From IMG/VR virus record IMGVR_UViG_3300001533_002415, positions 1-34,940 of that record: a DNA stretch of 34,940 bases. One strand, given 5' to 3'. Position numbers and translations under genes: made by a program. This document shows positions 1 to 34,940 of this stretch, in pieces (within the stretch, counting starts at the first letter, position 1; every line of letters begins with the position of its first letter). The notes beneath the pieces are model-generated. The model worked only from the letters and a program-made list of their open reading frames with translations. It did no database searches and was not told the DNA's origin. The stretch comes from a virus.

Positions 1-88
1 CAGCCCCCTTCCATCGCTTCGTGACGCCTTCCCCCCGGGGGGGCAGGCAAAGCCAACCCTCACCCTCGTTTCCTCTCCCGCACGCGGG
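1..88. other. left host flank, intergenic-like
   Basis: No coding region is visible in these 88 bases. They hold GC-rich runs (seven C then seven G around 31-43) and, at 71-88, the first part of what looks like a host palindrome (CTCTCCCGC then GCGGG) that stops at the phage end. It does not continue the fucosidase frame found on the other side of the phage. Confidence 0.5.
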
Positions 89-138
89 TGTATACCAAGC
101 CGCAAAAAATTTCGGCTCAGGACAAATTAAATGAGAAT
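89..138 (+). repeat. late-side phage end (transposase-binding terminal repeat)
   Basis: The end starts with TG at 89-90, then TATACCA at 91-97, then 19 bases and a 22-bp block at 117-138. That block is identical, inverted, to 34789-34810 at the other end, and the TATACCA-N19-block spacing is the same at both ends. The 22 bases at 95-116 match the outer unit of the other end at 14 of 22 positions, so each end appears to hold two adjacent 22-bp units. Paired sites at both ends are what MuA-type transposases bind. The exact terminal base is inferred from the TG rule. Confidence 0.8.
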
Positions 139-163
139 TTTCATTTTCATTGCCTGAGCCGAA
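105..163 (-). terminator. terminator-like hairpin overlapping the phage end
   Basis: Positions 111-121 and 153-163 form a perfect 11-bp inverted repeat with a 31-base loop. Read on the minus strand, the stem is followed by ATTTTTT. It follows the last late gene (stop at 255) and so would end the late transcript at the phage boundary. The loop contains the conserved end repeat, which also explains its unusual length. The equivalent stem is absent at the other phage end. Confidence 0.55.
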
Positions 164-254
164 AACTTGACACATTACAAACCTTTCTCCGGTTTGATTC
201 TCCCTGCTTTACTTTACACCTCCAGTCTGAATTTGTCAACCCCCACTTTACACT

Positions 255-1019
255 TCACCCATAATTTCTGATCACCAACTCCCCGAATTTCCGCCTGGCT
301 TCGACTTTCCTGCTGATACTGTAGCCAACCTCGACCTCATCGATCCGGAAGCCTGAGAACACATCCCGCATGACTTCATGGTCATTGATTGTCAGGATGA
401 ACTTCCCTTCGATTGCCGCAAGGATTTCCGCAAGCCGCTGATAATCCTCGATCCCCACTTTATAACGGTATCCAGCCGTCTGGTAATATGGTGGATCGAG
501 ATAGAACACTGTTTCCCCGCCGTCATAGCGCCTGACGGTATCGGGAAACGTTCCTTGCTCGATGGTGACATGTCAGAGCCTGTTATGTACCCCTGAAATC
601 GTTTCATAGATTGTGTCCAGATTCAATCGTGGTTGTCCCGTCCGTGAGTATCCGAACGATGGTTCATCCCATTTCCCGCCGAATGCGGTCTTGATGATAT
701 AAAAAAATCGCACCGCCCGCTGTATTTCGTCAAGGTCTTCGGGATCGGTATTGACAAAATCTGTAAACAACTTCCTTGACACCAGCATCAGATCATATGC
801 CTGGAGAAACGCCCGGTGACAGTTCTTGACTATCCGGAAGAAGTTTACCAGATCCCCGTCGATATCGTTGTAAACCTCTGCCTTTGATGGTTCTTTCCCG
901 AAAAGCACCCATCCCGCGCCGCCGAACACTTCGACATAGCAGGTATGTTCCGGTATCATTCCGATGATTGTTTTCCGCAGACGGCGTTTCCCACCCATCC
1001 AGCAAATTGGAGCGTCCAT
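255..1019 (-). pseudogene. D12-class DNA N6-adenine methyltransferase, split by in-frame TGA
   Basis: This would be a 254-residue adenine-specific DNA methyltransferase that transfers methyl from S-adenosylmethionine to adenine in DNA. The start at 1019 has AGAGGA 5 bases upstream and gives the usual family N-terminus (MDAPICWMGGKRRL). The SAM-binding motif I reads EVFGGAGW and the catalytic motif IV reads YLDPPYY. Between them a single TGA at 573-575 interrupts the same reading frame (RL-stop-HVTIE); the sequence after it continues the family pattern down to the normal C-terminus. Other genes here end in TGA, so the code is standard. An Arg CGA to TGA transition is the simplest cause; readthrough or sequence error is possible. 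It sits at the end of the late region, like the mom modification gene of Mu, and may protect phage DNA from restriction. Confidence 0.8.
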
Positions 1020-1112
1020 GCAATTCCTCTTGTGTTTTTCATATGTCATCATTACTTTTCTCTCGATTCCGAAGAGAGTAGAGGCTCTGCCTTGACGCTC
1101 CCAAATAGCGTC

Positions 1113-1136
1113 GGCCTGATGTTTCCACATCAGGCC
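1113..1136. terminator. hairpin between KTSC gene and methyltransferase
   Basis: A perfect 9-bp stem (1113-1121 with 1128-1136) has a 6-base loop and lies in the 140-base gap between the two genes. The T-run is on the plus-strand side, 8 bases after the stem. For the minus-strand transcript it is therefore a hairpin without a proper U-tract and may be an attenuator or RNA-stability element. Confidence 0.35.
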
Positions 1137-1159
1137 TGCTCTCGTTTTTTAACCCGTTT

Positions 1160-1330
1160 TCATTCGTTTTTGTCTTTTTTTTTGCTGCTTATCAGGAGTT
1201 GGTTGACCTCCGCAGGTACGTCATGGTATTGATATACCGTTCCCGTCCGGAACTCAACCTCCAGCGTCCCGCTTCCCGCGTCATACCCGATTCCATTAAT
1301 ATTACTCGATACTACATCTACCCGTTCCAT
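1160..1330 (-). CDS. small KTSC-domain protein
   Basis: This 56-residue protein starts at an ATG with AAGGAG 7 bases upstream and ends in TGA. The sequence follows the KTSC domain pattern (SSNINGIGYD near residue 8, then a beta strand, then GTVYQYHDVPAEV near residue 30). The usual C-terminal part with the aromatic GxYFN motif is replaced by a lysine-rich tail (SSKKKDKNE), so the domain is short. The function of KTSC domains is not known; they are common in phage late regions. It is transcribed with the structural genes upstream. Confidence 0.7.
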   Translation of the reverse strand: MERVDVVSSNINGIGYDAGSGTLEVEFRTGTVYQYHDVPAEVNQLLISSKKKDKNE

Positions 1331-1348
1331 GACAGGCTCCTTTCACTG

Positions 1349-1639
1349 TTATCCTGCTGTTTCGACCTTCACCCTGACTGCTTCTCCAGCCGCGCTCCTG
1401 CCGTCCGAGAACGTGACATATGCCCAGAATTTCCACCAGCCCGCAGCGTTCAGATCGTCCGCGCTGGCCATGTCTTTATAAATCACACCGTTTGTTTCAT
1501 CGCTTACAGACGCGCTCCATTCGCCCGTTGTCCCGTCAGGCTTCTCATATTTGATTTTGGTTGCCTCAGCGTCCGTGATGTCCTGGTACGTCGTAAGCTG
1601 TATTCGTAACGCCGTCTGACCGGCAAATATAGTGCTCAT
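1349..1639 (-). CDS. small structural protein, probable baseplate/tail-tip accessory
   Basis: This 96-residue protein is predicted to be beta-rich. It contains the string YEKPDGTTGEW and a later VTFSDGRSAAGEAV, a pattern I associate with short phage proteins encoded next to tail fibres and upper baseplate proteins. Its ATG overlaps the TGA of the upstream gene (ATGA), so the two are translationally coupled. No catalytic motif is visible. The family assignment is by resemblance only. Confidence 0.6.
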   Translation of the reverse strand: MSTIFAGQTALRIQLTTYQDITDAEATKIKYEKPDGTTGEWSASVSDETNGVIYKDMASADDLNAAGWWKFWAYVTFSDGRSAAGEAVRVKVETAG

Positions 1640-2547
1640 ATCCGCGACTCCAATTCAAGAGTAGTCGTTATTCGTGATGACAGCGAGAGAGTAGTCGTTA
1701 TTCGTGATGACAGCGAGAGGATTTCCGTAAGCTGATACTGCGCCCGCCAGAGAAGTGATGCCAACGGTTCAACGGTTACCGCTAATGGATGCTGAATAGC
1801 CCCTGTCAAAACCGTTCCCGGAAGCGCCGATATGTCAAGCGGCGACTTTACACTCTGTCCTGTAGTAATATCAGCTTCTAACACTGCCTCCAGCGCCGCC
1901 GTAAGCCGTCCCTGGAACTCGCTTCCGGTAATCACACTGACATCAAGCGGCGTCTCGATACTGGCACCGTCCCCGGCCATTGGCCTGATCGACACCGATA
2001 TCGACTCAACAATGCCTGTTTCGCTGGAATAGGTGAGCTCCACTTCCGCCGTGATAGTCGGAGCGATACCGATAGTGATCATTACCGTCATATCGGCATT
2101 CGCCCCCGCGTTCATTTCGCCCGCACTTTTTATTCCGCCCGTTAATCCGGTCTCTGCTGATATCACCGAATCTAATATGCTCGAGCATATTCCTGTACAA
2201 TCTATTTCGGCCCCGACAGCCGTTGATAACGGTGATTTGATTTCCGCTGGAAAATTGGTTTCGGCTTCTGTCATTATCGATAACGGCGATGTATGTTTCG
2301 TAGAATATGCCGTTTCGATTTCGATAGACGGCCCCATACTCACCAAGATATCAACAGGGAAAGAAAGCTCCGCTTCACATGTGGCCGTGAGTGCAGACAG
2401 GAGTTCCCCTGTCAAACTGGCGTCAGACATGAGAGACACATCAATGCTTTCCGATATGCCGTCCCCTCCCGCACTCGTCTCTCTCTGCACCGCCCCGATG
2501 TCATAACCGCCGTACTGTACGGCTCCTATGTCACGGTAACTCGACAT
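1636..2547 (-). CDS. repetitive structural protein, unknown function
   Basis: This 303-residue protein is rich in Ser, Thr, Ala, Ile and Glu and almost lacks aromatic residues after the first 20. The N-terminus repeats DIGAVQ twice, as in short surface-binding tags. The body alternates short beta-like stretches (for example ISVSIRPMAGDG, LDVSVITGSEF) that look like degenerate repeats. The C-terminus contains a 10-residue tandem repeat (LSLSSRITTT) caused by a 30-bp DNA duplication. It follows the tailspike gene directly, which suggests a tail-tip or fibre-associated protein. I do not recognise the family. Confidence 0.6.
   Translation of the reverse strand: MSSYRDIGAVQYGGYDIGAVQRETSAGGDGISESIDVSLMSDASLTGELLSALTATCEAELSFPVDILVSMGPSIEIETAYSTKHTSPLSIMTEAETNFPAEIKSPLSTAVGAEIDCTGICSSILDSVISAETGLTGGIKSAGEMNAGANADMTVMITIGIAPTITAEVELTYSSETGIVESISVSIRPMAGDGASIETPLDVSVITGSEFQGRLTAALEAVLEADITTGQSVKSPLDISALPGTVLTGAIQHPLAVTVEPLASLLWRAQYQLTEILSLSSRITTTLSLSSRITTTLELESRI
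1659..1718 (-). repeat. two tandem copies of a 30-bp unit in the coding sequence
   Basis: The unit at 1659-1688 is repeated without change at 1689-1718. It encodes 10 residues of the form LSLSSRITTT, and a diverged third unit follows at the protein C-terminus (LELESRI). The exact identity suggests recent slippage. Confidence 0.85.
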
Positions 2548-3561
2548 TTACCAAATCCCTCCGTCAGTGCCTGCGGCGAGACAAGGCGAGTCGGACTGCA
2601 ATGAGAAATCCTCGGAACCGTCTGTTTCTGAAACGAACTTCGGGTCTGATGTGATATTGTCGGAACCCCACGGAGTACCGGAATTTATATCGACTGCGCC
2701 TGAAGTGTTGTTACTGAAACAACAATTTTTTAACAAGGCAAAATTTGTATTGCCAGTATTAGTATTAATACCATACCCACCATTCGACCGTATAATACAG
2801 CTTTCAATGTTAATACTGTATGCTGCCGAACCAGCTCCGTAGTCGATGCCGTCCCCTCCGTTTCCGAAAATCGTACATCCTTTGATCATTACATTTAGGG
2901 TTGCCCTATACCCATCATCACAAATTCCGTCGCCACCGTTGTCATATATGAGGCAGTCAATAATCAATATTCTGTTTCCGCTTCTATCTGCTTCTGCTAT
3001 GCCGTGGGAAACATTATCGTGTATCGAACATCTAATCCACCATGTGCCGCCTCTGTCAGTGGCGTTGTTTCCATACCCCTTACGTCCGTTATTATCAACC
3101 TCACATTCTATAAATTTAAGAGTATGGTCTATTGAATGAGAGTCATAAAAGCCTTCGTACGTCGCTCCGGTAAACCGACAATTTTCCCATATTTCAGGAC
3201 TACCGTTAGAATGATCGACATTGTGAGATGTGCCGTTTTGTAAAACAAGGTTCTTAAACTGCAAACCGCCAGTTATTGTCTTAAATATTGGCGCCGATGA
3301 AATAGACGCTCCGTCGATAGTTGCTCGCGTGTCGTCGTCTGTACCGTCCGAAGCGCACCCCTTAAATTCAATTTGGGAATTGCCTGAACCTGCATTCGTG
3401 TCAAAGTCGATTGTGGCAGTCGGACTGTATGTCCCATCCGCTTTGATTAATACCACGTCCCCGGCAACGGCAGTATCGGCGGCTTCCTGTAACGTAAACT
3501 CATCGTTGATTGAGCCGTCCCCTCCTCCGGTAGCGGAGGAGCTTGTATAATATGTTGCCAT
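2548..3561 (-). CDS. tailspike / right-handed beta-helix protein
   Basis: The 337-residue protein shows parallel beta-helix repeats from about residue 90 to 300: strand-turn units of about 20-25 residues with conserved Asn/Gly turns (NNGRKGYG, DNGGDGICDD, GNGGDGIDYG, SNGGYGIN). A short N-terminal segment (EAADTAVAGDVVLIKADGTY) matches the entry strand of pectate-lyase-like folds. The C-terminal string DSPCLAAGTDGG is typical of bacterial beta-helix surface proteins. In a phage this fold usually forms a receptor-binding spike that may cleave host polysaccharide. No catalytic residues can be assigned from sequence alone. Confidence 0.75.
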   Translation of the reverse strand: MATYYTSSSATGGGDGSINDEFTLQEAADTAVAGDVVLIKADGTYSPTATIDFDTNAGSGNSQIEFKGCASDGTDDDTRATIDGASISSAPIFKTITGGLQFKNLVLQNGTSHNVDHSNGSPEIWENCRFTGATYEGFYDSHSIDHTLKFIECEVDNNGRKGYGNNATDRGGTWWIRCSIHDNVSHGIAEADRSGNRILIIDCLIYDNGGDGICDDGYRATLNVMIKGCTIFGNGGDGIDYGAGSAAYSINIESCIIRSNGGYGINTNTGNTNFALLKNCCFSNNTSGAVDINSGTPWGSDNITSDPKFVSETDGSEDFSLQSDSPCLAAGTDGGIW

Positions 3562-3564
3562 ACC

Positions 3565-3882
3565 TTACCTCAATGCGTTGACTGCCGGTTTCAGGACGGT
3601 ATTCAGTTTGGCGTTATTGTTCGCTTCCATGTCGGTGACGAACTCCTGCAACCGTGAAATTACCAGTGTGGCGTCATTGCCATTGATCGGCGTACGACCA
3701 TCATTTGCGGAGCCATCAATGATAAGGTCTGCCGATACGGGAATCTCTGTCCCCATGTTTGTAGCGTACCACTCATCAACTACCTGTTTTGCAATGGTGT
3801 ATAGTTGCGCCATGCGCTCGGCGGCAGGGCGAATCTTCTCGTTGCTGAACCTGACTGCCTGTGGTGATGTGATATCAGCCAT
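3565..3882 (-). CDS. hypothetical late protein
   Basis: This is 105 residues from the ATG at 3882, which has GAGGGGG about 7 bases upstream; an upstream in-frame ATG lacks such a site. The first half is helical (SNEKIRPAAERMAQLYTIAK) and the C-terminus is helical as well. The middle mentions DGSANDGRTPINGNDA, a loop-rich stretch. It lies immediately before the tailspike, so a structural adaptor or chaperone is possible. The family is not recognised. Confidence 0.65.
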   Translation of the reverse strand: MADITSPQAVRFSNEKIRPAAERMAQLYTIAKQVVDEWYATNMGTEIPVSADLIIDGSANDGRTPINGNDATLVISRLQEFVTDMEANNNAKLNTVLKPAVNALR

Positions 3883-3961
3883 TTCGTTTCCCCCTCTTCC
3901 ATCCAAACAGCCCGGCGAATATCGCCGCCGCCGCGATAAATAAAGCTATCGTTGTTCTCAT
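3875..3961 (-). CDS. 28-residue membrane peptide
   Basis: A short ORF encodes a single hydrophobic segment (IALFIAAAAIFAGLFGW) ending in basic residues (KRGKRNG). Its stop overlaps the start region of the next gene, and it begins 8 bases after the stop of the upstream gene, with GGAGG about 12 bases ahead of the ATG. Packing this tight suggests it is real and translated by coupling. Its role is unknown; small phage membrane peptides often serve lysis or exclusion. Confidence 0.45.
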   Translation of the reverse strand: MRTTIALFIAAAAIFAGLFGWKRGKRNG

Positions 3962-3968
3962 TGTTCTA

Positions 3969-4397
3969 CTATGCCTCCGGGATGTCCAATTTGAATTCGG
4001 CCGGATTGATGGTGACCGTTTCCTCGTCCTGGACTGTCTTCAGTCCCCAGTTCCGGGCGAAATACAGCTTCAATGATGTCACGCCGCGAACCGCCCAACC
4101 GTAGACAGTGTTTGGGCCGCCGGTGGCCGTCCACTCGATACCGGTGCCGGTGTTGTAGACAGACACGATCGGATCGGCTTCGGTCGCCGCCGCGAAATTC
4201 GCCTTTGTGAGCGTCTGCTTGGCCAAACCGTTTGTGGTGATCTCGGTCAGATCGGCATTGACCGTATCATCGGCGATAGTGACATCGGTAGAAAACAAAA
4301 ATATTTCCTTATTCTCCGGCGTCGCGTCATCCTTGAATACGGCGTCCATCATTTCCTGCATGCCCTCGATAAGCGCCTGTGCGCTTCCTGCTGCCAT
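3969..4397 (-). CDS. hypothetical late structural protein
   Basis: This is 142 residues from the ATG at 4397, which has GAGG 6 bases upstream. An upstream ATG would translate the palindromic repeat at 4416-4440 and is unlikely. The N-terminal third is helical (QALIEGMQEMMDAVF); the rest is beta-rich with TVYGWAVRGVTSLKLYFARN, a pattern seen in phage proteins of virion tips. It sits between the lysis genes and the tailspike. The family is not recognised. Confidence 0.6.
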   Translation of the reverse strand: MAAGSAQALIEGMQEMMDAVFKDDATPENKEIFLFSTDVTIADDTVNADLTEITTNGLAKQTLTKANFAAATEADPIVSVYNTGTGIEWTATGGPNTVYGWAVRGVTSLKLYFARNWGLKTVQDEETVTINPAEFKLDIPEA

Positions 4398-4415
4398 AGT
4401 ATACCTCGTTCGTTT

Positions 4416-4548
4416 GTAGGGGCACAATGCCTTGTGCCCGTTATAATATCCCTAATCCGTATTATTCCCCCTTAAAAGGGGGGACGCCGGCGTTAGCCGG
4501 AGGGGGGTCTTGTTTTATTGTAGGGGCATAAAATATTATGTCCCTATT
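4416..4548. repeat. palindromic repeat cluster B-A-B
   Basis: A type B copy (4416-4440, GTAGGGGCAC..GTGCCC), a type A copy (4465-4511, CCCCCTTAAAAGGGGG plus CCGGCGTTAGCCGG and AGGGGGGTCTT) and a diverged type B copy (4520-4548). The cluster fills most of the gap between the two neighbouring genes. Confidence 0.85.
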
Positions 4549-4583
4549 TTATGCCCCACATTTTGCCTTATCGGTACGGACCC

Positions 4584-5066
4584 TTACGAGCCTACCCAAA
4601 TACGGAACACGTCCTTGCCCTCTTTGACAATATGGCCAAGCTCTTCCCTGGATATCTTGTTATCCTCTAAGGCGGCGCCCAGCACAGTCATAAATTGGCC
4701 TGCCTCCACAAACGTCTTCTTTAGTTTTCCGGATAGTGCTCCCAGCGCCCCGGCGATGATACCCACAATGACCGTGATTATCATCGCGATTACTTCAGTC
4801 GATAACCAGTTCTTTACGGTCCCGAATATCCCGGCCTCGTATACCGGCCCATCCATATAATTCCCCCCTAACAGGGGGGACACGGCGTAGCCGAGGGGGG
4901 TCTCTGCGGTCTGATTGCTCGCGGCCATCAAATCATAGGGGCGCAACGCATCGCGCCCAATCTCCGCCGTCATCTGTCCGGCATCAGGCGGCCCGAAAAA
5001 CACCGCGATGTCGAACAGCGCGACAGCCGCCAACATCAGCATGATAATGAAAAGTACAAGGCGCAT
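4584..5066 (-). CDS. holin-like two-span membrane protein carrying translated repeats
   Basis: This is 160 residues from the ATG at 5066, which has AAGGAGG just upstream. A first membrane span lies at about residues 2-22 (LVLFIIMLMLAAVALFDIAV) and a second at about 95-115 (VIAMIITVIVGIIAGALGAL). A charged C-terminal domain follows (EDNKISREELGHIVKEG). The loop between the spans is made partly of read-through palindromic repeats: RDALRPYDLMAAS from a type B copy and ETPLGYAVSPLLGG from a type A copy. It follows the endolysin gene, so a holin is the natural guess, although the family was not recognised directly. Confidence 0.6.
   Translation of the reverse strand: MRLVLFIIMLMLAAVALFDIAVFFGPPDAGQMTAEIGRDALRPYDLMAASNQTAETPLGYAVSPLLGGNYMDGPVYEAGIFGTVKNWLSTEVIAMIITVIVGIIAGALGALSGKLKKTFVEAGQFMTVLGAALEDNKISREELGHIVKEGKDVFRIWVGS
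4861..4960. repeat. type A and type B repeats inside the holin-like gene
   Basis: Type A occupies 4861-4902 and a diverged type B copy (GGGGCGCAACGCATCGCGCCC) occupies 4936-4960. Both keep the reading frame open on the minus strand and add about 30 residues to a loop between two membrane spans. Confidence 0.85.
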
Positions 5067-5089
5067 AATGGCCTCCTTTTTGTTAAGGT

Positions 5090-5590
5090 TTACGCCCGCC
5101 ACCGGTATGGCTCCGGACGCATGTCAAGGTGAATGCCCCAGGTATAAAGCCCTATTCCTCCGAAATTCAGCGAGAGTGCTATCTTGTAAAGCTCACGCCG
5201 TTTATCCTCATCTGTCTCTCCCAGATCAGTTGCGAAGCGCATGTGCCATGAGTTTTCAGTCCCGCCGATCTCTTTGTTGTGATCGGGGCACCGGTACCCC
5301 GAATTAACCATTATAGGCTCTCCATAGTCCCGCCTGAGCCGTTCCAGTAGTTCCATATGGATATAGAAGCCCGGCGTAATACGGATCCGTTCACAGCACG
5401 GGCAGACAAGTTCCTCTAAACGGAAATGTTCGGTGACATGGCGATTTGCTATAACATCCCCTTCAATATCGCCCCCCCCTAACAGGGGGGATACCGGCTT
5501 TAGCCGGAGGGGGGTCTTGTTTATGAACGGTATTTCCACCGGCTCAATTGCTTGCTTTTTTGGCAGCAAGAACGATATCCAATTTCTCAT
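5090..5590 (-). CDS. endolysin, M15-type D-Ala peptidase
   Basis: The 166-residue protein is a predicted zinc peptidase that cleaves peptidoglycan stem peptides during lysis. The peptidase M15 signature is clear: NSGYRCPDHNKEIGG at 96-110, zinc ligands H116 (ENSWHMRFATD), D122 and H154 (GIHLDMR). Residues about 26-45 (NKTPLRLKPVSPLLGG) come from a type A palindromic repeat inserted in frame between the N-terminus and the catalytic domain. The hydrophobic N-terminus (WISFLLP) is too short for a normal signal peptide. The ATG has GGAAG 7 bases upstream and overlaps the end of the upstream membrane gene by 47 bases. Confidence 0.85.
   Translation of the reverse strand: MRNWISFLLPKKQAIEPVEIPFINKTPLRLKPVSPLLGGGDIEGDVIANRHVTEHFRLEELVCPCCERIRITPGFYIHMELLERLRRDYGEPIMVNSGYRCPDHNKEIGGTENSWHMRFATDLGETDEDKRRELYKIALSLNFGGIGLYTWGIHLDMRPEPYRWRA
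5471..5518. repeat. type A repeat inside the endolysin gene
   Basis: A full-length type A copy (C-run, TAACA, G-run, CCGGCTTTAGCCGG, AGGGGGGTCTT). It is read in frame on the minus strand as TPLRLKPVSPLLGGG. Confidence 0.9.
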
Positions 5591-5798
5591 TTATCGCTTC
5601 CAGACTTTCTTTCAAAATTCGAATTTCAACCGTATTCGTGACAATCTGATCCCGCGTCCGCTCCGTTTGAAACAGCATGCCGCCCATGAATCCGCCGCAT
5701 ATCGACGTGATCACCAGTATGATGGAAATCATCCACCTGTACCGGTCCTCACGGGTTTTTGCCTGGCAAATCTGTTCCCTCAGATCGTCTTCGCTCAC
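5544..5798 (-). CDS. small membrane protein with coiled coil, lysis cassette
   Basis: This is 84 residues from a GTG at 5798. AAGGAG lies 8 bases upstream and the GTGA overlaps the stop of the preceding gene, which decides this start. A charged N-terminus is followed by a single span (MISIILVITSICGGFMGGML, about residues 23-42) and a C-terminal heptad region (VEIRILKESLEAINEKLDIVL). The topology and its place before the endolysin suggest a holin, spanin or XhlA-like lysis accessory. This is inference from context. Confidence 0.65.
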   Translation of the reverse strand: MSEDDLREQICQAKTREDRYRWMISIILVITSICGGFMGGMLFQTERTRDQIVTNTVEIRILKESLEAINEKLDIVLAAKKASN

Positions 5799-6013
5799 TT
5801 TTGCTGCTCCTTCAGCCGCAGATATGCGCTCGCAATCGGCTGTTTGCTGATTTCTGTCGTATAACGGTCTTTGATCCACTGTTGTATCTGATCAACAATC
5901 CGTCCGCCGAGTTCATCGATCCCCTGCTGCGGCGTCTTGCCCGCCTCTACCGCAATCTCTGCCAGCACTGCCGCTTCGTCTTCGGTGAGCGATATGGTTG
6001 TAGCATAGTCCAT
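5795..6013 (-). CDS. small hypothetical protein at start of lysis cassette
   Basis: A 72-residue, mostly helical protein (ISLTEDEAAVLAEIAVEAGK) without membrane span. Its upstream region on the minus strand has AAGGAGGTTATCG before the ATG, a strong ribosome binding site. Its last codons contain the binding site for the next gene, which supports coupled translation. The N-terminal half resembles short chaperone-like phage proteins encoded near tail genes, but no family is recognised. Confidence 0.65.
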   Translation of the reverse strand: MDYATTISLTEDEAAVLAEIAVEAGKTPQQGIDELGGRIVDQIQQWIKDRYTTEISKQPIASAYLRLKEQQK

Positions 6014-6024
6014 CGATAACCTCC

Positions 6025-6576
6025 TTAGAAAGCTGCGAATTGTAAACTTATATCATGGTTTCCTGCACTTCCAGACCGTGATCCACGTGCCGACAAACGC
6101 GTTCCGCTTGCGATCTTTCGTCTTGGAAGCACTGGTATAATCATACATTCGATGACACCAAATAACTGAAAGTAGCTTGTTCGGAAAAAAGTCGTCTCGC
6201 TCGACGCGGCGCCAGTGCCTAATTCTATGACCGCGCGCTGATCTGAAGTCGGTTGCGGATTCGTAATTACAATATGCGCCAGGTACAAATCTGCTGACAA
6301 GCTCGCGATCAGTTGCGTCCATGGACAGAAGGAAAGTGAACCATAGAAATTAATACTTGTAATTGAGCCGTCCTCAACGAATTCAGCGTTGCTGTGCCCC
6401 AATGTGGCAAGCGCCTCGAGGGAATGATTCCCCCTGCCGAAATCACTCACGTCAGACACTGCCAGCGTTTGGCCCAGAATCGACCCGTCGGCAACCACGC
6501 TGTCGAGCGTCACCGTATTGGAAAACGATTTTCGCCAATATTGTAAGATCGATTCGATGTTAGCGATTTCTAACAT
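6025..6576 (-). CDS. tail-tip protein, paralogue of its upstream neighbour
   Basis: A 183-residue protein clearly related to the product of 6578-7132: shared strings include NTVTLDS.VADGSILGQ, LAVSDVSDFGRGNHSLEALAT, IASLSADLYLA and ELGTGAASSETTFFR, at the same positions. The pair arose by tandem duplication and has diverged to roughly half identity. The beta-rich centre suggests a virion component. Function unknown. Confidence 0.7.
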   Translation of the reverse strand: MLEIANIESILQYWRKSFSNTVTLDSVVADGSILGQTLAVSDVSDFGRGNHSLEALATLGHSNAEFVEDGSITSINFYGSLSFCPWTQLIASLSADLYLAHIVITNPQPTSDQRAVIELGTGAASSETTFFRTSYFQLFGVIECMIIPVLPRRKIASGTRLSARGSRSGSAGNHDISLQFAAF

Positions 6577-6577
6577 G

Positions 6578-7132
6578 TCAAAGCTCCGTAAAAACCAAAC
6601 CTACCCAAACGGTTTCATTTGGATATGATTTCGAAAACCGTCCGCTTATGCGTGTGTCTGACGGGAGGGGAATCTGTGGTAGAACAGGGAACAGATATGT
6701 GCTTCTGTCGTCAGATACTATGAAACTGGCCCTGAATATTGCCGTTTCGCTTGATGCCGCCCCGGTTCCTATTTCTATAACAATTTCGCAGGAATTGTTC
6801 GGATCAGTGACGCCGACGCATACCAAACAGAGCGACCGGTCTGCCGACAGGCTGGCATCGATTTGCGTCCACGTGCCTGAGCTGGTGATGTTGGTCATGG
6901 TCGGAGTCCCGGTCGTTCCCTCTTCGAGATAGGACGTGTCATCGCGGCCCATCGTGGCAAGAGCTTCCAGCGAATGGTTCGTCCGGTCGAAATCGCTCAC
7001 ATCCGACACTGCCAGAATCTGGCCCAGAATCGACCCGTCAGAGACTTCGCTGTCAAGGGTTACGGTGCTCGATAGCAGTGTTCGCCATTTCTGTTTTAGG
7101 CCTTCTATAAATGGTATGGTGATACTGCTCAT
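6578..7132 (-). CDS. tail-tip protein, paralogue of its downstream neighbour
   Basis: A 184-residue protein with an N-terminal helical segment (IEGLKQKWRTLLSS), then STVTLDSEVSDGSILGQ, a conserved HSLEALATMG stretch and a beta-rich C-terminal half (SCEIVIEIGTGAASSETAIFR). Its ATG overlaps the stop of the upstream gene (7129-7132). Position after the hub protein implies a distal tail or fibre adaptor. No known family was recognised. Confidence 0.7.
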   Translation of the reverse strand: MSSITIPFIEGLKQKWRTLLSSTVTLDSEVSDGSILGQILAVSDVSDFDRTNHSLEALATMGRDDTSYLEEGTTGTPTMTNITSSGTWTQIDASLSADRSLCLVCVGVTDPNNSCEIVIEIGTGAASSETAIFRASFIVSDDRSTYLFPVLPQIPLPSDTRISGRFSKSYPNETVWVGLVFTEL

Positions 7133-7512
7133 GATACCGTCCTTGTGCTGCCCGTTACATTATTCGAGCCGTCATAGCTGAATGTTTCCCTAATAGTTGT
7201 TGCTACCGGATCGGTAATTTCGACTTCAACATACTCGACCCTGCCGCCGTTCCCGTCGTCATACGAGACTGTCATCGTAGCGATAGTAGTATCAGAACTG
7301 TTTTTATAAGTGACTGTACTGATCCGGTTGCTTCCATCGCGGGAGACTGTATAGGAGCCAGCCAGCGGCAGAAACCCGCCGAAATACGGTAATGCCTCAA
7401 GCCGCTGATCGATCTCATTGGTGTTCTCCGTCAGACTGTCGTAATCGCTCTTCTTCGTGCCGTGCCCGATAGTAGCCGACAAGTCTGAAGTAAAACTATA
7501 ATCTTTACTCAT
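7129..7512 (-). CDS. small tail protein, beta-rich
   Basis: The 127-residue protein starts with a helical stretch (ENTNEIDQRLEALPYFGGF) followed by repeated short strands (STVTYKNSSDTTIATMTVSYDDG, ETFSYDGSNNVTGS) that resemble RHS/YD-like beta repeats. Similar short proteins are common next to phage tail hubs. It is coupled to the following paralogous pair by an ATGA overlap. The role is inferred from position only. Confidence 0.65.
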   Translation of the reverse strand: MSKDYSFTSDLSATIGHGTKKSDYDSLTENTNEIDQRLEALPYFGGFLPLAGSYTVSRDGSNRISTVTYKNSSDTTIATMTVSYDDGNGGRVEYVEVEITDPVATTIRETFSYDGSNNVTGSTRTVS

Positions 7513-7531
7513 CTATATACCTTCCTTATTG

Positions 7532-7616
7532 TTCCCCCCTAACAGGGGGGATACCGGCGTCAGCCGGAGGGGGGTCATCTTTTCTCTCAATACCGGCGTC
7601 AGCCGGAGGGGGGTCT
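7532..7616. repeat. type A repeat plus a second half copy
   Basis: A complete type A copy at 7532-7577 is followed at 7590-7616 by a second copy of its right half only (CCGGCGTCAGCCGG and AGGGGGGTCT). They fill the gap after the hub gene, and the second copy touches the hub stop codon. Confidence 0.9.
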
Positions 7617-9181
7617 CACCACCATACGCTCTGTTTCGACGTTTCGTCTTCCGGGTCTGCCAGCCCGTCATCGTCCGTCCAAAACCCCTGCTTCGCACGC
7701 TCATCGGCGGTCGCGCTCGAATAGTCAGGCGCGTCGTCATCAACCCAATAACCCGGCAAGATGTGCTGAATGGAATCATACCCGTATATCGTGCAGCTCA
7801 TGTCCCGGAAGTGTTTCGATATCTCACGGACTAACAGTGGCCTGTTCGTGTAATGGGCGTACGTCAGTCCTATTCGGTCGGAGAGCTGCGTCAGTATGCC
7901 GTCTCCAAGCGCCGTAAACTTGATCACATCGATTGCCCTGCTGTACAGAATGATCAGGTGCGCCGCCAGTGCCCGGACATTGCTCTCCTCATACAGCCAG
8001 TTAAAATCTATCGTCCTCGATATCACCTGTAGGACATCGTCCTGTATTGCCTCATTGTCCTCCTGGGCGAATGACTGCCACGTATCCGCGACAGGGTCAT
8101 AGGCGTAGTTGCATTTGATGCGGTTCGCGTAGAGGCCCTCCGGGTCAGATTCGACTTGAAGAGATCCGGATATGATAGTCGTATCGTCGAATGTCCGGTC
8201 GATGTTTACTTGCGGTATTCTGTTTTTGACTGTATACTTGTCATCATGTATATAAAGGTCAAAGAGATTCTCTATCGCCAGCTCCTCAATCAGCGTGTCG
8301 GTCGATATTTCATCGGCGATATATCGTCGGCACTTAAAATCAGCGAGGTCCATCGCCAGTTGATCATACGAGTCGCCATCAATATTGTCGGTTGATATCC
8401 CGATGTAATTCAACTGTATGTCCCGCAATACCAGCGAAGGGTTCTCTATCAGCCCGCCGGACACCTTGCCCTTCACAACAGCCGTGACCTCATCGTTTTG
8501 CGGATCGTACGAGCTTATCGTAAAGGTCGCCTCATCGAGGTCTTCATTCGAATGGCTGACTTCCTCATCGTTCTTATAGACTTGTACTATATCCTGTATG
8601 GCATGGTCGGCGATTTTGAACTGGTTTGTGGTCGTATCGATGCAGGTGACAGGTATAGGCACATGGACAAGGAAAGACCAGTCCCCGTATACGATGGGGA
8701 TTGGAGTCCCTTCCGCGCCGTCCTCTAAATTCGGATAGTTTGTCACCCAGTATTTGTTTTCGGGCAGGTCAACCTTGTCCTTGTTCCGCGCGTCCCGGAG
8801 TTCTATGCGGACCTCGGTCCGGTCAAATCCGATGCCGCCGGGAAATTTGATTACCCCGTGAAAGTCAATCGTATAGTCCGCGATGTCCCGCCCGACGCCC
8901 ACATAGACAAAAACATTCCGGTTTCCCCACGTATAGTCCTGCAGAAGCCCCCGGATGGTCAAATCGGCGTCCTCTAACGTGATAGTCAGCGTCGACGCCC
9001 GCTGCTTCGGCGCCGTGAACGAGGAGAACGCCCGCTGTAGAGTCGATATCAGAAGCCGCCCCTCATAAAACTGCCCGTTGCTCATCGAGAGGTGCTGGTC
9101 GGCGTAATACAGTGTCAGGCCGTCCAGTTCGATCTGTATGAGGACATGCGCGTCCATGACCGGTGTCGGCGTCAGCGTCAT
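7616..9181 (-). CDS. tail hub protein
   Basis: A 521-residue protein, starting at the ATG at 9181 that overlaps the stop of the upstream gene by 4 bases. The N-terminal 150 residues (DAHVLIQIELDGLTLYYAD, RASTLTITLEDADLT) have the pattern of tail hub/baseplate proteins that contact the tape measure tip. The central part is beta-rich, and the C-terminal part (NVRALAAHLIILYSRAIDVIKF, DRIGLTYAHYTN) matches the hub fold in siphophages of the Mu-like group. It is the largest gene after the tape measure, as expected. Exact family membership was not checked. Confidence 0.7.
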   Translation of the reverse strand: MTLTPTPVMDAHVLIQIELDGLTLYYADQHLSMSNGQFYEGRLLISTLQRAFSSFTAPKQRASTLTITLEDADLTIRGLLQDYTWGNRNVFVYVGVGRDIADYTIDFHGVIKFPGGIGFDRTEVRIELRDARNKDKVDLPENKYWVTNYPNLEDGAEGTPIPIVYGDWSFLVHVPIPVTCIDTTTNQFKIADHAIQDIVQVYKNDEEVSHSNEDLDEATFTISSYDPQNDEVTAVVKGKVSGGLIENPSLVLRDIQLNYIGISTDNIDGDSYDQLAMDLADFKCRRYIADEISTDTLIEELAIENLFDLYIHDDKYTVKNRIPQVNIDRTFDDTTIISGSLQVESDPEGLYANRIKCNYAYDPVADTWQSFAQEDNEAIQDDVLQVISRTIDFNWLYEESNVRALAAHLIILYSRAIDVIKFTALGDGILTQLSDRIGLTYAHYTNRPLLVREISKHFRDMSCTIYGYDSIQHILPGYWVDDDAPDYSSATADERAKQGFWTDDDGLADPEDETSKQSVWW

Positions 9182-9927
9182 GCGACCTTCTCCTCGAATG
9201 TGATCGGCACATCGCCGTATTCCAATGCCCGAAGCGTCTGAGTAAGCGGCGTGGTTATTTTGCAATAAAGCGTATCTTCGTTCGGATAGTCGTCCGGGTC
9301 AAGGGCGAAAACAAGAGGGTGTATGTTCTTGACATCTCTGAATATATCGATGAGTTCTTCCTGCTGGTCACGGTCGATGTCGGCGAATGTCACATCGAAC
9401 ACCCGGTAAACATCACGCTCGATGGCGTACCCCTGGCGTCCCTCTGATTCCTGAAGTATTGACGGGTCGATAAGCTGTTTTTGAACTTCCTGTGTCACAT
9501 TGACCCCAGGCTCGTAGTATTCTCCGGCGCATATTCTGCCGGCCTCGATATATCCGTCAGGATTCGAGCCGTCGGCGATTGTGATATGCCAGTACCGGTA
9601 TGTTTTGTCCAGGAAAAGAATGATGACATGATCATCGATAGTAAGCGCCTGGCTGTAGTCCGGATCGCCCCACGAATCGGCGGTATGTCCTTGCAGCAAA
9701 ACCGTAGCGTCGCCGGTCAGATTGTGCCCGAATATCGCAAGCATCGTGATCTTCGTCGCGGCCCCCAAATCAAACGTGATCCACTCCGCGCTGTCGCCCG
9801 TTGTCCGCCACTTTTTCGCTATGAAATCGTGTACGGCGTTATCGTCCGGAAGCCCGGTCACCTCGCTCGAGGAGGTTATCGTCCCGCTGTCGAACAGAAA
9901 GTCATAAAGTATCCGTACATTGCTCAT
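9178..9927 (-). CDS. distal tail protein with discoidin-like domain
   Basis: A 249-residue protein. Residues about 30-130 look like a discoidin/F5-F8 type carbohydrate-binding sandwich (SAEWITFDLGAATKITMLAI, then GHTADSWGDPDYS, then YRYWHITIADGSNPDGYIE). The C-terminal part (VYRVFDVTFADIDRDQQEEL, PITFEEKV) resembles distal tail proteins that join the tube to the hub. It lies directly after the tape measure gene. Carbohydrate binding would help attachment to the host surface; this is inferred from the fold pattern. Confidence 0.7.
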   Translation of the reverse strand: MSNVRILYDFLFDSGTITSSSEVTGLPDDNAVHDFIAKKWRTTGDSAEWITFDLGAATKITMLAIFGHNLTGDATVLLQGHTADSWGDPDYSQALTIDDHVIILFLDKTYRYWHITIADGSNPDGYIEAGRICAGEYYEPGVNVTQEVQKQLIDPSILQESEGRQGYAIERDVYRVFDVTFADIDRDQQEELIDIFRDVKNIHPLVFALDPDDYPNEDTLYCKITTPLTQTLRALEYGDVPITFEEKVA

Positions 9928-9947
9928 CTATAAATCCCTTCCTTTCA

Positions 9948-10040
9948 TTCCCCCCTAAAAGGGGGGATACCGGCTTTAGCCGGAGGGGGGGTCTTCTTTT
10001 CTCTCAACACCGGCGATCGTTTCCCCGCAGGGGCGCAACA
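9948..10040. repeat. type A repeat plus partial copies between tape measure and distal tail genes
   Basis: A full type A copy at 9948-9994 is followed by remnants of a second A copy (CAACACCGGCGAT near 10005-10017) and half of a B copy (AGGGGCGCAACA near 10029-10040). Nothing else is visible in this gap. Confidence 0.8.
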
Positions 10041-10043
10041 ACA

Positions 10044-13000
10044 TCATCTCATCGCGTATCTGATGCCCGATTCATGTATGACCTCGACGCCCGCTTCGCT
10101 CGTTCGCTTGAGCATCGGGATGATACGGTTCTCGAACACCCGCTCTACATCCTCGCCGTCCCATGCCTGTATCGTGATATACATCGTATTTCCAACGCTG
10201 CCGCCCGCGTTCAGTCTCCGAAGCCCTTCCGAACCGATGTTGCTCATCGCCATGCGGTTCAATACGCCTTCGCCTGAAAGCCCCAGGAATAAACCTTCGT
10301 TGCTGATCATGCCGCCGGTATGATAAGCCGCGCCGGGATTGGTGTTGAGATAGTCCCAATACCCTTTTGTAACAAGCCAGTCTATTAATTTCTGCTGATC
10401 GCTTTTCCCGGGGATATCGTTAACGTTGAAAGAGATTGGGCCGGAGTCTGTATTGCCATACGTATATAAATAGTTGTCATGCATTTCCTGTAACGTTCCC
10501 AGTTCTACGGCGCTCAAATTGTACTCATCTTTTAGGGTGTCCCATATTTTGTCAATTTTCCATTTGAGCATATCAGTGTCGCTTTCGTATTTTGGGTACC
10601 CCGGCAAATACGTTGACCCCGGCGGACCGCTCGGGGTTGGCGTCGGGTTTGTAATCGGCGGTGATGTCGGCCCGCCTCCCGGCATATTGTAATTCACGCC
10701 GTTGATTTTAGTAGAAACGCCTTTTCCGGAGCCGTAAATTGATTTCCACATGTTGTTAGCCCCGGAAATGACTTCGTTAAAAAATTGAATGAAATAGTTA
10801 TTCATCAATTGGTTATACAGCAGTGTGTTGAGCGACTGCCATATCGAACCCGGTGGGGTTGCGACGCTTGTCCACATACTTGCTGCTTTCGCGGCGATGT
10901 CGGAAAAGAACGGCTGAAACAGCATGCTTATATAGGTGTCAAAGAGAACATAGCGCATCGTGTTCCACGCCGTCCCCGGCGCGGCTGATATGCCTGCCCA
11001 CATCTTCTGCGAGCCATCCTTTCCGGTGATCCAGTTAAATGCGCCTTTGAATAGTCCGATAAGCCATCCGATTGCGTCGCCCAGCGCGGCGATAATGCTG
11101 CCCTCTGTCCATTGTTCTTTGAGCCAGTTCCATAGTCCGCCCAAATCCTTTTTGATTTTGGCAAGTCCCGAATCTCCCTCTTCGTCGCCCAAAAACAGAT
11201 CGACCATATACCCGACAGCCCCGCCGACAACCTTTTTCATAACTTCCTGTGCGAACAGGTCGGCAAGCATCGTCCGCCCGGTCTCGCTGATAACCTTTCC
11301 GAATGTGTGAATCGATATCTTTCCGGTCCGGAAGAAGGTGCCAAAGCTGTTTGACAGTTCCCGCTCGATCGTCAGCCCCATGTGATATACGCTGGCCTCC
11401 ACAGATTTAAGAAAGCCGGGGATGTTGTCCAGATAGTTCTGCCAGCCGAATGTGAATGCTTCCTCGATGTTCTTTGCGCTCTGTTTGACGTTTTCGTCAT
11501 GCTTGTCCAGTTCGTCATTGGTTTTGTCTATCGCATCTGTCACCGCTGGCGGCAGAGCCGCTATCGGCTTTGTGACTTCATCCGCTGCGGCAACTCCCGC
11601 CGCTCCCATCTCTTTCTGTTTCGCTATCGCCGCCTCGATATCCTTCGTAAAATCCTCAACCCCCATGCCCATCAGCCCGAACGCGTCGTTGGCTTCCTGC
11701 CCTGCGGCAACAAACCCGGTCTTCATGGCGTCGGTGGCGTTCAGAACACGGGTTTTCTGTTCGTCGATCTTGTCGCCGACCACCTGCCAGCTTGCCTTCC
11801 ATGCGTCCTGCATTGACATCGCAGGCTCCACCGTCAGCGGCGTCCAGTCGAATTCGCCGATCTCTACCCCGATCTTGGCCAGAACCGGGCGCAGCGGCTC
11901 TAATATCCAGTTGAATGCGTCTATGACTTTCGGGCCGATCCAATTCAGAAACAGCACGAATAGTTCCTTTAGCTGATCCATGACCACCACAAAGGGAGCG
12001 GCCAGCGGTATCCATATCACACTTGCTATCTGTATGATCGCCCCGGCGATGTTGCCCAGCCACGTCAGCGCCGACTCCGTCATCTTCATCAGTGCGACAG
12101 TCATTCCTTCCACAAATCCCGTAAATATATCCCAGCTCATCAGGCTCTTGAATCCGTTCTTGATTCGGGTCGCGAACGCGGCGATGATTGTCCACGTCAG
12201 CGTCAGTATGCCCGGAAGCCCGCCCATCTGCTTGATCCATATGCCCATGTTGTTGACTACCGGTATGACCGCATCCCTGATATAGGTCTTCATGCTGCCC
12301 GCGAGGCTCTTCTCCCCGCCATGCACCAGCGCTATGCCGACGCCTTCGAGGCTCGACTTTAGCAGCGTGAATGCGCCTGTTAGATTGTCAAGCCTGACAT
12401 CGTGCATCTGTTTTGCCGCTCCGTCCGCGTTCTTGAGCGCGTCTCTGAATTGAACGAGGTTCCCCGCGCCTTCTCTTACAAGCTGGATGAATCCCGGCGC
12501 GCCGCGCTCTCCGAAAATCTTGTTTAGCTTCGCCACTCCGTCCGCCGATTCCAGTATTTCCGGTCCAAACTGGCTGAGAATTTCGGTAATGCCGAGCAAT
12601 TTTCCGTCCGCCCCAACTATGGTGATTTCCAGATCTTCCATTGCCTTTCGCGCTTCGTCTGTCGGGTTGATCAGACTTGTCATGATGTTCCGGAATGTCG
12701 TGCCCGCCATGCTCGCGTCGATGCCCGCTTTGCTCATGAGCGAAACAACCGCCACCGTGTCTTCCAGGGACACGCCCAGCGCTGACGCCACCGGGCCGGC
12801 GTACTGCATCGCTTCGCCGATATTATGGACATCGGTTGCCGCTGACGCCGCCGCCTGCGCTAACACGTCTGCCACATGGCCAGCTTCTGTAGCCGGCAGT
12901 CTGAAAGTATTCATAGCCTGCGCGGTTATAGCGGCGGCTTCCGCGAGTTCAAGCACCCCTGCTGCCGCCAAATAGAGTGTTGATTCAACCGCCGATATGG

Positions 13001-13337
13001 TGTCAGTAACAGATATACCCGCTTTGAGCAATTCTTCCATGGCCTGCCCGGCTTGCGTCGCGCTGTAGGCGGAATCCCTGCCTAATTGTCGCACTTTGCC
13101 GGATAAGGCCTCCATCTCTACAGCAGTCGCCTGTGACACCGCCTTCACCGCCGACATCTGCTGTTCGAAATCCATGCCCCATTTCATGGACATGGTGCTG
13201 AAAGCTATAGCGGCGGCGATAGCTGCCATCTCGGCGCGTTTCAGCCACTTCTGCGCCGTGCCTGCGAACCGTTTCAGCACGGGCGACGCCTTGTCGTTGC
13301 CGTTCAGTGTGATCGATATGGTGTAATCTTTTGCCAT
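10044..13337 (-). CDS. tail tape measure protein, TP901 type
   Basis: The 1097-residue protein sets tail length. The N-terminal 350 residues carry the TP901-type core (AMQYAGPVASALGVSLEDTV, LMSKAGIDASMAGTTFRNIM). Several hydrophobic segments follow at about residues 375-470 (PGILTLTWTIIAAFATRI, GAIIQIASVIWIPLAAPFVV), as expected for a protein that enters the host membrane during DNA injection. A coiled-coil stretch (NDELDKHDENVKQSAKNIEE) and a Pro/Gly-rich linker (about 910-940) lead to a C-terminal domain. It is the longest gene and follows the chaperone pair directly. Confidence 0.93.
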   Translation of the reverse strand: MAKDYTISITLNGNDKASPVLKRFAGTAQKWLKRAEMAAIAAAIAFSTMSMKWGMDFEQQMSAVKAVSQATAVEMEALSGKVRQLGRDSAYSATQAGQAMEELLKAGISVTDTISAVESTLYLAAAGVLELAEAAAITAQAMNTFRLPATEAGHVADVLAQAAASAATDVHNIGEAMQYAGPVASALGVSLEDTVAVVSLMSKAGIDASMAGTTFRNIMTSLINPTDEARKAMEDLEITIVGADGKLLGITEILSQFGPEILESADGVAKLNKIFGERGAPGFIQLVREGAGNLVQFRDALKNADGAAKQMHDVRLDNLTGAFTLLKSSLEGVGIALVHGGEKSLAGSMKTYIRDAVIPVVNNMGIWIKQMGGLPGILTLTWTIIAAFATRIKNGFKSLMSWDIFTGFVEGMTVALMKMTESALTWLGNIAGAIIQIASVIWIPLAAPFVVVMDQLKELFVLFLNWIGPKVIDAFNWILEPLRPVLAKIGVEIGEFDWTPLTVEPAMSMQDAWKASWQVVGDKIDEQKTRVLNATDAMKTGFVAAGQEANDAFGLMGMGVEDFTKDIEAAIAKQKEMGAAGVAAADEVTKPIAALPPAVTDAIDKTNDELDKHDENVKQSAKNIEEAFTFGWQNYLDNIPGFLKSVEASVYHMGLTIERELSNSFGTFFRTGKISIHTFGKVISETGRTMLADLFAQEVMKKVVGGAVGYMVDLFLGDEEGDSGLAKIKKDLGGLWNWLKEQWTEGSIIAALGDAIGWLIGLFKGAFNWITGKDGSQKMWAGISAAPGTAWNTMRYVLFDTYISMLFQPFFSDIAAKAASMWTSVATPPGSIWQSLNTLLYNQLMNNYFIQFFNEVISGANNMWKSIYGSGKGVSTKINGVNYNMPGGGPTSPPITNPTPTPSGPPGSTYLPGYPKYESDTDMLKWKIDKIWDTLKDEYNLSAVELGTLQEMHDNYLYTYGNTDSGPISFNVNDIPGKSDQQKLIDWLVTKGYWDYLNTNPGAAYHTGGMISNEGLFLGLSGEGVLNRMAMSNIGSEGLRRLNAGGSVGNTMYITIQAWDGEDVERVFENRIIPMLKRTSEAGVEVIHESGIRYAMR

Positions 13338-13339
13338 GG

Positions 13340-13723
13340 TTATTTCGCGCCTGGTTTTTTCTTTTTCGTTTGTTCGGCAGAAAGGGAAAGCAGTTCGCTC
13401 GTTATCACTCTGAATGCCTCCATCGTTGCATTATCCTGGCCTAACACGCCGCCGGGGGCGGGGAGGGGGCCCGGAATGATCACAGCCCCCCCAGGGGACG
13501 GGCTGACGGCGTAGCATAAATAAAAAAGGTCAAGCATCGATCGCGTCCAGTCGGTGATATAAGAGTTCGGGCATTCCCTGAGCGCGTGTTTTCCGAGTAC
13601 GATGACTGGTGGGCCGTCGTCACGGTATGCTCCCTCGCAGTTCCTTAGTTGCTGTCTTGATTCGTCACAGTCGCCGCAGTCCCAGACGTCCTTCCTGCTG
13701 AACCATCGGACTGCGGTTTGAAG
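13340..13723 (-). CDS. tail assembly chaperone T domain, expressed by -1 frameshift
   Basis: This reading frame has no start of its own near its beginning; it opens at the slip site at 13723 and runs 127 codons without a stop. Joined to the first 120 residues of the upstream gene it gives a 247-residue GT-type fusion. The segment contains a Cys pair (WDCGDCDES), then KHALRECPNSYITDW, a Pro/Gly-rich stretch and a basic tail (TKKKKPGAK). It corresponds to gpT of lambda, which binds the tape measure protein. An internal ATG at 13537 is unlikely to be the true start. Confidence 0.85.
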   Translation of the reverse strand, partial: LQTAVRWFSRKDVWDCGDCDESRQQLRNCEGAYRDDGPPVIVLGKHALRECPNSYITDWTRSMLDLFYLCYAVSPSPGGAVIIPGPLPAPGGVLGQDNATMEAFRVITSELLSLSAEQTKKKKPGAK

Positions 13724-14082
13724 TTTTTTATATCGCCCTCGTTCAATACCGATATATCGGTGACCGCTTCCTCGATCTCACCCAATAGCTCGGTGAGCGG
13801 TGTGTCCTCCAGTTCCTCTATGGTGGTGATATCCGCCCCGTTAACCCGAAGGTTCCGGATGTTCCGGACATGGGAGCGGACGAGCCGCATGTTGTTTTCC
13901 GCAGCGTTTGTCTGGAAGCCGCCGCCCTTTGTCCGCTTAGCGATTACGCCTTTGCTCATCGCCCGCTGTTCACCGACCGTCAGCGCCTTGATCTCGACCG
14001 TAACGGGGTCATTCTCCAGCCGGTTCCCGTCATATTCAGGTACATACGTGATCCAGTCCCGGTCGAACGTATATTCTTTCAT
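13645..14082 (-). CDS. tail assembly chaperone G
   Basis: A 145-residue protein immediately upstream of the tape measure gene, the conserved place of lambda gpG analogues. It starts with MKEYTFDRDWITYVPEYDG and contains a charged middle part (ALTVGEQRAMSKGVIAKRTK). AAAGGG lies 7 bases upstream of the ATG. In most translations it ends at 13645; a minority should slip at 13723-13729 to give the longer GT form. These chaperones coat the tape measure protein before tube assembly and are absent from the virion. Confidence 0.85.
   Translation of the reverse strand: MKEYTFDRDWITYVPEYDGNRLENDPVTVEIKALTVGEQRAMSKGVIAKRTKGGGFQTNAAENNMRLVRSHVRNIRNLRVNGADITTIEELEDTPLTELLGEIEEAVTDISVLNEGDIKNFKPQSDGSAGRTSGTAATVTNQDSN
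13674..13729 (-). promoter_or_regulatory. programmed -1 frameshift signal
   Basis: On the minus strand the heptamer A AAA AAC (13729-13723) lies in frame. After a 6-base spacer comes a 9-bp perfect stem (13708-13716 with 13674-13682, CCGCAGTCC paired with GGACTGCGG) enclosing a 25-base loop. After slipping, the -1 frame is open to 13340. Slippery heptamer, spacer and stem all match the known layout of G/GT genes. Confidence 0.85.
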
Positions 14083-14120
14083 TATTCTGCCCTTTCCGCT
14101 TTATCATTAATCAATGTTTG

Positions 14121-14147
14121 TAGGGGCGGACCTGTGTGTCCGCCCTT
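14121..14147. repeat. type B repeat
   Basis: A diverged type B palindrome (GGGGCGGACCTGTGTGTCCGCCC) between the tail tube gene and the chaperone gene. Confidence 0.85.
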
Positions 14148-14151
14148 AAAC

Positions 14152-15276
14152 TTACGTAAATTTCAATGTCAATTCGTCTTCGCCATCGTCGCCCAGGCAT
14201 TTCCCGGTCACAGATATCGTGCACTCATCGGTCTCCGGAACCGTGACGTTCGGAATGTCGAACTCGACCTGATTCGCGTCGATAGTCAGTATCGATCCGG
14301 CGGTGTTCCCCAGGACAACCTGAATATCCTGCGTGGTAAACCGCTTGGCGTCGTTCAGCCACTTGGCCGCGCCTTTTTCGAAATACAGGTCGAAATTGCA
14401 CGTGACCTCCCTGAACTCCGGATGCCGGTATCCTCTGGCCGAGATGGACCCGAATTCATCGTTCCGCATCGAAACTTTTTGGTCGACATCGAATCCGCCG
14501 CTGGTGATATAGACCGTCACTTCGCCTATCTTGAATGATCCCACGATCACCGGTATGATGCTGCCTGCCGTGGTCGGGGTGATCGGGAATGGCACAATAG
14601 CAGATCCGCTGTCTGCGGTGCAGCTTTCGTCCACAGTGAGCGTATCCGTGTCGTAGTCGATTGCCGTAATCGTGAACTCTGTCGTCAGGTCGGCGACCTT
14701 GACAACCATGCCGACCGCGAACTGACGGGCGTCACTGACTACGATGGACGCGCTGGACGCCGCTGATGCCAGCGTGTCGCTACCGCAGAGGTAATGGTCC
14801 TTCGCTTCTCCGGAAAACGTGAATTTCGGTTCGTCGCCGCCGCCGAATTTCAGTCCGAATTTTGAGGGCACACAGCCGCTGAGCGCTTCGCGGTGCGGGC
14901 CAATGTCACGGAAGAGGCTCAGGCTCTTCGTCGGCTCCGCAAGAAGGGAATACGCGACACTCGTATCGGGTACGATGGTTTCCGTGCCGAACAAGTGCTC
15001 TAAGAGAAGCGCGCAGTCCGGCGCGCTGTCTTCGGTTCCTGACGGCAGAACGTACATCTCAAGGTCGAACTCAGCGCTCTTCCGCCCGGTGACTTTGCTG
15101 ATGATCGACCGCGTGCTGCCTTTTTCGTTTCGGTCTTTCCGTTCCTGCGAGAAGGTCATCCCGCTGGAAAGAACCTTCATTGCGTCTCCGGCGGTAGGAT
15201 GTACCAGTGTCCCGAACGTTGTTTCTTCAGTCACATAGACTATCTCCTCGCGTCCGTATGCGTATTCTGTGCTCAT
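14152..15276 (-). CDS. major tail tube protein
   Basis: A 374-residue, beta-rich protein placed between the tail completion genes and the chaperones, the usual locus of the tube protein. It contains the N-terminal string EEIVYVTEETTFGTLVHPTA and a long alternating strand pattern typical of tube folds. Residues about 175-245 (ASSASIVVSDARQFAVGMVV to SCTADSGSAIVP) look like an inserted carbohydrate-binding or Ig-like domain. No tail sheath gene is adjacent, in keeping with a non-contractile tail. Start overlaps the previous stop by 4 bases. Confidence 0.8.
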   Translation of the reverse strand: MSTEYAYGREEIVYVTEETTFGTLVHPTAGDAMKVLSSGMTFSQERKDRNEKGSTRSIISKVTGRKSAEFDLEMYVLPSGTEDSAPDCALLLEHLFGTETIVPDTSVAYSLLAEPTKSLSLFRDIGPHREALSGCVPSKFGLKFGGGDEPKFTFSGEAKDHYLCGSDTLASAASSASIVVSDARQFAVGMVVKVADLTTEFTITAIDYDTDTLTVDESCTADSGSAIVPFPITPTTAGSIIPVIVGSFKIGEVTVYITSGGFDVDQKVSMRNDEFGSISARGYRHPEFREVTCNFDLYFEKGAAKWLNDAKRFTTQDIQVVLGNTAGSILTIDANQVEFDIPNVTVPETDECTISVTGKCLGDDGEDELTLKFT

Positions 15277-15455
15277 GTTTCATCGCCTCCCAATGTAGGG
15301 GCAGGCCTGCGTGTCTGCCTTTTCACTTCCCTGAAACCAGGTAATTTCAAAAGCTGCTTCCCGACGAATTCCGGAAAATCCTTCTCTTCCCCGGTATGCA
15401 TGTACCCAAACCCCTCGATTCGCTTATTGTCTTTGCCGGTATATTTAATGATCAT
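15273..15455 (-). CDS. small tail protein with C-terminus from a type B repeat
   Basis: A 60-residue protein between the tail terminator and the tube gene, overlapping both (ATGA at each side). The first 45 residues (MIIKYTGKDNKRIEGFGYMH) resemble small phage proteins with a single beta sheet found at this position. The C-terminus (KRQTRRPAPTLGGDET) is encoded by a type B palindrome at 15295-15322 and so may be a recent addition. Its role is unknown. Confidence 0.65.
   Translation of the reverse strand: MIIKYTGKDNKRIEGFGYMHTGEEKDFPEFVGKQLLKLPGFREVKRQTRRPAPTLGGDET
15295..15322. repeat. type B repeat at the end of a small tail gene
   Basis: A diverged type B copy (GGGGCAGGCCTGCGTGTCTGCC) lies in the coding sequence of the 60-residue tail protein and encodes part of its C-terminal tail. 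Confidence 0.8.
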
Positions 15456-15916
15456 TGCTCGGTCCTCCCGTCCACGTGGTATCGTATGGCAAGCTCCGTC
15501 TCGAACAGGCAGAGGTCGCCGAATAAGTTCGAATGATCTACTTGAAAGGTCTTGAACGTTGCGGACGCGTATCCGCCCCGCGTCTGATCGGCCATAGCCG
15601 CTATTCCCACATCCTGCATAAGCCGGTTGAGCGCGGCGCCTTCGTCGTCTGCCGGGCGGTCCATCACGCCCACGATTCCGACCTTCATTGTCCGCCGGTC
15701 ATGATAGCCGTGATGGTTCTCGATATCCTCACTGCCCCCGGTCGCGATGATAAGGAGCGCCGGTTTCTCCTCTCCCTCAAAATCGGTCGGCACCGCTGGC
15801 ACCCGTCGCACTGTTTTGATTTCCGTCCAATACGGGTCGTCGCCGTCTATGCCTTCTAAGGCGCTCTTCAGATTCTGGAGTATGAGTTCCCGTTTTGATT
15901 CGTCTGCCACGTCCAT
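15452..15916 (-). CDS. tail terminator/completion protein
   Basis: The 154-residue protein (ELILQNLKSALEGIDGDDPY, PALLIIATGGSEDIENHHGY, LFETELAIRYHVDGR) has the alternating alpha/beta pattern of phage tail terminators that cap the tube and join the neck. It lies between the gp10-like neck protein and the tube gene, the order seen in many siphophages. It overlaps the following gene by 4 bases. Confidence 0.7.
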   Translation of the reverse strand: MDVADESKRELILQNLKSALEGIDGDDPYWTEIKTVRRVPAVPTDFEGEEKPALLIIATGGSEDIENHHGYHDRRTMKVGIVGVMDRPADDEGAALNRLMQDVGIAAMADQTRGGYASATFKTFQVDHSNLFGDLCLFETELAIRYHVDGRTEQ

Positions 15917-15925
15917 TCCTTTTTG

Positions 15926-15970
15926 TTCCCCCCTAAAAGGGGGGGATACGGCGTCAGCCGAGGGGGTCTT
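15926..15970. repeat. type A repeat
   Basis: A type A copy (CCCCCCTAAAAGGGGGGG, GGCGTCAGCC, AGGGGGTCTT) between the gp10-like and the tail terminator genes. Confidence 0.9.
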
Positions 15971-15973
15971 CTA

Positions 15974-16438
15974 TTATTGCTTCTCTATCAGCAGTGTAAC
16001 TTCGCGCCCGAACAGCCGACCGATTGCCGCCTCGTTGTCCTTTGCCGATTTCGACAGCCATTCCCGTTTTGGTATGTTCACCTGCGTTGTCCGTATCCAT
16101 GTTCCGTCAATTTGGAATACCAGGTATTTCCCTTTTTTTGGTTTGATGATCCCGCCGAATTCATGGACAGCCGCGTACACAACCGGACTGCCGACCCGTC
16201 CGATGATTTCATTGCCAAACAAACCTTTCCGTTCGACTGAGGTCTTTACAGATTGCTGAAGGCGGTGTGTTTGTGGATTAAGTGTCACTCCGGCAAGGTG
16301 ATGCGTTTTGGCCCTGATTTCTATGAGCGTGCACGCCTGGACGACCGTCGAGTACACCATTCCGGGAGTATTCTTCGCGATCCGCTCAACGCCTTTCCGC
16401 AGCTCTTCGCCGCCTTCGAAATCAAAACTTGCCTGCAT
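15974..16438 (-). CDS. HK97 gp10-like neck protein
   Basis: The 154-residue protein begins with FEGGEELRKGVERIAKNTPG, then VYSTVVQACTLIEIRAKTH, a Gly-rich central part (GRVGSPVVYAAVHEFGGIIK) and a basic C-terminal helix. The central string is a hallmark of the HK97 gp10 family (head closure or tail completion). Its start touches the stop of the connector gene by one base (TAATG-type overlap). Confidence 0.85.
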   Translation of the reverse strand: MQASFDFEGGEELRKGVERIAKNTPGMVYSTVVQACTLIEIRAKTHHLAGVTLNPQTHRLQQSVKTSVERKGLFGNEIIGRVGSPVVYAAVHEFGGIIKPKKGKYLVFQIDGTWIRTTQVNIPKREWLSKSAKDNEAAIGRLFGREVTLLIEKQ

Positions 16439-17004
16439 TATCGCCTCGAATACCGGCGCTCCAGCCCGGCCATGATTCGTTCCTGATCCTGCGGCCCGCG
16501 ATTATAGGTCACGCCACCGCCCTGAATGTTCTCTCCGCTTTTGATAAGCGCCTTCTGCCCTCTCGCGGAGAGGTAGTATTCCAGCGCTACGATCTGCATG
16601 ATCCCCCGTCTGATATCGCCCGGCGCCGTCTCATACCCTGCGGTATAGCTCACCAGTACACTTCCCGGCCCGCCGTCGAAGGGATATCCGGTGGCCATTC
16701 TGACAATACCGCTGTCCGTATCGAACGTATAATCATCGCTGTCGAGTTCTTCATCGTCCACCGTGATTGAGGAGATGGCACTGACCGGCATATTCTTCAG
16801 CAATATCGCCAGCTTGCCGCCGTGGTGCCGTTCGTCCTCGTAGTCCGCTGACTTGATAACGCGGTTCAGCCGTGTTTCCAAAGCGTCTGACCAGTCGTTG
16901 ATTGCCTGTTGAAGGAAATCATCTTCGTCGTTCGTGGTCAGCTTTAGATAGCGCTTGATCTCATCGAGTTCGATAAGCGCGTTGTCGGTTGCGTCGATTG
17001 CCAT
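16438..17004 (-). CDS. head-tail connector protein, gp6-like
   Basis: The 188-residue protein starts with LIELDEIKRYLKLTTNDEDD and continues with AINDWSDALETRLNRVIKS, the helical opening of gp6-like adaptor proteins. A beta-rich part (PVSAISSITVDDEELDSDDY) and a helical part (IRRGIMQIVALEYYLSARG) follow. Twelve copies of such proteins usually dock under the portal. Gene order (capsid, small proteins, connector, neck) fits. Confidence 0.8.
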   Translation of the reverse strand: MAIDATDNALIELDEIKRYLKLTTNDEDDFLQQAINDWSDALETRLNRVIKSADYEDERHHGGKLAILLKNMPVSAISSITVDDEELDSDDYTFDTDSGIVRMATGYPFDGGPGSVLVSYTAGYETAPGDIRRGIMQIVALEYYLSARGQKALIKSGENIQGGGVTYNRGPQDQERIMAGLERRYSRR

Positions 17005-17021
17005 TTCTCTTCCTTATCGTT

Positions 17022-17093
17022 CCCTCCTAACAGGGGGGACACGGCGTAGCCGAGGGGTCTTCTTTGTTGGGGCGCAATGATTCGCGCCCCTTT
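17022..17093. repeat. type A and type B repeats
   Basis: A type A copy at 17022-17061 followed by a type B copy at 17067-17093 (GGGGCGCAATGATTCGCGCCCC). Together they fill the gap before the connector gene. Confidence 0.85.
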
Positions 17094-17099
17094 TCGTCA

Positions 17100-17399
17100 T
17101 TACTTCCCGGCCTTGTCTGTTTTTCCGGTTTTCTCTGTGTTTTCAGTCGCGTCTTCCTCATCTGGATACCGCATCTTTCCCGCTTCCAAATCGATGACGC
17201 CGCCTGTTTTCTTCACAACCTCGAACGGCTTCTCGGATGTTTCGATATGACCGCCGCCGATTTTTTTCAGCGCGCCGATAATATTTTTCGGGACTTCAAT
17301 TCCGGGGCCGCCCCGGACAATTTTCACGCCGCCGGTTGATATACTTTGCGGCACATCCTGCCCTTTGTTCTGCGGAGGTTTGATTCGTACGTAAGTCAT
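17100..17399 (-). CDS. small hydrophilic head protein
   Basis: The 99-residue protein has an N-terminal basic stretch (YVRIKPPQNKGQ), a Gly/Val-rich centre (GGVKIVRGGPGIEVPKNIIG) and a highly charged, low-complexity C-terminus (ATENTEKTGKTDKAGK). It sits between the capsid and connector genes. Small proteins here are often head-tail joining or decoration factors. No family recognised. Confidence 0.65.
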   Translation of the reverse strand: MTYVRIKPPQNKGQDVPQSISTGGVKIVRGGPGIEVPKNIIGALKKIGGGHIETSEKPFEVVKKTGGVIDLEAGKMRYPDEEDATENTEKTGKTDKAGK

Positions 17400-17440
17400 T
17401 GTCCTGCCCTTTCTGCTTAGTCAACCCATTCATTATGCTT

Positions 17441-17564
17441 GCCCCCTTGGGGGGAAAGTGGCGCGTCAGCGCCGAAAGGGGGCTGTAATCCCGCCGTATT
17501 GTTCCCCCTTGGGGGGGCACGGCGTCAGCGGGTTCTTGTAGGGGCACAAAATCTTGTGCCCCTT
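17441..17564. repeat. two diverged type A copies and one type B copy
   Basis: Diverged A copies at 17441-17483 and 17511-17536, then a B copy at 17537-17564 (AGGGGCACAAAATCTTGTGCC). They occupy all of the 168-base gap between two head genes, and no gene is visible in it. Confidence 0.8.
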
Positions 17565-17567
17565 ATA

Positions 17568-18056
17568 TTAAAAATCGCCTTCCGTAGCAGACTCGTATCT
17601 GATTTTAACATCAGTCGTATCATTGCCGGTGACGCCTTTGAAAATAAGTCTGCCGTAATAGTTTGGCGGCGTTTTCACGCGCGAGCTGTCGGTGTCGAAA
17701 TTCGTAAAATTCAGTAGTTGTACACCATCGCTTATCACTCGCGCAGAATCGTAATCGACAACATATCCGTTTGAATCGGCGTAATCATAGGGCAGCAGTT
17801 GCAGCTTCACCCATATGCTGGTGTCGGTGTCCCGCTGAGAGACTAAGGCCAAAAAACTCATGTTCTCCATGAGTTCAAAGATCGCTGTGGTATCTGAACC
17901 GGTTGTGCTGACCGTGAATGTCTTATCTGTGGACGAGCTCCACTGGCCCAAATAGTACGTCAGCCGTTTTGCAAAAGCCGGTTCGGACTGGATCACGCTG
18001 AATACCAGTCCGGTGATCGTGAAAACAAGAAGAGCAAAAGTAAATAGTCGTTTCAT
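17568..18056 (-). CDS. secreted-type protein in the head cluster, unknown function
   Basis: The 162-residue protein starts with a clear Sec signal peptide: MKR, a hydrophobic core (LFTFALLVFTITGLVFSVI) and a probable signal peptidase I site after EPAFA. The mature part is beta-rich (KTFTVSTTGSDTTAIFELME, YYGRLIFKGVTGNDTTDVKI). It follows the major capsid gene, the place of a head decoration protein, but a signal peptide is odd for a capsid component. Either the span is kept as a membrane anchor or the product acts in the cell envelope, for example in superinfection exclusion. Its start has AGGAG upstream. Confidence 0.7.
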   Translation of the reverse strand: MKRLFTFALLVFTITGLVFSVIQSEPAFAKRLTYYLGQWSSSTDKTFTVSTTGSDTTAIFELMENMSFLALVSQRDTDTSIWVKLQLLPYDYADSNGYVVDYDSARVISDGVQLLNFTNFDTDSSRVKTPPNYYGRLIFKGVTGNDTTDVKIRYESATEGDF

Positions 18057-18127
18057 CGTGGTGGCTCCTGTAGGGTAAAGAAGGGAAGGGGGATGCGCCC
18101 CTTCCCCATAGGTTATCGTGAATCTGC

Positions 18128-19060
18128 TTAGGTTGCCTGATAGCCGACGACAACAGCGTCGACTACTTTGATTTCTGCGTCCTGACGGCCCGACACGGTA
18201 ACCTCGATGAGCCGTTTCCGGGGTACGCGTTCGGTTTCTGTCAGAATCTCACGGTGTATGCCGCGCGCAAGATTCTTTTTGAGTGTGAGCATATACGTGC
18301 CGCTCGGCCAGGCGGGAGGAGTGATCATCTCGACGCCTTTGTACGGAATGCGTTTGCCGGTCGTAATCGCCATATCGCCCAAACCGGTGTTGCGTGTGGC
18401 AATCTCTTCTTCGTATGCCTCGTAATCGGAAGATGAAAGCAGGAACGCCATGTTGCTGCGGTTCGCCTTCCACTTGTCGGGCATGTCGGCCAGCATGCCG
18501 GGGAAAATGGAATCCAGCCGGTCGCCAGGGGACGTGATGTCATACACATTCCCGGCTGCTTTCGCGATCTTGATCCAGCCGTCGTTCTGTTGGAGAAATG
18601 TCGTGCCTGACTCAGTGTCGCCGTTGATATTGAGGTCTTCTAAATCGAGCGCCAGCGCCTTGGATATCATCTCCATGAGTGTGCCTTCGAAATTCTCTTT
18701 CTCGATGTTGTCTTCGAGGAAGCTGTAGCTCACATCAGCCGGATACACGTATTCAAGCGCCGTCAGTGTCCGTTTCGCGAACGTGGCGGAAATAGTATCC
18801 GTTGTTTCCGTTGCCTCGGTCGGCTTCGTCATCTGACGGGTTGCGAAATCGAGGGTGTCGAGGTCGCGCGTCGCGGCCCGCATGGTCAGTGAATCGACAA
18901 AATCCTTCAGCGTGGTGTTATCAACCACAAGCTGAATGAACTTGTCGGCCTGGTCGGCATTGAGCTTTCCGGCGGACGCGATATCGCTCGTGGCGATACG
19001 CTGTTCGATGACCGCCCAGCGCTCATCCGATGTCATGTCTTTTAATCTTTTTTTCGGCAT
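18128..19060 (-). CDS. major capsid protein
   Basis: The 310-residue protein follows the protease/scaffold gene and has the size and helical N-arm of HK97-fold capsid proteins. Typical parts are the spine helix region (DLDTLDFATRQM), the stretch ALALDLEDLNINGDTESG and the P-domain segment (KANRSNMAFLLSSSDYEAYE). GKRIPYKGVEMITPPAWPSG near the C-terminus is the pattern of P2/XkdG-like capsid proteins, where a loop precedes the last strands. Assembled into procapsid on the scaffold and matured by the upstream protease. Confidence 0.85.
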   Translation of the reverse strand: MPKKRLKDMTSDERWAVIEQRIATSDIASAGKLNADQADKFIQLVVDNTTLKDFVDSLTMRAATRDLDTLDFATRQMTKPTEATETTDTISATFAKRTLTALEYVYPADVSYSFLEDNIEKENFEGTLMEMISKALALDLEDLNINGDTESGTTFLQQNDGWIKIAKAAGNVYDITSPGDRLDSIFPGMLADMPDKWKANRSNMAFLLSSSDYEAYEEEIATRNTGLGDMAITTGKRIPYKGVEMITPPAWPSGTYMLTLKKNLARGIHREILTETERVPRKRLIEVTVSGRQDAEIKVVDAVVVGYQAT

Positions 19061-19109
19061 GGTACTGTTCTCCGTAATGAGAAGTTCTTTTTTTCAGTTG
19101 ATATCGGGT

Positions 19110-19514
19110 TTAAAGCCCTGGGAAAAACGTTCCGGCGAATACATCCGGCTCTTTTGTTTTTTCGCCGGTGTTACCGGTGCCGCCGGTTCCTTCGCCGGGC
19201 TGCTGGCTCTTGGCGGCGGCCTTTTCGACCGCTTCCAGCCGTTCCTCGATTTTTTTCAGTGTTCCGGATATGGTTTCGAGGGCTTTTGTCTCTGGCTCTG
19301 GCGGTGTCTGCTTTCCGGCGTCGCCGCCCTTCTCGATCTTCTCGATACGCTCGGTGATAGTCTTGAGGCTGGCTGTCAAATCATCGATCTGCTTACTCTG
19401 GTTGCCGGACAGGTCTTTTTCCAGGTCCTCGATCTCTTTTTTGACTTTTTCGTCCGGCTCCTTGCCGGTAAGCCGCTGAACGAATTCAGACACTTTTTTT
19501 CCGAATGTGCTCAT
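19110..19514 (-). CDS. nested scaffold protein from internal start
   Basis: An in-frame ATG at 19514 is preceded by TAGGAGGAG about 9 bases upstream (plus positions 19521-19531), a stronger site than most in the window. It would give a separate 134-residue scaffold (MSTFGKKVSEFVQRLTGKEP..., then coiled coil) identical to the C-terminus of the protease-scaffold protein. Nested scaffolds of this type are known in lambda (C/Nu3) and Mu (I/Z). Confidence 0.7.
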   Translation of the reverse strand: MSTFGKKVSEFVQRLTGKEPDEKVKKEIEDLEKDLSGNQSKQIDDLTASLKTITERIEKIEKGGDAGKQTPPEPETKALETISGTLKKIEERLEAVEKAAAKSQQPGEGTGGTGNTGEKTKEPDVFAGTFFPGL

Positions 19515-20342
19515 GGTGATCTCTCCTCCTAAGCGCAGCTCAGGCGCTTCGTGGTCGAATTGGGTGTACAGTTTTTTGATCTTCGCGTATATGGAGTTTC
19601 GTTCTGATTCCGGTATATCGAGGCCGCCGCGCGCGCCGTTCAGTGCTGCCATGGCCGCTCGGACGCCGTTCCAGTATATAGTGAGTTCACCGGCTTTCAT
19701 CTTGGCCACCGGCAGCTTGTATGCGGCTTTTGTTTCCGGGTCGGCGTTGGGGTCTTTATACAGGCACGCCTGCTCCATGCCCTTCCAGCCAAGCTGGGCG
19801 ATAATCGCATCCGCGTCCTTGCCCCAATCGAAGTCCCAGTTGGACGAATCGTCATACGCCAGGCGCTCGATAAGCTGGAACTGCGCCTCGTGGTTCGAAG
19901 CGGGATAGCCGATGGTGATGTCGCTCAGGTGATACTTCGTGAACACCAGAATCTCACGTCCGTCTGCCGTCTCCTCCCTGAATTCAAACGGCTGTGCCGC
20001 GATGGAGAATCCGTTGTATTCACCGTTCGCGATACGTTCCCATTCGGCCGGATCGGTCACTTCTGCCCCGATCCAGAGGCCCTTCTCGTTGATTTCCAGC
20101 ATCGGGACCGTGCCGACAACTTTCGGTTCGCGGAGGGTGTCTTTGATTGGTTCGTTATTGATATCAAGATGCATCGAGGAAATAGTGCGCTTCGCAAGAT
20201 ACCCGGTGACAGCCTGCGGCCACCATGCGGGGTCGAACCGGGTGTCGTAGGTGTCCAGCGCACCGGTGGAGGCGTACCCGTACACCATGTGCTTCTCTGA
20301 TTCCAGCCGGACAATGGGGACTCTGATGATCTGTTTTTTCAC
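19110..20342 (-). CDS. XkdF-type prohead protease fused to scaffold domain
   Basis: This is 410 residues from a GTG at 20342 with GGAGG 5 bases upstream; the longer ATG start at 20408 would read through a terminator hairpin. Residues 1-150 form the XkdF-like protease: MVYGYASTGALDTYD, a likely catalytic His (ISSMHLDINN, H58) and Ser (EYNGFSIAAQ, S113). A middle domain (AAYKLPVAKMKAGELTIYWN) follows, then a coiled-coil scaffold from about residue 277 (KKEIEDLEKDLSGNQ, ERIEKIEKG) with a Pro/Gly/Thr-rich end. The protease trims scaffold and capsid during head maturation. Confidence 0.85.
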   Translation of the reverse strand: MKKQIIRVPIVRLESEKHMVYGYASTGALDTYDTRFDPAWWPQAVTGYLAKRTISSMHLDINNEPIKDTLREPKVVGTVPMLEINEKGLWIGAEVTDPAEWERIANGEYNGFSIAAQPFEFREETADGREILVFTKYHLSDITIGYPASNHEAQFQLIERLAYDDSSNWDFDWGKDADAIIAQLGWKGMEQACLYKDPNADPETKAAYKLPVAKMKAGELTIYWNGVRAAMAALNGARGGLDIPESERNSIYAKIKKLYTQFDHEAPELRLGGEITMSTFGKKVSEFVQRLTGKEPDEKVKKEIEDLEKDLSGNQSKQIDDLTASLKTITERIEKIEKGGDAGKQTPPEPETKALETISGTLKKIEERLEAVEKAAAKSQQPGEGTGGTGNTGEKTKEPDVFAGTFFPGL

Positions 20343-20357
20343 TGCCGCCTCCAAATG

Positions 20358-20387
20358 AAAAAAGCCGCAGGCGTTGATGCCTACGGC
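20358..20387 (-). terminator. intrinsic terminator upstream of the protease gene
   Basis: On the minus strand a 9-bp stem with one mismatch (20379-20387 with 20364-20372) and a 6-base loop is followed directly by six T (20363-20358). It lies 15 bases before the GTG start of the protease gene. It should reduce or stop transcription coming from the packaging genes. Confidence 0.75.
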
Positions 20388-20428
20388 TTCTATATACATA
20401 ATAGTCAATGATAATACTGCGAATAGTG

Positions 20429-20650
20429 CTACACTTTTTTCAGTCTGTTTTCAAAAAATTCTATGACCGAATTTGAGAGGACTTTTGCGGGTCCGCTGTC
20501 CTCAACGACATCGAATTTTTCTTCCTCGATTTTCCGATAAACGTAACATCTTGGCTTTCCCAAAGTCTTAGCCAGAAGTGCAACCGGCCATGAGTGCCGT
20601 TTTTTTACTTTGTCCAGCCGTTCCCTGAACTGTTCGTCGATGACAATCAT
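20429..20650 (-). CDS. small helix-turn-helix-like protein
   Basis: This is 73 residues from the ATG at 20650, with GGGGA 4 bases upstream. The central stretch WPVALLAKTLGKPRCYVYRK fits a short helix-turn-helix, followed by an acidic linker (EEEKFDVVEDSG) and a C-terminal helix. It is the last gene before the terminator at 20358-20387. A role in late gene control is possible but not supported beyond the motif. Confidence 0.6.
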   Translation of the reverse strand: MIVIDEQFRERLDKVKKRHSWPVALLAKTLGKPRCYVYRKIEEEKFDVVEDSGPAKVLSNSVIEFFENRLKKV

Positions 20651-20665
20651 CACATCCCCGCTGAT

Positions 20666-21013
20666 TTATTCCCATTCCATCTTTGTTTTCTTATGCTTCT
20701 TGTATATTGCCAGGAGAATATCCTCTAATGGCTTCTCTTTGATCCCCATCTGCGGCAGGGAGAACGTCCACGGCAGCGGGTATTCGCGAAGCATTTTTAT
20801 TGCGTATTCCGTTTCCTTCACGAACTGCTCGAGAATGATGCTCAGCGGTTCGCCGGTATCGCGGTGTACGCCGATCATGAGCATGGAATCGTCCTGTTCG
20901 CGGCCCAGTTGCTCGATATATTCCTCAAATTCGTCGTATTCGTCAGCCTTAAGTATGATAGCGTCCGTTTTTAGAAATTGTTCTTCAAGGGTGAGTGTGA
21001 TGTCAGAAGCCAT
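20666..21013 (-). CDS. hypothetical protein between MuF-like and protease genes
   Basis: A 115-residue acidic, helical protein (DAIILKADEYDEFEEYIEQL, KPLEDILLAIYKKHKKTKME). It overlaps the end of the MuF-like gene by 11 bases and so is probably co-translated with it. No domain is recognised; the middle (LMIGVHRDTGEPLSIILEQF) is the most distinctive part. Confidence 0.65.
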   Translation of the reverse strand: MASDITLTLEEQFLKTDAIILKADEYDEFEEYIEQLGREQDDSMLMIGVHRDTGEPLSIILEQFVKETEYAIKMLREYPLPWTFSLPQMGIKEKPLEDILLAIYKKHKKTKMEWE

Positions 21014-21887
21014 ACGTTTTCCTCGCTTTTTTGAGTTGTCGTGTCAGTTGCCGTTTCCCAATATAATACCCGCTTAAACTAATATTACCAAGGTCTTCGG
21101 TTTCCTTTATAGGCGCAAATTTCCAAAGCCCGGATTCGGCGGGGGATACCAGGCATATCTGACCGGCCTCATCGATAAAACCCATATCGGCGGTTTCAAT
21201 AAACAGCCTGACTTCATCCGGTGATGGTATATGGCCCGGTTTTGTTTTGAGCTTTACCATCGTCTCAGGAGCCATGGAAACTCTCCTGAATGCGGTATCA
21301 ATAGCCAGCCCCTTGACTATTTCGCCGGAAATATCTCCCATGCTTTTCCATCCATCTACATTCGGATTCGTGATATCCGCCCTGGGAAGCCAGAAGCAAT
21401 AACAGTTAGGGTGCAACGGCAAGGTGTTAGTCGCCTGGTCAATTGACATCAGGTCGCCGTGACGGGCCCGGCAGAGCGGGCACGCCCCGGGATTGCTATA
21501 TATTTCGACAACCTTGATTCCCATGCCGTCATAGCCGACCAAAGCCCCGTTGTTCGTGCCTCTCGCTATCTCCGTACGGGCTATCCGCTCCGCCTCGTAG
21601 CCCCGGAAATCATTGAATATGCCTTTGACTTCCTTCGTGATCTCCCGGATCGGCGCGCCGTTTTTGATTCCCTCCGCGATTACCTTGTTGATATCCCCAT
21701 TCAGCCGGGAAAGAGAGCTTTCGGAAAGCTGCACCGCATTCTCTTTTAAGAAATTCAGCGCGTCCTTGTCCTCAAAGTGGAAACGATGGCCAAGCTCTAT
21801 CGTGTCGACCGCCGCCTGGCCGCCCAACTCTGACGCCTCATGGGTGTAGCGGTATATAATCTTCTCGAATTCTTTGTATTTCCCCAT
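21003..21887 (-). CDS. MuF-like head morphogenesis protein
   Basis: The 294-residue protein carries the MuF/SPP1 gp7 core at about residues 65-170: helical opening, YEAERIARTEIARGTNNGAL, then a putative metal-binding pair CPLCRARH (C136, C139, H143) and HPNCYC (H159, C162, C164). In the family a few copies enter the procapsid with the portal. The C-terminal 120 residues (EVRLFIETADMGFIDEAGQI) form a separate domain of unknown function; C-terminal domains of MuF proteins are often variable. Confidence 0.85.
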   Translation of the reverse strand: MGKYKEFEKIIYRYTHEASELGGQAAVDTIELGHRFHFEDKDALNFLKENAVQLSESSLSRLNGDINKVIAEGIKNGAPIREITKEVKGIFNDFRGYEAERIARTEIARGTNNGALVGYDGMGIKVVEIYSNPGACPLCRARHGDLMSIDQATNTLPLHPNCYCFWLPRADITNPNVDGWKSMGDISGEIVKGLAIDTAFRRVSMAPETMVKLKTKPGHIPSPDEVRLFIETADMGFIDEAGQICLVSPAESGLWKFAPIKETEDLGNISLSGYYIGKRQLTRQLKKARKTYGF

Positions 21888-22096
21888 CAGAGAGACACCT
21901 CTACTTTCCCGTTCTCGATCTGCTTTAATACAGCCTGTTCTATTTTATCCGCTTCCCTCGACCAGTCGGATATAAATCCGTTAACCAATTTTTCCTGATC
22001 GACAAACGAGTCCGTCCTTTGTGCTGCCATCCCGATATCGGTAAGAAGGCCGTATATCTCATCGCTAAGGCGCTTTCTAAGAGTGAATGGTATCAC
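21887..22096 (-). CDS. small protein between portal and MuF-like genes
   Basis: A 69-residue helical protein (LRKRLSDEIYGLLTDIGMAA, SREADKIEQAVLKQIENG). It overlaps the end of the portal gene by 20 bases and touches the start of the next gene. The sequence could be a truncated N-terminal piece or partner of the MuF-like protein. No family recognised. Confidence 0.6.
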   Translation of the reverse strand: MIPFTLRKRLSDEIYGLLTDIGMAAQRTDSFVDQEKLVNGFISDWSREADKIEQAVLKQIENGKVEVSL

Positions 22097-23513
22097 AGGT
22101 ATGCCCCGTCTCTTTTTGAAGTTCCTGGCGCAGTTCGGCCAATCTCACAATTAATCCGATCGCGTTGTTCTTGGCCAGCCGTTCTGCTGTCGCCGCCGGA
22201 TTCTGTGTCGGGTCGGCAACCGCGATCTCCCACGTGTCCACATCCACCAGGCCCAGCGGCGTATTGATAAGCCGCCGGTCGCCGTTTGGTGTCGGTTTCA
22301 TACCCAGCCTTATCAGCACATCGTTGAGATTATAAACAGCGCTGTCCAGATATATTTTATCTATTTCTGCCTCAGCCTTGCGGTCTTTCAGGCTGATCGG
22401 TTTCATTTTGAATTCCCAGTTGTTGAATCCAAAACCATGCTTGATCAGATGGTCGAACCGCACCTTGAACGTGCCCTGAATCGGCTTGATAACCTCGCTT
22501 TGGAATACCTCGTCCTGCGTCAGCGTGTTCGCCCTGTTCGCGTCCTCGTAGATCGCCACTTTCGCGGGAGGCACCCGGAGAGCCGTAAGCACCCGCTGAC
22601 GGTTGTTCTCTTCCATCGTATCAAACGATTTGCCCTCCAGTTCCCGCTTGATCTGCTCGATAACGCCCTTGCCGACTCCGTCGAGGATGTACATCGTTTG
22701 CGTTCCGTCGCTCGTGTTTTGGAAATCGGTGACAATACGCTGCTTGATTGCCTCATCAATCGATTCCTCGACCAACACCATCAGGTCAGCCAGCACGCCC
22801 TGGTCGAACCAGTCAAGGTTTTTCTCATCGCGGAGGCTGTTCATGAGAACCGTATTCACCAGAGAATAGGTCAGCGGCTTGCCGTATACCCGGTGTCCGG
22901 GCATCTTATTTATCGCCCGCAATATCTGATTTGTATCACCAGACTGTGCACCTCCATAGAGGGAAAAATCAATTTTCGTGGCGTCCTTCACCATCATATA
23001 GCCTGCCATGCCCTTTGTCACACGGACAAACTCGGCGGGCGCGTGAACAAGGTCGATAAGCCGCTTGCCGGTGCCCGTGATCTCTAAATTCCAGTTTCCC
23101 AGGGAAATATAATCGACCGCGCAGGCTTTTATTTTTTCCTGCAAAGACATGGGGTTCGTCGGGTCGCTCGATTCAAAGAAAAACTCATGCAGCGTTTTTT
23201 CCTGTTCTTCGGGCGCGTCCCCGTCGCCGGTATATTCGAGATACATTTTGCACGCGCTCACGTTCGTAGCAACCGCGTCGACAGCTCCAGAGAGATACGG
23301 GTCAAGGTCCAGCAGCCGGGCCATGATCGCCATCGAGAACGGCGGCTTTATCAGATTATACTGCGTATACACCGTATTTAGATCGGGCTGCTGAGAGCCG
23401 CTCTTGCTGGCATCCAGACGGAGAACCGGGTCGGGGAATTCCGTTTCGATAAGGTGCTTCATTGTCTTGAGAGCCGCCTCGCGGCTCCGCTTGCCGATAG
23501 TCACTTGCGCCAT
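22077..23513 (-). CDS. portal protein
   Basis: The 478-residue protein follows the large terminase and forms the ring through which DNA enters the head. The N-terminal third has the family pattern IKPPFSMAIMARLLDLDPYL and VDAVATNVSACKMYLE; a middle segment reads GNWNLEITGTGKRLIDLVHA and VLADLMVLVEESIDEAIKQR. The later part (ANRANTLTQDEVFQSEVI, FGFNNWEFKMKPISLKDRKA) fits the clip/stem and crown of HK97/PBSX-type portals. Confidence 0.88.
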   Translation of the reverse strand: MAQVTIGKRSREAALKTMKHLIETEFPDPVLRLDASKSGSQQPDLNTVYTQYNLIKPPFSMAIMARLLDLDPYLSGAVDAVATNVSACKMYLEYTGDGDAPEEQEKTLHEFFFESSDPTNPMSLQEKIKACAVDYISLGNWNLEITGTGKRLIDLVHAPAEFVRVTKGMAGYMMVKDATKIDFSLYGGAQSGDTNQILRAINKMPGHRVYGKPLTYSLVNTVLMNSLRDEKNLDWFDQGVLADLMVLVEESIDEAIKQRIVTDFQNTSDGTQTMYILDGVGKGVIEQIKRELEGKSFDTMEENNRQRVLTALRVPPAKVAIYEDANRANTLTQDEVFQSEVIKPIQGTFKVRFDHLIKHGFGFNNWEFKMKPISLKDRKAEAEIDKIYLDSAVYNLNDVLIRLGMKPTPNGDRRLINTPLGLVDVDTWEIAVADPTQNPAATAERLAKNNAIGLIVRLAELRQELQKETGHTCDTIHS

Positions 23514-23516
23514 GTC

Positions 23517-24929
23517 TTACCTCGTCACTTTAAAATAGCCGACCTTTCGCCGGGCCTTGTTCCACCATTTCATCATCGTGCAGAGAAGCGCGTCCGGGTA
23601 GTGGTCATCCTTTTTTACAATCTTTCCGGACTTGTCCCGCCGCCATTTCTTTAACTGATCCAATAGTTCCTTAAATTTTTCCGCTATCTCGATTTTCTGC
23701 TTCTCAAAAAACCATTTCACTGCGCCTGCGCCCGCTTCTTTGAAACTCACAAATGTCACTTCGGTCACATTGAATCCTTCCTTGCGGAGCTTGTCGTTCT
23801 CGAACGGGTGAGAGCTGTCGGCGTACACCTCGTTGATCCCGCCGTACATATTCCGCCAGTCCTTGAGAAACGCCGCGATATCATCGATGCCGGTCTCGCT
23901 GAATGAGTTCGCGTCGAACACTCTGAGTTTCTCTTCAACCATCTGCGTGGCGACTATTTTAGTATACCCCTTGAACCCCCAGTCGATCCCAAACGCCCCG
24001 TCTACGCCTTTTACATACGGGCATTCTTTCACCGCCGCAAGCCTGATGTCATTCGTATCGATAACCCGTCCTGCCTTTGACGGCCGCCGTGCCATAAGCT
24101 CAACTTCAAACCATTCCTTTGTCTGTTCGATCCACATCTGCTTCAGATAGTCAATCGATATCCAGCCTAATTCGCTGTTCTTTTTGGCTTTTCCCCGGCA
24201 GTATTCTTCGCGGAACTCCTCGATACAGTTCGCGCAGTCATACGGGCACTTCTTTGCAACATCGAACGCGTCCCACCGGTATAGCCTATACCCTTTTTTC
24301 TCATACTCTTCAAGCAGATCGGCGAATGTTCCGTCAATCTTGTGGGCTGTGGACGCCCGGATGATGATCAGTGGATTCGCGGTAGAGCCGGTGCCCAAAA
24401 CGGCGTTAACGATCTTCTCCTCCATTTCGCCTTCTTCATCCAGGATGATCAGGCCGCCGTGTCCCCGTCCCGGATGAGGGCCTCTGCCACGCCGTGTGCT
24501 GGCCGGGATAAACCGTATCCAGTTCCCGGACCGCCCCTTCGATATCTGCGTGGTGAGCGTGGGGACATACTCATCGACCTCTTCCTCGCCAAGGACGCTG
24601 GTCACTTCCTCATATACTTCCTTCGCTTGGCCTTCACCGCCGGACGCGATCAGCACATCGAACCCATAAAACAGAAACAGGCTTGCCGCGATATCGCCAA
24701 GGGAATAGGTTTTCCCGCCGCCTCGCGGCCCGATAACCATTGCCCTGAGAACCCGTTGACGGTAGATGTCCATGAACATCTCGCGGAGGATCGGCGGGTA
24801 GTAGCTCCCCGTCTTGGCCAGGAACTCTATTGGCCGGTCCTTGTATTCATGAATCAGCCGGTTCTGATTTTTGAGGCCTTCCAGAAATAGGTGGAGAATC
24901 TCGTTCTTTTCGTCAAAGCTTGTTTTCAT
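23517..24929 (-). CDS. terminase large subunit
   Basis: The 470-residue DNA-packaging motor has an N-terminal ATPase and C-terminal nuclease. Walker A is GPRGGGKT (67-74); Walker B is GLIILDEEGE (159-168). Nuclease acidic residues are D316 (FGIDWGFKGYTK), D371 (VYADSSHPFE) and a late KKDDHYPDALL. A Cys cluster at 228-244 (CPYDCANC plus a fourth Cys at 244) could hold zinc in the linker. One-base overlap with the small subunit gene (TAATG) indicates coupling. Confidence 0.92.
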   Translation of the reverse strand: MKTSFDEKNEILHLFLEGLKNQNRLIHEYKDRPIEFLAKTGSYYPPILREMFMDIYRQRVLRAMVIGPRGGGKTYSLGDIAASLFLFYGFDVLIASGGEGQAKEVYEEVTSVLGEEEVDEYVPTLTTQISKGRSGNWIRFIPASTRRGRGPHPGRGHGGLIILDEEGEMEEKIVNAVLGTGSTANPLIIIRASTAHKIDGTFADLLEEYEKKGYRLYRWDAFDVAKKCPYDCANCIEEFREEYCRGKAKKNSELGWISIDYLKQMWIEQTKEWFEVELMARRPSKAGRVIDTNDIRLAAVKECPYVKGVDGAFGIDWGFKGYTKIVATQMVEEKLRVFDANSFSETGIDDIAAFLKDWRNMYGGINEVYADSSHPFENDKLRKEGFNVTEVTFVSFKEAGAGAVKWFFEKQKIEIAEKFKELLDQLKKWRRDKSGKIVKKDDHYPDALLCTMMKWWNKARRKVGYFKVTR

Positions 24930-25459
24930 TATTTCTCTTTTATCTCTTCAAATATGGCGTCGACTATATTCGTTTTGTGAGCCGTGAGAACCGGGCCAAC
25001 ATTGGGGTCTTTTTCCAAAACCATGATTATCACCTGGACTATCTGCGCCGCTGATGTCTGATTCTGCGCCCCGCCGGTCATCTTGACTTCAAGGTCGCAC
25101 ATCCGGACAAAACTGGAGAGCACCAGCCCGATGTTTTTTTCATTGATCACGCGGGTTTTGTCGTCGAACAGGTCTTTTATTTCTTCGAACACCTTCTGCC
25201 GCGTTATCCGCAGTGTGTCAAGAATCGGCCGTGTTTTTTTGGCAAGCTCCGCGTCGTTCCGGATCGCGATAGCGGTGCAGTACGTCTGGTACCGCCCCTC
25301 CCAGTCAAGCTTCGGATCATTCTTCCACTTCGTCAGCGTGCCTTTGGAAAACGTCGGGTAGTCCTGTTTCATCATGTCAACGACCCGCAGGAACGGCATC
25401 TGCTGGATCATGAACAATTCGTATGCTTTTTCTTTTACTTCGGCCTTGTATTTACCCAC
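24929..25459 (-). CDS. terminase small subunit (putative)
   Basis: The 176-residue protein begins at a GTG (25459) two bases after the previous stop. The N-terminal 60 residues look like a DNA-binding HTH region (EKAYELFMIQQMPFLRVVDM, FSKGTLTKWKNDPKLDWEGR), and the C-terminal half is helical, as in small terminases that form rings on the packaging site. Position directly before the large subunit supports the call. The precise family (Mu gp27-like or DUF1804-like) cannot be settled by eye. Confidence 0.75.
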   Translation of the reverse strand: MGKYKAEVKEKAYELFMIQQMPFLRVVDMMKQDYPTFSKGTLTKWKNDPKLDWEGRYQTYCTAIAIRNDAELAKKTRPILDTLRITRQKVFEEIKDLFDDKTRVINEKNIGLVLSSFVRMCDLEVKMTGGAQNQTSAAQIVQVIIMVLEKDPNVGPVLTAHKTNIVDAIFEEIKEK

Positions 25460-25460
25460 A

Positions 25461-25685
25461 TCAAACCACCGTTATTATAACATTGTTGCAATTATTTTCC
25501 TTGATCACAAATTCGAATCCCATATATCGGTACCGCTTGCAGCCATTGTTTCCGGGAAGAAGCTGCCCGTTCTCTATCACCATCGCGGCAAGGTCACGGC
25601 AGTTGTTGTCAGTCCAGTCCGGATGACGTTCTCTAACCCGCTCAAGGGCATGTTTAGTGAAGCGAATGAGCCGCTTTCTGTTCAT
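25461..25685 (-). CDS. small basic protein, unknown
   Basis: This is 74 residues from the ATG at 25685; a longer start at 25724 is possible but overlaps the previous gene further. The sequence opens with a basic amphipathic helix (FTKHALERVRERHPDW) and has a C-terminal beta-type stretch (GCKRYRYMGFEFVIKENN). The pattern resembles small toxin-like or RNA-binding phage proteins (KHALERVRERH is also seen in DUF4258-like proteins), but no assignment is safe. Confidence 0.55.
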   Translation of the reverse strand: MNRKRLIRFTKHALERVRERHPDWTDNNCRDLAAMVIENGQLLPGNNGCKRYRYMGFEFVIKENNCNNVIITVV

Positions 25686-26046
25686 TGAAAAAAACCCGTT
25701 CGTTGTGTTCCGCCTTCTTCCCAATGTTGAATTCGCTGACAGGGCGGTAGTACCCCATTACTCTTGTCCATATCTCGCAGCCGATGCGCTCACAATTCCA
25801 GAGAATGACCGGCCCGGTGCCCGTATTCTGGATGATTGCCCGGCCTGAGAGCACGCCGACAAGCGTCTTCGTATTGAGAACGATCGCGCCCGCCTTTATT
25901 GCCGCCTGAACCATCGAGTCCTTCAAATCATAGTGCGGGTGCCGGTGGTTTTGAAACTGCTCCTGTTTCAGCCCGATTGACTCCGCGAACGCGTGAAGTT
26001 CTTCTCGATTCTTTGCAGCCAAATGTATTTTATCCGTCAAAACCAT
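25654..26046 (-). CDS. DUF4031-like protein with NrdD-like C-terminal motif
   Basis: This is 130 residues from the ATG at 26046 (GGGA 5 bases upstream). The longer reading frame would begin in the repeat at 26114-26156. Residues about 1-55 match the DUF4031 pattern (AAKNREELHAFAESIGLKQE, HYDLKDSMVQAAIKAGA). Residues about 80-115 (NCERIGCEIWTRVMGYYRPV, then SEFNIGKKAEHNERVFF) closely follow the C-terminal motif of anaerobic ribonucleoside-triphosphate reductase (R.xGYxRPVxxxNxGKxxE), including two Cys just before it. The glycyl-radical domain is absent, so it is not a reductase. It may bind a metal or contact the host enzyme; function unknown. Confidence 0.6.
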   Translation of the reverse strand: MVLTDKIHLAAKNREELHAFAESIGLKQEQFQNHRHPHYDLKDSMVQAAIKAGAIVLNTKTLVGVLSGRAIIQNTGTGPVILWNCERIGCEIWTRVMGYYRPVSEFNIGKKAEHNERVFFNEQKAAHSLH

Positions 26047-26070
26047 CTCATTCCCTATGGTTATTTTTTG

Positions 26071-26186
26071 TAGGGGAGCGATGTTCCGCTCCCCATATAA
26101 TTTATCCGTATCATTCCCCCCTAACAGGGGGGACACGGCTTTAGCCGAGGGAGGTCACCCGTAGGGGCATAAAATCTTATGCCCCT
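26071..26186. repeat. B-A-B repeat cluster
   Basis: Type B at 26071-26094 (AGGGGAGCGATGTTCCGCTC), type A at 26114-26156 and type B at 26161-26186 (GGGGCATAAAATCTTATGCC). They separate the accessory genes on either side. Confidence 0.9.
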
Positions 26187-26188
26187 GT

Positions 26189-26290
26189 CTATAATAACAC
26201 CTCCCACATCAACCCGCCTATCATCAGCCCCAGGAGAAACGCCCCCAATGCGATGACGATAAACCCGATAATCACCGCTCCACTTTTCAT
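26189..26290 (-). CDS. 33-residue membrane peptide
   Basis: A single hydrophobic span (VIIGFIVIALGAFLLGLMIG) after MKSGA. Its ATG overlaps the TGA of the upstream gene (ATGA), a strong sign of real, coupled translation, and its stop abuts a type B repeat. The function is unknown. Confidence 0.55.
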   Translation of the reverse strand: MKSGAVIIGFIVIALGAFLLGLMIGGLMWEVLL

Positions 26291-26652
26291 AATCTGGTAC
26301 CTGCCGCCATTCTCTGTTTTAGATCGATATAAAATGTTATCACATGATCAGATTCGTAGCTGTGGACGCGGTACTTGCCGATATATTGCTGCCAGTCAAG
26401 GCCGATTTTTTTAAACAGTTTTATAATGCCGAAAGAATTTTGCTTTGTTTTTTCTGAACAATTCATTTCGACAGCGCCCTCGGCGTCTTTTCGGCAAAGC
26501 GAAAATCCGAGCAACTCTTCCCGTTTGTCGTAAAAAATGCGGAAAGATTGTTTTGTTCCCGGCTCATAGGTTTCGAGAACGTTTTTATTCCAAATCATGA
26601 CCCCTTTTTTGGTTATTGAAATAAAAGGGTCAATATGTGCTTTAAGCTCCAT
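26287..26652 (-). CDS. hypothetical protein
   Basis: This is 121 residues from the ATG at 26652, which has GGAGG 8 bases upstream. The protein is mixed alpha/beta (FISITKKGVMIWNKNVLETY, SFRIFYDKREELLGFSLCRK, HVITFYIDLKQRMA). It resembles small phage proteins of unknown function encoded near replication genes. No motif points to an activity. Confidence 0.65.
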   Translation of the reverse strand: MELKAHIDPFISITKKGVMIWNKNVLETYEPGTKQSFRIFYDKREELLGFSLCRKDAEGAVEMNCSEKTKQNSFGIIKLFKKIGLDWQQYIGKYRVHSYESDHVITFYIDLKQRMAAGTRL

Positions 26653-26656
26653 TACA

Positions 26657-27067
26657 TTACCTCCTCCGTACCTCAATCCCGTTCTTTCTTAACAGTTCAG
26701 CCACAAGTATCCGGTGGCAGAACGTTCCATAACCTTCCCAGCAAAGCAGCCTGTCGCCGTCTTCTAACTCCATAACCTCCAATGCTTTTCCTGGCCCGAG
26801 AAAACCTCGGTATAGCGCGCCCCAGTTCTCGCCGAATCGCCCTTTGAGTATCGTAAAATATTCCCTCTTATACCCTTTGGGTAAAATATTCCCGCTCTTG
26901 AAACCGTTGACCAGCCACCACTCGGGTTTCAGCAGTTCGTTTTCGGTGATGTGAAAGCCGTGGTAGTTCCACGTGTACCCATCAGGCATGTCCATGGCGA
27001 TACTGACAAGCCGTCCTTCCCCGGCTCCCCAGTATTTCCTTTCGAAAAAAGACGCCGTATAGATCAT
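26657..27067 (-). CDS. DUF488-like protein
   Basis: The 136-residue protein ends with the DUF488 hallmark LLCWEGYGTFCHRILVAELL (a Cys, a Glu and a CHR motif). The N-terminus (MIYTASFFERKYWGAGEGRL) also fits. DUF488 proteins are found in many bacteria and phages; their biochemical role is not established. It overlaps the end of the MuB-like gene by 4 bases. Confidence 0.75.
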   Translation of the reverse strand: MIYTASFFERKYWGAGEGRLVSIAMDMPDGYTWNYHGFHITENELLKPEWWLVNGFKSGNILPKGYKREYFTILKGRFGENWGALYRGFLGPGKALEVMELEDGDRLLCWEGYGTFCHRILVAELLRKNGIEVRRR

Positions 27068-28086
27068 CCCGCGTTCCTTTGCTGTTCGGGCGCCTGCTCA
27101 CGCGCGCCCCTGATGATGCCCTGGAATGCCGAGCGAACCAGTTCCCGTTTCTCCGGATCAACATCATCGCCCTGCCCGTCTAAAACCTTGGCCGCGTCAT
27201 CTACCCGTACGCCCGCTTCCTTCGCAAACGCATGGATGTTCAACCCGGCGTCCCTGAGTATCTGACGGGGGTTCCGTATCCCGTCGCTCTTGTACACCAT
27301 CTCGATTGACACCTGTTTTTCGCCGGCGCACTTCGCCTCCCGCATCGTCCCGGAGCAGATGTGATTGATATGGAGCGGGCTGTGAAGGTTCTGGCTGATA
27401 TAAAGCAGGGCATCCTTGCTGAATATCTCATCCATATTCCTGCCCGCGATCCGGCAGCGAACATCGATGTACTGAAGAACCTCATCCTCCGATAGGCCGC
27501 GCATGTTGTACTGCGTCACCCGGAGAAACAGCCCTTTGTCGCGGGATATCCGGGCGATCAGTTCCGGCTGGCCGAACAGCAGCACAGTGATAAGCCGGGA
27601 GCGGATGCCCCACTTCATCTCGGTGAGCATCTTGAGCTGCTCCATGGTTTTCGCCGCAAGCCGCTGGGATTCGTCGATTATCAGCACAACCTTTTTCCGT
27701 GCCGCGATCTCACCGATAATACGCCGTGCCTGACGGGACCGCTGCTCGGCGAACTGTTTCACCGGCTCCGACGACAGGTCGGTGACCAGCGCGGAAAGCA
27801 CCGTTCCCATCGTGACAACTTCAAGGTCCATGCATTCGAGAATCGAATACGCATATCGCGACTTGTTTTCATCGAAATACGCGATGATCTCGTTCTTTGC
27901 GGTTGTCTTACCGATACCGCGCTCTCCGGTGACACTGTAAATACCGCCCTCCTCGACAGCTTCGGCAAGAAGGTCCATCGTTCTCGCAAGCTCCCGGCTC
28001 TCGAACACATCGTCCTTGCTTTCGATATTCCCGAATGGATTGCGTTTCAATCCGAAATGCGTCCAAAATGGCTGTGGTGTCCTCAT
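27064..28086 (-). CDS. transposition AAA+ ATPase, MuB type
   Basis: The 340-residue protein activates the transposase and chooses target DNA. It has an ExeA/MuB-like opening (FWTHFGLKRNPFG), Walker A GERGIGKTT (54-62), Walker B VVLIIDES (133-140) and a sensor region (RSRLITVLLFGQPELIAR). The C-terminal domain is helical and basic. AAAGGGG lies before its ATG. It lies just downstream of the transposase, as B follows A in Mu. Confidence 0.9.
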   Translation of the reverse strand: MRTPQPFWTHFGLKRNPFGNIESKDDVFESRELARTMDLLAEAVEEGGIYSVTGERGIGKTTAKNEIIAYFDENKSRYAYSILECMDLEVVTMGTVLSALVTDLSSEPVKQFAEQRSRQARRIIGEIAARKKVVLIIDESQRLAAKTMEQLKMLTEMKWGIRSRLITVLLFGQPELIARISRDKGLFLRVTQYNMRGLSEDEVLQYIDVRCRIAGRNMDEIFSKDALLYISQNLHSPLHINHICSGTMREAKCAGEKQVSIEMVYKSDGIRNPRQILRDAGLNIHAFAKEAGVRVDDAAKVLDGQGDDVDPEKRELVRSAFQGIIRGAREQAPEQQRNAG

Positions 28087-28121
28087 ACTGTCCCCTTTCT
28101 TTTAATAATCCCATCCTTATC

Positions 28122-28203
28122 GTTCCCCCCGACACCGGCGTCAGCCGGAAGGGGGTCTTGTAGGGGCACAACACTTTGTGCCCTTTATTCCTTGTGCCCT
28201 TTA
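28122..28203. repeat. type A, type B and partial B repeats between transposition genes
   Basis: Type A at 28122-28159 (shortened C-run), type B at 28160-28186 (AGGGGCACAACACTTTGTGC) and a half B at 28190-28203. They lie in the 119-base gap between the transposase and ATPase genes. Confidence 0.85.
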
Positions 28204-28205
28204 TT

Positions 28206-29873
28206 CTATACCGCGCCCCTCTGCGCCACCAATTCCCCCACATACTTCGCTATTTCCATAACCTTTTCCCGCTCCAGCGTCACCTCGAGCGCCGCCTCGA
28301 TCTCCTCTAACATCCATCCCGGAAGGTCGCCCAAATTGATACGCAGCTCATCAGCAATCGCCAGTTTCGCCTGGTACATGCTTTCGAAATGCGTCCCGAA
28401 TACTTTCGGCGCAAGCTCGCTGTCAACCTCGATCGGACTGCCCTCTTTCGGGAAAGCGTGCATGTTCGGTGTGTCATACAGAAGATGTTCAGGCCGTATT
28501 CGTTTCCGAATGTCGTCGGCCTCTGATATCGCCGCGTCCTGCCGTCGTTCAACTTCTGATTTTTTGTGCGCGTTGAATGTCCCGAATACTGCTCTGCGTA
28601 TGTCTTCAGTGGGATGTACCTCACCGGTTTGAATGTCTTGAACAGAAATACCACCGTCCATGTTGTGCCAGACACGCACTTTCTTGCCCATGAGAATCTC
28701 CGGCACCCCGTATTTCTCACCGTTCAGGCTGATAGAGCAGTACGCGTCGACCGTCCTGATCTCGTGAGACGCCGTTACCTTCCGCAGCACATCCATGTTC
28801 GGCATCTCTAAGAGCTGCTCATTCGTAATTCCCTGCCACATGGCGAATCGTGTTTTCTCCTCACCGGATTTCGCGCTCCAATTATGATGGATAAGCCAGT
28901 TATACGCCCGGTCATTCAGCTCATCGATGCTCATCGCGGGGAGAAGGCGCAGTTTGGTTTCAAATTGTGTTTGAAGGTGCTTGAATGACGATTCCACCAT
29001 GCCTTTCGCACGGGGATTCCCCGGCATATGGGTGATCGGCTCGACGCCAAGTGCGTGAAGAAGGTTTTGTATCCGTTCCGATCGGAGCGCTGAACCTTTA
29101 TCGGCATAGAGAATCCGGGGCGTGCCGTGGAACGGGAACTGCGAATCGTCCTTTTTTGACCAGGCTTCCACAAGGCCCTGGAAAAGCATGTCCGAACTTT
29201 CTCCTGGCGAAAGGAAATACTTGATGAAATTTGCGCCGGTGTAGTGGTCCACCAGCGAGAACGACCATATCTTCTGTTTTGCTTCGTTCGGCTTGTTCTT
29301 GTAAGTGAACGGCCTCTGTATGACTTTGCCGTCCTCATCCCGGAGATAGTACTGCTCACAGACCGAGAAGTCGATGACATGCACATGGTTCGGGTGATGG
29401 CTGACAAGTTTCACTGCGGGTGACGCGGAGCAGATGTTCCGCACCGTGATGCCCCATATGTTCGCCCAGCGGTTCACTGTCCGGGCGGTCAATACTCCGG
29501 CTGGAATTTCACCCATGCGCTCGAGGATTTCTATCGCCCGTGAGGTACTCATGCACTTATTCGGATTGGCGATCCGTTTGTTCGGCTTGTATGGATCGAT
29601 AGCTTTCAGGCCCATGACTTTTTTTACACATACCTCAAGGGATTCAGCGTCAAGAATGCGGGGCGATGATTTATCCGTGCGGCGCTCCGAGAGGCTTCTC
29701 CCGCGTTCACGGTATTCTTTTACACGGCGGTAAACTGTGCCGGAGGTGACACAGCAGTCACGCGCCGCATGTTCCACACGTGCCGACCGCTCGGAGGCGC
29801 TCAATTCTTCCCAGCATCCGCAGAGTTCCCGGATGGTGTCTTCTGATAGCTTAAGCCTGGTCTTCTTCATCAT
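28206..29873 (-). CDS. DDE transposase, MuA type
   Basis: This is 555 residues from the double ATG at 29873/29870, overlapping the previous gene by about 23 bases. The N-terminus has an HTH (HAARDCCVTSGTVYRRVKEY). The catalytic core shows the DDE(35) triad: D168 (HVHVIDFSVCEQ), D258 (RILYADKGSA) and E294 (KGMVESSFKH). The C-terminal Mu-type beta-barrel follows (YGVPEILMGKKVRVWHNMDG). It cuts the phage ends and joins them to target DNA for integration and replicative transposition. The N-terminal domain is shorter than the 663-residue MuA and lacks an obvious enhancer-binding extension. Confidence 0.93.
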   Translation of the reverse strand: MMKKTRLKLSEDTIRELCGCWEELSASERSARVEHAARDCCVTSGTVYRRVKEYRERGRSLSERRTDKSSPRILDAESLEVCVKKVMGLKAIDPYKPNKRIANPNKCMSTSRAIEILERMGEIPAGVLTARTVNRWANIWGITVRNICSASPAVKLVSHHPNHVHVIDFSVCEQYYLRDEDGKVIQRPFTYKNKPNEAKQKIWSFSLVDHYTGANFIKYFLSPGESSDMLFQGLVEAWSKKDDSQFPFHGTPRILYADKGSALRSERIQNLLHALGVEPITHMPGNPRAKGMVESSFKHLQTQFETKLRLLPAMSIDELNDRAYNWLIHHNWSAKSGEEKTRFAMWQGITNEQLLEMPNMDVLRKVTASHEIRTVDAYCSISLNGEKYGVPEILMGKKVRVWHNMDGGISVQDIQTGEVHPTEDIRRAVFGTFNAHKKSEVERRQDAAISEADDIRKRIRPEHLLYDTPNMHAFPKEGSPIEVDSELAPKVFGTHFESMYQAKLAIADELRINLGDLPGWMLEEIEAALEVTLEREKVMEIAKYVGELVAQRGAV

Positions 29874-30771
29874 CCGGATCCCGGTATACATCTTCCTCTC
29901 TGACCTCAATGTTTGGGCCGAAATAACCATAAGCCCGTTCTTCAGCTTGTTTTAGCCATTCCCGTGCCTCTGTGATAGCTCCGTAAAAAGCGGCCCTGAG
30001 CCTTGGATCGTAGTCTTTTGTCAATCGTATTGTGTTGAGAGTGGTCACGCCGCCGACAAAATCCCCGACCGCCCTCGTTATGGCGTTAAAAGCGTCCGCT
30101 CCCTCTACCTGAATCCGCTCTTCTTCGGCCATCTTGCCGCGAAATTCCACCAGTTCATCCAGATAATCTCTAATGGATTTTTCTAAATTTTCGAATTTCT
30201 CTGCCATCGCTGAATCTTTGTCCCGCTCCAGCTTTTTGTTGTATTCCCGTTCCTCCTGTGCCTGCTTGATCGCGGCCTGTTTCTCGAAACGCTCTTCGCG
30301 AAGCTCGTTCTCTTTGGCCCTGACTTCCTTTTCCAACCGCTTGATCTTTTCCTGAAGTTCCGGATCACTCATTTTAATGATATCTTCCATCGTGTATATA
30401 TCACCGTCAGAGGTCATTACGACTTGATCGTTCTTGAGTTGCATAAGATTATCATTCGGAAGCATGGTAAGCATATACGCTTTTCGCCGGGTCATATCAG
30501 CCAGAAGAGAGGGATTGTCGCCGAAGACTCGCGCTATTTTCATCATTTTGTATGCATTGCTTTGCGTGAACCCTATATCATCGAGCATTTTACCCCACTC
30601 GCCGTGATTAACATGCTCTCTAGCCCTGAGAAGGCGTTCGCCCATCTCAATCGCGTATTCTGTTGCCGCCGTGTAGTGCTTTTCGATACATGCTTTCATT
30701 CCAGCCACATTTTCATCATGGTTATAATTATCAAGATTACCACCGCGCCCGTACACAACAATATCATCCAT
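29851..30771 (-). CDS. DUF3102-domain coiled-coil protein
   Basis: The 306-residue protein has a DUF3102 domain at about 25-80 (YAIEMGERLLRAREHVNHGE, GFTQSNAYKMMKIARVFGDN), with HTH-like character. A long charged coiled coil follows at about 135-215 (ELQEKIKRLEKEVRAKENEL). The C-terminal domain (AFNAITRAVGDFVGGVTTLN) is helical. DUF3102 proteins occur on phages and plasmids; their job is unknown, perhaps replication or partition. The ATG has AAAGGA 7 bases upstream. Confidence 0.8.
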   Translation of the reverse strand: MDDIVVYGRGGNLDNYNHDENVAGMKACIEKHYTAATEYAIEMGERLLRAREHVNHGEWGKMLDDIGFTQSNAYKMMKIARVFGDNPSLLADMTRRKAYMLTMLPNDNLMQLKNDQVVMTSDGDIYTMEDIIKMSDPELQEKIKRLEKEVRAKENELREERFEKQAAIKQAQEEREYNKKLERDKDSAMAEKFENLEKSIRDYLDELVEFRGKMAEEERIQVEGADAFNAITRAVGDFVGGVTTLNTIRLTKDYDPRLRAAFYGAITEAREWLKQAEERAYGYFGPNIEVREEDVYRDPDDEEDQA

Positions 30772-30824
30772 TATTTAATCCTTTCATTGAAATCATGCCC
30801 CGCGAATGATTTGACGTCAAGTGT

Positions 30825-31175
30825 TCACCACCCAATTGTTTTTCTCATAATTTTATCTGCTTTATTTATGAGATGCTCTGTTTTCTCTCTTTCTTCACGT
30901 TTTTGCTCAATTTCTTCAACAATTGAACATAGTTTGTTTTTATATTCGTCAGAATCCACAAAACAAGGATCGCTTATAATTTCTTTTATTTCCAAATAAA
31001 GGGCTAATTCGTTATTGTCTAACGCTTTACATGAAAGTAGTTTATCTTCGTAATAGAAATATTTTCTTACAATTAAAAACATTGAAAATGCCCCTAACGT
31101 CCACCCACTTTTATAGGCATTATTTGCTAATTCTTCTATTTCATTTTTTCCATCAAACAGTTTAAGCTTATTCAT
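30825..31175 (-). CDS. AT-rich orphan gene
   Basis: A 116-residue protein, helical throughout, with a partly hydrophobic central segment (GWTLGAFSMFLIVRKYFYYE) and a strongly charged C-terminal helix (EEIEQKREEREKTEHLINKA). The gene is clearly richer in A and T than its neighbours, with many Asn, Lys and Ile codons ending in A or T, suggesting recent acquisition. Its ATG overlaps the stop of the small upstream gene. The family is not recognised; a membrane-associated exclusion or defence role is only a guess. Confidence 0.65.
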   Translation of the reverse strand: MNKLKLFDGKNEIEELANNAYKSGWTLGAFSMFLIVRKYFYYEDKLLSCKALDNNELALYLEIKEIISDPCFVDSDEYKNKLCSIVEEIEQKREEREKTEHLINKADKIMRKTIGW

Positions 31176-31288
31176 TTCCCCGTTCCTTTCTTTTCATTCG
31201 CGGTTAATAAAGAGGAGCTGGCAGGATTCGATTTCTGCATTGGATTTATGTGGCACACGTGATTTATTGCTTGCTCAATACCATCCAT
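31172..31288 (-). CDS. 38-residue hydrophilic peptide
   Basis: The ORF starts at an ATG with GGAGGT 9 bases upstream and ends in TGA overlapping the next ATG (ATGA). It has no membrane segment (MDGIEQAINHVCHINPMQKS...). The good ribosome binding site and coupling support real translation. The function is unknown. Confidence 0.45.
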   Translation of the reverse strand: MDGIEQAINHVCHINPMQKSNPASSSLLTANEKKGTGK

Positions 31289-31382
31289 GATTTATCTACC
31301 TCCCCGATGCATAGCCTTATAGGCTATCACCGTTTGAAGTTACCTCCACCATGAGCGTCTCCATTCCGCCACAGCTCCTTTT

Positions 31383-31805
31383 TTACGCGTATACCCGCTC
31401 GCCACGCTTCACTTCGTCTTCCATCCGCTCTAATGCCAGTATCAGTTTGCTCCCTTCCGCTTTATTGAGCAGTTCCAGCCGGAACTTCCCGGTAAACATC
31501 CGCTTGGCCATGCCGTCTAACCGTTTCGGGTCGTCCCAGCCGATACGTTTCGCGATTGCCCGTGCCGCCCACATCTGACGGTCGGTGATTCCCCACGTCA
31601 TCGTTCGGGGCTTGTATTCCTCGCCGACAAACGCCTTGAGTGACTGTATCACACTGGCCGCCTGCGCGTTCGAGAGTTCCCGTGTCGACCGTTTCCCGTA
31701 ATGCTCCTGAAGCCAATTCCGGAACATCTCTTCCTCGATCCCGTTCTCCCGCAGAATCGTCCATATCGCCGTCTTCTGCGCCCCTGTTATCGTGTTCGTT
31801 CCCAT
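31383..31805 (-). CDS. GemA-like protein (DUF1018)
   Basis: This is 140 residues from the ATG at 31805 with GGAA 6 bases ahead; an earlier ATG would translate the type B repeat region. It begins with ITGAQKTAIWTILRENGIEE and contains RSTRELSNAQAASVIQSLKA and WGITDRQMWAARAIAKRIGW, the pattern of Mu gp16/GemA (PF06252). In Mu, GemA modulates host gyrase-linked gene expression in the early region, which fits the location here. Confidence 0.8.
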   Translation of the reverse strand: MGTNTITGAQKTAIWTILRENGIEEEMFRNWLQEHYGKRSTRELSNAQAASVIQSLKAFVGEEYKPRTMTWGITDRQMWAARAIAKRIGWDDPKRLDGMAKRMFTGKFRLELLNKAEGSKLILALERMEDEVKRGERVYA

Positions 31806-31819
31806 ATCATTTCCGTTTC

Positions 31820-31890
31820 GTGGGGGCACAAAACCTTGTGCCCTTTTCCGTATTGTTTCGTTTCGTAGGGGCACAACACCTTGTGCCCTT
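31820..31890. repeat. two type B repeats
   Basis: Type B copies at 31820-31846 and 31865-31890, in the gap before the winged-helix gene. Between them is only TCCGTATTGTTTCGTTTC-like spacer. Confidence 0.9.
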
Positions 31891-31895
31891 TTTTC

Positions 31896-32297
31896 TTATG
31901 CCCCCGTCCCTTGTGTTCCCTGAAACATCTCCCCCTGCACTTCTTTCAAATATTCCCGAACCGTTAATTTCTTCAAAACCGCCGCCCTGGTCAGAATCGA
32001 TATGGCCAGATGCCGCAGCGTCGCCTCGTTCGCGTCCGCCTCCTCCTGGGTGGCGATCATGTAATACCCGGACGGACGGCCCAGGGCGGAACCGATCCTG
32101 ATATGATGGTGCTCTATCAGGCCCTTGACTATATCACGGACAACGCGGGGAGATATCCCTGATGACGAGGATATATCGTCTACCGATATCGCGTTGGGTC
32201 TTCCGACACGCCGCTTTATCAGGGCAAGGATCTGCTGGGAATCCGTATCCATCGAAAGCGCGTCGAATATGTCAAGCTGTGTTCCGCCCTGAACCAT
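31896..32297 (-). CDS. winged-helix DNA-binding protein
   Basis: This is 133 residues from the ATG at 32297 with AAGGAG 7 bases upstream. The central domain (ALIKRRVGRPNAISVDDISS, then SSGISPRVVRDIVKGLIEHH and RIGSALGRPSGYYM) is a winged helix with recognition helix and wing. An alanine-rich helical C-terminus follows. Early-region location suggests a regulator or a replication-linked DNA-binding protein. Confidence 0.75.
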   Translation of the reverse strand: MVQGGTQLDIFDALSMDTDSQQILALIKRRVGRPNAISVDDISSSSGISPRVVRDIVKGLIEHHHIRIGSALGRPSGYYMIATQEEADANEATLRHLAISILTRAAVLKKLTVREYLKEVQGEMFQGTQGTGA

Positions 32298-32313
32298 TGT
32301 CCTTCTCCTTCTG

Positions 32314-32416
32314 TTGGGGCACAACACCTTGTGCCCTTTTCCCCCGTAGGGGCGGACCTGTGTGTCCGCCCTTATTCATTTGGGGTCACGTAGGGGCATA
32401 AAATATTATGCCCCTT
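32314..32416. repeat. three type B repeats
   Basis: Type B copies at 32314-32340 (GGGGCACAACACCTTGTGCC), 32346-32372 (GGGGCGGACCTGTGTGTCCG) and 32391-32416 (GGGGCATAAAATATTATGCC), with little spacing. Different loop sequences show they are different subfamilies rather than one triplicated unit. Confidence 0.9.
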
Positions 32417-32426
32417 TTTACCGCCA

Positions 32427-32969
32427 TTATCCCTTCACCGTATCGAAACTCACCGCCGGTTTAGTTGCCTGTACGGATACAAAATCACGCACCTTCTTGG
32501 AAATCGGGCTGTCGGCGTCGGCGATCAGCGCGAGGAAATCCTTTGTGTGACGGACCGTTTCCTGTTTCTGCACCAGCCGTGAAAAATCCCGGCCCAAATG
32601 CTGTTCGATTTCAGGAATGTCCTCGGTGTTCACCGCGAATGTCGGGATAGTGTGAAACATCTGGTCGAAAATGGGGCCGAGAATGGCTTTGATTTTCGGG
32701 ATATCGGCCTCATCGTATGTGATCTTTTCCCCGAATTTCACCGTGACTTCGCCGTCTTCGCTGCGGAATGTGGCGCTCTTCATACCGGTCATCTCGGCTT
32801 GAATTGCGGCAAACGGAATGATTGCCTCGGTGTTTTCCTTGATCTTGGTGTTGATCGTGGCAATGCTCCGTTTGAGCGAGAGTCCCTTCCTGATGATCGT
32901 CCCGATCCTGTTCCCGGTCTTTTTCGGAAGCTCCACTTCCTTTTTTCTGTTTCCCAATGCTTTTGTCAT
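32427..32969 (-). CDS. early-region protein, possible Gam analogue by position
   Basis: This is 180 residues from the ATG at 32969 with GGAGGG 5 bases upstream; the longer reading frame would translate two type B repeats (HKILCPN twice). The basic N-terminus (GNRKKEVELPKKTGNRIGTI) leads to helices and a short beta part (SATFRSEDGEVTVKFGEKIT). The rest is helical. Size and position resemble Mu Gam, a DNA-end binding protein, but the Gam pattern is not clear. I do not recognise the family. Confidence 0.6.
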   Translation of the reverse strand: MTKALGNRKKEVELPKKTGNRIGTIIRKGLSLKRSIATINTKIKENTEAIIPFAAIQAEMTGMKSATFRSEDGEVTVKFGEKITYDEADIPKIKAILGPIFDQMFHTIPTFAVNTEDIPEIEQHLGRDFSRLVQKQETVRHTKDFLALIADADSPISKKVRDFVSVQATKPAVSFDTVKG

Positions 32970-32982
32970 GGTTCCCTCCACG

Positions 32983-33036
32983 TTGGGGCACAAAATCTTG
33001 TGCCCATTTCCGTTGGGGCATAAAATCTTATGCCCT
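32983..33036. repeat. two type B repeats
   Basis: Type B copies at 32983-33005 (GGGGCACAAAATCTTGTGCC) and 33013-33036 (GGGGCATAAAATCTTATGCC), next to each other just upstream of the 180-residue gene. Confidence 0.9.
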
Positions 33037-33178
33037 ATTCCCCTTTGCGAAAAATGCTCCTCACCTTTCCCTGTTGTATTTTTTTCGTATACCACGTTCC
33101 TATCACCAGCACGGAAACTATTCCCGCGACATACGATCCCAGCGCGATAAAACATATCCATCCCATATAATCCCACAT
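33035..33178 (-). CDS. 47-residue membrane protein
   Basis: The ORF starts at an ATG with GGAAAGGAG 7 bases upstream, an excellent site, and ends in TAG. A single span (GWICFIALGSYVAGIVSVLV) is followed by a basic tail (YTKKIQQGKVRSIFRKGE). Small membrane proteins in phage early regions can affect host membrane or block superinfection; no evidence for either. Confidence 0.6.
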   Translation of the reverse strand: MWDYMGWICFIALGSYVAGIVSVLVIGTWYTKKIQQGKVRSIFRKGE

Positions 33179-33200
33179 GTCGATTCTCCTTTCCGTTTCC

Positions 33201-33226
33201 GTAGGGGCACAAAATCTTGTGCCCTT
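33201..33226. repeat. type B repeat
   Basis: A type B copy (AGGGGCACAAAATCTTGTGC) whose right edge touches the stop codon of the HTH gene at 33225. Confidence 0.9.
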
Positions 33227-33608
33227 ACCCGATTTCCTCGATAAGTTTATATAGCCATTGCCTGCTGATACCCATTTCCTTTGCTATCTGCGATTTCGGG
33301 GTCCCTATTTGAAGATGAATCCTGATTTCTTTCAGCATTGACCGCTTGTCCGTCTTACGAAGCGTGATATTATTGTTTTTGAGAATGTGCCGCACATACC
33401 TGCCTGATAAATTGTGCTTCTGGGCGATGTCGGCGAGCTTCATCCCCTGATTGCCGTCTCTACATATCTCTATATCACGGTCTTCTCTTCCATAAACGTC
33501 TCCTTTTGAGCCTCGCTTTGATACTTGAAATCGCCCGCCTTCCGGATTTTCATCGAACATTCTTTTTATTGTATCTTTTGAATATCTTTTGTAAATCAGG
33601 CCTGCCAT
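33225..33608 (-). CDS. protein with two helix-turn-helix motifs
   Basis: The 127-residue protein has a first HTH at about 53-75 (GMKLADIAQKHNLSGRYVRH) and a second at about 105-125 (TPKSQIAKEMGISRQWLYKL). Both fit the helix-turn-helix pattern of resolvases or Mor/C-type activators. The N-terminus is basic. It is probably a transcription regulator in the early operon, possibly the middle-gene activator (Mor-like); the precise family is uncertain. Confidence 0.7.
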   Translation of the reverse strand: MAGLIYKRYSKDTIKRMFDENPEGGRFQVSKRGSKGDVYGREDRDIEICRDGNQGMKLADIAQKHNLSGRYVRHILKNNNITLRKTDKRSMLKEIRIHLQIGTPKSQIAKEMGISRQWLYKLIEEIG

Positions 33609-33671
33609 ATTGCGCTTTCTTTTGTGGTTATATTTACACTGTCAAGTTTAGGATGTAACTTTCCAAAAAGC

Positions 33672-33920
33672 CTATTTCTTTACAAGGCCATTGACAGATC
33701 CATCTTCGTCGAATACTATCAAATCCTTTTCAATATTATGTACGAAAACCATCAGATTGAATCTGGCGCCCGATTCGCCGTCTAAGCCAGCCCGTTTCAG
33801 CGCGCTTGCGGAGTAATCGATTTCGTCCTGGAGCTGTTCGGGAGTGAGTGTGCCGCGATTCACCGTCTGCCAGATCGCTTCGGTGAGCGTCACGGAGGGA
33901 TTGAATCTGTTGTGAACCAT
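33672..33920 (-). CDS. hypothetical early protein
   Basis: The 82-residue protein starts with HNRFNPSVTLTEAIWQTVNR, followed by a helical segment (TLTPEQLQDEIDYSASALKR) and a beta-type end (FVHNIEKDLIVFDEDGS). The helical part could be a small DNA-binding fold of the CII kind. The ATG has no clear Shine-Dalgarno site, so the start is uncertain. It is the first gene after the Ner-like gene. Confidence 0.55.
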   Translation of the reverse strand: MVHNRFNPSVTLTEAIWQTVNRGTLTPEQLQDEIDYSASALKRAGLDGESGARFNLMVFVHNIEKDLIVFDEDGSVNGLVKK

Positions 33921-34019
33921 AGTAACCAGCTTTCATTGATTCGTTAATGGGTGAAAAACCGCGTATAAAATCCCTGCTGAATTTTTTAATTGACCGTCTG
34001 GCCGAAAAGCGTATATCGT

Positions 34020-34070
34020 CTAATAGAAAAGGCGAAGCCTCCTCGACCCGGCAGGTTTCCGGAGGCTCCG
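34020..34070 (-). terminator. weak hairpin after the Ner-like gene
   Basis: On the minus strand AGCCTCC and GGAGGCT (7 bp) enclose an 18-base loop, followed after a few bases by a short T-run (CGCCTTTTC). It follows the Ner-like stop codon and could be a weak terminator or attenuator that lowers early transcription. Confidence 0.4.
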
Positions 34071-34073
34071 CGA

Positions 34074-34301
34074 TCAGGCGACCTTGATAAGGGGAGGGCA
34101 CCGCTCTTTCGAGATGCGAAGGGTTCCCTCCTTAATGCCAAGGAGCTGTTCGATATGTGTGCGAATACGGCGTGAGGTTTTTATGCCTCTGCTGACTTCA
34201 TAGACAATCTGGAAGCTGACGTCTAATTGTTCGGCGACTTTCTTGTAACTGTACCCGTTCTTTCGCAGGAGGTATTTGATATCAGTCTCATCTAAGATCA
34301 T
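34074..34301 (-). CDS. Ner-like helix-turn-helix regulator
   Basis: The 75-residue protein is nearly all one HTH domain: IKYLLRKNGYSYKKVAEQLD, then VSFQIVYEVSRGIKTSRRIR, then an HIEQLLGI helix, as in Ner/Nlp and related small Cro-like repressors. It is the first gene of the early operon, divergent from the repressor-like gene, the place of ner in Mu. It should bind the intergenic operator and damp early and repressor transcription. AAGGAG lies 8 bases before the ATG. Confidence 0.85.
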   Translation of the reverse strand: MILDETDIKYLLRKNGYSYKKVAEQLDVSFQIVYEVSRGIKTSRRIRTHIEQLLGIKEGTLRISKERCPPLIKVA

Positions 34302-34384
34302 GATTATACTCCTTTCAGATTAATATCTCAACCACAGAAGATATTATATTATAATCATTAAAATTTGTCAAGAACATTAAAATT
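34302..34384. promoter_or_regulatory. divergent control region / operators
   Basis: An 83-base, very AT-rich region between the two divergent HTH genes. It holds the minus-strand promoter listed separately and AT-rich repeats of the type ATTAAAATT (34357-34365 and 34375-34383) that may be operator sites. The plus-strand gene has a TATAAT hexamer at 34350-34355 but no good -35 and no Shine-Dalgarno site. Confidence 0.6.
34343..34371 (-). promoter_or_regulatory. consensus early promoter
   Basis: On the minus strand TTGACA (34371-34366), a 17-base spacer and TATAAT (34348-34343) match the sigma-70 consensus exactly. Transcription would start near 34336 and read the Ner-like gene and the early operon. 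The -35 lies within 20 bases of the divergent gene's start codon, so one regulator could control both. Confidence 0.85.
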
Positions 34385-34622
34385 ATGAAAAATATTAATG
34401 ATTTGTCACCGATAAAACAGCTATTGGAAAAAACCAGAGGGAATTTGGTGAAGCCGTTGGAAAATCACATGGCCAAATCAGCGCTTATATACGTCAGACA
34501 AAAGCACCCCGACAATCATCATTCGAGCGATCCCTGACGCGCGTGATTTGCGTGAGCAAATCCGGAAACACACTGAAGCTCTCCGCGATAAAAAACGTGT
34601 TCGCGAAATCGACATGGTGTGA
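34385..34622 (+). pseudogene. repressor-like HTH gene with two 1-base losses
   Basis: The only phage gene on the plus strand. The ATG frame runs MKNINDLSPIKQLLEKTRG and then leaves the coding pattern; the HTH continues one frame over (REFGEAVGKSHGQISAYIRQ) and the C-terminus in a third frame (IIIRAIPDARDLREQIRKH..., stop at 34620-34622). Adding one G to the GGG at 34439-34441 and one A to the AAAA at 34500-34503 restores a continuous 79-residue protein. It corresponds in position to the Mu c repressor but is far smaller. Either the gene is decayed or both losses are homopolymer sequencing errors. Confidence 0.65.
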
Positions 34623-34788
34623 TTTTCCCTCGTGTAAATAATCGTGCTCTAACATGGCATGTTGTATTTTTCATCACATGGATATAACGTGCCATGTTAG
34701 TATCATCTGCCACCTGTCTATAACTATGTTCTTTCCCGCCACGTTTTTTCATCAGCAATCAAAAAAAAATCCCTTCTCCTTCTTAAAT
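34623..34788. other. non-coding early-side end region
   Basis: No convincing gene is seen in these 166 bases. They hold the inverted repeat at 34649-34700, a run of nine A at 34761-34769 and an AT-rich stretch leading to the terminal repeats. Confidence 0.6.
34649..34700. promoter_or_regulatory. inverted repeat, possible operator or terminator
   Basis: 15-bp arms (34649-34663 and 34686-34700) match with one mismatch and are separated by 22 bases. Each arm is itself nearly palindromic (AACATGGCATGTT type), so it may be two binding sites rather than one hairpin. It lies just beyond the repressor-like gene, where it could end its transcript or act as operator or transposition enhancer. Confidence 0.5.
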
Positions 34789-34841
34789 ATTCTCATTTAA
34801 TTTGTCCTGATCCTTTATTTATTGTGTCCTGGTATATCACA
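34789..34841 (-). repeat. early-side phage end (two tandem transposase-binding units)
   Basis: Read on the minus strand from 34841: TGTGA, TATACCA (34836-34830), with the outer 22-bp unit at 34832-34811 directly joined to the inner unit at 34810-34789. The two units share CAGGACA and then AT-rich tracts. The inner unit is identical to 117-138 at the other end. The terminal base is uncertain by a few positions (TGTGATATACCA here, TGTATACCA there). Confidence 0.8.
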
Positions 34842-34940
34842 GTGAACCGGATATCACCCGCGACCTGGGTTGTCCATGGCCGGGTGCCGTAGACCGCTTC
34901 GCCGTTGATTCGGAGCCAGTCACCAAGCGCGAGGAGCGGA
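34842..34940 (-). pseudogene. host GH29 alpha-L-fucosidase, C-terminal part cut by the phage
   Basis: The minus-strand frame reads PLLALGDWLRINGEAVYGTR, then PW and VAGDIRFT. GDWLRINGEAVYGTRPW is the hallmark of GH29 fucosidases, near the end of the catalytic domain. After RFT the frame runs into the phage end and stops within it. The upstream part lies outside the window. The enzyme would release alpha-L-fucose from host-derived or algal glycans. Confidence 0.85.

Follow-up and report, generated by a model that had tools for sequence, protein, structure and literature searches.

Hairpin repeats at the gene junctions of a Mu-like phage and their probable capture into open reading frames

The phage and its flanks

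The window analysed here is the virus record IMGVR_UViG_3300001533_002415 over its whole length of 34,940 bases. The record is a Mu-like phage with short flanks. It carries Mu-type transposase and DNA-transposition-protein genes as well as portal, terminase, major head, tape-measure and tail genes, nearly all of them on the minus strand, and has inverted arms at 91-141 and 34786-34836. The right flank (34837-34940), when translated, resembles what we take to be the C-terminal part of an alpha-L-fucosidase, and a comparison of its 35 residues with Pfam gave no match. A D12-type adenine methyltransferase is apparently split into an N-terminal part (573-1130) and a C-terminal part (255-509), ORF 1636-2547 contains two exact tandem 30-nt copies at 1658-1717, and the neighbouring ORFs 6025-6576 and 6578-7132, with 75% identity across 147 nt, resemble a pair of duplicates that have diverged.

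Two families of hairpin repeats

Models built from the phage's own copies and searched with nhmmer detect 12 copies of a repeat A (8 full and 4 shortened) and 18 copies of a repeat B, with element lengths of 28-59 nt. The E values are 1e-16 to 1e-20 for full A copies and 1e-5 to 1e-8 for most B copies. Repeat A consists of a double hairpin and, after it, a leader, AAYRATAMGGAWGG, which is conserved as well. Because this leader is retained in copies that do not adjoin a start, it seems to be part of the element. B is a single hairpin with a stem of 8-9 bp. Its end tetranucleotide is CTAC on the sense strand (GTAG on the other) in 12 of the 18 copies, and the remaining copies have GTTG (four), GTGG (one) or ATAG (one). 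The B stem is 92.6% paired with compensatory changes on both sides in four of its nine pairs, and its covariation score was reached by none of 500 shuffles. Every one of the 12 A and 18 B copies scores higher on the minus strand, the gene strand, than on the plus strand. The A and B repeats are not a product of chance. A main role of B as terminators of the phage genes was rejected because the T-run after the hairpin lies on the strand opposite to the genes.

A GTDB scan with the A repeat gave a 99.98% copy of the same phage as its sole match; it belongs to the bin 'delta proteobacterium MLS_D', in which two contigs hold this near-identical copy. A search for the A repeat in IMG/VR gave no match. 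The left flank (window 1-90, beyond the phage end) holds a further A-style palindrome, CAGCCCCCTTCC...CCTTCCCCCCGGGGGGGCAGGCAA. MLS_D was rejected as the source of the repeats: outside the phage contigs the bin contains no A or B copy at up to three mismatches to the patterns used, and a search of the bin for the left-flank palindrome pattern gave no match either. The latter result suggests that the true host may be another organism.

Placement of the copies

The copies and clusters that lie between genes are as follows.

4415-4547, minus strand: B-A-B cluster (4415-4445, 4455-4512, 4519-4547), intergenic
7521-7615, minus strand: A and partial A, intergenic, with the start of gene 7129-7512 8 nt downstream
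9938-9994, minus strand: A, intergenic, with the start of gene 9178-9927 10 nt downstream
14119-14149, minus strand: B, intergenic, with the stop of gene 14152-15276 2 nt before
15915-15973, minus strand: A, which takes up the space between genes 15974-16438 and 15452-15916
17009-17095, minus strand: B followed by A on the sense strand; the two take up the space between genes 17100-17399 and 16438-17004
17428-17566, minus strand: B and two degenerate A, intergenic
26069-26189, minus strand: B-A-B cluster, intergenic
28112-28188, minus strand: B and shortened A, intergenic
31819-33227, minus strand: eight B of the early region (31819, 31864, 32312, 32345, 32389, 32981, 33011 and 33200), intergenic with the chosen starts

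When gene starts are chosen by their Shine-Dalgarno (SD) sequences, on which both the non-coding share and the placement of the copies depend, non-coding DNA makes up about 8% of the phage and holds 26 of the 30 copies. The other four lie in ORFs, every one of them at a gene junction. The copies group into 16 clusters, 13 of which are non-coding, and non-coding DNA amounts to 5% after removal of the elements; the binomial P for 12 or more clusters in it is 4e-13. The usual plan is that B often stands behind a stop codon and A often ahead of a start, as at 17009-17095. The copies in ORFs match this plan: the endolysin copy lies 24 nt past the stop of the preceding gene, the B copy of the tail ORF lies 17 nt ahead of the next start, and those of the holin-like ORF are ordered B, then A, then start, again as at 17009-17095.

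The elements contain few stop codons in the sense direction. A B copy has one to three stop-free sense frames (mean 2.3), and a full A has one of three (two in one copy). Read-through in two of the eight full A copies is what chance allows. The upstream frames of the genes at 3969, 25654, 31383, 31896 and 32427 also cross B copies, and these genes have other starts downstream of the repeats, mostly backed by an SD sequence. Longest-ORF calling would therefore make five more genes seem to contain repeats. A survey of viral contigs for GTAGGGGC gave 43 palindromes with a stem of at least 8 among the 120 stretches listed; among these matches most were single copies, and 14 lay inside ORFs of at least 100 residues on either strand. 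Among the matches listed, the repeat density of this phage is thus unusual and the presence of copies in ORFs is not. In a different endolysin neighbourhood (L016, 400-1600), which has an endolysin homologue and small membrane ORFs, palindromes of the form AACAAGGGGTTGTAACCCCTTGTTA lie at gene junctions.

The A copy in the endolysin ORF

The endolysin region contains three features.

5090-5590, minus strand: endolysin ORF; Peptidase_M15_3 at residues 55-151 (Pfam 4e-16); PHROG 894 endolysin (1.5e-25)
5461-5519, minus strand: A (double hairpin and leader) inside the endolysin ORF; nhmmer E 3.8e-18
5544-5798, minus strand: small membrane-protein-like gene upstream of the endolysin; GTG at 5798, SD AAGGAG

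The A copy at 5461-5519 is in frame and encodes TPLRLKPVSPLLGGG, as an earlier reading made from the sequence alone had it (hereafter the sequence-only reading). That reading had suggested an alignment with relatives, and all the aligned homologues do without the segment. Its placement of the segment in an N-terminal linker, in contrast, does not hold: homologues of close architecture all begin at the peptidase domain, and residues 1-49 form an N-terminal extension that has no counterpart in any homologue. The extension of about 49 residues is composed of about 15 residues whose DNA also carries the end of the preceding gene, a spacer, the A copy and about 10 further residues; gene 5544-5798 shares its last 47 nt, in another frame, with the beginning of the endolysin ORF. 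In phage-type homologues from the phylum search the protein opens with MGDLS..F or a similar sequence, only a few residues ahead of the first Phe that is conserved in the domain.

The in-frame starts of the endolysin are ATG at 5590, TTG at 5569 and GTG at 5539, and the next one comes only at residue 79, within the domain. A search for ATG, GTG or TTG between the A copy and the peptidase domain found none, so translation must cross the A copy unless it begins at a rare start such as ATT. Judging from the reading frame, translation across the A copy is likely. A strong SD sequence is absent at all three starts, and the GTG at 5539, 4 bases past the upstream stop, could be used by translational coupling.

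The SxH...D...HxD metal-ligand motif of Peptidase_M15_3 is present, with H116, D122 and H154 invariant in the alignment. The endolysin is one residue shorter between H116 and D122 than the aligned homologues. A search for its relatives in IMG/VR found none, and a search of 155 genomes of the order of MLS_D and 395 of its phylum gave distant homologues only.

The repeats in the holin-like ORF and the small tail ORF

Downstream of the endolysin, two copies lie in a holin-like ORF.

4584-5066, minus strand: holin-like ORF of 160 residues; ATG at 5066, SD AAGGAGG
4850-4906, minus strand: A in the holin-like ORF, the leader of which holds ATG 4856; nhmmer E 2.3e-17
4936-4963, minus strand: B (GTAG-type hairpin) in the holin-like ORF; nhmmer E 4e-4
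4584-4856, minus strand: alternative holin-like product of 90 residues with one hydrophobic segment; start in the A leader, AGGGGGG six bases upstream

The name holin-like reflects size, hydrophobicity and position, which suggest rather than establish that the product is a holin. Family models gave no match to the ORF, no relatives were found in IMG/VR or by tblastn against phages, and a search for the 90-residue form across the phylum of MLS_D gave no convincing match. By eye, one hydrophobic stretch precedes the repeats and one follows them. The SD at ATG 5066 is among the best of the phage, and the frame is stop-free from there to the end of the ORF. The sequence-only reading had both repeats adding residues to a loop of the holin. 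The in-frame passage of A and B, which adds about 29 residues, is borne out, and the loop is one of two readings of it. In the other, the holin would start downstream of the repeats, for which ATG 4856, right after the A hairpin and with the SD-like AGGGGGG ahead of it, is a candidate, so that a 90-residue form could be made. The ORF can thus give the long fusion, the short product or both.

A further copy lies in the tail region.

15273-15455, minus strand: small tail-region ORF of 60 residues; weak Geobacillus phage match
15294-15324, minus strand: B supplying the C-terminal tail of this ORF; nhmmer E 0.004

This B copy encodes residues near the C-terminus of the ORF, in agreement with the sequence-only reading. 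Residues 13-47 match a 48-residue Geobacillus phage protein weakly (E 0.8); the match stops about where the B copy begins, and the Geobacillus phage protein itself terminates shortly past it.

Probable capture of junction elements and alternative explanations

The explanation that we favour as probable is that REP/MITE-like hairpin elements in the gene junctions of the Mu-like phage have occasionally been captured into ORFs. Two small families of such elements have accumulated in the junctions, all in one orientation, and were probably copied in trans by a host enzyme. Because the intergenic gaps are very short and the elements contain few sense stop codons, the reading frame of a neighbouring gene sometimes runs on across a copy. 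The endolysin would have lost a start close to its peptidase domain, as the homologues have it, and translation would now begin upstream, in or just past the end of the preceding gene, and cross A, there being no other canonical start. The C-terminal tail of the small tail gene's product comes from the B copy at its 3' edge. In the holin-like ORF, a small membrane ORF, which has a strong SD, is followed by B and A and then by the holin-like part, the possible start of which lies in the A leader. No transposase able to move A or B was found; the MLS_D bin carries two Y1_Tnp genes, the examined flanks of which hold no A or B copy, and the scan covered part of the phage ORFs. No close relative of the phage without the repeats was found, and hence no empty site was seen.

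The sequence-only reading had instead likened the repeats to Rickettsia palindromic elements (RPEs), that is, to a protein-coding element that persists through in-frame insertion at tolerant sites of proteins. The A copies are open in both the endolysin and the holin-like ORF in the same frame, TPL..SPLLGG, and the endolysin homologues are without the repeat segments. However, a full A has only one essentially open sense frame, so that the same frame is expected twice, and in the endolysin and the tail ORF the copies fall outside the region shared with homologues. The three cases on which that reading was built are a selection from 30 copies, 26 of them intergenic, and the four in ORFs occupy gene junctions rather than tolerant linkers and loops, with in-frame passage expected from the open frames. 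We consider such an insertion element very unlikely. It is highly improbable, in turn, that the ORF calls are merely over-long and the copies untranslated, with the holin made from 4856 and the endolysin made from ATT 5467 past the repeat or left as a decaying gene. The same over-extension in five other ORFs, a G-rich SD-like tract ahead of ATT 5467 and the residue missing between His116 and Asp122 would fit. However, translation very rarely starts at ATT, none of the metal-ligand residues H116, D122 and H154 has been lost, and ORF 4584-5066 has a strong SD at 5066 and no stop up to the holin part.

Another possibility is that A is a functional leader module, in which two hairpins and a ribosome-binding leader set the translation of the downstream gene. 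Through an internal start supplied by A, the holin would then be made in a 160-residue form with an additional N-terminal membrane segment and in a 90-residue form, on the model of dual-start holin/antiholin genes. The leader AAYRATAMGGAWGG is conserved beyond the hairpins and contains AAGGA in copies directly ahead of a start (7521, 9938, 15915 and 17009) and ACGG in copies farther from one (4455, 26104 and 17494). The predicted RNA folds of 7521 and 9938 pair a 5' C/U tract with the SD, and ATG 4856 of the holin lies within the leader with AGGGGGG six bases upstream. However, the copies are few and starts would in any case be expected to have an SD nearby, the fold energies are only about 1-2 standard deviations from those of shuffles, B copies stand alone at several junctions, and no holin homologue was found to tell the older start. 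We regard a leader module as unlikely. An extended form, in which A is a mobile leader of a hairpin pair and a Shine-Dalgarno sequence placed upstream of many genes that created a dual-start holin, so that the repeat sets lysis timing, appears quite unlikely.

Relation to known repeats and implications

Two starts that give two forms with differing N-termini are a feature of dual-start phage holins such as lambda S. The holin-like ORF would resemble lambda S in having two possible starts, but the putative second start is repeat-borne, and an entire hydrophobic segment would be added in the long form.

REPs of many bacteria, catalogued in 2013 (Di Nocera, De Gregorio, Rocco; PMC3733652), are mostly intergenic, and some lie within ORFs including N- and C-termini; those in ORFs are commoner at N-termini, where translation may really begin downstream. 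Like the GTAG-tagged REPs, B forms a short hairpin, one end of which carries GTAG or a variant of it, has a stem of 8-9 bp (6-13 bp in those REPs) with alternative complementary residues, and lies mostly between co-oriented genes with a minority in ORFs or at ORF termini (PMC3733652). Unlike them, B resides in a phage at very high density with no RAYT partner identified, and its copies keep strictly to one orientation whereas head-head and tail-tail dimers are common among GTAG REPs. The main text of PMC3733652 makes no mention of phage. QMITE1 and QMITE2 of Coxiella burnetii are likewise small hairpin elements that overlap the ends and 3' regions of ORFs and occasionally lie in frame, but they are longer (150-400 bp) and chromosomal (PMC5896051). 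RPEs share with the phage elements that palindromic repeats are read in frame in proteins. They are about 150 bp long and lie in frame within ORFs at unusually high frequency, and in-frame fusions of MITEs are not unusual (PMC10969869). The phage elements, compared with RPEs by length and placement, are 28-59 nt long and lie outside ORFs in 26 of 30 cases. The phage repeats thus resemble known bacterial hairpin repeats more than a special peptide-inserting element. A non-exhaustive search of the literature found no report of comparable repeat capture in phages.

Should the A leader drive translation, this phage would provide a natural series of almost identical leaders before different genes, useful for testing repeat function. 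A would in that case be a portable leader for translation and would lend the holin a second start, a lead that comes from few copies. In repeat-rich phages, annotation by longest ORF counts too much protein as repeat-encoded. Short gaps and open frames suffice for hairpin repeats at gene junctions to turn coding, without a special insertion mechanism.
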